A DNA stretch of 64,000 bases, from assembly GCF_025118155.1 (NCBI RefSeq), contig NW_026251424.1:62001-126000 (forward strand), written 5' to 3'. The position numbers were made by a program, and so were the translations under genes. Below are positions 1-64,000 of this stretch, in pieces. The notes under the pieces were generated by a model. The model saw nothing but the letters and a program-made list of their open reading frames with translations, ran no database searches and was not told the origin of the DNA. This stretch comes from Cokeromyces recurvatus (Eukaryota; Mucoromycota; Mucoromycetes; Mucorales; Mucoraceae). Positions within the stretch are counted from its first letter, which is position 1. Every line of letters begins with the position of its first letter.

Positions 1-1974
1 TGGAACTGGAGAATTCATTAAATGTCGTGGTGACGTTGCTTCAGGCACTAATTTAGCTGTATTATGATTTGATGAAGTATCCACGTTTGGAATGTCCTTT
101 GCTGTTTTTTTTTTAATATTTTGTTTAGAAATGGAATCATCAAGTTGACTGTGTATATGATTAGTTGTAAGCGGTGTTACAGGTAGAGAGTTGCTTTTGG
201 TATTATTCTCCATAAAAGGATTCGGCGAAGGTAATCTGTTTTCATTCATGTATTTCGTTGGCGAATGGTTTATATTATTATTGGGTATAGTTAGCAATTC
301 AAGTGACTTTTGCTCTGTATTCATAAACATACGAGCAAGTGGTAGTGTTTCTAAATTTCGGGTATAAGTTGGCGTTGATACTCCTGAATCTATAGCTGCT
401 TCATTTTTTGAAGGTTCTTTCCTTTCTACATTTTTTTGCTTAATTGTTTTTTGTTCATTATTTTTAATTGTCTAACAATAATTAGAGAATATGATTAAAT
501 ACACCACACTATTTGGAAAAAAAGATAATAGTATAAATTTACATCAAATTCCCATCCATCTTCACTCATATTATCAAAATTAGCCAATACGTCATTCTCT
601 AAATCACTACATATTTCGTTTATTTAATTTAGATGACGATGTATGCAATATATTTATTGTTTTACCTGTCACTTATATCATTCGATATTATACTGCTACG
701 TTTTGATGCATCATCTGATTTTTTCCATTTTTCATAACGCGCAATAAGGTTTCTTAAGATCGATCTAGGCACCTTACTTACGCTTTTAATAAATCTTGAT
801 TTTAATAATTCGTCTGCATTTAATCTCTAATATGAATCAAGTTAATATTAAGTTTTTCAATCATATTGAGTCTGATCTTACATCATTAGGATGTTCTGAT
901 AAACAAGAATCCACAAATTCACGAATAGCAATTGAAAATGTATCTGGTAATCTTGGTGGTGGTGATTTTGGTATAATAGAAATAGCTCTCATAGGATCTA
1001 CATTAGCTAAAGGTGGATTACCCATAGCCATTTCATAAACTGTAATACCCAAAGACCAAATGTCAGCCTTTACGAAAAAAAAAAACGTGAGTTTGTTTAC
1101 GTGGATTTTATATGAATGTGTTCCATATGTTACCTTATAATCATATGAGGCACCTTCCCTAATAACCTCAGGAGCCATCCAGTATCTATTTTATGATTAA
1201 TACTACTAGTTTCTTACTATAGAAAAAAAAAATAAATAAAATAAAATAGATTCTTTACGGAGTGCCAACAAATGTTTGTCTTCGAAATGAATTGGCTGCT
1301 GCTACGCCAAAATCACATAGTTGTACATTTCCTTCAGCTGTTAAAAGAATATTTGCCGCTATATGATAACAGTTAGAGTTTTTATTATCATTATTATTTA
1401 GTTAAAAACCAAGTTTATGTACCTTTAATATCTCTGTGAATAATTTGATTTTTATGCAGATAGGATAGAGCTAATAAAATTTCTCGAGTAATAACTGCAA
1501 TGTATTTCTCTTCAATATTTCCTGACTTTATCTATATAAAAATATATAGTTTTTAATAATTCTCACAAAAAAAAAAAAAAAAAAAAAAAAAGAGTATTTA
1601 CTATAGTTCGAACACTTCCACCAGCAGCATAATCCATAATAATCCATAATTTTGTACCATTTAAAAAACATCCATAATAAGGTGTAATATTTTGAGAACG
1701 GGCATGTGTTAATTGAGATAGTAATGAAATTTCCCGTTGAATGTCATCTACATCATCTTCTTCAGTATCCAAATTTAATATCTTTATAGCAATTACTTTA
1801 TTCGTCTGTGTATTTATTCTATTTAATTTAAACAATTTAGCATTAATGTTTATTTGAATGACAAAAAAAAAAAGTTTTTGAATACCCCATATAAACTGAA
1901 CCATAAGCACCTTTTCCAACTTTTTTTAACTTTTTATATAATTTTGTGACAGATACAGTCTGATTAGAAGTCAT
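1..1974 (-). CDS. GCK-III / Ste20-type Ser/Thr protein kinase (3' end cut by window edge)
   Basis: Cytosolic protein kinase of the germinal-centre-kinase III branch (MST3/4, fungal Nak1/Sid1/Kic1-like), which in fungi acts in polarity, septation or MOR/SIN-type signalling. The start is the ATG at 1974-1972. Exons joined across short GT-AG introns give, in order: a glycine loop [11 protein letters not shown], the VAIK-type lysine in KVIAIKIL, the catalytic loop HRDIKAANIL, the [10 protein letters not shown] metal motif, and WMAPEVI, typical of the Ste20 group. The catalytic domain is N-terminal. After it comes a Ser/Thr/Asn-rich tail, open to base 1 with no stop, so the C-terminus lies outside the window. 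One intron near 1564-1605 contains a long A/T homopolymer. Kinase identity is secure; the choice among GCK-III orthologues is inference. Confidence 0.9.
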
Positions 1975-2647
1975 TGAACATTCAATCAAATGAAATGATA
2001 AATAAACAAACAAACAAACAAAACAGAAATAAGAAAATAGGTTACATTCTGTAAGTAATTGTGACCTGCTTTTTTTTCTCTCTCTATCTCTCTATTACAG
2101 AATATTTAATGTAAACAAGGATTATAGTAAATTCCACTACACTTGAAAAATAAAAAAATAAAACTAAGCATCTTTATTTGTGTAAAATGCAACAATAATA
2201 AATTTTATTCAAGCATATATCAATTAAAACATCAATCTTATAATTGCCTTTAAATGAATTAATAATTTTTCAAAAATAAAGAGATATCGTTAGAATTATA
2301 AAAAAAAAGTCTACTCCATTTAGACACTTAAAACGGTTAAAAAAGTCTTATAAATGAATGGTATTAACAACGTAATAAAAAATAGTCCATCTTATTCTTC
2401 TGAAAATACATCTCATTGACCAACTTCACTTGGTTGTTGTAATCTAAAGAGACTTCATTTCTTATAGAGACTCAGACTTATTAAACCCTTTTAGTTAATA
2501 TATTTGTCGGAAATTTGCTTAATTCTATTTTGAAAATGCGCGAATAATAATGATGTACATGATAACGATTAAAATAATGGTTTATTTTTAATTATATTTA
2601 TTTATTTTTTTCCTTTTCTTTTCCTTTTATTTTCTTCTATCCAACAA
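1975..2647. other. Divergent intergenic region between kinase and paladin-like gene
   Basis: This AT-rich stretch lies between two divergently transcribed genes and must hold both promoters. It contains a CT-rich tract near 2070-2096 and short A-runs. No further coding, RNA or repeat signal was recognised. Confidence 0.5.
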
Positions 2648-5600
2648 ATGTCAGATTTATCTCCAAAAGAAGATAACCAGTTTAATTTAACTGAATCCAA
2701 TCCTTCACTACAACAGGATGAAGACTCGCCTCTACGTTCATTAAAAAGAAAATTATCACAAGAGGACCAAGTAATTAAGCAAAGTCGTTTCGTACCTTCT
2801 CGACTGTAAAATTTGATATATTTTTTCGTTAAAAAACAAAAAAAAAAAAAAGCTATCAAATGATATTTATTATCTTTTATTTTTTTTTAGTAAAGATACT
2901 TTACGACATAATTTGGTGTTTTCTTCTTTACCTGTTTCTCGTTCAAATACACCTCCTGTAGACGAATCAAGGCCTTCAACACCTTTAACTCAAGCTGTTG
3001 AATCTCAAGACCCACGTTATTTATTAAACATCGTTAAAAACTTAATGCGCACTCGTCATGGAAGCGTCTTGACTAGAAATACAATATTAAAAATGGATCA
3101 TTTTGAAAAAGGTTTCTTTTCTTTTCTTTTTTTCATTTACATAAATTCTATATAAATAACTGTAGTCGAATCTTTACTTTATTCATAGGCATGAATACCA
3201 AACTAGATTTTCATCTTCAGGGTGCACCTAATTTTCGTATAGCAGAACTTGATGTTTACGGTGTAGCACAACCTACTGTAAAGTTCTATATTCATGCTGA
3301 ATGATATTGACTCTAAACACTAATAATTCCTTTTAATTCGCTATAGACCATTGGTTTGTCTACTGTACTCGCACTATTAAACTGTCATCCAAATAGTAAT
3401 GTAAAAGCTTCATGTACTTGGTAAATAAAGAATAAATAAGGAAAGAAAAAGAAATAAATATTAACAGCATAATAATTAGGTTTTTAACACGTGAAGAACC
3501 ATTAAGTAAGTTTATTCTTCCTTTTTTTTTTTTCTGTAATGAATATTTATTAATAATCATGTTATTATAGTCTATTTGAATGGAAACCCTTATGTTTTAC
3601 GTAATTATGCCGATCCATTACAAAATATGGCTGCATTTTTGGGCATTAATACAAGTCGCCTCGAAAAATTAGAAGAAAGATTAAAGCAGGATGTTATTAA
3701 AGAGGCAAAGACGATGGGAGGCCTTATTCTTGTTCATCAAGAACTTGGTAAACCTATTTTTTTTTAACAAATGTCTATTCATTATTTTAATTTTTTTTTT
3801 CTATTTTTTTTTTCCTTTTTTAAGCTGATGGTACCATTGTTCCATGCTTTATTGCCGCTGACCAAGTTCAAACTCCTAAAGAATGTAATACAATTTCTTC
3901 CCCCCCCAAAAAAAAAATAGTAAATTGATCAAATTTATATAGTGTTCGAGGAGTTCCAGAAACTTAATTATAGGTTGAAATACTTTCGTATACCCATTTG
4001 TCCTGAACAAGCTCCAGAAGATAATTACTTTGATGAATATGTACGTATTATCAAGTCATTAAAGCCTACCGACCCGTTGATATTCAATTGTGGTATGGGT
4101 GTAGTAAGAAGTAAGTAGAACAATTGTAAAATATATATTTATATACATGTATACATATAAAAAGGCTCTAAATTGATATAAACAAAATATTAATGATAAA
4201 AAGCTACTGTTGGTATTGTGATTGCTCAAATTATTAGACGTACACAATTACTTGAATTAAATGCTCCTGATCCTTTTCCAATTTCTGGTTACAATTATAC
4301 AGACATGTCAAGTGTAAATACTTCTAGTAAAGTATCATCCTTAAAAGCTTTGACCTCAGATTTAGTAAAAGGCTGGGAAGAAGTAGACACTATTCAATTT
4401 CAAAATCATGCTTTGTTACGATTAGTTTACATCTTAGAACAGGGTAAGTAATAAAAAAAAAGTAAGAGGGGGATATATACTTGTACAAGTTGCTCATTTT
4501 TTATTTAGGGTTAAATTCAAAGATGTCACCTAGATCAGCTATTGAATGGGCACTCGAACGAGGAAGTCTAATTGAAAATCTAAAGGAAGCTATTATGGGT
4601 AACTACAATGTGATTACATCACTTACTGCTGTATTAGATAGCGGTGATTTTAGCAAAAAAATGTTAGATGAAATAATTGATAAATGTAAAGTTAAAAGAA
4701 AAAAAAAGAATATAAATCAATGATAGTGTAGTAATGAATATAATTTGTATTGTAGCTGATGCCGTTATTAATCTTCGGGAAGATATTTTAATGAATCGTA
4801 TTAAGCAAACAACGCAACAATCTTCAGGTCATGAATCAAAGAATAGCTATATATTTAAAGCTGCTGCTGGACTTCAACGATATTATTCTTTATTATGTTT
4901 TGCTGCTTATATCAATGAGTCTCCAGATACAAACTTTAATACTAAATTTTCGGATTGGTTAAAATCAAGAACTGAAATTTTTACAATGTTACAAACGATA
5001 CGACGCAAGAGTCCCAAGCTTTATTTATTTAGACCCGTGGAAGACTTGCATCGTTTGTCACATACTAGTATTTACAGTGCCTCTCTTGACTCACATTATC
5101 GTCACCACGCACTTGGATTTGGTCCTGGCATGTTTGAAATGACAGGAGTAGGCAGTCAACTTGGATCTATTGCACCAGAGCTAGAAGAATTTATTTTGAA
5201 GGTATAAAAAAATAAAAAATAAAAAAATAAAAAAAAAACAGAAGACATAATCACCTTAACTATAACATACATTCATAGTCACGCACAGGTCTTGTACTTA
5301 CTTCACAAACAATCCTAAAAATTGATTTCTGGAGTGCAGCAAGCCAACTTGATGTTGAAGAGTATAATCAGCTGCAAAAGTATCCTACACCTGGGGATGT
5401 AAATACAGAAGAAGATGATTGTGCCAACACAATGAAACGACCTCAACGACATCATGTTTTCTTTGTAGAAGGTGGATCTAACTTTAGACGTATAAAGCAT
5501 ACACATATCTATGGTATTGCTCAGCCAACTGTGGACGGCCTTCGAACTGTACTTCGTCGATTACTGACAGATCAACCCAAGAATGAAAAGATACAATGGA

Positions 5601-8273
5601 TTAATCTTCGTGAAGAGCCTATCATCTATATCAATGGTATCCCTTATGTCCTTCGTGATCGTTACTTTACGCTTCGTAACATAAAGGTCTACAAAGGTAT
5701 TACGGGATCACGTTTAGAACAATTAGAAGATCGGTTGAAACAAGATGTCCTTCGTGAAATTAATAATTATGACGGTCGTATCTTATTGCATGGTGAAGAC
5801 AATGATGGAAATGTTTTAGCTGCTTGGGAAGACGTTGATGTGAATGACGTGATGACAGTACGCGAAGTGATGGAATCTGTAGCTGCGGAAGTTGCTGAGG
5901 AATTTGATAGTGGTTATAGTAGTAGCGATTTTTCGGAAGCCATTTCTAAAAAAAACTACAAAAATATACTTGATTATCATAGAGTCCCTATTACAGCAGA
6001 AAAGGCTCCCGAGTGGTGTGATTTTGATGATATTCGTAATCTTGTTACAAGTACTGACTTGTCCAAAACGGCATTGATTATGTAATTATAGGATATATAT
6101 ATATATATATGTATATATATTAAAGTAAAGAGTATAATAGATACTAATTTACTTTTTTTTTATTTAATAGGAATTGTCAAGTGGGTTTAGGAAGATCTAC
6201 TTTGGGCACCATTATCGCCACACTTGTCACTCGCTGGATTAAACCTACTAGTCATACGTGTCGTGATAATAGCTATCGCAATAAATGCAAATATTTGAAT
6301 TATCAAATTATAAACAGCTTATTACGTGTAATTAAGAATGGGCTAGAAGTTAAGCATCTTGTTGACGATGTTATTGATACTTGTGGTGCTTTTCTTAACT
6401 TACGTGAGATGATTGAATCAGAACATATCAAGTTTGAAAATGAAAATGATGAGGCCAAAAAGAAAGTTCATATCAAACGTGGCATTGCTGCATTACATCG
6501 TTATTTTGTTCTTTTATGCTTTGAGGCCTATTTAGAGTCAACATCACCTGAATCGATGTCTGATACAGAAACATTCGAGTCTTGGCTAAACAGGCATTCA
6601 GAAATTGGTACCTTATTAGCTGAATTCAACGATCTTAATGAAGGTCTTATTGTTCCTGTTGAAAAATCAATTGGTGATGGTGTAGCTCTTTCGAGTGAAA
6701 TCATGAGTGTTGTGGCTAAACGTCATGGCCAAGTATTAGCTCAACAAACAATTATGAAACATGATGCTTTTCCTGGATGTCAGAAGATGAGTTTAAAGGA
6801 AAAGATTGAGGGTGCTTATAACTTTAGACGTGTCCCAGTGAAAGATGTCAAATCATCAGTAAAAGAACCCAACAAAGCGGCTGATGTGAGTGGTTTAGCT
6901 GCTGATCTGGAAAGAAGTGATGATGAGCAGTTAACGCCTCCTTATATTTGTGGTTGCGCAATGCCTTCAAAGGATGCGATTAGGGCTGTTCTTAAATCAA
7001 TGAATGCTGGTCCTGGTGGTAAAAGAAAGGTACTTTGGACATGTCTAAGAGAAGAGCCTGTACTCTATGTAAATAAACAACCTTATGTTCTTCGTTTATT
7101 CCAAGAGCCTTTGAAAAATTTGGAATCAACTGGTATTATAACTGAACGAGTTGAGTTGATGGAAGACCGTATGAAACTCGATGCACTTAATGAATGGAAA
7201 GAATACGAAGGCCGTTTATTGTTACATGATGAAAAACCTAATGACAAAGGAGAATATAAATTGATGGTAAGTATATTAACAAAGTTTTTTTTTCTTTTTA
7301 AAAAAAAAAAAATCTTGTTTAACCTTTTTTATTGTAGGGTATGTGGGAGACAATCAATAGAGAGGATATTGAAACACCCAAAGAAACTTTTCAATCTATT
7401 ATAGATGAAGGCTATCAAGTTGATTATCTTAGAATTCCAATGTAAGTATTTTTTTTTTGACAGAAAAATGATTAACATAAATTCCAATAGTACGGATGAA
7501 CAAGCGCCTATTCCTGATGTGTTTGATCAATTAATTCGTAGAACAAAGAATGCAAATACTGGAGTTGATGTCTTATACAATTGCCAGATGGGGTATTCTA
7601 TTTTGTGTTCTTATGTAAAGCTTTTCTAATTTTTTTCTTATTATTTGTTTTGATTTATAGCCGAGGTCGTACAACTACGGGTATGGTTACAGCTTGTTTA
7701 ACCGCAATGGTGATGAACAATGAGAATTTGCTTGTCAATGAATCGGGCATTATTGTATTTGACTCGCTTAATAAACTTAATGATGAAAAAAGTCTTACAT
7801 ATAATAGTGAAAATGAAGAATCAATGGAAGAAAGTTATCATAATGGAGAGTTTAAAATCATTCTTCAACTTATCAGCGTATTAACCTATGGTAAGCTTGC
7901 AAAATGTCTAACAGATAAAGCAATCAACATGTGCGATCACATGCAAAATCTTCGAAAGGCTATTTATGACTATAAATTACGAATGGACGCTATTGAAGAT
8001 CGGAAATCGAAACAATATAAAGCTATTAGAGAAGTCGCTTTGAATTATTTGATCCGATACTTTTATTTGATTGTATTTGCTAATTATCTGTTAGAACAAC
8101 TAGCATTCTCAAAATTAGAAAAACAAATGAATAGCAATGAGGGAAATCATGAAGAAGAAGGAGAAGCCATTTGTGATGATGGCATGGATAAAGCAGCGAC
8201 TTTTAAGCAATGGCTAGATAATAGAAGGGAAATTACTAATATTTTAAAATTACAGTCTATAGAGTTTGATTAA
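2648..8273 (+). CDS. Paladin-like protein with three tandem PTP-like phytase/phosphatase domains
   Basis: Sixteen exons can be placed (2648-2805, 2891-3111, 3189-3277, 3347-3420, 3480-3505, 3571-3747, 3825-3884, 3943-4110, 4204-4443, 4509-4685, 4756-5201, 5279-6081, 6171-7266, 7338-7441, 7491-7592, 7661-8273). Their sum is divisible by three and gives about 1517 residues. The protein has three repeats. Each begins with a W..LREEP..Y.N..PYVLR block and leads to a CX5R loop: CGMGVVR (repeat 1, near 4088), CQVGLGR (repeat 2, exon junction at 6171) and CQMGRGR (repeat 3, junction at 7592/7661). This architecture matches paladin (PALD1) and the PTP-like phytase (inositol hexakisphosphate) family. 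Animal paladin has been linked to phosphoinositide dephosphorylation; activity here is unproven. All three loops keep Cys and Arg. The repeat count is higher than I expect for animal paladin. Confidence 0.88.
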
Positions 8274-8360
8274 CTAGTTTTCCAAAATAAATAAATAAAA
8301 TATGGTTTGAATTGCAGCATTTTTCTCCAGAATTATAAGAATAATAGAATTGTCTTTACA

Positions 8361-8400
<40 letters not shown>

Positions 8401-11355
8401 TTATAATTATCGCTTGAGTGTGTGAAAAAAGAATGAAAAAGAACATATTAATATGATGCAGTTATGATGAAGGGCCTTCCATATATTTCACTTTTTTTTT
8501 GAAGTGAAACCTCAAAGGAAAGGTCATCATTATACATCAAACTTTAATGTAATGCTCGGAAATCCCTTACCCTTGTGTTATCTTTTGAATATCGTAAACT
8601 GGATAATATTTTTGACCGCTACAGGTACATGGATACCTGTAATACGTTTAAATATGATTTTTATTTATTTGATCTTTTTTAGGAAACACTAATAAATGGG
8701 GATAGTATTTTACTTGCTTGAGTTGAATCATCAAGGAACAGAGTGGTGGTTGCTACTATTTTTTTTTTTTTTTTTTGGATCAAAAATAAAAAAAAGATAC
8801 TATTTATGAGTGGGAGAGGAGGAGGGGAGTCTTTGAGCTAATTATGACAGCAATCAAAGCAAATCTTTATAATAATATAAGTAACTGGGTTCGAAGAGAA
8901 TGGTATAAATGACATGTTATCAATATACTAAGAGAAGGCATACATAAAATTCATTCTTTCTGCGCCAAATTGGTACAAATCATTTGGCAATATTACTTAT
9001 TTTTATATATAATACATATTCTTCACTGTAACTTTGAATTTTAGATTGAAGGTTACGTTGTATTTAGTATTTCAAAATAACCATTAAATACAAAATAGTC
9101 CTTCTAAGTCTTTAATTAATAATTATATAGATCAAAAGAGCTTCCAATTTAACCTTATTTCAAACGATAAAAAAAACGTGTTTACTATTTAATAGGCTAT
9201 GGTATAAATTAACACTATTTAACTTCATACATAATCATGTATATATATATACATGTATACGCATACGTTAAGATGACTTCAGTTATAAGTAATAATCTTG
9301 AATATATGTAATCAATTGTTAATAAAATCATCTGAAAAGTTACTGTTATTAGCATACGTATGTTGATAGAAAGACGTGAAGTACGAATTAGTAAAACTGA
9401 TTATCACGCCTTGCCTTATTCCTAGAGTATTCATTGTCATAGAAAAAAAATAATTGTATCAGCAATTACGTTATGATTTACGCCCTTTATCTAATTCTAT
9501 AACAGCTCAATGAAGTGCTTCAAAAAAATCATATATTTTAAAGCGTATAATAAAGTAATTGAATTAGTTTTGTTTTATTTTGATTTTTTGTTCGTTTAGC
9601 GACAATGTAAAGTTTCATGTTACATACAGCTGTCAATTTCCTGGCAAAGTTATAAACTCTAAAACTGATATATATAAATATATATATAAAAAAAAAGGTT
9701 TGAATTATAATAGTTTAAATGCAGAATGATCCCCAAGTAATTGGTTTCTATGCGCTGAATTATTTGAACAAGCCCAAGCTTAATTTCTTACCTTCTATCT
9801 GTATGCAGTATCTTATTCAGATCAATCTTGCACTATTTTGACTTGATTACACATAACTTTCATTAGCCTACATATATTACAGAATGAAAGACTTCAATAG
9901 AGTTGTTGATCTTCTTTAAAGTTCTTAATCAGGTAACTGACTTACAATGAATTATAAACCTTAGATAATAGAGCTTTATATATTATTATTAATTAAATTA
10001 TAAGACTTATATAAAATTTGACATCAATAGTTCTTACAGTTCCAAATGTTGAGAACACTGTAGTTTTTTTTTATGATGCAAATAAAAGAGTTATTTGAAT
10101 TAACATCAATATTGTTACATACAATAATCGTTAGTCTATTTCACTGTGTTGCTATATATTTTCGCAAAAAAAAAAAAAAGAAAAGAAAAGACACTTCATA
10201 CAGATTGTACTAATAATCAGTGTTAGAACATAATTATTAGTGTCTATTTTTTTTTTCTGTATTTTTGCATGTGTATTACAATGATTGATATGTATGCTTA
10301 AAAGAATAATTCCTAGCATTCTATAAAATCAAATGTAATTGTTTCACTGAATAAAATATTACTATACACGTCTAGTATACGTCACAAGGATCTTCTTTTA
10401 TTATTTATTTATTTACTTTAGATATACATATATTGCTTCTTATTATAAAAATAATAAGCTATTTTTGTTAATATTATATATTCTATGTTTCAAGTTCATT
10501 TCACTTCTCCTTCAACTAGATTAAACTATAGATTTTCTTTTTTTTTTTTTTTAATTCTGTTCAAACTGCTTATCTAAGATCATTTCTAATTATAGTTTCT
10601 TGTTATATACACGTATATATGTCTTTAGTTGACTTAATAGTATATCGGCTCTCTCTACCTCTCTCTCTCTCTTTCTTGTTCACGTTTATTCATTCATTAT
10701 ATATTATGTTGATTGAACTGTGAATAATACGCATTTGTATATTTTATGGTTTGAACCATGGGAAAATTGACAAACAAGTTAAAATGGAAAGATTTGATCG
10801 GACTTGAATATATTTCAATTTTTGGTAAATAAAAATCATTGGTAACTATGTGATACACGATACTGGAATTTAAAGGTACGAAAAGATAAGGTTCTTTTTG
10901 TATTCCGATGCTGTATCTTTGATCTTTGTTTATTCTCTCTTTTTCCTTCTTTTATGTACCATGTAGATACAGAATTAAGAAAAAATTATAAGGTTTTAGT
11001 AAAGAGAAGTACAATTGTATCGTTTTAATTTATTTTTTTTCTTTTGATTTATTAAAGCACAAAGTCATAAATGCTTTATTCCTTTTTATTGTGATTTAAT
11101 AATAATGCATTTCGAAATGGTAAAATGATAGCAATTACAATCTCCGATTAAATCAAAATACAAAAAGTGAGAGTACATAGACTTTTTTTTTTTTTATGAT
11201 CTGTCACCATGTATATACAAATAAGTATTTTTTTTTTAAAAAAAAAACGAGGAAATAAATAAAAAAAAGTATAAATAAGATACAAATTCTGTTTACTTTT
11301 TTTTGTTTTGTTTTGTTTTTAAAGTAAAAGTGGAATTTTAATTTAAAATCTTTAT
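8274..11355. other. 3-kb intergenic region without recognised genes
   Basis: This region is AT-rich and has stops in all frames. It holds an A37 run at 8362-8398, a palindromic TA-rich stretch near 9236-9258, CT repeats near 10655-10675 and many short homopolymers. The part next to 11356 should carry the symporter promoter. I see no RNA gene and no repeat shared with the rest of the window. Confidence 0.5.
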
Positions 11356-13124
11356 ATGTTAAAAAACTTGCGTAATAAATTTAAATCAACTGAAAAGCAA
11401 GAAGAAGAATATGATCTATATGAGTTGCCACCAGTAGAAGAAACCAAGAGTTATCCTCCTGTTATTCAGAAAATAAGTCGATCTATTTTCTATGTTTGGA
11501 ATAATTTATTAATAAAGCCATTTATGTTTATCTGGAATTGGTTCGCTTCTCGAACTAATTTGACATTTTGGATCATCACTAGTATGGTTGTTGGAATCTT
11601 GATTGGTCATTTTGCACCAGAAGGTGCTGTTCAATTGAAACCCCTGGGTGATGCTTTTATTCGTATGATTAAAATTATAGAAACCCCCCTTATCTTTAGT
11701 ACCTTAGTTGTCGGTATTGCTGGTCATGGCGATGATGTTGGTAAAGTAGGAAGATTAGCTGTTAAAACTATTATTGTAAGTAGTAAATTAAAATGACAAA
11801 AATTATTACATTTGTAATATTCATATACACCTATTTTTTTTTTTTGGTAAACAAGTATTTCGAAATTGTTACTACATTTGCTTTAGCTGTTGGTTTAATT
11901 ATGGCAAATCTCATTAAACCTGGAAAAGGTGTTACTTTATTTGGTGATACAAGTGAAGTAGCTAGTTTAGCTGAAAAAGGCTCACATATTACTTGGTACG
12001 GTGAATTAGAAATGATTATTCCTGAAAACTTTTTCGTTGCTGCTTTAAAAAATGAAATCTTGGGTGTTGTATTTTGTGCTGCTATGTTTTCATGTGCAAT
12101 GATGCAAGCAGATAAGACATCAAAAGACTTTATGCTTCGAATCAATAGTTCTTTATCTTTAATTATGTTTAGATTTGTTGGATTAGTCATGAATTGTAAG
12201 TAATTATAAAATTTGAAAATTGAATACATAAATAAATAATTAACAATAATAATAATAAAAAAAGATGCTCCTATCGGTATTGGTGCAGCATTAGCAGCAG
12301 CTATCGGTAAAAATGGTATTGAAATTCTTGCTAATCTTGGTAAATTAATCGGTTCATTATACGCATCACTTGCTATCTTTGTCGCCATCATCCTGGTCCC
12401 TGTCATGTTCGTTGTACGTGTCCCTATAATAGGCTTTTTTAAAGCAGCTTTGCCAGCTTGGTTAATCGCTTTTAGTTCTGCCTCTAGTGAATCGGCTTTA
12501 CCAAGAGCTATGGAAAGTATGAGAAAATTTGGTTGTCCTAGTTCTTTAGTAGCCTTCGTTATTCCATGTGGTTATTCATTTAATTTGGATGGAACAACAT
12601 TATACCTCGCTCTCGCTAGTATCTTTGCTGCACAGGCTGGTGATATAAATCTTCCAATTGGTACTCAACTTTCTATCATGGGTACATTGATGTTATCATC
12701 TAAAGGTGTTGCAGCTATTCCTCGTGCTTCCTTAGTTATCTTGGCCGCTACTGTAACCCAGTATGGATTACCTAATGAAGCTATTCCTATGATCATGGGT
12801 GTTGACGCTATCATGGATATGGCACGTACTTCAATTAATGTCTTTGGTAACTGTTTAGGTTGTTGTGTCATGGCACGTATTGAAGGCTCCTTTCGTAGTA
12901 CAGAATGGAGAGAAGAAGAAATTGAAAGACGTCGCACGCTTCAAGTAGAGAAAGAACGTCGGGAACGTCAAATGGATGGTGTCTCTGAAGATATCGCGCT
13001 TAATGATAATAAATCTGAGCAAATTCAGCATAATGAAAATGTTCATGTTGTTGTTCATGATGCTTGTTCTGTTTCTGAGAAGAGCTTTGGAATCACTACA
13101 TTACCTAATAATCATAAGCAATAA
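11356..13124 (+). CDS. Dicarboxylate/amino-acid:cation symporter (SLC1/DAACS family)
   Basis: Membrane symporter of the GltPh/EAAT/DctA fold that couples uptake of acidic amino acids or C4-dicarboxylates to cations. Three exons (11356-11775, 11856-12195, 12265-13124) sum to 539 residues. Family signatures: a TIIYFEIVTT segment at the first junction, YAPIGIG at the second, the re-entrant loop SSASSESALP, the NLDGT motif, a second re-entrant loop around LSSKGVAAIP, and MARTSINVFGN in the last transmembrane helix. The N-terminus is an acidic, tyrosine-rich cytosolic segment. The C-terminus is charged (Arg/Glu-rich) and His/Val-rich. The final motif ends in Asn (VFGN) where Na+-coupled GltPh/EAAT proteins have Asp. 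DctA-type carriers also have Asn there, so a dicarboxylate substrate is plausible but inferred. Confidence 0.92.
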
Positions 13125-14162
13125 TATATATGATACATGTACACTATTTTCTGTATTATAATTCTATTCCTTTTTTTTTATTATTTTATTTTTTACAATG
13201 TAAATAAATATATACTAGTTTTTTTTTCTTATGGGAACATATGTGCTTATCAATAGTAGCTTATTATTACAGGCCACCAATTATTAAATTAAAAAATAGG
13301 ATTAGAATGAGTAATTCTATTACTAACTAACTATACTGTATTATATAAAATAATTTGATTTGTCTACTATAAGCTTAGAATTTGATGAGACACAAAATGA
13401 TTTCATAGTATGTCTTCTAAAACTAGTTAGTACTTGGATCAGCAACATTACTCAAATAATAGTAGTAGTCTTTAGAAGAAGAGAAGGCATTCATACTATG
13501 TTATTTTACCATCTCTATAATAATTAGTTGACATTAAAAAGGCGACAACGTGATGTTACATAAAACTTGATTAGTATTGGATTTGATATACCAATGAAAT
13601 TTAGTGTAATCATATAATTGAATAAACTTTATATTACTCACCTCAAATAATCTGGGGGGGAGGGAAGACTCAGTTTAGAAAAAGTATATAAAACCTTATT
13701 AACCCCAGATAATTTTATTTTAATGAATGGTATCACGAAGTCTTTAACTTTATTTCGGCTTTCTAATTATAGCAAGAAGGTAGTACACTTCATTCATACA
13801 ATTCTGAATTTAAAGATACATTCTCTGTAGATACATATGAAAGAAATTTAACTGTATAATGGGACTTTGCTCAATTATCATTAAGAAGAAGAAAAAAAGG
13901 AATTGGCTTGGGGGTGTTTTTTTCTTTGAATATACTGCATCTTTCATGAACAAAAAAAATAAAGAGATAGAGAAATGATGGAGATAATAAATTTTTCATC
14001 AAAAATTCGTAAAGTTTATTATTCATAAATTACTCCAATATGAGAGAATTGTATAGTAATAAAGGAATTGATCAGATTAAAAAATAAAATAAGAATAGCT
14101 TTATTGTAGTTTACTTTTTTTTTAGATACAAAATTAACTATGCATATATGAATGAAAAAGAA
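13125..14162. other. Convergent intergenic region
   Basis: This stretch lies between the 3' ends of the symporter and the golgin gene. It is AT-rich, with a short GGGGGG run near 13654 and several A/T runs. No gene, RNA or repeat was recognised. Confidence 0.45.
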
Positions 14163-17100
14163 TTAAATAAGTTGTTGAAGCTTTCTAATTTCTTCAGGCG
14201 TGAATTTAAGCATCATAGTAAGTACAGGAATAAGTTGTGCTCTAGTTGATTTGTATTCTAAAAACTTGATAATAACATTTCGAAGATATTCAAGATTAAT
14301 TTCTTCTTCATCTTTAATAGAGATGCCGCTGGTCGATGAAATAGAGGCCCTTGATGAGTGAACTGACTCTGTTTGAGAATTATGTGTCAGTGGTGATCTT
14401 GTCGAAAATGTGGGTGATTTTGCACGTGTTTCTAAAGAGACATGATTTGATTGAGGTGAATTGTATAATTGTGATGGCTGCTGTTGTTGTTGATTTCGAG
14501 ATAATTTTCTGATTTCTTCTTTTAAAGTCTAATAGAAAAAAAAAAGACATACTTTGTTACAAGAAGGTCCAAATATATTATATTTGAATTTAGGTATGTA
14601 CCTTATTCAATGTCTTTAAATATCCTTCTCTCGCCTTCAAGTCTTCAAACTCTTTACTTTGACTGTCTTTTAGGGAATTAATCTTTTCATTAGCCTCTTT
14701 TAATTGGGTCTAATATTATATACATGTATAAATAAGATAAATAAGCAGAGATTATAACATGTTAGTTTACCTCTAGATCATGATTTATATTTAGTTCCTG
14801 GACTTTATTTGATAGTTCTTGCTCTATTTCGCTAATTTTCTCTAGCAGCGTCTTCTTTTCATTATCTAAATCTTTCATTCTTTCATTTTTGGTTTCATTT
14901 TCTGATTGAAGCTGTTCAATCGTCTTCTCAAGCGATTTAGTTTGATTTGTCAAAGTGTTGGCAGATTCATCTTTGGTCTTCACAAGTGTTTTAAGTTCCT
15001 CAATTTCTTCTATCTTTTGTCGCAAATCATCTTCTAAACGTTGTTTTTGATCATCCCATTGTTTCTGTCTTTCAGTAGAAGCACGCTTTGCTTCTTCGAC
15101 CATCAATTGAGATTCCTCTAAAGCAGCTATCTTTTCATTAGCTTCTTCTACTAAATGTTCTGTTTCTTTTAATCTATGTTGTAAATTCTCTGCATTACTT
15201 TGTGAACTCTCAAACTCTGCTTGCTTAATCTGAAGTTCGTCAAATATTCTATCCTTTTCATCAATAGCTTCTTTACGTTCCTTCTGTAGAATATTAATTT
15301 CAGATTCCACAGATTGCAATTTGGTATTAAGGCGTGATATTTCTGATTTCAGGTTGTTTTCTACTTTAACTGCACTTTCTGTTTCTTGTTGAGTTCTCGT
15401 CAATTGAGATTTCACAGACTCTAATTCTTGTTGTAAATGACTTCGTTGTTCTTTGATAGATTCAGTTTCTTTAATGGCATCTGTTTTTTCCTTTTCTAAT
15501 TTTGAAATTTGCTTTTTAGTCTTATTAAGTACAGCAATGTATTTTTTAGACTTTTCTTCAATCTCATCCATATTTTCAAGTGATTTACGAGCAGTAGCTA
15601 ATTCTTGGTCTCGTTCATTTAGCATATCCTTAGCTACCTTTAATGCCTCATTTGTATCATTCAGTTTCATATTCATAGTTTTCAATTTGGTTTCAGCTTC
15701 GCTAAGTTTCTTTGCTATGTCTTCGTTATCTTTTATCTTGGTAAATGTATGTTCGAGATTAGCTTCAGCTTCTGAAAGTTGATTTTCTAATTTTAGCTTT
15801 TCATTTTCCAAAGTTTTTTGGTTTTCTTTGGAAAGATGGTTTTCTTCTTTAAGTTTAGTTAATTCATTAGATATCTCTTCCTTTTCTTTTCGTAATTTAT
15901 TTTGTTCAGTAGTAGCATATTCAAGAAGAGTTTCGGATTCTTTCAATGCTTTTTTAGATTCTTCTAATTCTGTTTGCAACTTAGTAGTAGCTAGTTCTGT
16001 AGTAGTAGTCAATTCTTTTAATTTGTTATTAACAGTATCAAGCTCTTCTTGAACATTCGTTAGTTCTTTTTGTAGAGGTTCTTTATCATGTTCTAAAGCT
16101 TCCATCTTATCATTCATAGTTTTAATATCTTCCTGTAACTTGATTTTCTCATTCTGTAGAGATTCTTTATCTTGGTTTAAAGCTTTTAACTGCTCAGTCA
16201 CCGCTTTTAATTCTTCTTGAGACTTGTTAAGCTCATTTTGCATAGCTTCATGATCATTATTGACTGTTGACAACTTGTCATTAATAGTCTTAAGCTTATC
16301 TTGGGTCTTTAGTAATTCATCTTGCGTACTTTCTTTATCAGCTTTTGCTTTTTCTAATTTTGTGTTGAGTGACTTGATCTGATTTTTAGAACGTTCTAAT
16401 TCTTTTTCAAATTTGCGTTTTTCTTTCATCAACTGTTGTTCGTATGTTTTCTTTAATTCTTTTGTTTCATCATTACTATGAATACCTTGCTCTTTAAGTT
16501 TTAATAAAGCCTCTTCTTTTTCCTTATCTTGCTCTTCAAGTTTTCTTAAAGCTTCTTCTTTTTCTTTATTTAAACTTGTACAAAGTTCCTCTAACCGTTT
16601 AACTGCCATTTCATTTTCGGATTTTAAAGATGACTCCACATTAGCTAATTGATTTTCTAATTTTTCTTTTTCACTTTGAAGTCTATCTAATTCAATCATT
16701 GTTTCCTTTTCCTTTTCTTTTGCCTGCTCTAATTCAGTTTTGGTTGTAGTCATTTGAATCTCTAAATTCTTTAATTTTGTATCATCCATTGTAGACTCAA
16801 GTTGAGCTATTAATGAATCCTTTTCTTTCAAAAGAGCTTTATTTTCCTTTAATGTAGATTCATGTGTAGATTCCAAGCTTTTCAGCTTTCTTTCCAAATT
16901 AACATTTTGCTTAATTTTATCCCTTAATTTATTTTCAATGCCTGTCTTTACTTTATTTGTATTTTCAGATGATTGTTTATGTAAAGTATCCAATTTTTTA
17001 TTTGCTTCATTCAGTTTAGACTCCAATGCAGTTTTCTTGTTCATCTCGTCCTTGAGCTTTTCCTCGTATTCTTTATTTACTTTGGTCATGTCATTCAGTT

Positions 17101-17908
17101 TAGCCTCTAATTCCTTTTTGTGTGATTCTTTTAAAAGGTTTAAATCTTCATTTGCCTTTTTAAGCTTGGCATCGTATTCCTTTAGCTTTTCTTCATGACT
17201 TTTTTCAAACTGATTTGCTAATTTTAACTTTTCTTCCAAGGCTTCACGTTGTTGTCTCTCTGTGACACTATCTTGTTGATTTGTAGTTAGTTCAGCTTTT
17301 AGCGATTGGATTGTCTCTGACATTTCATTTAATTGAGATTGAAGCCTTTGTTTTTCGTTTAATTCAACCTCTAATTTATTCTGTATTGTATCCACCACTT
17401 TCACATGTTCCTGAAGCTCTGCTTTATTTGATTCTGATATCTGTCGTAATTGATCCTCTAAACTCGACTTTTCAGTCAAGAGTTCTTCAATTTTTTCCTT
17501 CAAGTTTTGTTGATTTTTTAAATTGGCATCGTATTCTGCTTTTTGTACTTGTAATTCTTGTAGCTGAAGTTTTAAGTTTTGTTCAGCTTCATCTGCAGTA
17601 TTCATAATGTGAACTAGACTTTTCTTGGATTCTTCCTTTTCTAATAAAAGCTCTTCTATTTGATTTTTTAGAGATGCTATTAGTTTTTGTTGTTGTGAGT
17701 CCTCTTCTGTAAGCTTTGCATCTTTTAATTGTTTCATTAACGTTTCCTTTTCTTTTTCAAGTCCCTTAATTTTCTTTACAAGGCCACGTACAATATCGCG
17801 TTCCTTTGTTTCACTCTTTGGAGACTCATTCCCTTGTTGTGCCATTGCATAAACTGACCAAAACCAAGAATATAAAACAATAAAAAAGAGTGAAGGAAGG
17901 GTATTCAT
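14163..17908 (-). CDS. GRIP-domain coiled-coil golgin (Imh1/GCC-like)
   Basis: Tethering protein expected on the trans-Golgi, recruited through its GRIP domain by an Arl1-type GTPase. Exons 17908-14771, 14709-14602 and 14528-14163 sum to 1203 residues. Almost all of it is Glu/Lys/Leu-rich heptad coiled coil. The C-terminus reads INLEYLRNVIIKFLEYK, then a helix with LIPVLTMMLKFTPEEI, which is the GRIP consensus including the Tyr that contacts Arl1. The first 21 residues from the most upstream ATG look like a signal peptide, which does not fit a cytosolic golgin. The ATG at 17845 (MAQQGNESPK) is therefore a likely alternative start. Golgin class is secure; the exact orthologue is not. Confidence 0.88.
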
Positions 17909-18220
17909 TTTTTTTTTCTAAAAAAATATATTTATATACATATTTATTAATATATTTTTATACATATTAAGTTCGGCGGGGATAAATATACATTTTTTCA
18001 TGAATGGTGTAATTATAAAAAAGTCGTCTTTTTTTTTTATATATATGTATAAAATATATACGATCGTACCTCTCCTCTTGTTTCCTTTTCAAGAAGGGCA
18101 AGCACTACTATAACTAATTTAATCTGAGTGAAGAATTTAACTTTTACAAGTTGAATTGAATAAAAATATATTTCTCGAAGAAGAAAAAAAAAAAAAGGAT
18201 ACAATATGAATTTTATTTGT
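17909..18220. other. Upstream region of the golgin gene
   Basis: About 300 bases of AT-rich sequence between the golgin start and the 3' end of the first LINE copy. They should contain the golgin promoter. No other signal was recognised. Confidence 0.4.
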
Positions 18221-18354
18221 TTTTTATGGCCAGGTGGGCACAATGCATTTTTCATCTGCGATATTGCCCGAGCCTGTTCGAGTAGTGTATATAAGAAAGA
18301 AAAGACCTCTTAAAAGACAAGAGGGAAAATGAAAAAAGTATAAAAGTTAATAGT

Positions 18355-18399
<45 letters not shown>

Positions 18400-19290
18400 A
18401 AAAATTCAGCAATTGGGCAGGAGTATGAACACTGTTAGTTGAGCAACCAATTCATGAGAGAAGCACCAGTATCAGTAGAAGGGTCAGGAGGGAGTTTTCC
18501 ATGGAATATATAATCCATCTCATGCAGTATTGTACAAATCGTTGGCCATCGGACCATCCAAGGAACAGCAACACGTGTTGTTGATGGTTTTTTAGTAGGC
18601 AAAAGATTCAGCAAGAAAGAAAGAGGATCTAGTGCCACTGTTTGACGACAGATGGCAAGCAGTTTAGTATTTGGGCCAGTGCAAAGTTTGTCATGGTATT
18701 GTTGTAGAAAGTCGTGTTGTAGCCGCTTAAACTTGCTTTTGGTAAGGTCATCCAAATTGCGGGTGCATTCTCTCCATAAAGAGTTCTTGGTTAGCTTGTA
18801 CCATTGTGATGTGATTTGCAGACGTCTCCAAGTGGAGTAGTAATTTGGAGAGCAGAGTATCAACAGGTAAATTCATGGATTGTACTAGGTATTTTGTCTG
18901 GAGTATTATGGATCGGTTCATCATCGACGGTTGGTGGGTCATGTGAAGCTTCACTTTAGTAGAGGATCGCAGGGAGGCGCCAAATATGCGACGAAAACAT
19001 TCATTTTGGCAGGCTTCTAGTTGCTTAAGGTGAGAATCGTTGAGAACAGCGATGGCAAGGCCGTATTCCAGTTGTGATCTGATCATCTGGACATAAAAAC
19101 GAACTGAAAGGAGACGGCAAAAACCTTTTGAGTTGACACCGAGAACTGCTATCTGGTTCATTGAAGATCGCGCTTTAGCCGTGTTTTGTTTACTAAGAGC
19201 AGCAGTATCAATAGAACCACCAGCTTTTATATGAATGCCTAAGTATGCAAAAGAGGGTTCACGAGGTAGAGGTGTGTTATATAGGTTACA
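18221..19290 (-). mobile_element. Decayed non-LTR retrotransposon (LINE), 3' part, copy A
   Basis: On the minus strand an ORF from about 19275 reads through SFAYLGIHIKAGG and SQLEYGLAIAV, typical of the post-palm and thumb region of non-LTR reverse transcriptases. The sequence then shifts frame near 18850 and continues to a stop at 18435. Downstream is a 3' UTR interrupted by an A40 run (plus strand, 18358-18397). It ends in a conserved segment (18221-18324) whose last bases, read on the minus strand, are GGCCATAAAAAA. The same segment recurs inverted at 21132-21237. The 5' part of the element (endonuclease, catalytic RT core) is absent. The frameshift and truncation make this a dead copy. 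Confidence 0.82.
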
Positions 19291-20009
19291 TTAGTGATCA
19301 TCATTAAGAGGTGCTGTTTTGAGATCAAAAGATAAGGGAAGAGAAAAAAGAAAAGACAAGTCTGTGAAAACTCGGTATAGTTTATTGAAGAAAAAAATAA
19401 TATAAATATTGTACAAGAAGAAAATAATATGGAAAAATGACAAGGGCTATTTACATGTTTTGCAAGGTAAGTGTGATTTAGATAAGTGAATGCTGCCATT
19501 ACAAAGCCTTTAAGCACAAATTTTGTCTCCGAATAATTCTGCATACAATAAAATATATTTTTATCTTTATTCTCCCTGAGCTGTTACTGTTACTAAAAAT
19601 ATACCCAGTCATTATTTCTGGGGTAAGCAACGCGTTGATATTAATTCACAGTGAATATTCTCGCTATAACAACACCATTATTTATAAACGACTATCATTA
19701 TCATCCTCTGAGATATTATGATATAACAATATTTAATATTATAGATGTATATATAATATATATGACTTGTATAAATAATTATGTAATTGAATATAACAGT
19801 CATAAACCTATTGAATTCTTATTATTACATAATGCAATGTATATAATTATTTTTAACAATGACTATTATTAAAACTGAATATAGAATGAATATTATGCTG
19901 TGAAGTACAATACACTAGTTTTATTTGAATAGTCTCTTTATTATTTAAATAAATGATGGTTTATTTCTATTAACTTAGTTGTAAATACGACTACAATCAT
20001 AACATGTTT
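19291..20009. other. Spacer between the two inverted LINE copies
   Basis: AT-rich sequence separating the outward-facing 3' halves of two related LINE copies. Short ORFs here have no recognisable product. It may be eroded LINE or older host sequence. Confidence 0.4.
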
Positions 20010-21110
20010 CTATGTACAAATGGTACGTTCACAAATGGAATATGGATTAGCGATCTGTGACTCGAATCAATCTCATATAAAGCAACTTGAATAGGGTCAA
20101 AATGAATGTGTATGTAAATTGTATGGCGGATCTCGAACATCTTCGACTAACGTGATGTTACATATGAACAACCAACCTTCAATGAAAGATAGATCAATAA
20201 TACTACAAGCCAAATACATAAGCAGAACACTACAACTAATCTGATGATACCTTGATACAAAAACTATTGCCTCATTTACAAACATCTGCAAGCCGCTCAC
20301 AATGGTGTAAATTAGTCCCTAACCCTCTTTGGCAAAAAAAAATGTGAATCTGTACTAGATACATTGGATCGTCGTGTTTTTAAATCGCTAACACAAAAAT
20401 TTCTACAAGAAAGTCATGACACTCTCTGTAATAGCCCAAATGCCCAAACGGTCTCTACTTTATCATCCAACCTTGGTCATTGATCCTATTTTATGGCTCC
20501 CAATGACACGTATGGAGCGTAATCAGATACTCCGCTGGCGTCTTAGTTGGTTCCCTTGTGGAAAAACTCGTCCCTATCCTGTCCTTTCCATTCTGCAGTT
20601 CATCTTTCTCGTGTCCATGCTACCGAATGTCTGCACATACACCGTCGTCTACAAATGCCCAGGTCCATTAAAGACTCTATTTCTTTCTTACTAAATTTAT
20701 TACCCCTGAAAAAACCAAAAAAAAAGGGTTCCATCTATCTCTTCCTGGTCTGTACGTTGGCCTGACATTTGTTTGATCCTACATGAATTGGATCATATTT
20801 CCCATGATGAAGATCTTCCTCCACCCTATAACTGGTATAGGTGCTAGTTTGGTGAAATGGTTGCATATGATAAAAATACTAGTGTTTCTGTCTTGTTTCT
20901 GAATATTTTTTTTCCTTTCTATCTATCTTTCTTTCGTTTTACTTTCCTCCCTTATTATTTTTTATTTATTCTTCAATACTTTTTTCATTTTCCCTCTTGA
21001 CTCTTAGGAGGTTCTTTTTTTTAACTCTTAACTTCGCGAACTGGTTCGGGCAATATAGTTATTTAAACTATTGTGCTCATTATGACCACTTTTTTTTTAA
21101 TAAATTTATC
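20010..21110 (+). mobile_element. Decayed LINE 3' part, copy B, inverted relative to copy A
   Basis: Plus-strand translation in broken frames gives segments colinear with copy A: SQMEYGLAIC near 20030, QPSMKDRSIILQAKY near 20170 (compare QPSMMNRSIILQTKY in copy A) and SFLLNLLP near 20680. Stops and frameshifts interrupt it throughout, so it is older or less constrained than copy A. It ends in a degenerate version of the shared 3' UTR (CTCTTGACTCTTAGGAGG near 20994 to about 21090). Copies A and B point away from each other. Confidence 0.75.
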
Positions 21111-21111
21111 A

Positions 21112-21266
21112 TTTAATCGTACTGTTGTAGTACTCTTGTCTCTTAAGAGGTCTTTTCTTTCTTATATACACTACTCGAACTAGCTCGAGCAATATCGCAG
21201 ATGAAAAATACACTGTGCCCACCTGGCCATAAAAAAAACATATTTTAATCGTACTGTTGTTGTACT
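21112..21266 (+). mobile_element. Short LINE 3'-end insertion flanked by a target-site duplication
   Basis: About 108 bases (roughly 21135-21243) match the terminal segment of LINE copy A (18221-18324, opposite strand) almost perfectly and end in an A-run. They are flanked by the direct repeat TTTAATCGTACTGTTGT with the A/T-variant continuation GTACT, at 21112-21134 and 21244-21266, with one mismatch. This is the mark of target-primed reverse transcription of a severely 5'-truncated LINE. It landed just behind the older copy B. Confidence 0.8.
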
Positions 21267-21304
21267 TCTTCTCCTTATTATCGGAATTTAGAATTCTACT
21301 GTTT

Positions 21305-21360
<56 letters not shown>

Positions 21361-21427
21361 ACTGCAAAAAAAAAAAGTCTTGCTTTTATTGACATTACTT
21401 CTTCTGACAACATAACAATTATAAACA
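21267..21427. repeat. A47 homopolymer upstream of kinase gene
   Basis: A run of 47 adenines at 21311-21357, followed by a shorter A-run, lies within 120 bases of the start codon at 21428. It could be the tail of another retroinsertion or an expanded poly(dA) promoter tract. Confidence 0.6.
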
Positions 21428-22578
21428 ATGAAGTTGAGAAGTCATAACGAAAGAATGGTAAATAAAGAAGAACTGTCATCTATAGTGTGCAGTAATTGTG
21501 AAGCAACAATAACCATTAATCGAGATCTATTAATTTCAAACAAGATTCAAAAGCCTTTGACAAGTCGTCATTTAGATCATTTTGAACATGCTCCTAGTCA
21601 AAATATCATAGTCAATAATAGTCGTAAACATGAGCGTATCAAGATTTTAAAAAAAGAGATTTATAATAAAAAACAATGTAACAAACAGATAAAACAAGAG
21701 TATAAAGAAAATTTACCTTCTTCAATTTTTCTATTTAACAAGGAAGAAGAAGACGACGACGACGACGAAGAAGACGAATTATCAGATGGTAATAAAATAA
21801 AAATAGGTCTCCTTATGTGTTACACATATGATTTGACTTATTCATTGTTATTACTAGATTCAATAAATAATGAATATTTGGAAATAAGTAAAATAAATAT
21901 TATACCTCAAATCGATCCTACTGCAGCTTATAATACTAGACGTAAATTTCAAAAAGTGATGTTGGATACAAATATCAATAAAGATGACCAATTAGAGACA
22001 ACATCTATTACTACTACAAATAGCGTATCACAAAATAAAAAAACAAATGCTATACTAACTGAATGTCAGAAAGCAGAGAATATAGAAGGCTCAAAGTGCA
22101 AATCCTCTATTGAATCTTTACTATTAATACCAGGAGAGAAAGTAGAAAAAGAAAGATCAAAATTATTATTATCATCACAATTAGGTGAAATATACCCAGA
22201 TGATCTCTTAATATCAGATATAATTCTTGGAGAAGGGCAAATGGGTATTGTCAGACTAGGGAAATATCGTGAACTCTTGGTAGCTTGCAAAACAAAGCGT
22301 GCTAGAACACGTCGAGAACCATTTGAGATTCAAGCAAAACGTGAACTTGAGTTCGCTGCAAAACTATCGGTATGTAGATATGTAAATCAATATTTTGGAT
22401 GGATCTATTGTAAGCGACATAAAGTAGAAGAGAACTTAAAATACGATATTGCCTCTTATAAAAAGAATAAAGCTAAAAATTTATATATTATTCAAAGATA
22501 TGTTCCGAATGGAGATGCAAGGAATTATTTAGATAAACGAGGTAATCACATACTAGCTACATTTATATCAGAATTCAA

Positions 22579-22622
<44 letters not shown>

Positions 22623-23273
22623 TTTATACTTTTCAGCCTCAAGAAGTATTACAGGCTTCAATTTGTTTATTCTCGGCTTTAACAGATGCACATGCACTTG
22701 GTATTGGTATTGTTGATCTTAAGCTTGAAAACTTTTTGGTAATAGCATATATTCAAATATAATATAAATATTAAATTTAACTTTTTTGTAAATATATAAA
22801 GATTGATGCCTCTGGGGCAGGTTGGCTGACTGATTTTGGGTAATGTACAATATGTATTACACACACCAAAAGTATTCTAAATCATGAATTATTATTTTTT
22901 TTAATATAGATCATGTATTGAATTCAAGAGTGGAAATGATGAAATTGACTTGGATCAAGAAGGTGTTTCTTGGACAAAGAACGTAGCTTCACCAGAAATG
23001 TTACGTTCACATAAATTTTCAAAAGCTTCTGATATTTTTATGGCAATGTTAATTGTTGCTGAATTGTTAACGGCTGATTTAAGTGATGCAGAGTTTTATC
23101 GTCAAATCCTAAAGCGCAACCGTTCAACAGGGGAAGTATCATTTTCCTCTGATCATATTCATAAAAGATATGAAATGTTTTTTCAACTCTTAAAGCTTGG
23201 ATTATCAAATGATCCTTTAAAGAGGCCTACAGCTTCTTCTATACTTGAATGTTTGCTTAAAATGAAAGTTTAA
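21428..23273 (+). CDS. Divergent protein kinase-like protein
   Basis: The N-terminal ~270 residues are low in known motifs, with an acidic run (EEEDDDDDEEDE) and a CSNC pair. A kinase domain follows: glycine loop GEGQMGIVRLG, VAIK-type lysine in LVACKTKRA, catalytic loop IVDLKLENFL, DFGSCIEF, an APE-like SPEML and a C-lobe ending in DPLKRPTASSIL. The HRD triad reads I-V-D, so the Asp is kept and the Arg lost, which is uncommon in RD kinases. The main introns are near 22542-22621 (filled by a T38 run), 22739-22801 and 22842-22910. The stop lies 7 bases from the converging DUF962 gene. Family assignment within kinases is not possible from motifs alone; activity is plausible but not certain. Confidence 0.75.
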
Positions 23274-23280
23274 TTATTTA

Positions 23281-23871
23281 TTAAAATTCTCGCTTTCTAA
23301 TCATTACTTCATGCCACATTTTCAAATCACCAAGAAAAGACCAAATAGGGTATCTAAATGTCGCTGGCTTACTTTTTTTTAAAAAAAAAAATATAAATAT
23401 ACAAATTTGTACAAATTAAAAATTAACAATTATGCTCAGTAATAAAAAAAAAAAGAAGAACTTTACTTTTTTTCAAAGATAAAGTGCCCAAACCAAGCGA
23501 AAATATAAGCTAGCAAATACATCAATAAAATCAGTTGATTATATATACAGATAGATATATTTACACTCTATTAATACCTTGAGCAATTCCGAATAAAAGA
23601 AATTTAGGATTCTTATATTTAATGGATAAAAGTGCAAGAATATGTGTGATTGTTGTGCCTGAATTAAAAATACATAAATGTATACATATATGTATAATAC
23701 ATATAAGGATTTGCTGTTTGTATGTAATTGTATATTACCTAGAATATGTAATCTTCGATTTATTTTATTACAATGTTCGCCTAAATAAAAAGGATAAAAT
23801 GCTTCAAAAGACTTGAAGCCTCCTTCAGGCTCTGATCGTTTAGAGTAATTACGGTTTACAATTTTAACCAT
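23281..23871 (-). CDS. DUF962 / Mpo1-like membrane protein
   Basis: Four exons join to a protein of about 110 residues containing FKSFEAFYPFYLGEHCNKINRRLHI, then a TM segment, AWFGHFIFEK and YPIWSFLGDLKMW. These are the hallmark blocks of the DUF962 (Mpo1-like) family, small multi-pass ER-type proteins with conserved His residues. Yeast Mpo1, a member of the wider family, is a fatty-acid 2-hydroxy oxidation enzyme of phytosphingosine catabolism; function here is by homology only. Introns lie near 23680-23740, 23500-23590 and 23370-23470. The gene converges on the kinase-like gene with 7 bases between stop codons. Confidence 0.85.
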
Positions 23872-26035
23872 TTTGTAATTTTTATATGTTTAAAAAGGAA
23901 GCAATTATTTTTTTTTTTTTTTTTTGAATAAATAGCAGCAGTGACTCATTTTCTTTCCCACACACATGATAGTAAGAAAAAAAATATATACAAATGTATT
24001 TATTTATATAGCATATTTTCAAAATGATGTTACCATATACAGCTTAATTATGTACACTAGTTGTTAGTCATACGTTTAGATACTAGTGTAAATTCCATTT
24101 AAAAAGAATACTATCATAAATAAAGAAACTCTATTAGGATGTTATCATATACCATATATTATCATTCATCATACAAGTCCTCTTCTTTAGTTAAAGCAAT
24201 CTAATTTTATTATATACATTCAAAATAAGAAAGACTTGAGCTTGAAGTCACATTTAACGCTTAGAGTATTATTAGTGTATAAAGGGATATATGGATTGCT
24301 TTAGTAAGTTGATATTATGTCATTCAACAAATGAATAGTAGGAAATACATACAGCAATAGTTTACCTTACTTTGATTTTCTTTCAAGAGGAAAAAATATA
24401 CTTTGACGTAATAGACATAGAAGTTAATCTAAATCAAAAAGATGAGAGAACAATGCTGTTTCTGTAGATGAAGTAAAGACCTTTATGTCCTTTACTGCAA
24501 TAGATTATTACTAAATAGTACACTTTACTACTAGATAAACAAATTTAGCATAACTTTAATACCCTACGTATTCCCATTACTACTAGTGTGTAATGGTGTC
24601 AATAATTTATTGTATCATATAGAATCAAATATGCAGTTTCAAGCTGTATACTATTTTATGTGTTGAATGATATTAAAATAAATAGTTTAATTTAATCAAA
24701 TACGTTGCCATATAATTTATCAATTTATTACTATGATAATACTGCATACAATAAGTCTGTTATATATGCATAATAAAATTTTATATAATTTTATATTTGA
24801 CGTGTGTTATAAAGAATAACACTAATTACTTACTTCATTATTCCATAGTATATCAAAAGTTACAGTGCTATTGTTAATATTATGTCTTCTTCTAAACAGT
24901 TAATAGCGTAGTAGTATTAAATGTTTTGGTCACTTATTCTCTCTCTCTCTCTCTTTTTTTTTTTTTTTTTTTTTTTTTTTCTTTCTTTCTTGTTGACTTC
25001 TTTAAGCCGCCGTCTCAATCGCCTACTTGTAAAATTAAACCCACAATTTTCATACTCATTTAGATTCAACAAAACTACTGAATTCAGAATGAATTGACAC
25101 AATTTTTGAAACAATCTGTTTTTCTTCTTCGGAAGAAATATTTCCTTTTTAACTGATTTTTTTTTTTCTTCGAGACGGTTAAAGTGGATTGTACGGCAGA
25201 AAGATGAAGCTTTTCGATTTGACAAGTTCATTATAAGGAAAGAAATTCTAATTTTTTTCTTTATTTTGTCTGTCGTACATTTATATGATAAAAAATAAAA
25301 CAGAAAAGAAAAAGGTAGTTTTCATATTGCATTTTTACGTCTGAATAAACAACTACACTACCACTTTTATTATAATTATCTTCTTTTAACAAAAGTGCGT
25401 GTTTGCTATTTTATTAACCCTCGAGAAGAATTATTTGTTCTTCATCAAATTTTAATATATTTTCTCGAAATTGTTTGTAAACTTTCTCCATTTCTATACT
25501 TTATTAGGGTAAAATGTGCGACAAAATCAAAAACTTCTTTTTGTCCATGGACTTTATACTTGTTACCAATTCAGACTCCAACATAGGTGTAATAGACTTC
25601 TCCTTAAAAGCAATGTTTATCATTGCATGTATAGATCAAAATTAAAAAAAAAAAAAAGTTAAATAGTCTCAAGATATAACTATTCATAAGATTAACAGCA
25701 ATATTTCTCATTCAATGGTATACCTCAAGTGAGTTAATACTTTAAAATAATAATTGTTATTATTGGATCTACTCTCCCTTATGTTATTTTCCTTTTTTTT
25801 TTTTTTGGTCTATTATTGTGTACACATCGAATAGATTGAAGTGCTGTGTGAGGTTGTAGTTTACATATGATGACTAATGTTCTATAAGTAAGCTCTATTT
25901 GCGTATTATCTATACATTTTTTTTTTTAATTCTTATTTAGAATAGTTTATTTGATGCTTATATTGTTTCATTATCATACTTTAAGGTCTCTATTTTATTT
26001 TAATAACATCAATTCTAATCAAATAACTATTCTAA

Positions 26036-26121
<86 letters not shown>

Positions 26122-26558
26122 ATGTTATAAAATGATCAAGTATCGTTTCCAGAGACTGGTATTATTATTATCGTTTACTTGTTGTACAATTATGGATAAC
26201 ATAGACACAAAACGTTCGATTCTCTACGTCCTATTAGATATTCACAAACAGAGTAAACTTACTTCACATTTTCAACAATCGATAGAAGAAGAAAAAAATG
26301 CTTAAATCTCAAAGGTTCAGCAACTAAGTAACTATTAAAAGAATGCATTGAATTATATTATAAGCTTACTTTCCCTGCTATAAGAAAATGATTGTGTAGT
26401 TATATAGATAAATATTATGACAAAAAAAAAGTTACCATTTATGCTGTCATATTTTGCATGTGAAAAATATGACATATATCATTCCCACAACCACTTTTAT
26501 TATTATTATTATTATTATATTATTATTATTTCCTACTTTATTTTATTTTTATTTATTA
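23872..26558. other. 2.7-kb gene-poor region with an A82 run
   Basis: AT-rich sequence without a supportable gene. It contains a T-run after CT repeats at 24941-24980, short ORFs near 24917-25231 (-) and 25395-25586 (+) with no recognisable domain, and an uninterrupted run of 82 adenines at 26039-26120, the longest homopolymer in the window. The last 100 bases are ATT repeats directly before the next start codon. Eroded transposon sequence is possible but could not be shown. Confidence 0.45.
26039..26120. repeat. 82-base poly(A) run
   Basis: An uninterrupted run of 82 adenines between gene-poor sequence and a membrane protein gene. It is the longest homopolymer in the window. It could be a retroinsertion tail, an expanded slippage tract or partly an assembly artefact. 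Confidence 0.8.
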
Positions 26559-27320
26559 ATGAGCACGAACAAGAAGGCAACTACAAACACATTGGACATG
26601 TCAGATGCCTCGATAATACCAGGAGGACAATCAAGTATTTTTGATTTAAATTCAAAGGAAGAAGATTCAGATTCCTTGGATGAATCACTCCCAATACCAT
26701 CACAAGAAGTTAAGAAATCATGGACATCACCACCACCACAACAACAACAACAACAGCAACTACCTTTCCCTATTCTTCCAGAACTTGACATTAGACCACC
26801 ATCTAATTGGGCCTTAATAAAGGGTCATACACGATACTTTTTAATAGCGACATTAAAATTCATATTCAGAGATAATAACCTGCCCTTGTTGATTAATATT
26901 GTTTATCATATTGTAGCTGCTAGAGCTCTACTAGCAAGACCATGGAAGACAGTAGTGCGTTACTTGACTATCCCACCTACACCTAATCACTCTAATGTAT
27001 TAAAACATCAAATCAATCAAACAACGTCCATTGCCATAGATGCATTTAGAACACAAGGCGTCTTTCATCTTGCTTTAGGAGTCCTGGGTATGTTAGCATT
27101 AAAGGATAGACGTCAGTCCTCTGAAAGATCGGCTTTATTCGTCTTAACATTGTCAGCCATTGGACAAAGCTGGACACATTTACAGGCCTACTGGAAATCC
27201 AATCAACAAGTATATACATTAAAGGCCCTTCAAGAAGTAGGTAGTTCCGATATTTTTATTGCATTCATAAGTTCAGTTGCTTTATTTAAAACAATCAGAA
27301 GGACAGGTCGATTGATTTAA
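26559..27320 (+). CDS. Unknown multi-pass membrane protein
   Basis: Single-exon ORF of about 253 residues. I chose the ATG at 26559 because the upstream in-frame extension is an ATT-repeat translation. The N-terminal ~80 residues are acidic, Ser-rich and contain a Pro-Pro-Gln run encoded by CAA/CAG codons. The rest has about four hydrophobic segments (around FLIATLKFIF, LLINIVYHIVAARALL, VFHLALGVLGMLAL and IFIAFISSVALF), with RPWKTVVRYLTIP and QSWTHLQAYWKS between them. I do not recognise the family. Composition and the intact frame argue that it is real. Confidence 0.65.
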   Translation: MSTNKKATTNTLDMSDASIIPGGQSSIFDLNSKEEDSDSLDESLPIPSQEVKKSWTSPPPQQQQQQQLPFPILPELDIRPPSNWALIKGHTRYFLIATLKFIFRDNNLPLLINIVYHIVAARALLARPWKTVVRYLTIPPTPNHSNVLKHQINQTTSIAIDAFRTQGVFHLALGVLGMLALKDRRQSSERSALFVLTLSAIGQSWTHLQAYWKSNQQVYTLKALQEVGSSDIFIAFISSVALFKTIRRTGRLI

Positions 27321-27412
27321 AATGATTTATAGTATAAAACATCCTATTTTTATGTATGTGTAAAAAGAGAGAATTTATAATTTATTTAAAAATAAAAGGA
27401 TATATAGCTTTA

Positions 27413-28055
27413 TCATCTTTCATTGCAAATAGAGTTTTCTTTATCAGATGCTATTTTCCTTACAATCCCAGTGGCTGGATCTACCTGCATCATTTTACAG
27501 ATTCTTACGGAATAAACTTGTGTTCCAATAACAGGAAATAATTGATATTTCAGGACGCCTCGAATTGTTAATTCATAAGGATATCGAATTAATGATGACC
27601 TATGATAATCATTATTAAGCCAAAAAAAATGACATGTATTCTTCTTTAATGCTTTAATACCATCTTTCATTTCCATCTATATCTCCTGCTTTTGTTTTAC
27701 CTGGATATTTAAGTTGAATTTGACTAGTTGCAATACTTTTTTTTGATGATGAGTTAAAATAAAAGAATGTCGAAGAAGGTTCGAATATAAGAGGAACTTC
27801 TAAGGTTTCAATAGTACCGAGGAATTCTACTAATATATTAATAAACAAAAGAAAGAAGGAAATATAAGCACACACACATGTATATATGTATATGTATATG
27901 TATATGCTTGCCTTGTTTTATATCATCGCTAGTAGTAGGTACATAATGACTTGTAGCGAATAGATCAATAGAACCATGTGATATTTGAACTTTAAATCCA
28001 TTTCTATTTCTATTTAATACAGATTATTGTAATGTACGAGTTTTTATTTAGTTGT

Positions 28056-28116
<61 letters not shown>

Positions 28117-29306
28117 TTGCTTGAACAAAAATATTTAAAAATAATTGTTTCTGAGTGCTTAGAACATTTCCAAAAGAAATCACTTCAATTGACCTTAGAG
28201 GGAAGATTAAAAACGTGAAATAGACAATGGTAAAAGTAACAAATAAGCTCAGAATAGTAATAATCCATCTATTATATATATATATATATATATATAAAGA
28301 TAGAGAAAGAGAGAGAAAGAGAAAGAAAGAGAATACAATTAATAATGTAATGATGATATATTGGGTTTCTTGTGATATATTTTAACTTGTTTCTATTCTT
28401 CCTTTTCTTTATAGTAGTTTTATTATAAAATAGTAAAGGTGAATGTTCATGATCGTCATCACTTGATTGAAATGGTTCTTGTCGCTGATAATGGAACTGA
28501 TTGGATATAGAACTTGTATTATTGTTATAAAAATAGCTATCATTTCTTGAAGGCAATAGCTCAGAAACAGTTGACCTTAATACAGGTCTTTTATAATATA
28601 TACTCTTATTTAACTTCTCTACAGATAGATAGATATAAATGAATTGTTATAGAAATAAGCTATACTATATTACCTAATGACATTGTCGAATCCTCTTTTA
28701 ATATTATTAAAGAAAATGATGGACTCTCATTTGTATTATAAACATATCCACAATCATATGAATCTATGAAAGAGATATTAATACAAGACAAATTCCCTCT
28801 CTCTCTCTCTCTCTTCATTCAACAATAATACCATCTATGTCTAATACAGCTTCATAAAGGTTCTTTGCAAAAAGCTCTGTGGGAGTTGAAATAGTTGTTG
28901 GATAATCCCTTCTTTTCTTTTTGGGATTATTTATGTATTTATAACATACATTGCTTTTCTTTATATCCTTACAATTAGATTTTAAAATAAGTATGGAGGA
29001 AGTCATTCGATTATTGCTTATACTTCAAACCTGCGATCTATGGCCACTACTATTATTCTTATTCTTGTTATTAAGACTGAAATAATCCCCTTCTGTCACA
29101 TTATTAAAAGTAACAGGTTCAATCGTTAATTTTGAATTTTTTTTGCTAGTAGCGAGCGTTATATTGTTCCCTGAAGTTGGAAATCGATACATATCAGAAC
29201 TACGAATCGAATAAAGCCTTGGCCTATTATTACAATTATTCTCTGTTGAAGGAATTGTATTAAAGATTCTATGATTATTATTAGACTTTGTAGCCGTGGT
29301 ATTCAT
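27413..29306 (-). CDS. Vac7/TMEM106-like single-pass membrane protein with LEA-2-type C-terminal domain
   Basis: At least seven exons. The N-terminal cytosolic part is Asn/Ser-rich and includes the block TPTELFAKNLYEAVLDIDG. A single TM helix (RWIITILSLFVTFTIVYFTFLIFP, 28270-28200) is followed by RSIEVISFGNVLSTQKQLFL, then a beta-rich domain with SIDLFATSHYVP and YPYELTIRGVLKYQL before the stop at 27413. This layout matches fungal Vac7 and animal TMEM106, vacuolar/lysosomal proteins. Vac7 supports PI(3,5)P2 synthesis by Fab1. One intron (27830-27911) begins with GC instead of GT, and another contains a T56 run (plus strand). Assignment is by architecture and short motifs. Confidence 0.62.
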
Positions 29307-29689
29307 TTAAAATATAGTAAAATTTGAAAGAAGAAAAAAGAAATAAAAGAGAATTTAGCATTTTATATATATATATATGTATATGCATATTTGTATAAAT
29401 GTATAAAAATAAAATTGATTCCAAGATAGTTTTCATGTGTATATGATGTTTATTAGTTCCTTTTTTTTTTTTTGTTTATTTGTAACAACAATTGTGTCAG
29501 CAGCATTTTATGTGAATAATTAAACTATTACTTGTAAAATGTAATAAATGTTTAAGATATAAATTGTATTAAAAAAATTGCCCAAGCTAATTCATCAATG
29601 AAAATAAGTAAAAAAAAGCTAAAAAACAAAAAAAAATACCCTCCTTTAGGATTAAAGATAGGAAAAAAAAAGTGGTATAGCGACAACAC
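29307..29689. other. Upstream region of Vac7-like gene
   Basis: AT-rich sequence between the Vac7-like start and a LINE remnant, presumably with the gene's promoter. TA repeats lie at 29363-29380. No other signal was seen. Confidence 0.4.
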
Positions 29690-30119
29690 ATTTGGTGAGG
29701 TGGAAGAGAGAGCAGCCAATCAAGGAATTGTTGACTAGGTCGTTGTAATAACAGTGAAGGAAGTTTTTTTTTTTAGGATGAAAAAAAAAAAAAAAAAAGA
29801 CAATCAAATTCGTGAAGTATTGTCCAAATATCTAATCAACAGACTAACTAAGGAAGGATATCATAATACATGCGCGTTTTTTATGTAGGAAGCTAATTCA
29901 ATGGAAATGAAAAAGGATCCTCAATAGTTTCAGGCATTTGAAGTCGATAATGATTTTTTTTTTTGGATACAGTAAATGGCATACTACTTTTGTCAAAAGC
30001 AGTGTAAGATGCTTAGGCCAATAGGTTAAATAGCGTCCAGGTAGTTATCTAGGACGCTCGGAAATTTATAGGTTATATTCAGTGCAAGCCATAGATAATT
30101 AAAAGATTAGATCTCTATT

Positions 30120-30152
<33 letters not shown>

Positions 30153-30510
30153 CAACAAGTTGAGTTCAATTTAAAATTGATGCCACTATTAAGATGAGTA
30201 AAACTCTTTTGTAAGAATACTTGACAAAGTTGCTTGAAAGTACAACAACCTCTGGTACTTACTATTGGAATATGTAATTGTTAAAGGAGACGCTTTATAT
30301 GTTTGTATTAATGTGGACTTCTGGGAGAAGTTTGAATATGCAGCAGTAGAAGTTGTAGTAAAAATATCTTCAGATAAATTTATTGAGCGAACGAGAAACT
30401 TTGCTTGTGGAATTGAAAGACAATTTACCATCGCTAGTTGTTGAGCAAGATGAAGCATTATTGTATTTAACAAGGATAGAGTTATCATGGATAGTATATG
30501 GTTCATATTT
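29690..30510 (-). mobile_element. Third decayed LINE fragment (copy C)
   Basis: Minus-strand translation gives SIPQAKFLVRSINLSED (about 30430-30380), which aligns with SIILQTKYLVQSMNLPVD of copy A. Nucleotides near 29820 (AGTATTGTCCAAAT) resemble the copy A segment near 18524. Homopolymers and indels have replaced much of the rest, including an A30 run at 30121-30150. It is a very old fragment of the same family; boundaries are approximate. Confidence 0.5.
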
Positions 30511-32289
30511 CGAGTAAGAACATGATCATGTAACTAATATGTATATAATTCATCTATCTTTAATATTGGTGACCATTTACTTTATGCTTAACTAATCACT
30601 GTTTCATAACATCGGGCATTTATTATTAATCATAACACAAGCATGCCTTACAAACTGAAATCAGATAGGACTGTATGCATAAAGTGTACAGCTAATAATT
30701 ATAATAACACTCCGTCACTCTTAACTCTGATATGCTTATGATAGAAGTAGATTATGTAATCCCTCATCTTATATACAACACACATTCAGGAATAAAATGT
30801 TGTTTTTACCAAAAGTAAAATGTCGTCGTACTACGTCTATCTGAAAAAAGAAAGAAAAAAAAAACGAAATTTTTAGCTTCTCTTAGTAATAAAAATAAAT
30901 AACTGAAGCGACACTTTTTCATTTTTTTCTTTTAACTCAAGTAGTAAGCTTTGTAGCCTAATGAATCGAATTTCTGCTTTGTTTCAAGTAAGTTAAGCGC
31001 TATCATTTGATGTAAGTTTCCAAAAGATTTGAAAATGAAAATAGGCGTATTAATATATAATGACTGCCAAGGTATATTTGTAATAGTAAAGAGGAAGACG
31101 ATAGAGTTGGATAGTATATAGTATAAATAACAAACTGTTAAAATCATACAAGAATCATCCTTTTTGTCTTTTACAGAATCTTTAATAATTTTATCTTTAG
31201 GAACAGTCTGCAATCATTCATCAGTCTATTAATTGCTTTGCTTACATAATTTTAGTTTTCTCCGTCCCTTATTTTATACAATAGCTAATATTTTAACTAA
31301 ATAGATAATATCCATTATTTAGCTACTAACAAGCTACTAGTTTAACGATGTTATCGTTTTGTTAACGTTGCTTTTATATTAATGCATATCACAAGTATCA
31401 ATCTGCAATCCTTATAAGCAGGACTTAAGCACTCTCCCACGTATTCATCAATAGAGTGAGAATCTGACAAACAGTCATAATATTATAAACCCCCTTTTTT
31501 TTCCTTTGACATGTATTTACACTATTTATCTAACCTTTGAACTAATTAATATACCCTAAAACTTCTTCAAGTCAATTTATAGGTTTGTGTCTGCTGAAAA
31601 TGTTATTTTGAGGAGTAACCACAGAGTTAGTTTTTTTTTTATTCAAATAGATGCTATTCGCTGGATGTATTATTCTACCACATTGTCTCTTCCTCCTCCT
31701 CCTCCCCCTAATTTTATGAACTGTGTGATACTATCTTTAATGCAGTTCATATGGTGTTCTACCTAACGTTTCTATCAAAAAGATGAGAGGCAAAGGATGA
31801 TACAATTTGGATAGATATAAATCAGTATACTGTTGTATAGTGCTTAATATCTTGATTTCTCGAGCACATGACTTGTCAGCTGATTTCAACAATGAGGGAC
31901 ATGTATCCTACATCATTTGGCTCCACAATAAAGAAGTGATTCAAATAAACCTGATATATTATTTATACTTTACAGAGCACGATTAGTTTTAACACTAGTT
32001 ATTGTTAGAATATTCAAGTATATAAATTCAATAAGATTAGGATTGTTCTATTCAATGAAATGAATTATATGTACACCAATGATGATGAATATTATTATGT
32101 AATAATATCTCATATGATAGTAATCATGTCAGCATTTGAATAACTGGTATTATTGTTATAGTTATAGTTAGAACACACAGTATGAATTCATACTTGCTTT
32201 TTAAATAATCGCGATAGTTCAGCACGACAAAAAAAAAAGATATGTCATATGTTGTATGAATGTAGACTAATATAATTTTTTATTACGCC
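30511..32289. other. Gene-poor region
   Basis: About 1.8 kb of AT-rich sequence. A minus-strand ORF at 30932-31213 has no recognisable domain. No gene, RNA or shared repeat is supported. Confidence 0.4.
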
Positions 32290-32478
32290 AGTTTTTGCTT
32301 ATCGTCAAGACCTCATTTTCTATTAATATCACATATCTTGTTGTAAATACACGTATGTATGAATAAACATATATATAAAACCCTAACCCTCTTTATTTTA
32401 TTTTATTCATATCAATATCATATCATTTACTCCCTTAACTTGCTTTGCTTGATACAATTATTTTGTATTATCAAGTCT
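32290..32478 (+). repeat. Dispersed repeat, copy 1, with TATA-like and CCCTAACCCT motifs
   Basis: This stretch shares an ordered set of motifs with 49608-49764: TTTTTGCT, GTCAAGA, CTATTAATATCA, a TATATAAA-like box, ACCCTAACCCTCTT, a T/C-rich tract, and a closing hairpin CTTGATACAA...TTGTATTATCAAG. The order and spacing suggest common descent. It could be a promoter-bearing end of a retroelement (solo LTR-like) or a duplicated promoter. No ORF follows on the plus strand. Confidence 0.5.
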
Positions 32479-32500
32479 AAAAAAAAAAAGAAAAGAGTCT

Positions 32501-33307
32501 TTATAACAATACTTTTAAACCAGTTGATGGGGACCAATGACGTACAGAAGTGACTTTAACTATGAGTAATGTAAAATTATCAAATGCTTCCTCAAGTAAA
32601 TCTTGAACTTGTTCATTTTTAAACCAGCCTGTCATTGGGTCAATATTTTTGATCTCTAGTTCCTTAACACCCTTTTGACTATAAACCATCTGTGCTCTCA
32701 TGGATGAACCTAATTCAATAAATTGACGTAACCTTTCTCCTTGCCAATCAAATGTATCATGATTCAACTGCTGCTTTATTAAAAATGATTGTAAAGCTAA
32801 GCTTTTGTTGCTCCTAGTAGCCACTTGTCCTTCCACTCTTGTATCCTCTTTCTTCAAATGCTGACCATCGAAGAAATGATTGTCTAGCTGGCTCTGATTA
32901 AAATTCTTTTTTATGATATCAATTGTACCACTTATACGAAACTGTTCCATTGTACCATTCATATACCTGTTTTTAAAAAAAAAAAAAAAAATCAATCATC
33001 ATGAATTTATACAACACGTTTTTTTTTTCTTTTAGCCTCTTTACCAGTTGAGTTCAATATAAGGATTTGCTTCAAGTTCCTTTATTTTATGTGATCCTTT
33101 GTTTGTAGTTATGACAAGTAAGTCGCTTTTCCATCCCGTTTCTTCTGTATGATGTTCACCAACGAATCCTCTTATAACCACCGTTCGTACCGCTGGCTTA
33201 TTATCAGTAGTGATGGTGGCTAAAGATGCATACGTTGCGGATGTTCCTACTCTTTTTATATTTTCTGCCAAGGACGCTTGTAAAAATTTTTTCCAAGAGG
33301 TTTGCAT
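32501..33307 (-). CDS. Pyridoxamine 5'-phosphate oxidase-like FMN-binding protein (Alr4036 type)
   Basis: Two exons separated by an intron at about 32968-33049 encode roughly 240 residues. The N-terminal exon holds the FMN-binding split barrel: SATYASLATITTDNKPAVRTVVIRG, then WKSDLLVITTNKGSHKIKEL and NPYIELNW. The second exon starts with YMNGTMEQFRISGTI and has RAQMVYSQKG. This is the pattern of the PNPOx-like Alr4036 family, including yeast YLR456W/YPR172W. True pyridoxamine phosphate oxidase activity is not established for this branch. The C-terminal strand with RHWSPSTGLKV fits the family's closing region. Confidence 0.83.
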
Positions 33308-35044
33308 ATTTCAAGGGAAAAAAAAAAAAAAGGCATAAATGTTATTTTTTTTTCTTTTTTAGAAAAACAACAACAACAACACAGAATAGCCTTCTTACAA
33401 GTCACAAAGAAGAATATTCTGTTACAACTATCATATTATATTACAACTTGGACCTTTGAACATTATTTTAAATCGTTATTATTATTATTATTATGGGAAT
33501 GAAAGACTTGTTATTATGATTGAAAGTATGTAACGTATGACAGAGAGTTCCTTTATTTTCTGTTTATGTGTGTATGTATGGTAAGTACATAAAAGAGAAT
33601 ACTGTTACAAACCATCTTTATTTTATAATAGCAAGAAATAGGCGTTATAAATCACACACACACACACACACAGTATATATATATATATATATGTATGTTT
33701 GTATGTTTGTATGTTTGTATGTATCTATAGAGGAGATAGTTAAACATTGTTGTGTATCTTTCGACATTTTTGGGAATGATTCGGCTATTAAAACAGAATC
33801 AAACTGTTTCATCGCTTAAGTTGCCAAAAATTTTGAAGCAAAAAGCGTAGCGTATATCGTCATAAAAAAAAAAGACAAGTTATAAGAACACACACATATA
33901 TATACAAATATATATATATATGTAAATAGTCATACAATTCATCTTTGAACAGCTACACTTGGTTATAAATTCACTGTCAATATGATAGATATAGTCCTGT
34001 ACTGACTGATAAATATAAAAGGAGACAAAAAAAAAAAAAGAAATTAGTTTTGCACTGGATAATGTGTCACATTTATTCGAGCCTTCTTTCTCTGTAGATA
34101 TTGTACAGATGGACAACGGATGTATTATTGTAATGACTTTATATTAATTGCATTGTGAATGGTGTCTGTGGTGAGATTAGATACCATTATTCACACTCTG
34201 AGTGTAGTTGAAGAGGTCAGCTGAGTTAGGATAGCAAACACTCTGAATTGGCAATTTCATCTTCAAATAATGAAAGGAAAAAAAAAAAAAAGATGGAAAA
34301 GAGTAATGTACCCTTCATAATTAAACAGGGATGAAATTTCCTGCTATCAAGTTTTTTTTTTTTTTTCATTTTTTTTTGTGAATATGAAACTTCTTAATAA
34401 TGCCAACGACGATACGATCAAACGATTTAAATACTAGAAATAATTCGTAGTTTTAACTTTAGTTTAAGAAACAGACATATCAACGAAGTCTTGTTTATTA
34501 TAATTTGTTAATATTCACTTGTCAATTTAACAAAAAAAGCTATCTATTACTGCAAAAAATAAATAAATAAATACGTGTATTAATCTGATCTCTGAAATTA
34601 CGCAAAAAAAAAGGGGGGATGGTTTCCTATTATTATATAACGCAAATTCCCTTTCAGCAAAGGAACTAAATATAATTGAACAACTGCGTATATGCAACGT
34701 ATTGTCTGTACCTGAAATTCTAAAATGAAATGTTATTTAAACGTATAAAGGAATAAAATGATATGCATGTATACGTGCATATATTCTTGACTGAAGTATT
34801 TTAATGTTTGTTTATCTATTTGTTTGTTTGTTTGTTTTGTTTTTTCTTCCTATTATTTCATGTAACATTGATTTAGTCTTGAAACATGTATAACATATTT
34901 AAATAAAAACACACACAAGTTTCTTATAAATGATAATATACGTGAAATACAAAATAAAAAAAAAATAGTATATTTTTTTATTATGTAATCAGATATAAAT
35001 AATGAAAAGACCTTCTTTCTTTCTCTCTTTCTTTCTTTCTTTTC
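33308..35044. other. Intergenic region with microsatellites
   Basis: Between the PNPOx-like start and the bZIP stop. It contains CA repeats at about 33653-33672 followed by TA and GTAT repeats to 33722, further TA repeats near 33896-33922, and several A/T runs. No gene or RNA is supported. Confidence 0.45.
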
Positions 35045-35644
35045 TTAATTAGGTGGATGAGAAGAGATTGGAGGTCTATGACGAGTCCTTAAAATAGATA
35101 CAAGATCATCCAATACTCTACCTTTTTCACCACGTATAATTTTATTACCTTGTTGATGCTGTTCTGTTGCTGTTGTTGTTGTTGTTGTTGGTGCTGTTGG
35201 TGCTGTTGTCATTGACGTAGTAGAAGTAGAAGTAGTAGTATTCATAACAGTAGAAGAAGAAGAAGAAGAAGAGTAATCAGTGGTATTATTTTTATTTAAT
35301 GTGTCATTATTTTCATCAAGAACATCATTGTATTCTAATTTTAGCAATTTTCTATTTCTTTCATTCTCTTCTTGAAGGTATTTAATTTTTCTCTTTAGTT
35401 GTTCGTTCTCTGCTTCTAATTGTTCCATACGTGCAGGCCAATCTGCCATGGCATTCACTCTTGCTTCCAAATCCTTTACGTAACGTTCCTTTCTTTGTCT
35501 GAAAGCTCTTTGAGCAGCTCGGTTCTGCTCAGCTCTTCTAGATTCTATCACTGATTTTTTTGTAGCAGGAGATGGGGAACGTGAACGATTGGTTATTCCT
35601 TCTTCTGTTTTCAGATGTGGAGTAATAGTATTTTGGCTTGACAT
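35045..35644 (-). CDS. bZIP transcription factor, Yap/Pap1 (fungal AP-1-like) type
   Basis: Single-exon protein of 199 residues. The N-terminal part has an SP-rich segment. The basic region RRAEQNRAAQRAFRQRKERY (about residues 36-55) has the N-x-A-A-Q-x-x-F-R signature of fungal AP-1 factors, followed by a leucine-zipper heptad (residues about 56-105, LEARV...MEQLEAENEQLKRKIKYL). The rest is a Ser/Thr low-complexity tail with a conserved-looking end (RVLDDLVSILRTRHRPP). No Cys-rich redox domains like those of Yap1/Pap1 are present, so oxidant sensing by that mechanism is unlikely. It is nuclear by family. Confidence 0.9.
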   Translation of the reverse strand: MSSQNTITPHLKTEEGITNRSRSPSPATKKSVIESRRAEQNRAAQRAFRQRKERYVKDLEARVNAMADWPARMEQLEAENEQLKRKIKYLQEENERNRKLLKLEYNDVLDENNDTLNKNNTTDYSSSSSSSTVMNTTTSTSTTSMTTAPTAPTTTTTTATEQHQQGNKIIRGEKGRVLDDLVSILRTRHRPPISSHPPN

Positions 35645-36466
35645 TTTTTATTTTTATTTTATTTTATTTACTTTCAGAACAAAAAGAAAGAAAAAAAAAT
35701 AAATAAATAAAAAAAAAAGGAGTAAAAAAAAAAAAATAAAAAAAAAAAAAAAAAAATAATAATAATAAAAAATAATAAAAAATAAAAAAAATAAAAATAA
35801 ATTAATCTTATTTCGCTACCAGTTCTCACGAAAAACAAATCTATAATTACGTAATAAATTTATAATTGTAATTTACAATTTCATGGTCCTTTCAAGTGGA
35901 CTTTTAAAAAAAAATTACGTAATACATAAATATGTATTTGTATTTACTACTGTTTTTTTTTAATTTGAGATTAAGACTATTGTCAAAAAAAAAAAAAAAA
36001 AAATTGGACGATGAAGATTTTATTTTTAGATGTCATAGAGACACTCTGGAATTATTCAGTAGACGTTTCTGCATTTCTTATTGGATAAATATCACTAGTG
36101 TCCAAATTGTCTTTGGTTTTACGGACGAGCCAAATCTTTTGTCTGTAAACAATACCTAAAGTAATATACAAAAAAAAAAAAAAAACTATTTGAATTAAAT
36201 GCTATAAGAATTGGTCTTTGCTTTCTTAAAAAAAAAATTGGCATCCCTTCTTGATATTCATGCTGACATGACGATACTTATATATCACATTTTTTTCAGT
36301 GACGTTAATGTCTTGCTGCAAGAGTGTGGAACTTCCTTTGCAAACAAGCACAATCTTATAAATACCATGTTCTGCGGCTTTAAGGTCCTTTTTTTTTCTA
36401 AAAAAAAAATAAAATAAAATAAAATAAAAAATAAATGAATGAATAAATAAATAAATTGATAAAATT

Positions 36467-36515
<49 letters not shown>

Positions 36516-36561
36516 CTTCTCAAATAAAAATACGCATACACAAATGCAAATTTAATTTATT
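35645..36561. other. Divergent intergenic region rich in A/T runs
   Basis: Between the divergent bZIP and SAC genes, so it should hold both promoters. It has long A and AAT runs at 35690-35800 and a T43 run at 36468-36510. The short ORFs here contain translated homopolymers and show no domain. Confidence 0.45.
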
Positions 36562-39500
36562 ATGCATAATAATAACTTGGATAAAACAGATTTAACAATA
36601 CAACTCTATGTGACGACCACTTCCTTTGTACTTGTCAAGGACAATAACATTCTTGAGATTCATTTTAATGATCAACAAAAGATGACTCGACTTACATCTT
36701 TTGAATCAAATAACATTATACAAAAATATGAAATTTATGGTGTCATTGGCTTTTTTGAAGGATTTCAAGGTAAAAGATGAATGATGGATATTTACTTGAT
36801 ATTAACTGTATTTCTTTCTTTTTCTTTTTTGAAAAGAAAAATACATGATTGTAATATCATCTGTTCGACTTTGTGGCTATGTTATGGGGAACCCCATTTA
36901 TATGATAGACGGAGTAAGCTGTCTCAGTTTTGATACTAATCGAGCATGTCAAAGATTAGATATGACAAAGGTATAGATAGATAACCATGTATGATAAGAG
37001 TTATTATTCATGCTATATTGAAAAAAAAATAAAATAAGCAGGAGGAAGAGGAAAGTAAAGAAAAGTCTACTCCTCCTGTACAACTTACAAAATCGAATTC
37101 ATTTATGACTCGAATTAAAAAAACACTTGCAAAGAAGAGAAGCTTTAATCAAGAGTTAAACAAGTTGGACGAAGACACGTTAATTGATGCACAGGAAGTA
37201 CTATTGAATAGTCAGAAGGAACAACAAGGACTTGAACATTCACATTCACATCCTTCACCTGCTCTTAGTTCTCAGGGTTCTTCATTCTCGGTATCTTCTA
37301 TTGAAGATGAGGAAGAGGCTGCATTAGATCAGCGTCTAGTAAAACAGATAACTGAATTATTTAGTAAATCCATGTTTTTATTTTCAAATTCATATGGTAA
37401 ACTATTCTTTATGCAAAACTGAATACATATATGAATATATTCCAACTAACAAAAAAAAAAGATATCACAAATAGCTTCCAAAGAACTTTTGAAGAAAAAG
37501 GAAATAATGATCCAACTGTTCCTTTATGGAAAAAAGTAGATAAAAGGTTTTGGTGGAATGAGCATTTAATGCGTGATTTTATCAGACAAGAGGTATACAA
37601 GCTACATTACATCTTATACTCTATTTATTCATGCATATATGATTTAGTTGGATGAATGGATTCTACCTATTATGCAAGGCACCTTACAAATTGAACCGTG
37701 CCAAATTGAAGGATATAACTTTGATTTCATATTATTATCTAGAAGGAGCAGGGAAAGAGCTGGTAATAAAAAAAAATAGTAGGTAATAGTAAGCATGTTT
37801 AATAAATATTTAATACATAGGCATGAGGTATCAAAGAAGAGGGGTTAATGAAGATGGCCAAGTAGCCAATTTTGTAGAAACAGAACAAATTATTATATTT
37901 AGTGTAAATGAATATAAAAGAGAGATAGAGAGAGAGAGAGTATTAAATCGCCCTTTTTTTTTTTTTTTTTTTTTTTTTTGTTAAAAAAGAAAGATGATAT
38001 AAATCACGTTGCATCATTTATTCAAACAAGAGGATCAAGTAAGTATAGTTTGTTAAAGAAGAACATTTATATATATATGTATAATAACATGTGTATATGT
38101 TAGTACCTGTTTTTTGGAGCCAATCTCCTTATAGTTTGCATCCTATACCTATATTGGAAAGAAGTGAAGAAGAAAATGAGATTGCATTCCAAAAACATTT
38201 TGCTACTCAAGAAAAATTATATGGAAAGCAACTTATTGTTAATTTAACAGAGTTGAAAGGAAGAGAAGCGATTGTTGGAGGACAATATCGAAAGCATGTT
38301 GTAGAATTAGGCGATCCAAATATTAAGTAAGTGAATAGATTCCCTTTACATATATTAGTTAAAACTAATATCTATACTAGATATGTTGAATTCGATTTTC
38401 ATAAAGAAACAAAGGGCATGAAGTTTGAAAATATCAGCAAATTAAGTAAAAGCTTAGATGATGATTTATCAAGAATACAGTAAAGTATATATATACATAC
38501 ATTTATTTATCAAATGTCATCTTTCTCATAATTATATTAGATACTTTTGGGAAACAAATGCAAAAGAAAATAAGGATCCTATAGTGTATTGTAAACAAAC
38601 AGGTGTCTTTAGAACTGTAAGTTTTATCTCTTCTTCTTCTTTTTATTTATTTATTTATTTAACTATCATCTTTTGTTGTAGAATTGTATGGATTGTTTAG
38701 ATCGTACTAACGTTGTGCAGGTCTGTAAGATTAGGAAAGAGAAAAAGCCAATAATGACATTAACTTGTCTATATAGAGTGCTTTCGGTCGTTGTGTACTT
38801 AATTTACAACTCATGCGTTTTGGTATCTCTGAATATCCAGAACAAGGAATTAAATATTATGATCAATTTGAAAGGATATTTAATAATGGTATATAATGTT
38901 GTATTTTTTGAAAATAACTTTATTTATGTGTATGTATATATGTGATATAGTATGGGCAAATAATGGGGATATGATTTCTAGAATGTATGCAGGCACAAGT
39001 GCTTTAAAGGGTGATTTCACTAGGTAAAATAAAGCGAATTGATCTTGTATATATATATATATATATGTGTATATAGTCAAGCTAATGATACGTGTACAGA
39101 ACTGGAAAAAGGAATATTACGGGAATGATGAATGATGCCTCTAATTCATTAGCAAGAATGTATTTCAATACTATTAAGGATTTTTGGAGACAAGCTACTG
39201 TGGATTTTATCCTAGGATATCATAAAGTAGAAATTTTTAAACATGTACCTCAAAGTACAAAAATGTCTGCAGAGCCTGGTTTTGATAGAAGATGGGCTAA
39301 AATACGAGCCGATGCCAGTAAAGTTTTAATTACTTGTATATAATAATCAGTATAAGATTAACGTTTATTATTATTATTTGAAAGTTAATATCAGTAGTGA
39401 AATTGTTATAGTAGATGAGGAGACCAAGATTGGAGGATGGACTTTATTATCGCCTAGTACAGAATCTGGTAAACAAAGGTAATTATATGTGTATATATGT

Positions 39501-40222
39501 GTATATATGCGTATATGCATATATATATTATATGTCTTCTAGTAACATTTGTCTTATCTATGTTCATTAGTAAATCACCAAGGAAACAGTTCGAAGAAAA
39601 AGTGGTACTTCTGACAGATAAAGCATTTTATGTTTGCAGTTATAATTATGAACTGGAAAAGGTAATACAATTCACCCGACTTCCTCTGGATACTATTATG
39701 TCTATTCAAATTGGTGAATATATTTTATCTTCCTTGACACAAGATTCTAGATCAGAAGATCTTAATTATGGATTTATTTTATATTATTCTAAAGAAGGTG
39801 AAATTGTACGTTGGAATACAGGAAGTATTCAGAATCAAAGTCTAGGTGATATCAATATAGTAAATGACAGAAATGAGGAGGATGATAATAATAATAGTGA
39901 AGCTCGTTTAGAAGAAGATGATAGTCAAATGATTTCATCTGAAGTACTAACTTCTTCAGCAGAAAAATCTATGCAACAGAACAGAGAGAATTGTATTATC
40001 TTTAAAGCGGTACGATATAATGTTTTAGGTGAATTAGACGGTGAAGTTGAAAGTTGTAAACAACAAATTCAAAGTATTGTAAATTCTATTCGTGAAACAT
40101 GTGGTCACAAAGAAGATGATTTTATAACAAAAGAAGCAATTATTAGCTTAAAACAAGCAGAGAAGACGGATGGTGTTTTTAGGAAAATGGGATATAAAAT
40201 TAAACAAGCTATTTGGATTTAA
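36562..40222 (+). CDS. SAC-domain phosphoinositide phosphatase with hSac2 domain (INPP5F/Sac2-like)
   Basis: Many short exons. The N-terminal SAC region starts YVTTTSFVLVKD and includes EKYMIVISSVRLCGYV; an acidic, Ser-rich insert (about 37150-37330) follows. It continues with RFWWNEHLMRDF, TRGSIPVFWSQ and the catalytic loop RTNCMDCLDRTNVVQ (CX5R, about 38680-38706), so the active-site Cys and Arg are kept. After the SAC fold come FILGYHK and an hSac2 domain (WTLLSP, EEKVVLLTDKAFYVCSYNYE). This order matches INPP5F/Sac2, which removes 4- or 5-phosphates from phosphoinositides on endosomes. It converges with the hydrolase gene, 13 bases between stops. Confidence 0.9.
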
Positions 40223-40235
40223 TAAAATACACTAT

Positions 40236-41349
40236 TTATTTTTGTTCTCGAAGTCGAGCCGCTTCAGAAAAATGATTATCTAATAACTGATTATAGCGAA
40301 CAGGCTGTTCACCAGGTAAACCATGTCCACTACCATCAAAAACTTCAATTGGACAATCCAATACTTTACTAATATAATAAGAATTAGTTGGATTAACAAG
40401 GTTGTCCCAAGTGCCTGTCAAGACCTTGACAGGAATACCCGCTTCTTTGATCTTTAAAAGTCTAGCATCAGAGACATAATGACGAAGACAAGCAGCCATT
40501 TGACCTAAATTACCTTGTAAGGTTTGAGGTCGACTGCGATCAAGTCGAGCTAAAAACATGGCAGTAGCCATTTCTCGATTCGTTTTAAAATGGGCATATT
40601 CTTCCTCAATAGGTTTATCATTTAACCATTCAGGAGGGTAAATGAGGCTAAGAGCAGATCCTATTTTAAGTTTTGGATCTCTTACAAAAACCAATCTACC
40701 TAACGTTGTAATCGCTTTCCACTAGTTATTATATTAATACATGTCCGTTGCACACACACATTTTTTATACCTACAGGTGGAATCTGTCGCCCTGAAGTTG
40801 TGCTTGTTAGTACAACAGAGCAAAATCTTTCTGGCCAAGTAGTTACCAATTCAAGTGCAATCATGCCTCCCATTGATATACCATTTAAGTGTACATTATT
40901 TTTCCAACCAAAATGATCTAACAAATCAATTACATCATGGGCCATCTGTGAGGTACTATAAATAGCTATTGTTAGAAGAAAAAGAAAAAAGAAAAAAAGA
41001 AAAAAAAAAAGATAAGGATATTCCTTATTGTCAATTTACCTATAAAGTTGTCTGGGTGCATCCGATAATCCCATACCACGATTCTCAAAAATGAGTACTG
41101 TATATTTTCCTGTTCCTGCAAGATATTTGGTTTGACGTTCCCAACCTAGACAAGAAGAATTCAAACCTAAAAATAACATGAAATGAGCAAAATGCATAAA
41201 AATATAATTAAAATTAGAAGGTTACCCATAATGAGCACAACATGTTCTGGCCCTTCACCATGCAATTCATAATATATTTTAACTGGAGAAGATTCTCTTT
41301 CTTTGGCTACTTCAACGTAGCCATTTTCTTTCATAGTTTCTAAAGACAT
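40236..41349 (-). CDS. Alpha/beta hydrolase
   Basis: Four exons. Fold motifs in order: strand and oxyanion region EHVVLIMGLNSS, then FENRGMGLSDAP, the nucleophile elbow GISMGG (Ser) near 40875, the acid GTWDNLV near 40395 and the His in GSGHGLPGE near 40320. The triad Ser-Asp-His is therefore complete. The substrate is unknown. The start at 41349 (MSLETMKENGYVEV) begins a short N-terminal beta segment before the fold. Introns lie near 41170-41227, 40980-41040 and 40722-40770. The gene ends 13 bases from the stop of the SAC phosphatase gene. Confidence 0.87.
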
Positions 41350-41442
41350 TATTGTTTTAAAAGTTGAATATTAAAAAATAAAATAAAATAAAATAAAACA
41401 AACTACGAATTCAGTGTTTTCTTTTTATTATATGTATACACG

Positions 41443-41476
<34 letters not shown>

Positions 41477-41577
41477 CAATTAATTACAAATAGTAATTTT
41501 CTCTAGTGAAAATATACCAATGTTATGCATTATGTAATCTTTTTTTCTCTTTTTTTGTAAAAATACATGTATTTTAT
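41350..41577. other. Short intergenic region with T30 run
   Basis: Between the hydrolase start and the VPS29 stop, both on the minus strand. A T-run at 41445-41474 dominates. It should contain the VPS29 terminator and the hydrolase promoter; no defined site is visible. Confidence 0.4.
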
Positions 41578-42361
41578 TTATAACATTTTTGTTTCTGCAG
41601 TGGACTTTGTATATTCCAATTTTTCAACTTTAACTTCATTATCTATTAATTTGTAAACATATGTAACTACTGTGTTTCCTTGAATATCCATTAATATAAA
41701 AGATGGAATAGGTTCACTAATAAATAAACGTGTTAATCCTGCACATTTTTCATTATATGATATAGACTTACGTTGCTTCAGGCATAGAAGAATAAGCACC
41801 GGTGGCACTACCGGGATTAATGAAGAATTTCCCATTATATTCATAAGCTTCAAATTTATGTGTGTGTCCTGATAGCAAAATATCGACTTCCATCTGTCTT
41901 GCTGTGATGTCTAATGATTCTACATCTCCCCACGGGATCACTTGATGTCCATGAATAATACCAATGCGTAATTGACCTTCTGTAATCACTTTAGCTTGAG
42001 GTAAGCTATTGTTTTCATCAAAATCACCTTTGACGGTAATCATGTCTCCAGCTATTGTTCTCAAGTATTCGAATGTCTCCTTATCAACTATATTGCCTGT
42101 GCATAAAATTTTTTGAATTTTACCAGGAATCTTTTTAATGTTAATGTTTTTTTTTTCCTGATTCTTTTTTTTTTTTTTCATTTTATCAGCGCGTAGATTA
42201 ACTTACCAAAAGTTTCTTAAATTTATTAGGAAGTCCATGACTTCTATGAGGGATGTGTAAATCTCCAATAGCAAGAACGAGCTAATAAATATAGAATGAA
42301 TATATATATATTTTTCTATTCATCTTTGTTGTCAATATGATGAATTACGTCTTACCACCAT
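41578..42361 (-). CDS. VPS29: Retromer subunit VPS29
   Basis: Core subunit of the retromer complex on endosomes, with a metallophosphoesterase fold used as a scaffold for Vps35. Exon 1 contributes only ATG GTG (42361-42356), followed by [49 protein letters not shown] and [27 protein letters not shown], the usual VPS29 blocks in order. The C-terminus ([18 protein letters not shown]) matches the final strands of the family. Length is close to the normal ~185 residues. The intron near 42120-42200 includes T-runs. Confidence 0.95.
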
Positions 42362-42803
42362 AACTCTATTATAAAGTACCTTTTTTAAGAAAAAAAAAAA
42401 AAAAAAAAAAAGAGAGAAATGAAGAAAATGGAAAGAAATGCATGTAGTCCACATGACTTGAATTATAAGCTCCGTAATCCTATTGTCCAATCAATAACAG
42501 GTTTAGAACCTAAGGAAGAGGAGAAAAGTATATGGTATGGGGTGCATCCAGTATTAGCTTTGATCGGATGTTTATGATATAAACTTTTATTCTTTTATTA
42601 TTGCGGAATGAATATATACGCGTTTGCTTCTCATTTACCATAATTAACACTCATCATTTGGCTAGTTATCTTGTGGTTAACTCTTTTTAGACAGACACTG
42701 TAAATTAATATTATGTAAGAAAAAAAAAAAGACTCTGATTTATAAACTAGGATGCTGTAACTTATTATTTACTAGTTGTTTATTCTAATTAAAGTCTGAC
42801 TAA
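42362..42803. promoter_or_regulatory. Divergent promoter region, VPS29 / PHD protein
   Basis: About 440 bases separate two divergent start codons. It has an A-run at 42390-42410 and GAAA-rich sequence. A CCAAT-type motif in TTGTCCAATCAAT is at about 42482-42494. Regulatory meaning is inferred from position only. Confidence 0.35.
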
Positions 42804-44313
42804 ATGTTGCACACTGAACAATCCCAACAAGACTCAAATCTGATAAATTCACAAAGCTTAGGCGAAAATAGCATTGGAAATCAGCAGTGGTAAAGGAACA
42901 CTTCGAAACCTCTTGCTTATTTTTATTTTAAATATATTAAGTTTATCAACTATAGGAATTCACGTTCAAGTACTCCCAAGCCTGAAGAAGAGACTCATTC
43001 CCAAGAAATAAGATTAACAACCTTAGCTAATTTTAGTGAATTATATGATGATTTGAAACAATATGATCACTTTCAAGAAATGTTTAATTTATATTTAGAG
43101 GCCCCTCTTTTAGTTGAGTATCAACCAGAAAAATATGTGCCAGCCGATTACTCCTCACCATCTCCACCTCTTCTATTCTTTGATAGTGATATTCCACAAC
43201 TTGAAGAAACAAGTGAAGTACTAATTGAGCCTTTGATTCAGCAACAACAACAACAACAACTACAACAACAGCAACTACAACTACAACAACTACAACAACA
43301 ACAACAACAACTACAAACATCTTCCCAACCATTTACAATAACGTTACAGAAGCCACATCCACAGCAATCAAGAAAATCGTCAACACATAGTAAATCCAAT
43401 AACTCTCATGATACAAATAGTAGATATAGTCATAATAATAGAGAAAGGAGAAATACGGATAATCAGATACTTTTGTATAACAATATTAACTGTCATCAAC
43501 AATCTGCAATGCCTATTTTAAATAGTCATTGCCCACCACAATTTCCTCATCCTGCCTCTGCACAGCCATCTCATCATCACTATTATCCCCCTTCTCTTCC
43601 ACCACAACAACCACCACCACAACCACTATCACTACCATCATATCAAAATTCACAATCGCATGTTAGTGAGCTGCCTATTCAAGGCGCATATTATCATCAA
43701 TCTAATTTGTCGCAGTCATCGAGAATTGAAGCTACACCTTCCACTATTTCTAATAATAAAAAACGATCTTCTGAAGAGATGTTTACAGGAAATGTCACAA
43801 TGGCAAAAAAGCCAGACCCATCTTTATCATCTCGTATCATGCCTAATCATAATAATAGTGTTAGTGTTTATTCAGGTCCTCATTATGTGCCTGAAAATTA
43901 TAGTATCAGAGTTTGTCAAGCGTTTCGAAAATCCTATTTTACACCTGAAAAGTATTCTAACACAACCAAGTCGAGGTATTATATACCAAATATTAATCAT
44001 TATTTCCAAGCTGCTTTGGAAGATGGCTCCCATTTTGATTCTTACAGTGATTATCGAGACGATGATCCAGTTAACTTTAGGCATGCTTATCGTATCATAC
44101 CCGAAAATGGATCGAAATGTAAGGTTATTATATAAATAATATAAGATACCGTATTCACGCCTTTTACATATAAATATATAAATATATATATATATATATG
44201 TATATAACTTGTAGTGATTCACAATCAACATATATCTGCTAGAAATTATCCTTATGGAAGTTTACAGCGTTATCCAGATCCGTATAACCATCAAATACAG
44301 CAACAGCAACAGC

Positions 44314-44350
<37 letters not shown>

Positions 44351-44426
44351 GCTACAGCAACAACAACAACAACAACAAATACAGCTACAGCTGCAACAAC
44401 AACAGATACAGCAGCAGCAGCAGCAG

Positions 44427-44464
<38 letters not shown>

Positions 44465-44588
44465 TCAACAACATCAACATCAACAGCATCAACAACAACA
44501 GCATCAACAACAACAGCATCAACAGCAACAATATTATTTTCATCAATATCAATTACAAAGCCAACAAAGCCCACAAGAAATACCACCT

Positions 44589-44623
<35 letters not shown>

Positions 44624-45913
44624 TGACAAATTATCACAAGTCCCATTATCAAATCAAGTTGCTGTCCCAGCTCGTAAATGGCATAAACCTGTAATTAGAT
44701 CCCCTGAACAAGATAGTGTGTGTACTTCTGCGGATGAGGCTAATAGTATATACATGAACCACAGTTCAAATCACAAGGGAAAAGAAAAGCAGGTTATGAT
44801 AGAAGAGAATTCTAATACTGATAAGACAGCAAAGCGTAATTCACTTTATCCTCCACGAGTGCCCACCGTTGTTTGTTCCTCATTGAGCGATTCAGATGAA
44901 CCTTCTGATCAAGAGACTGTAGATGATTGTGATCGAACTGAATCTCTTGAAACACCTAGATCAGAATATCAAGTTAGTCGTGAAAATTCTTATACACAAA
45001 CACAAAATCCTATTAATGAACCAGTTGCTAACTCTACCTCTAATTCTGTTGTTATTGTTAATGATACTGTCAGTGCACATGATAATGCTTATACTCATAA
45101 TGAAGTGAATAGTTTTAAGACAAGTCATATGAATACTATCAACACTAATCCGACTGAAATAAATAATCATGATAGCCCCATCAATGACGATGTTTCTGAT
45201 TATGATCCTGTCTGTTTTGATACGGGCGACTATGATGCCAACAGTAATAATAATGAGGTGGTTCATATGACTAATAACTCTGTTGCTACTGATAATACTG
45301 AAATTACAGGAGATTGGAAGGAGGAATATATGCTTGACACAGATAACTCTGATGAGGGAAATGAACCCAAACAAAAGAAACCAAGAATAATTGAGCCAGA
45401 AAAATTTCGACATGATGCAAAGTATGTGGTCCCTTCTAAAACATTTGCCCTTAACTACATTAGAACCCTTGGTAAATTTATTTCCTTATGGCGTTTTTAT
45501 CAACCTGAAATTTGTTGCGTTTGTTATCAAGGTGCTTCCACTAATAAAATGGTCTATTGTGACAATCCACTCTGTGAGGTTTGTGTTCATATCCGTTGCT
45601 TCAGGCTAATATCATCACCTTACGTAACCCAGTCGAAATGGGCATGTGATAAGTGTAGTTATTTTGCACATGTTGAAGAAAAGCGACAGATCGTAGCCAA
45701 TTGTGCGCTTTGTCCAAATGTCCAAGGATTATTCTGTCGGTTAAACACTTATGTGCATGATATCCCTTGGGTTCATTATACTTGTGCCAGTATGTTGGTT
45801 AAAGATAGGAATAACTTTTTATATCAGCCAGAGTTAGGAGAATATGAAGTAAGATTTGATGTTATTCCTAATGAAGCTTTCGAAAAGGTAAGAAAAAAAA
45901 AGAAAAAAAAAAC

Positions 45914-45949
<36 letters not shown>

Positions 45950-47159
45950 TCAATAAGAAGGCTTTTTTTTTTATTAATATTATGTTTTACTCATTTATGA
46001 ATAGGTTTGCAGATTATGTAAAGATGAGCTTTATGCCAAGTATGGAGCAAAGATATCATGTGCGCAATGTTCAAAATCATTTCATGTTACTTGTGCAGAA
46101 CAAGCAAATTATTATTTAGATTATAAGAATAAAACTGCTTTATGTTTTGAACATGGACCTGAGAATACGACAGCAAAAGATGTCTGGTCAACAACCATTT
46201 ATTATCGATGGGTGAAAGAACGTGACGATTACTTGTTGACACATCTTCATAAATCTCCCGAGATGTATGCTATTGATGGCTGGAAGAAAATTATTCGAGA
46301 AACGAAGCCTAGTTTCTCAATGGGACGTTCTGAAATCAACGCACATTATAATGCCTTTTTTGACGTGTTGAAAGAAAGAAGATATGCTATTGAAGGCACC
46401 TATTATAGTCGATGGGTGGATTATATACTTACCTTCTTTAGTTCATATTATTCAGCATTCGATACCGACTTCCGTCCTCAAATGTTTAAACAAAAGATAT
46501 TTAATCGTGATATACCATACAATTTTGAAGGAATGATACTTTGGGAGGCACCTGATTTTAAAACATCACGTAAAGAGATGACGAATAAGGCAAATCAACA
46601 AAAGTTAGCAGCTAAAAAGCGTCAACAGACTTTAAAACATAAACAAATGATAGAACAACGAACTGAAAAAGTAAGACGAACACGTCTAGAGAGATCAAGA
46701 AAGGAATTACCTATCGTATTACCTTCAAAGGATTTGGTTTGTTCTATTTGCGGACAAAACGAACTCCCACAACAGGTATGGGATACATTGGGTTTACCAG
46801 AGAATTATTTACAGCGACTAGAAGCTACACAGCATGAACGTAAACCAGGATATACAGGAGCGGGTACTAAATGGGATCCACGTGTATTTATTCAATGCTC
46901 TGAATGTGAAAGTAAAGTGCATTGTGGTTGCCCTGTCCCACCTATTAAAGCATATCCAAGGAAGTATGTGTTATATATATATTGAAATGAAAGTTCTATT
47001 TTAAAAAAAAAATTAATCATATATGTATATAGATTTGAAATGTTTATTTGTATGCAATGCGATGTTAGAAAAGAGGAACAAGAGCAAGAACAAGAACAAG
47101 CCAAATCTACCTCTGTAAATACTTCAAGAAGAGCATATGTAGTTAATTATAAAGTTTAA
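42804..47159 (+). CDS. Poly-Q chromatin protein with PHD and extended PHD fingers (BRPF/JADE/Nto1-like)
   Basis: Five exons (42804-42889, 42956-44118, 44215-45887, 46005-46963, 47033-47159) sum to 1335 residues. An N-terminal region with NFSELYDDLKQYDHF is followed by several Gln runs, the longest at 44298-44620 with mixed CAA, CAG and CAT codons. A Ser/Asn-rich linker precedes a PHD finger (CCVCYQGA...CDNPLCEVCVHIRCF...WACDKC) and an extended PHD (CALCPNVQGLFC...WVHYTCA...VCRLCKDEL...SCAQCSKSFHVTCA...CFEHG). Near the C-terminus is another Cys-pair module (CSICGQNE ... CSECESKVHCGCP ... CMQCD). PHD-ePHD pairs occur in BRPF/JADE/Nto1 histone-acetyltransferase subunits, and the role here is inferred from that. 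It is nuclear by family. Confidence 0.87.
44298..44620 (+). repeat. CAA/CAG/CAT codon repeat encoding poly-Q and Q/H
   Basis: Coding microsatellite within the PHD protein gene. CAA, CAG and CAT units are interspersed, giving Gln runs broken by His and Leu. Mixed codons suggest an old or selected tract rather than recent pure-unit expansion. Confidence 0.8.
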
Positions 47160-47551
47160 AAAAAAAAGAAGAAAAGAGAGAGAGAGAGTAACGTATGTTA
47201 ATACGAAACTAGCAATAAAAAGTGTATCCGAGCAGCATGAATCATAATTGTTATTCTTAAGGATTGTTTAATGTTATCACGTTGATAAAAATCCAAAACT
47301 CTAAAAGAGAATAAGCCATTTAAATAATAAATTTACGAAAAGCTGTAATTGATCAGTATAAATATACATTTTTGTAAAGAGGTCATTATTCCAACTCGAA
47401 AATTATAAGTTTACACATTAAAAATAAACGCGTCTGAAATACACACACACATACTTTGTCTGAAAATACGATATTAAGATTAAATTCCACTTGATTTTAT
47501 CTTTTGTATTTCAATAGTTAAAGATAAAAAAGGGGACTCTTGGCGAGAAAG

Positions 47552-47592
<41 letters not shown>

Positions 47593-48092
47593 GTATCACT
47601 TTTTCAATAATTGTTATGAACACAAAGAACAAATCAAAGAATTTTTTTTTTTTGTAACCCCTGAATATTTTTATTTCAGTTAAATAAATAAATACATGAA
47701 TATATACATATATATATAAAAGATGAATGTTGGTTATATACAAGAGAGAAAGAAACAAAAGGAAAGGGAAAAAGAAGAATGAAAAAAAAAAACTGGTAAC
47801 TATGAAAAGAGGAATATTGTTCTAGATTCAAAAGTAGTAGCTGCAAACAACAATGGATTGCAGTACGACAATGCTAAATCAAATTCGGGATTAACAAAAC
47901 CGAATAAAATCAGATCGACAAATAAAATAGCTTAGTTTATTTAGTATAAAAATACAGCGTGTAATATACGTAAATATTAAGCAATCATCAATTATGTACA
48001 CATACACAAAACAAAGCAGTATTGTGTATTATAAAGTATCAAAAATATACACATGTAAATAAATAAATAAACAGATAGATAGATAGATAAAA
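47160..48092. other. Convergent intergenic region
   Basis: Between the PHD protein and the cyclin gene 3' ends. It has GA repeats near 47172-47188, an A36 run at 47552-47587, a T-run near 47641 and GATA repeats near 48073-48090. No gene or RNA is supported. Confidence 0.45.
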
Positions 48093-48777
48093 TTAAAGTG
48101 AAAAATCAGAACGATGCAATTCAACAAATTCGTTTAAACTCTCTTCGTCTACCCAGCAATTATAGTGTAATAATTTTAGAAATCCACGTTCTAGTTGATG
48201 GATTTCATCTAAAGAAAACAAGCCTCCACAGATTTCATAAAGTTGTCTATTTGTAATTGATTGTGAAGTCCAAGCTGTATCCTTTAAAAATTTAGACGCT
48301 AATAAAATGGCAGCTAAAAACATACGATGAATTGTATCTAAATAGAAAAAAAAAAGGGAAATGTTATAAGTATATGATGGTAGTATTAAATATGTATCTA
48401 TTTACCATCACTTCCTATAGCCCGTTTAGGTAAATTAGACTTGGCTCGTTCTAAATAGATCAGAGCTACAAGTAATGTTCTAACATTAATTTTTGCTTGA
48501 TGCGTCACTTTTTGTACAAAGAATACAAATTCGGGTAAAGAACGAAGAAGACGGCTATTCTTTCTTGTCTTTATCAAGTCGCACAGTGTCATTGCTGTAA
48601 AATCTACAGAAAGAATTGTTATAAGTATTTTTTGAATATTCTCCCATCAAGGACATTATTATTACCAATCAAAATGGAAGGTATTAAATGCTGTCGTGAT
48701 TTTTTTGTTATTTGAATATTTTCATAAGGACGTGTAATAAGCACATTGTAGGAAGGTGTTTGTTGTCTTTGAAGCAT
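48093..48777 (-). CDS. Cyclin-domain protein, PCL/Pho80 type
   Basis: Three exons encode about 175 residues. The cyclin box contains FVFFVQKVTHQAKINVRTLL, ALIYLERAK, then after an intron MFLAAILLASKFLKD and a C-terminal segment with YEICGGLFSLDEIHQLERGFLKLL and NCWVDEESLNEF. This spacing is that of PCL-type cyclins that partner Pho85-like CDKs in morphogenesis or phosphate control. The start at 48777 (MLQRQQTPSYNVLI) gives a short N-terminus, and no destruction box is seen. The partner kinase is not in the window. Confidence 0.85.
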
Positions 48778-49607
48778 TAAATATAAAAGATGTCAATAAA
48801 AGAGAAAGAAAGAAAGAGGTAAAAATAACAATAATTAATTTCTCCCCCCTTTTTATATACCTTCGTCTTCTTTCCCATTTCTCGTTCTCTTTGTCTCCCC
48901 CATTTTTTTATATAACCCTTCCCTTATATATTTATATATAATAGTTGCTATTTTCTCCTTCTTTACTCTTTTGTCTTTTTTTTTTTTCCTTTATACATGA
49001 AAAGACTCCTTTTAATGTTTCTTATAAATCGTTGACAACACACACTCCTAATTATGTTCTAGAAGCATAAAATAAAACTTGTAAAAGCCATGTTTTTATA
49101 TATTTTACTAATAATAGTAAGTTTAACGGAATACACTTTTAACTAAAATGATGTCGCCAAAAAAAAAAAAAAAAAAAGTGTCGCACTTTTAAAAACGTTA
49201 TATACACATGTGTATAAACATGTATACACACACACACACACACACACATGCACACATACATATATACATACATACATACATACAGTGTCATATCATAATA
49301 ATACGTTGAAAAAGATAATCTAGTTCAAAGTTTTATATGATATGTTTGCCATTGTTTTTTTTATAATAATGAATTTATTCGTAAATAAAGAAACTATTCA
49401 AATAAAACTAGTCTATTATTGTACTTAATTCACTCAATACTTTAGTGTATTTCCAAGCATAGTACTAGTGATATACGTATATGTATATTTAAGGTGGCTT
49501 TATTCTATTCAATTACATATTCATATAACAAAAATAAGGTTCTTTATTATTCTTGGTGATAGTCATGGAGGAGTAGAAAAAGAGAATTATTCGGAGATAA
49601 CAATGTC
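48778..49607. other. Upstream region of the cyclin gene with microsatellites
   Basis: Contains pyrimidine-rich sequence (48840-49000) that may be the cyclin promoter, an A-run near 49160, CA repeats at 49229-49248 and CATA repeats at 49258-49283. No gene is supported. Confidence 0.45.
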
Positions 49608-49764
49608 AGTCTTTTTGCTAGTTGTCAAGATCCTATTTCTATTAATATCATTACTTGTCTTGTATATAAATAACCCTAACCCTCTTCATTTTTTTTTTTT
49701 ATATTTCATTTACCATTTACCTCATCTATAATTACCTTGCTTGCTTGATGCGTTATATCAAGCC
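49608..49764 (+). repeat. Dispersed repeat, copy 2, with TATA-like and CCCTAACCCT motifs
   Basis: Partner of 32290-32478. It has TTTTTGCT, GTCAAGAT, CTATTAATATCA, TATATAAATAACCCTAACCCTC, a T-tract, TTACC, CTTGCTTGCTTGAT and a closing ATATCAAG that pairs with CTTGAT. The TATA-like box, telomere-like motif and pyrimidine tract look like a core promoter. No convincing ORF follows. Confidence 0.5.
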
Positions 49765-50524
49765 TTTAATAAATTATACAGAGTTTTCATAAACTTGCTT
49801 TTCTCTTTTTTCTTTTTTTTTTTTTGTCTTTTCGCGTATCCAAAGCATTACGCACTTTTATTAGCTGCTACAATAAACAGAATCTCACTTTTTTATCAAT
49901 TAGATCAAGTCGTGAAAAGCGAAAATTAAAAAAAAGGTCATGTGTGACATTTAATCGTGATTTTCTTCTTTCTTTCTCCTCTTTCTTTCCCCCTCCCCCC
50001 AATTTAGGAACCTGCCTACTTCCTTGCATTGGTTTATTTTCTTGCATTATGAAAAAATAATGTCTCTTCATATTATTTTTAAAAGAACTGTATTGGTTGA
50101 TTATTATTATTTTTTTTCCCACTTTGCCTCAAAAGCCCAATATACACATAATATATTTTTGACTCGTACTACACTGTTTAATTTCCTTGCGACATCATTA
50201 AAGTATTATTCCGCTAAAACCTTTTTTTTTTGTTTTTCTTTTTTATTGTTATATTATATTAGTGAAACCCTTACTAACTACATAAGGTTTCTGGATTTCC
50301 TAATTATCATGATCCGAGAAGAAATAGATATGTGTATTTTTAATTATACCTTATTTAGTCAAGTATGCAACATAAAAAATAAATAAAAAAAAATAAATAA
50401 TCAGGTCTATATTCTATTTCTAAGGGCTTCATTTAATTGGTATATCTACAATATTATCTATAGTAGTAGTAGTAGTAGTAAAGAAAATGGTGTACATGAA
50501 AAGTAAAGAATAGAATAGAATTGA
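49765..50524. other. Intergenic region downstream of repeat copy 2
   Basis: AT-rich sequence between the repeat and the sugar transporter stop. Short ORFs are mostly homopolymer translations. No gene or RNA was recognised; GTA repeats lie at about 50462-50480. Confidence 0.4.
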
Positions 50525-53036
50525 TTAAATCATAGTTATATCATTCTTTATGTCATGACAAATAGTAGAAGAGACTGTTGTTGATGTGATTGCAGTTTCA
50601 CTAGTACAACCATAATGATCTTCTATGACCATAGCCGAAGAAGGATGATTAGGTAAAACAGTGATAGATGAGTTAGGCCTTGATAAATCTACATTAAATT
50701 GTTGAAGATAAAGTAAAGCCTCAAAAGCTGTTTGAGGATGATGAGCCCCAGCACTTTGATCTACTAATGCACCACTAAAGATTAAATGAATTTCTTCAAG
50801 TGATCTACCCTATTAAATAATAAATGTGTGAATAGATTTGTAATAAAATATGTGTCTTTCTTTCTTTTTATTTTTCTTTTTCTTCCTTTCTTCCTTTCTT
50901 CTTCCTTTCTTTTTTTTTTTTTTACCTTCGTTTCTGGATAGACAATATAAATAATATAAGATTGTAATAAACATAAAGCACCAAAGAAGAGATAGGTCCC
51001 CCATTCAATGTTTTGAAATAAAACAGGTGCAATTTGAGAAACAAAGATACTCGTCGCAAAACTGGCCCCTGTTGTAATTCCTAAACCTCTTGCTCTAATA
51101 GATTCAGGGTAAATCTCTGCTGGATAAATCCAACCCATAGACCCCCAACTGAGTGCAAAGCAAGCCAAAAATAAGCAGATAAAGACAAGTATCACAAATG
51201 ATGCTTTACTATCACTGGAATAGATGATCATTGGAATTAATGACCGAGATTCATTCATCGAAAGTCTTTTAAAATAGACACCTTGAAGAATAGCAATAAT
51301 ACACATCCAAGTAGCCATTGCAATTGCTCCTTTAATCATAATCGGCTTTCTACCCCATTTATCAATCTATTGTGTACATGGCGTTAGATCTATCATATCA
51401 TATCATATTCTATTCTATAATACTACTTTACATAGAGAAAAGATAAAATCGTAGCCAACATATTAACCATGCCACTTACACCATTACCGAGTAAAGCTGA
51501 ATTTGTCTCTACTATTCCAGTTGATTCAAGAATATAAGGTAAATAAAACCTTTCAAAAAAATAAATGAATAAATAAATAAAATAAATATTTCAAAATAAA
51601 ATTGCTTACTTACATCAATGCATTAATACCCGTCAATTGTGTCATAACATGCAAACCAACACCTAATATCGTTCTTTTTCTATTGTTTTCAATTCCTTTT
51701 GTAAGAAGTGATCTATAGCTTTTTGAAGTATATTTTTTATCATAATTTCTTTCTTGTATTAAGCCGGTATATTCCATGCTTAATTCAAGATCATCTTGAT
51801 CTTTTTTGCCTCGTACCCTTTGTAAAATTTCTTTAGCCTCTGCGAATCGACCTTGATAGATTAACCATCTAGGACTGGATTCATTACATAAAAAAGAGAG
51901 GAAGGAAAGATTAGTTTAATAAGAGAGTTTAATGAAATAATATATATCTATTTACCTTTCTGGGATAAACTGAACACCGATTATCATTATAACTGGATTC
52001 AATATCTGAAGACTATAAGGAATTCTAAACGAAAAAAAAAAGGTCAATAACAATAGTATACACATGAAAAAAAAAAATAAGAATAAAATAAAAATTACTT
52101 CCAACATAGTGAATTATTTATATTAAATGTACCATAAGCAATCCAAAAAGCAATACAAAATCCAACAGTTACACCTAATTGATGCATTGAAATTAATCGA
52201 CCTCGATGTTCTGGTAATGATATTTCACTTTGATCTATTATAAGAAAAGTATATAAATATATAAAATGAAGAAAAGAAAGAAAGAAAAAAAAACTCAATA
52301 ATATTTGAATATCATACATAAAGGACATATCACAGCTAGCATACTTGATACATATATATATATATATATATTAGTAAATGAGTCGTTATATTCTGTTAGT
52401 ATCATCATTAATTACCCAATAGAGAGACCAGCAATTAATTTTCCAATAAGAAAAGATGCAAATGTGTTTGCAACCATTTGTGTAATAGTGCCAATTAAAT
52501 GTATAATACATGCAACACAAACAAATTTCTTTCTACCAATTTTATCTGCAATAGGACCTGAAATCTATAGTATATATAAACTGAATGGTCAAAGCTTTCC
52601 TATTATCAAACATGATGATAGATTTCTATTTACAAAGGACATAATACAGGATGTTCCTAAAGGTACAGACAGAATCAAATAATGTAAGTTATTACTCTGA
52701 AGTGAAAACTTTTCTTGAAATTCTCGCATGGCTAAACATCCAGATAAAATTCCACTGTCATAACTATAAAAATAGATATACACATATATATATATATATA
52801 TAAAAGACATACGTTAAATAAGTGTATATGGTATATACATATATATTCTGTGTGTATTTTATATTTTACCCATACTGTAATAAGCAATAGTCAAAAACAA
52901 GGGAGTTGAAAATCATTACAATGCTTAATTTTATTTTTGACTTTTTTTTTTTTTTAAAAAACTAAAAAATTAAATAAAAAATTACCATATATCCACCAAG
53001 TCCTAAAAAACTAAGGTATAAAAATTTTAAATTCAT
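50525..53036 (-). CDS. MFS sugar transporter (sugar porter family)
   Basis: Twelve-helix plasma-membrane sugar porter with many short exons. Motifs in order: LGGYM followed by YGYDSGILSG, GPIADKIGRKKF (helix 2-3 loop), PEHRGRL, LVPESSPRWLIYQGR-type PESPR motif, QLTGINALMYYLPYI (helix 7), DKWGRKPIM, GWIYPAEIYPESIRARG and the terminal PETKGRSLEEI. The C-tail is Ser/Thr-rich. The first LGGYM exon is 52986-53036. Joining it to a 5-base exon TATGG at 52874-52870 restores the universal GG-x-x-x-GYD-x-G motif and keeps frame. The alternative is a longer exon that inserts about 22 residues. A spliced upstream start reaching 53345 (MFETISRNLTKRIKELG) is also possible. Confidence 0.87.
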
Positions 53037-53628
53037 GTTATTTATTTTATTTTATAATAATCCTTACATACCCACATACTACATATGCCCTCCAAAGGGA
53101 AGATACTATCATAAATTGTTAAAAATGGAACTACAACGCGTATATAAAGTAAAATGAAAAAAAAGGGTATCTACTGAGGAACAAAAATAGTTAAAAAAAA
53201 AATAAATCAAATAAAGGAAAGGAAAGGAAAGGAAAGAAAAAAAAAAGGAAAGAGGAGGGACAGGAACAAATTTGTATTTTAGGAAATCCTTAATTCCTAA
53301 TTCTTTAATCCTCTTTGTAAGGTTTCTACTTATTGTTTCAAACATATCGGAGAAAGCAAAATTGTTTGATGATGAATAATTCCAACTCTTATTTTTATTT
53401 TATTTTTTTTTTTAGTAAATATTCATATTTATTTAAGTGCGTATATACTAGCAATAGCCATTCATCAATGGCTTGAATTATTAGTTATGTATACGAATTG
53501 ATAGAAATGAAATTAGCTCTGTAATCAAACCTAGAAAGACAAATAGAAAAAAAAAGCTTTCTCGTATAAACAGATAAATAAAAAAAATAAAAAAAAATTT
53601 TTTTAAACGTCAAACCATTCTCTCTCTC

Positions 53629-53711
<83 letters not shown>

Positions 53712-53809
53712 CATTATTAGCTAATATGAAAAATGAAACAATCACTTGTAGTATGATCTTTTACTTTTGACATGTTGCACAAATTACATGTGCTTTTTTT
53801 TTTTCAGTT
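53037..53809. other. Region between sugar transporter and RACK1
   Basis: Holds the transporter promoter or 5' exons: a minus-strand ORF from 53345 and GGAAA repeats at 53215-53237. A T53 run at 53633-53685 followed by ATT repeats and the RACK1 3' flank follow. No separate gene could be supported. Confidence 0.45.
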
Positions 53810-54636
53810 TTATAAAGCGCAGATAACTTGCCAAACACGAATAAGATGATCTGAATGACCAGAATAAAGAGTATTACCATCCATACTCCAAGCAAGAGAA
53901 AGACAGTTAGGAAGATGAGGTGCTTGTGGTTTGTTCATAGTGATGGTACTTGAGTCAGGAGTTAAAGTATCTACAAATTTCTCTTCTTCAGTATCCCAAA
54001 TTTTAATAGAGGCTCCTGTAGCTATACAAAGCCAGCAGCGATTTGGAGAGAAAAGTAAACTAAAGACTTCCTTACCAACATCCAATGACAAAAGATGTTT
54101 TCCGTCATCTAAATCCCAAATCATCACAACCCCGTCTCTGTCAGCAGAGGCACATAACTTTGCATCTGGGGAAAGAGCGAGTGTATTGAGATATCCATTA
54201 TGTCCAACAAATTCTTTCTTTACATTCAATTTGATATTACTCCAAACCTTAACAAGCTTATCCCATCCACAAGAAACAAAAATGGGTTTATTCGGATTAC
54301 AAGAGAAACGAACACATGGAATCCAATCCTTATGATTATATTGCTTAAAGGTATGTTTACACTCTCCAAGCGTATTCCATAACTTGATGGTTCTGTCACG
54401 AGAGCTAGAAACAATTTGCCGGTTATCAGCAGAGAATGCAACTGATAAGACATCCTTTTCGTGTCCAACGAAACGACGTACTGTCTTACCCGCTTCCAAA
54501 TCCCAAAGACGAAGTGTATGATCCCAAGAGGCAGATAAAACAAATTGTCCATCTGAAGAAATTGCCAAATCTTGAATAATATTATTATGACCAACAAGAG
54601 CTTTACGAGGGACACCACAGTTTATATCATCCCTAT

Positions 54637-54668
<32 letters not shown>

Positions 54669-55329
54669 GAAAGAAACGAGTGTTATGAATACACACTCAT
54701 TCAATATAGGCGTTTCTCTTTATTTATTGTAGAGTTCCTTAAAGGATAATTCAATATGAATAGAAAGAGAAAGAGAACCTAGCACTCGTAAGGGGAGGGG
54801 AAGGGGGGAAATAAATAGAATGCATGTATATCATTATTTACCTGATTGAATTGAAGGATGAATAAACAGTTATAAATATGTGTATATACATTTGTATATA
54901 TTCAATAAAAAAAAATAAGTCTGTAGGCTCTACTTTATATATTTGTATAATCATTTTCAAACCTATTCATTTCCCATACAATAATAGACTTGTCTAAATA
55001 AAATAAATAGATGAATTTTGGTCCATTTTTATTATTATGAATCCATACCACGAGAGGCAGAAATAACCATGTTAGATGTCTTAGAAGAAGTGACAATGGA
55101 GGTGACTTGATGGAAATAATCAAATTTTATTTTATTCAGTTATGTCACGTCAAGATTATCATCTTTATTATATTATTTACCCCATCCATTGTGCCCTATC
55201 ATATAATAATAAAAAAAAAAAAGACGGATATATTAAAATCATCGATGTATCTTTTCTCTTTCTTTTCCATTGTTAAATATCACCTTCAAGAACTCCACGT
55301 AGTATAAACTTATTATCTGTATTGTTCAT
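53810..55329 (-). CDS. RACK1 / Gbeta-like ribosome-associated WD40 scaffold
   Basis: Seven-bladed WD40 protein bound to the 40S subunit head (yeast Asc1, S. pombe Cpc2). The start at 55329 gives [20 protein letters not shown] and then [20 protein letters not shown]. Later blades read [64 protein letters not shown] and [14 protein letters not shown]. All are family-typical, and total length is about 315 residues. Exon 2 is only 15 bases (55195-55181, encoding most of GHNGW). The intron at about 54638-54948 is about 300 bases, larger than the others. Yeast and human RACK1 introns host C/D snoRNAs, but none was recognised here. Confidence 0.95.
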
Positions 55330-56222
55330 AGGTGTGTCTATACTAGTTAATATAAGTTAAAGTGAAAGAAAAAGAGAAAGAAGAGAAAAGAAAAAAAGTA
55401 ATTATAAGAAAGTAGCTTTATTTATTATAAATCAATCGAGTTTCATCATCCATATCCGGATAGTATGGCTACACATATAATATTTTGATAAATTAATATA
55501 GTATAAAGTAAAGTTTATTTATTTATTTATTTGCTGCGATATGTTTATTTTGACAAGGAAGTGATTCATAATGACAAAGGTTCTCTTATACGAGAAAGAC
55601 TGTTACTCAACTTAAAGTTTGTAAATTATAAAAGATAATTCTCGATTTGAATGGTGTTGATTATTTGTAAAGATAACGGGCAATAATGGAGGATAATTCA
55701 ATACGATTTAAAGTTGTCACTGATGATCAAACTTTATGATGCTTGGAATAGTTTTACAAATGACTTTATTGAATAGCGATAAGAATAAGAATATATAAGA
55801 ATATATATGTATATATATATAAATGTACATTATAGATTTGACTTGCTACTGTATCTCTATTGACGTTATATACCAGCAGCACTTTATCAAATAATAGACA
55901 TGATCTGTATATTTTACTATTATAACATCTTGATATACTCTTTTTTATTATCATTACGGCTAATCACATGCATTTGATTATTCTAGAACTGCAGTTACAA
56001 GATCAACAGCTTAAAATATGTATTGTTAAAAATATAGCAAACTCCTCCCCTCCCCCTCATAAAAAACGCCTCACAAATATATCTGTAGTCAATAATTATT
56101 ATATTCACTTTTTAAATGACAGAAAAAAAAGAGAGAGAGAGAGAAAGAGAGAGATATTATTTTAATAGACATTACATTGGACAGAATTCATTTCCCTATT
56201 GAAACGCTTCATTCTAAATTTA

Positions 56223-56267
<45 letters not shown>

Positions 56268-56565
56268 ATTAATGGAAACAATGACAAAAGTATTTCATTC
56301 TAAAGAATACTTCATTTATTTCTATAAGCTAATAGTGGTTTATTTATTTTTTTGGAAATTTCCATTATCAATGGTAAACTTTTCAAATAAAATTTTTGCA
56401 TTATTTTATTAATGCAGCAAAAATAAATTTATAAAAAAAAAAAAAAAACGACATCATCTTTTTTTTTTTTTTTTTTTGTGTGTGTATATTCAATTTAATT
56501 ATCATATGTTTTATAAACAACAACAAAAGTCTTATTTACAATTTCCAATTATTATTGTTCAGGAC
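55330..56565. other. Divergent intergenic region, RACK1 / PH protein
   Basis: About 1.2 kb. Near RACK1 it holds GAAA-rich sequence, typical of a strong-gene promoter. Further right are GA repeats near 56130-56155, an A43 run at 56224-56266 and a T-run before the PH gene. No gene or RNA is supported. Confidence 0.45.
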
Positions 56566-57945
56566 ATGAATCAGGGCAATATTTCAACAACAGGTAAATA
56601 AATAAATGTATTTTAGTACTCGGACTTCTCTAATAATATTTAGATGATGTACTACAACAACTTCAATTTCTAAAATACAGTCCCAATTTAAAGGGTGTAG
56701 ATTTAGAACAATTTATGCAAATGACAAATGAAAAGGATTTTAAGCATGTCGGTATTCATAAACAAAGAGATTGTATCCAACTTTCTATGGTGGCAGAGTC
56801 TATTCGTAGATCCTCTTTAGTTAGTAATGCATCCTCTTCGAGTCAAACTGATGATGAAATTACGGTCGACAAACCTTATCTCTTATCTCCACCTTTATAT
56901 GCAACAACATCATTAGGAATGATGGGAAATAACGATGATATCTCGAGTCATTCATTAACTGAAGATGATCATAGCGATACGTTATTGAATAGAATGGAAG
57001 AATTACATATTTCAGATGATGAAGAAATGAATCACAAATGGCCCAACTCGAGAATATCATCCATTATCACAAGAGGAGGAGAAGAAGAAGAAGAAGAAAG
57101 GTCTAGAGATAGACACCCACTATCACCACCTGATTATGATACCATCATGCCACGTCGTTCTTCAGCACCTACTTTTCCTTTTCATCATCATCATCAGAAT
57201 TCAATCGAAGGATATGATCAAAGACGTTCTTCTTATTCTGAAGGTACTATGAATGAACCGAATAGATCAAGAAGAAGAGAGGAAACGTTACCGATCTATA
57301 CCTGTACTGTACAAAAAATGGGTTATGCAAAAGCTAAAATTGAATGTGATTCACCTGGAATAAAAGCAAAACGACGTCCATGGAGGTAGTAAAAAAATAG
57401 AAATAGAAATATAGAGTCTAAACTAATAATAATACATACATACATACTATATTCACACTACAGAGATGTATATATGGAATTACAAGGGACTATCTTGAAG
57501 ATATATGAAAACAAAAGATCTTCCTCTTCTATAGGTGGTTATCGATATTTGCCTACCATGTCACCTTATTATAACCAAGATATCCGATATACTTTCTTGG
57601 TTAATCTTTCTTTAGCGAATGCCAAGATAGATACAGCCACTGATTATCATAAAAGACCTCATGTATTTCGCATTACTACTAAAAATGGACCTCAAATACT
57701 TTTCCATGTTCAAACGAATGCAGCTGCTTTATTATGGATAGAGAAGATTTCAGCAGGTAAAAATCATTATTATATTAGTTATCTAACTATGAAAATAATA
57801 TGTATATCTCTTCTTCTTATTATTATTATTATACATAGGTATCAATATTTCTATTGATTTAGAGTATCAATGTATGCCAAATGCTTCACCTGCTACTTTT
57901 CTATTTAATAATGAATCATCTAATATGAATTATTCACAAGCATAA
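56566..57945 (+). CDS. PH-domain protein of unknown role
   Basis: Four exons, starting at MNQGNISTT (56566). The N-terminal ~250 residues are mostly Ser/Asp/Glu/His-rich, with a short ordered start (DVLQQLQFLKYSPNLKGVDLEQFM) and an HHHHQ run. A pleckstrin-homology domain follows: VQKMGYAKAKIE...RRPWR, then across an intron DVYMELQGTILKIYE, YTFLVNLSLANAKI, HVFRITTKNGPQILFHVQTN and the C-terminal helix AALLWIEKISAG. The invariant Trp of PH helix 1 is present. It may bind phosphoinositides or proteins at membranes; specificity is unknown. The stop is 34 bases before the terminal repeat of a transposon, so the mRNA 3' end probably lies inside that element. Confidence 0.82.
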
Positions 57946-57979
57946 TATAATATATAAAAACCAAATACCTTTTTATATA

Positions 57980-58110
57980 CAATGAAGCTGGAAAATATTG
58001 GCTAATTTAGAAATTTAAATAATGATTGTAAAAAAAAAAAAAAAAAAAATAATTTGGCGCTTGTTAGAAAAAAAAAATGTTGCCGAGAAGCTGGAAAATG
58101 ATTGGCCGTT
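57980..58110 (+). repeat. Left terminal inverted repeat with internal direct repeat
   Basis: The outer ~50 bases mirror 62161-62210 with a few mismatches. A second GAAGCTGGAAAAT-ATTGGC unit recurs about 100 bases inside (near 58088-58107), forming a direct repeat within the inverted repeat, like the IR/DR ends of Sleeping Beauty-type Tc1 elements. Bases 58050-58106 align with the inverted 62095-62160 region at lower identity. Confidence 0.75.
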
Positions 58111-58122
58111 TTAAAAGCTGGT

Positions 58123-58284
58123 TTAAGCACTTGAAATTTCAGCGATTCTTAAGAATAAAGAACCTTTAGCCATCAGATTCTTCCTCTTTGCAAGAACCCA
58201 AAAATTTTCAATTGAATTCAGTTTTGGAAAATATAGAGTTAAATACGTGAGTCTATAGCCTCTGACCTTGCGCCCTTGATTAAA
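58123..58284 (-). pseudogene. Tc1/mariner DDE transposase C-terminal remnant
   Basis: Minus-strand translation reads GYRLTYLTLYFPKLNSIENFW then AKRKNL, closely following the Tc1/pogo-type consensus GY...YLPPYSP.LNPIENFW. The Glu is the third catalytic acidic residue. The reading then continues RIAEISSA to a stop at 58123. The upstream parts with the two catalytic Asp residues are not recognisable; sequence to 58800 is eroded. It is oriented opposite to the Fanzor gene. Confidence 0.72.
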
Positions 58285-58900
58285 CTCATCGTTTTAAAAA
58301 AAAAAAAAAAACTATTATTGTAGACTGATACGCATAGTTAATTTGAACAAGTATGGAGAGAGGTATGTATAAGAAAATATATATTAACAGTTTTATTGAA
58401 GCCTTTATTAATGGTGTTTAGAGTCTGATCAGTCTTCACAATTCAATTATATCTTTGATATGTTTATATACGTGTAAACAAAAAATTTCGCACATGTTCT
58501 CATAAACTATGTCTATCGATAATGGGCTTATATAACTGGAACATGCAGATCAAGGGTTTTATTATAGAACCAGCTTCATTCAATTGTTAATAAGATATTC
58601 ATAAGAGTTCATGTTAAAGTTTATTTACCTGGCTTTGGTTGATTCATTGATAATTATTGATAAATACAAAGAAGAACATAATAGTAATAATAAATAACCC
58701 ATAAATTATGTGTTTATATATGTGTTGGGATATGTCAAAAAAAAAAGTAGTTTGTATATGACTTTATAAATCACTGTTTACCTCTCCCTCTTCTCTTTTT
58801 TATTCCTTTGCATTTGTTCCTCGATTATACAATAAACTAGCAAAGTAATTCTCTTTTTTTAATACTTTATCCAAAAATCCTGAAAACGAACGCTTTGCAA

Positions 58901-61900
58901 ATGCGAAGAAAAAAAGATGATACCGCAATAACAACCTCTCAAAAAGAATCCGCTAAAACAAAGGGTAAAGTATATAGAGAATTATCTACTTTTCTAATAC
59001 TGACCACACGATTGACATGCAGACGCCACGATGACTGTTCCAAAAAACAGCGCCTGGTCCTTCTAACATATATCACGAAACTATCCAAGAAAACTCTGAT
59101 AATGATTTTCAACCCCACTGTTGTTATTAGGAAGAGAAAAGGTATGTACTTTTATGATAGCCTTTTAATGCACGCTAAAACTAACATAAAAACCACATAA
59201 GGCAGAGAAAATACTCAAAATGATGAGTCTCAAAGAAAGAGGGCCAAAGACAAAGAAAGAGCTAGAGATGCAATCCTACCTGACGTCCAATATAATGTGG
59301 GAAGTTCAAGCAACATCGATCCTTCTACAACAATTGAAGTATTTGGTACAAGCATAGTGACTTTGGACGATTACATATCTTGATTCTGACGATGCTTTTT
59401 TTGCGAAACTATCACAAGACAAACTACGTCTGGTGAATCCAGCAAGTTTGCTCTCCGTAAGGAATCCAAAGGTTCTTCAACTTCTACTCTTGCAATATCT
59501 ACTGCTGTTGTTGCTAAATTCACTGCTTCTACTGCTACATCTACTGCTACTGCTTCTATCAAAGCTACTACTACGGGTACTACCAAGACATCCCCCGTTT
59601 CTGAAGCAAGTTCGGTTGCTGCTACAGAAAGAAATATTGAAGTAGCCGACAAACGCATCATAGCGGTAAAGACGACTGTAAAGAACATTTGGAAGCCGGC
59701 ATATATCAAGCCATTACAAAATCTAGTAGATATTACTAATATAATTGTCGGTCACACTTTTGCCTTTATCAAGTATATCTTTGTAAGTGAGTTGGTGAAA
59801 AATATCGAGTTTTACTTGAAAAGCTATGTCAACAAGAGTTTTTATTTTTTTTTTTCTTTTTTGAAGTATTCTTGAGTCTTACCCTGAGACGAGTGCATGA
59901 TGGTACCAAATCTCGAAAAACACGCCTCAAAGAAACAACGAAATTATATAGACAATTGATTGCTAAACACAAAGGCTTATAATGCGAAAATGCCGACTAT
60001 ATTTCACCTAAACTAGCATATGCGCAGCAAATTGCTTTGTACGAATGTACGAAAATTGAAACCGCCTATTACAATAATATCAAAGTTCATTTTTGAGATA
60101 GGCTCCGCGAAATGCTAAACAAGCGTTGCAAAAAAAAAAAAAAAAAAAGAAAAATCAAATGTTCTTCAAGAAAGAATGACGACAAAAGGATATAGCACAA
60201 AAGTTATACAAGCAGCTGTCCGTAAAGAGGTCTTTACTCCCTGCACCCAAGTAAAACTTACTGTGGCAAAAAAAAGAAATACCCAATTCTGACATCTTGG
60301 ATGAAAAGTCAATATCAGAAATAGAAACTCTATTCTCCATATATCCTACAGACTACAGATCCCATAAAGATTCAATTTTCTACGATGTGCTGGCTCGACC
60401 AGTAAATCACTTCAAGGCTTTTCTATAGACTTGCATAACTTGTTGAATCAGAGAAGCTGAAAGAATTCATTTGCTTTCCTATACGAACCACGTTTATTCC
60501 CACATATATGACAGTGGATATTAAGATCGTTAACTTCCATATTCTCAAAAACAAGAAGCCTGCGAAGGATAAAATTGAAACCTGGGTTCAAGTGGCTGAT
60601 TTGAAAAAAAAAGGCTTTTAAAGAACAAGGATTAAATAAGTCTCTTCATTTTGAAGGAACTTTGGAGACTGATGGAATTGGTGTTTCTATTCTGAAGCAA
60701 AATATTACTACAACTAGGAAGAAAAAGCTAACAGAAGATAGCCCTGAAACTTCAAAAAAGGAGGGTGGACCAAGAAGTGACAATGATGCCCAGTATATTG
60801 AAACATTAACACAAGCAGAGCTGGCAAGCACGAATGGAAGATGCGTTTTGATTGATCCCGGAAGACGTGATATTTTATACTGTATGAAAGAAACCAGTGT
60901 GGTCAAGCACGAAGAAATTCTTGTTTTTACAAAAAAAAATGATCGATCAAAAAGATCAAGACACTTTAGAACTTTACGAAAGTCAACTAAACCATCCATG
61001 GTTGAATCCGCTGAAGCTCTTCTTTCCAAAACCCCGTCATCCACTGTAGATGTACTCAAATTTGTAGATTACATTAAGACAAGATCATCGGTGGAAAACG
61101 TATTAAACCAATACTATGGAAATGAAACAAAATCATCCAAAGATCTTTACTTCCCCGGCTCCTTGTTTGACTTTCGTGTGGGTGAGAAAAGCAGCTTGTA
61201 TTTTGGTCATTTACTCGTCTTAAATATTCGAGGTATCATTTCTTCTCCTGACGCTCGAACGCAATCTCAACTGTACCATACATACTTGCAGCTAATGTTG
61301 CAGCAACGACATATCTCAGAGAGATTGGACGATGGAGTCAGAAATACGGTACTTGAACTTGCAGAGAAGATGACCGCAGATGAAGAAGTCAACCTGAAAC
61401 AACATATCAGTGAATTGTTGGAGAAACTTCAAGTTTTGCCATTCCGAAAGCTGAAGTGTTCATCCAAGATTTTCTATGATCAAAATGACCAGATGTTAGT
61501 GAAGAGGTTGAAAAAGAAGTCTGGTCATGATGCGATTCTTGTCATTGGTAATTGATCCGCTCCAAACACAAAATATCACGAGCCAACCAGGAACAAAGAT
61601 CTCATTCGAATGCTGAAGAAAAACGGCTTCCAAGTATTTAATATTGACGAGTAAAAGACTTCTTCATGCTGCCCCAACCTGTGAAAGTTCATTAGAAACG
61701 TTTAAAACAGTCGCCAACCCTCGCCTCCATACACGAGAGAGCCAAAATGCTAACTGTAAAATATCATGGCTTATTGAGGTAAAGTAACAGTATGAATTGT
61801 ATTAATACGACAGAGAATGATAATAATTATTGAACTATTAGATGTAAAAATCGTAACTGTCTGTTGGCCAACCTTGAACAAGTCAAAGAAATCCCACGAA

Positions 61901-62007
61901 AGCTGTGGAATCAAGATATGGCAGCTGTTTTAAACTTTCGAAAGATCTTGATCAGCTTAAGAGAGACAGGTAAACGCCCTGATGTTTTTAGCAGAAAACC
62001 AGAATGA
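58901..62007 (+). pseudogene. Fanzor (eukaryotic TnpB-like RNA-guided nuclease), decayed
   Basis: In order on the plus strand: a lysine-rich start (MRRKKDD, 58901) with plausible introns at 58965-59022 and near 59141-59205; a helical segment KNIWKPAYIKPLQNLVDITN (about 59675-59735) typical of the Fanzor N-terminal region; FPIRTTFIPTYMT near 60480; GTLETDGIGVSIL near 60660; the RuvC-I block VLIDPGRRDILYCM with Asp codon 60854-60856; GN(stop)SAPNTKYHEPTRNK near 61550; NIDE(stop)KTSSCCPN near 61645; LLRCKNRNC across an intron at 61780-61842; and the RuvC-III block LWNQDMAAVLNF near 61910. An intact 297-residue stretch lies at 60662-61555. Stops at 59381, 59387, 61553 and 61652 and several frameshifts disable it. 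Confidence 0.85.
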
Positions 62008-62210
62008 AGGGAATAATAGCAAATCTCTGCCAAAGTTATTGCTTTGGTTATTTAATGCAGAAATGTTGCTCTGAGCTTACTTAAAAATATTGGTGAGCCA
62101 ATCATTTTTTGGTTTTTCACCAACACTTTTTTTTTTTAGTAAGCACTAAATTATTTTGTTATATTCATTATTCAAGTTTCTAAATTAACCAATATTTCCC
62201 AGCTTCACTG
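62008..62210 (+). ncRNA. Candidate guide-RNA (omega-RNA) region and right terminal repeat
   Basis: Fanzor guide RNAs come from non-coding sequence next to the gene, often reaching the transposon end. Here about 200 bases separate the stop from the right border. They contain a hairpin at 62090-62123: TTGGTGA pairs with TCACCAA, and inside it CCAA pairs with TTGG. The last ~50 bases are the right inverted repeat. No experimental or comparative support is available from the sequence alone, so this is a positional prediction. Confidence 0.3.
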
Positions 62211-62212
62211 TA

Positions 62213-62529
62213 AAAGGAATGTAATGTAAATAATTTGTATAAACCATACTGGCACACTTACACACTCATATATATATATATATGTATGTATACATATACA
62301 TATTGTATACAGTTTTATTCTCTACTCTTATCACTACTAATATGCCTTTATTTAATAAAAGTCAGCAGTGGATAACAATTGTTTACGTCATCTGACTTTA
62401 TCTTGTTGACAATAAATAATTCATGCATATTGTTTATTTATTTTATTTTATTTTCTTTCTTTATTTATTTTTATTTTATTTTTTTTACCCTTTTTATTCG
62501 TACAGAAATCAACTTTTTTTTTCTTATTC
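62213..62529. promoter_or_regulatory. COX13 upstream region
   Basis: About 320 bases between the transposon and COX13. A TA/GTAT repeat (62271-62300) is followed by a T/C-rich tract directly before the start codon, a common layout of strongly expressed fungal promoters. No specific site was identified. Confidence 0.4.
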
Positions 62530-63055
62530 ATGTCAATTTTTCGATCTGCTGCTACTAAACAAGCTCATCATCTTAAAAGATTAGGTACTCGTTATCAATC
62601 TACTCAAATTGTTAAGTCTGAATTTCAAGCAGAAAGAGACGCTGTTAAAGCTCATGCTGCAGGTAATAAATATCCTGTTTATAAATAAATAAGTCTCTCT
62701 GAACTATATTTCTATAATAATAGAATCTGCTGGAACTTGGAAAAAGATTTCGATCTTTGTTTGTATTCCAGCGTAAGATATAATAGTTAAGAAGAAGAAA
62801 AAAAAAAGAAAAAAGAAAAAGACAGAAAATATCATTGACATGCATAATTTTTTTTGTTACACAACAAGTCTTTTAGCTTCTGGTTACAATGCATACACAT
62901 TATATGAACATCATCAAGAACATGCTAAAGAACATCCAAAGGAATGGGTTAAATATCCCTATATTAATTACAGAGCTAGAGATTACTTCTGGGGAAAAAA
63001 CTCTTTATTCTTTAATCCTAAAGTTAACCTTGATGCTACTGAAGATAGTTCTTAA
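62530..63055 (+). CDS. COX13: Cytochrome c oxidase subunit 6A (COX13)
   Basis: Mitochondrial inner-membrane subunit of complex IV. The start at 62530 gives MSIFRSAATKQAHHLKRLGTR, an Arg/Lys/Ser-rich, acid-free stretch that fits a mitochondrial targeting peptide. After introns at 62662-62724 and 62773-62868 come AGTWKKISIFVCIPALLASGYNAY (single TM), EWVKYPYINYRARDYFWG, and LFFNPKVN. These match the COX6A signature, including the YPY...R...F.WG..SLFFNP block. Length is about 122 residues, close to normal. The gene converges with CFIm25, with 9 bases between stops. Confidence 0.94.
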
Positions 63056-63064
63056 TAACGATGA

Positions 63065-64000
63065 TTATTGTTGTTGTTGTTGTTCAAAAATAAAGTCATA
63101 TCTACTTAATAAATGAGCTATAGTTGATAATTGTGCACCATAACGTGCTGAGTTATCATATAATTCAAATAATGGAATTGCTAATAATTTCATATTTTTT
63201 GGAACAGATAATACTTCTGATTTTGATTATTAGTCCCAAACTATGTTATTGTACTATTATAAAACAAAAATAAAAGCTTACTTTTAGGAGGTAAATGGAC
63301 TATATACAATGATTTCTTTTCTTTTGGCTCTGTTACATGTGCTGGGATATATGGATACTATTGAAATAAAATAATCATATTATTAAAAGTCTTGGCTCCC
63401 AATATAATATATACCATATATGTTTCGAAATTGGGTCGCCACCAAGTAGATAACTTTTCACCTATTTTCCAATCTTCTTTATTATTCCATTCTTTAGGGT
63501 CTTCAGGTCCTAGTCGAAGATTTAATATTTCCTGTAAACCTTCTTTTTCACTCACATTTGGTTTTAGATAATGTCCAGGTCTAGAAGCATACATATAAAT
63601 ATAAAAGCAAGTAAGTTTATCAACTGAATTGAAATAGTAACACCAATAAACATGTGAATATACAATTTAAAAAAAGAATTTGCAATCTGTAACATGAGAA
63701 CATGTGGATGATTATGATGATGAACAACTAAAACAGCTTCTACAGATCTTCTCATCCCTTGTTCTTTGAAATCAGTTTCGAGTCTTTTCATTCTAGCTGA
63801 TACTGAAGGATCCTCTTCTGGTTGAGCTTCCTTTGTTCCAAATGTATAATTTTCTATAAAAATGAACATTAAATAATGGTCGTTACAGTTAGAAAAGATG
63901 AATGCAAAGTTTATTTTATTTTATTTTGTTTCCAATACCTAAAGGATATCTTTTATATATATATTTGTATATATATAGTTTAGTATTCCTTTAATATACG
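63065..64000 (-). CDS. Cleavage factor Im 25-kDa subunit (CFIm25/NUDT21), 5' end outside window
   Basis: RNA-binding Nudix-fold subunit of cleavage factor Im, which binds UGUA elements during mRNA 3'-end formation in the nucleus. Exons read [90 protein letters not shown] and VPKNMKLLAIPLFELYDNSARYG, all colinear with human NUDT21. The Nudix box is degenerate, as in the family, so no hydrolysis is expected. The protein ends in a Gln run (EQQQQQ) before the stop at 63065. The first exon or exons lie beyond 64000. CFIm25 is absent from budding yeast. Confidence 0.92.

Follow-up and report, generated by a model that had tools for sequence, protein, structure and literature searches.

The window, the whole 64,000-nt stretch of Cokeromyces recurvatus DNA that was analysed, contains a transposable element spanning positions 57980-62210. 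The element starts with the letters CAATG, ends with CACTG and is adjoined by a TA dinucleotide at each end. With the TA counted in, its inverted arms (57978-58039 and 62151-62212, 62 nt) are 85% complementary, so that the TA-flanked inverted repeats reported in the initial annotation now have exact limits. The Tc1-type transposase remnant mentioned there was also recovered, by comparison with a Tc1 transposase piece from the same genome (26/53 identical, E=5e-11). As only 49 codons of this C-terminal remnant align, the element lacks a transposase gene of its own and is non-autonomous. Its terminal inverted repeats are common with those of elements L048, L058 and L059 of the same genome, which code for a DDE transposase; together with the TA target-site duplication and the remnant, this upholds the assignment of the carrier to the Tc1/mariner type. 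No match was obtained when the whole window was searched against Rfam. The features of the element are collected in Table 1.

Table 1. Features of the element and its immediate flanks, in window coordinates
Feature	Position	Strand	Remarks
Left TA target-site duplication	57978..57979	.	reads ...TATA
Left terminal inverted repeat	57980..58039	+	85% complementary to right arm
Remnant, C-terminal part of Tc1 (DDE) transposase	58138..58284	-	26/53 identical, E=5e-11
Broken Fanzor1 gene	59600..62007	+	at least 4 stops and at least 4 frame changes relative to a related copy
Longest open piece, 316 aa	60605..61552	+	DPGRRD and region aligned to the PpFz1 RuvC insertion
Probable intron, GT...AG	61779..61841	+	separates GLL from RCKNRNC in the zinc finger; flanking exons fit the Parasitella protein
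Hairpin 1, 7 bp	62029..62048	+	21 bases past the Fanzor stop
3' block specific to Fanzor elements, probably the opening section of the guide-RNA scaffold	62034..62095	+	56/62 to L050, 54/62 to L069
Hairpin 2	62090..62123	+	outer stem 62090-62096/62117-62123, inner stem 62100-62104/62110-62114
Right terminal inverted repeat	62151..62210	-	possibly 3' part of scaffold
Right TA target-site duplication	62211..62212	.	
Right flank, putative guide	62213..62232	+	by analogy with insect-virus Fanzor1 reRNAs

The Fanzor identity of the gene was established by a sequence search against solved structures. The longest open piece (60605-61552) matched the Parasitella Fanzor1, PpFz1 (PDB 9cf0-9cf3; PMC11423790), at 1.3e-91 (9cf0), by far the closest solved protein, and the Spizellomyces Fanzor1 at 8.8e-5. 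The pieces 59390-59872, 61556-61651 and 61834-62004 gave 4.6e-15, 1.2e-9 and 9.2e-13 in the same search. Pfam profiles, in contrast, gave nothing above cut-offs for the six window pieces submitted; the weak rows LptD (0.072) and zf-XS (0.1) were taken as chance. The five Fanzor-specific blocks of the earlier description are all present, namely DPGRRD, HEPTRNK, IDE(stop)KTSSCCPN, split by a stop, RCKNRNC and NQDMAAVLNF. The gene had been placed at 60662-62007; the identity of that stretch holds, but not its start, since recognisable N-terminal sequence already sets in at about 59600.

The DPG signature, described for the Fanzor1 RuvC domain in PMC10711439, lies inside the open piece as DPGRRD. 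From the Fanzor1 motif D-X(125,275)-[TS][TS]-XX-[C4 finger]-X(5,50)-RD (PMC3627910), TSSCCPN and CKNRNC are present, but one stop, one frame change and the probable intron split them, and the final RD reads QD in the window copy and RD in L070. The reading frame is interrupted, and the window copy of Fanzor1 is a pseudogene. It shares with PpFz1 the DPGRRD block, the matching RuvC-insertion region, the zinc-finger half and the C-terminal block. In PMC11423790 the RuvC insertion was detected in Parasitella and Rhizopus only; it also occurs in this genome. The loop aligned to the P-x-P of PpFz1 (taken by spacing as the reported cyclophilin contacts P614/P616) is shortened and has no P-x-P in the window. 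PpFz1 cuts DNA in vitro (PMC11423790); unlike it, the window gene is broken.

A genome-wide search with the terminal repeats revealed that other copies with the same ends do exist, as had been anticipated. Nine copies belong to the lineage of the window copy, termed A, and another Fanzor lineage, B, has the same ends. Protein identity to the Fanzor of the window was 46% for L062 and 40% for L069. No intact Fanzor was found among the copies examined, every examined A copy carrying an interrupted gene; five transposase elements were recovered that have these ends, all of them interrupted or partial. The suggestion that the family has, or had, active copies therefore holds, and better in the past tense. 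Transposase elements with similar terminal repeats matched DDE_3. Five short elements share one deletion that removed nearly all of Fanzor and kept the 3' block, and they spread afterwards. An empty site for the window copy, to which the initial annotation had also appealed, was not found in this one assembly, where the only matches were the flanking sequences on either side of the occupied site. Fanzor homologues located between diverging LINE fragments were set aside, because the LINE pair of the window (18444-20811) has no listed Fanzor.

The presence of Fanzor1 in Tc/mariner elements is already known, and the transposon context proposed for this gene agrees with it: PUl-4 and PGv-1 are such elements, with or without transposase (PMC3627910, Bao and Jurka 2013). 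They share with the present family the TA duplication, the mariner-type terminal repeats and Fanzor1. The transposase remnant, the two Fanzor lineages on the same ends and the deletion derivatives keeping the 3' block set this family apart from PUl-4 and PGv-1. What is added here is the 3' block, the short elements and the comparison of flanks and junctions. L048, L058 and L059 resemble the window element in the sequence adjoining the ends as well as in the repeats and the Tc1-type transposase, and differ from it in that neither a Fanzor nor the Fanzor-specific 3' block was found in them.

The flanks of the copies were compared by eye. L062 was dropped (its duplication reads CA), L060, L061 and L066 lack a left end, L062 and L069 a readable right end and L059 a readable TA, and no element end was found in L063 and L064, which had been fetched for partial end hits. 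ATA adjoined 10 of 13 left ends (L050, L051 and L056 being the copies without it) versus 5 of 15 right ends (Fisher two-sided p=0.030; post hoc). The TAM of PpFz1 is 5'-ATN (PMC11423790), and the left-flank bias, small and post hoc, is suggestive in that it fits this motif. An even chance is given to the explanation that the ATA/GATA bias reflects which targets the Tc1 transposase chooses, or arose by chance in a small number of related copies. ATA was present at three of the four readable ends of transposase-only elements (both of L048 and that of L057, not L058), one of them GATA, so that the transposase may favour ATA by itself; moreover, the test was post hoc, and among copies readable at both ends a sign test gave p=0.125 (6 against 1). 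However, a two-fold symmetric transposase should bias both sides alike, which the right-side count does not reflect, and among the short elements GATA was found at the left in 5/5 and its mirror at the right in 0/5 (p=0.008). The left junction of L053 shares 13 nt with its own right flank (0/300 shuffles), when the target TA is taken as the TA preceding the shared tract; this was one case in 14 loci, among which the L068 row is void because its right flank had been misplaced. In L067 a weaker match of 8 nt, off the junction base, was reached in 8/300 shuffles. As a single, post hoc case, L053 suggests that its left junction holds 13 nt of empty-site sequence.

Downstream of the Fanzor gene, the 3' block of the window agrees with that of lineage B (L050) at 56/62 positions and with that of L069 at 54/62, i.e. 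about 90% for two lineages with 46% protein identity. All 16 genome matches of the block (16/16) sit within elements of this family; that search overlooked L067, the block of which carries a deletion. It revealed no free-standing guide-RNA gene, and no block in the four transposase-only loci, where direct comparison stayed at shuffle level. In the two hairpins 88.9% of the cells were paired, versus 37-50% in six slid versions, and 14 cells were changed on both sides, a number reached in 0/500 shuffles, although these changes mostly represent a single A/B split. Counted by pairs, the doubly changed pairs were reached by 120/500 shuffles and the pair types by 490/500. Two pairs of hairpin 1 are broken in lineage B, and the folding energy of the block was ordinary in the window (z -0.49), the values for L061, L054 and L050 being -3.55, -1.36 and -1.57.

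From its sequence and position, the 3' block is likely to be a guide-RNA scaffold. The Fanzor1 element of a Spodoptera frugiperda ascovirus is likewise non-autonomous and Fanzor-only, and its terminal repeat and duplication are predicted to belong to the reRNA scaffold; insect-virus Fanzor1 reRNAs extend about 15 nt past the duplication (PMC10711439). In that element, which is not assigned to a transposon family, the reRNA was measured, whereas the scaffold proposed here is deduced. The block plus the right end would amount to about 180 nt, versus 75 nt for the guide RNA of PpFz1 (PMC11423790). It is doubtful, at perhaps one chance in a few, that the block serves instead as a signal for transposase binding, for the mRNA 3' end or for splicing. 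The adjoining Tc1 right end does have sequence in common with both the left end and transposase-only elements, and the splice-donor-like GCAGGTATGT occurs within the block of most A copies. Nevertheless, the block is missing from the four transposase-only loci, matches of left ends to the right-end query begin only at about its base 38, and the block lies where Fanzor1 reRNAs are placed in the published accounts.

As judged from the coding sequences, the Fanzor protein evolved under selection among the copies: pooled pN/pS was 0.51 (95% 0.37-0.70) for eight of the nine A copies, calculated without L056 (28 bases of exon covered) and the pair L053/L060. Two stop positions of the exon are common to more than one A copy, and some A copies may hence descend from an already broken one. 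That Fanzor is a passenger, captured by chance in a Tc1 element and useless to it, is improbable: all examined copies are broken and short derivatives spread without it, but the upper bound of pN/pS among copies is 0.70 and the 3' block is about 90% identical though the proteins are less than 50% identical.

The locus is a dead, Fanzor1-only Tc1-type transposon, and we consider it probable that its Fanzor, together with an RNA from the 3' end, cut emptied sites, repair then restoring the element. A Tc1 element lost most of its transposase gene and carries a Fanzor1 gene instead; mobility would have been provided in trans by the transposase of a complete Tc1 element that shared its ends. The RNA would consist of the 3' block and the Tc1 right end, continuing into the flank. 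Fanzor with this RNA would cut the vacated site, or an empty sister or homologous site, beside an ATA-type motif, and the cut would be repaired by copying the element back. The protein was kept by selection for part of the life of the family, short derivatives with only the putative guide-RNA end arose, and the family has decayed since.

An unlikely extension, to which we give somewhat more credit than to the passenger explanation, is that the short elements were transposons reduced to their guide RNA, which parasitised Fanzor in trans, and that the flank motifs and L053 are traces of Fanzor cuts. It is weakened because the left end of L056 and the transposase-only end of L058 lack ATA. If it were true, Fanzor with the short-element RNA would have cut the empty sites produced by excision, so that mainly insertions with the proper motif on the left survived; GATA (lineage B) and TATA (lineage A) would reflect the DNA preference of the respective Fanzor, and the L053 junction would be the fossil of an empty-site cut that short homology linked to the element.

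The benefit of Fanzor to the transposons that carry it is a question posed in PMC10711439. The present genome combines two Fanzor lineages that share their Tc1 ends, controls with similar ends that carry transposase alone, and short derivatives that lack the protein and retain the 3' block, a set that makes the idea of retention by empty-site cutting testable through flank statistics in related genomes and small-RNA sequencing.

The initial annotation had proposed a Fanzor gene within a Tc1/mariner-type transposon, and this identity was confirmed by the matches to the Fanzor1 of Parasitella parasitica (PpFz1), the flanking TA, the terminal arms and the transposase remnant. The arms of the element comprise 62 nt including the TA and are 85% complementary, and both ends contain a recurring motif of the form AAAATGATTGGC, as read from the sequence. 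Spizellomyces Fanzor1 was the second match for the main piece of the gene (8.8e-5). Leaving aside a probable intron, this gene is disrupted by four or more stops and four or more frame changes. No Pfam match above the cut-off was obtained for its pieces; PF26935 was annotated in 36 of the 38 protein-database relatives listed. The loop at 61200-61260, aligned to the P-x-P of PpFz1 (which we take, from its spacing, to be the cyclophilin contact), is shorter than in PpFz1 and lacks P-x-P. The copy in the window is a fossil and belongs to a kind already known: Fanzor1 genes in Tc/mariner elements, also without transposase, were described in 2013 (PMC3627910). No literature on Fanzor in Cokeromyces or Mucoromycota, or on Fanzor together with an empty site, was found, and a search for TnpB, guide RNA and MITE gave only matches that appear off-topic from their listings; since most subscription journals lay outside the search, priority is not claimed.

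Coordinates of the features (window positions, except for locus L070)
Feature	Position	Strand	Remarks
Tc1-type element	57980-62210		5' CAATG, 3' CACTG; TA flanking each side
Tc1 transposase C-terminal remnant	58138-58284	antisense	26/53 identical, E=5e-11
Open piece matching PpFz1 (PDB 9cf0)	59390-59872		4.6e-15
Open piece matching PpFz1 (PDB 9cf0), main piece	60605-61552		1.3e-91
Open piece matching PpFz1 (PDB 9cf0)	61556-61651		1.2e-9
Probable intron of Fanzor gene	61779-61841
Open piece matching PpFz1 (PDB 9cf0)	61834-62004		9.2e-13
3' block	62034-62095		62 nt, shortly past Fanzor stop codon
Non-LTR retrotransposon C-terminal fragment	18444-19314	-
Non-LTR retrotransposon C-terminal fragment	20005-20811	+
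L070 Fanzor	3144-5102 of L070	-	head to head with next
L070 LINE reverse transcriptase ORF	5339-7999 of L070	+

The genome search covered the 28.05 Mb assembly (64 contigs), the window being bases 62001-126000 of contig 32. Related transposases (55-100% identical among the top matches listed, or partial) were combined with similar ends at five places, on contigs 12 (locus L048), 40 (L059), 15 (L058 plus a partial one) and 30. A DDE_3 domain was detected in L058 and L059. None of the five places carried an uninterrupted full transposase frame: that of L048 is fragmented, that of L059 is broken in two, and stops lie within the match at the contig 30 place and the partial contig 15 place; the C-terminal part of L058 is still open. 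Genome-wide there are at least 192 Tc1-like matches, many of them with long open frames not tied to the ends of the window element.

Nine copies of the window's lineage, A (the window copy, L049, L051, L052, L053, L056, L060, L061 and L066) retain the Fanzor-specific 3' block. L060 is truncated by the contig end, the left end is missing in L061 and L066, and only the outermost bases of it remain in L056. At least 688 of the 948 bases (316 codons) of exon 60605-61552 are covered in L049, L051, L052, L053, L061 and L066, and in each of these six one or more stops or frame changes interrupt the exon; L060 holds 380 bases with a stop, and L056 only 28 bases. The window copy is open across this exon, yet broken to either side. 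Two stop positions are common to more than one copy, and the longest open frame listed for a lineage A match was 396 aa, versus 653 aa in one exon of L070. Pooled pN/pS among eight lineage A copies was 0.51 (95%, 0.37-0.70), which indicates that the Fanzor protein was under selection during part of the life of this family. Among changes private to a single copy of this exon, G to A and C to T predominate (66 of 119).

Other Fanzor remnants, forming lineage B, were found in L050 and L062 on ends shared with the window element. Over 218 residues the L062 protein shares 46% identity with the window piece, and most of the equivalent exon is gone from L050. L070 (contig 56), a lineage B-like copy, is 49% identical to the window piece, has no recognisable ends and is itself interrupted; a further, deleted Fanzor copy (L069) is 40% identical. 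Seven places match the left part of lineage B at ≥90% across 400 bases or more, namely L050, L062 and five short elements of ~1.4 kb each (L054, L055, L065, L067, L068). The short elements outnumber by five to two the lineage B copies still holding part of the Fanzor. A single internal deletion junction, common to all five, has removed nearly all of the gene, sparing roughly the final 45 codons along with the 3' block and the right end. Since the five copies sit at places with different flanks, the deleted form has moved. DNA transposons commonly give rise to deletion derivatives, and these short elements alone do not demonstrate that the retained 3' block is functional.

A third group of Fanzor homologues (L071, L072, L073, also L024, L027 and L028; 40-43% identical) adjoins, or sits between, fragments of one LINE, the same as in the window, where the two fragments diverge with ~690 bases between them. 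In L073 the gene is flanked by two inverted 334-bp LINE arms that are 97% alike. In the 3' flank of the lineage B-like Fanzor of L070, the gene with the 653-aa open exon, the 3' block is reduced to its first half.

The 3' block matched that of the window at 56 of 62 positions in L050, L054, L055, L065 and L068, at 43 of 49 in L067 and at 54 of 62 in L069, with scores of 61-87 in these seven loci (shuffle maxima 22-28); it scored 78 in L062. In the transposase-only elements L048, L057, L058 and L059 it scored just 20-22 over the whole locus length; the Tc1 end adjoining the block is present in these four (both ends for L048, one end apiece for the others), scoring 60-83 against shuffle maxima of 31-34. 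All 16 places found with the block in the genome lie within elements of this Tc1/Fanzor family. The block can adopt a fold with two hairpins: one of 7 bp shortly past the stop codon, the other with its 3' arm in the part common with the Tc1 ends. Across 16 aligned copies 88.9% of the hairpin cells were paired, versus 37-50% in six slid versions. Changes on both sides were seen in 14 cells, 12 of which represent the difference between lineages A and B at two pairs, and the number of doubly changed pairs was matched by 120 of 500 shuffles. Against this folding, lineage B disrupts two pairs of hairpin 1, and the folding energies are unremarkable save in L061. As to known systems, the measured guide RNAs (reRNAs) of insect-virus Fanzor1 are reported to map to the equivalent place and to extend ~15 nt beyond the duplication, their scaffold being predicted to take in the TIR and the duplication (PMC10711439). 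The first stem of the three solved Fanzor1 guide RNAs has seven pairs, yet the Parasitella guide RNA is just 75 nt long, according to the structural report (PMC11423790). The comparison of copies makes the 3' block a good candidate for a guide-RNA scaffold.

The left end of the lineage A copy L053 opens with 13 nt (TA plus 11) identical to its own right flank (0 of 300 shuffles), and this tract, near base 5000, meets the element at a short homology. Such a tract was sought in 14 loci, one row of which (L068) was void, and L053 was the sole case. Because these 13 nt equal the right flank and are joined at short homology, part of the empty site lies between the left flank and the element. Such a junction would be expected if a cut, or a template switch, had occurred a little inside the empty site; an empty and a filled allele may also have recombined to give it.

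PpFz1 is reported to have the target motif 5'-ATN (PMC11423790). If the guide begins after the TA, the motif would consist of the base preceding the left TA, plus the TA. On the left this base reads A in 10 of 13 flanks; on the right the mirror base stands in 5 of 15 (two-sided Fisher test, 0.030; background in the window, 39%). Weighing against these counts, the short elements are related by ancestry, the left flanks of L054 and L068 look alike over ~16 nt, and the pattern was spotted first and tested afterwards. TATA is found at four of six lineage A sites, and GATA at all five short elements and L069; T versus G among the ATA sites is thus 4:0 for lineage A and 0:6 for the others (p=0.005). 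The mirror TATC was found in none of the right flanks of the five short elements. Against the motif, the left flanks of L050, L051 and L056 lack ATA, and in the transposase-only elements ATA also stands at three of the four ends that can be read (both of L048 and that of L057, not that of L058), one being GATA. Also against it, the copies in which both ends can be read divide by only 6 to 1 (0.125 in a sign test). Without amounting to proof, the comparison with relatives is suggestive of a trace of guide-RNA-dependent retention.
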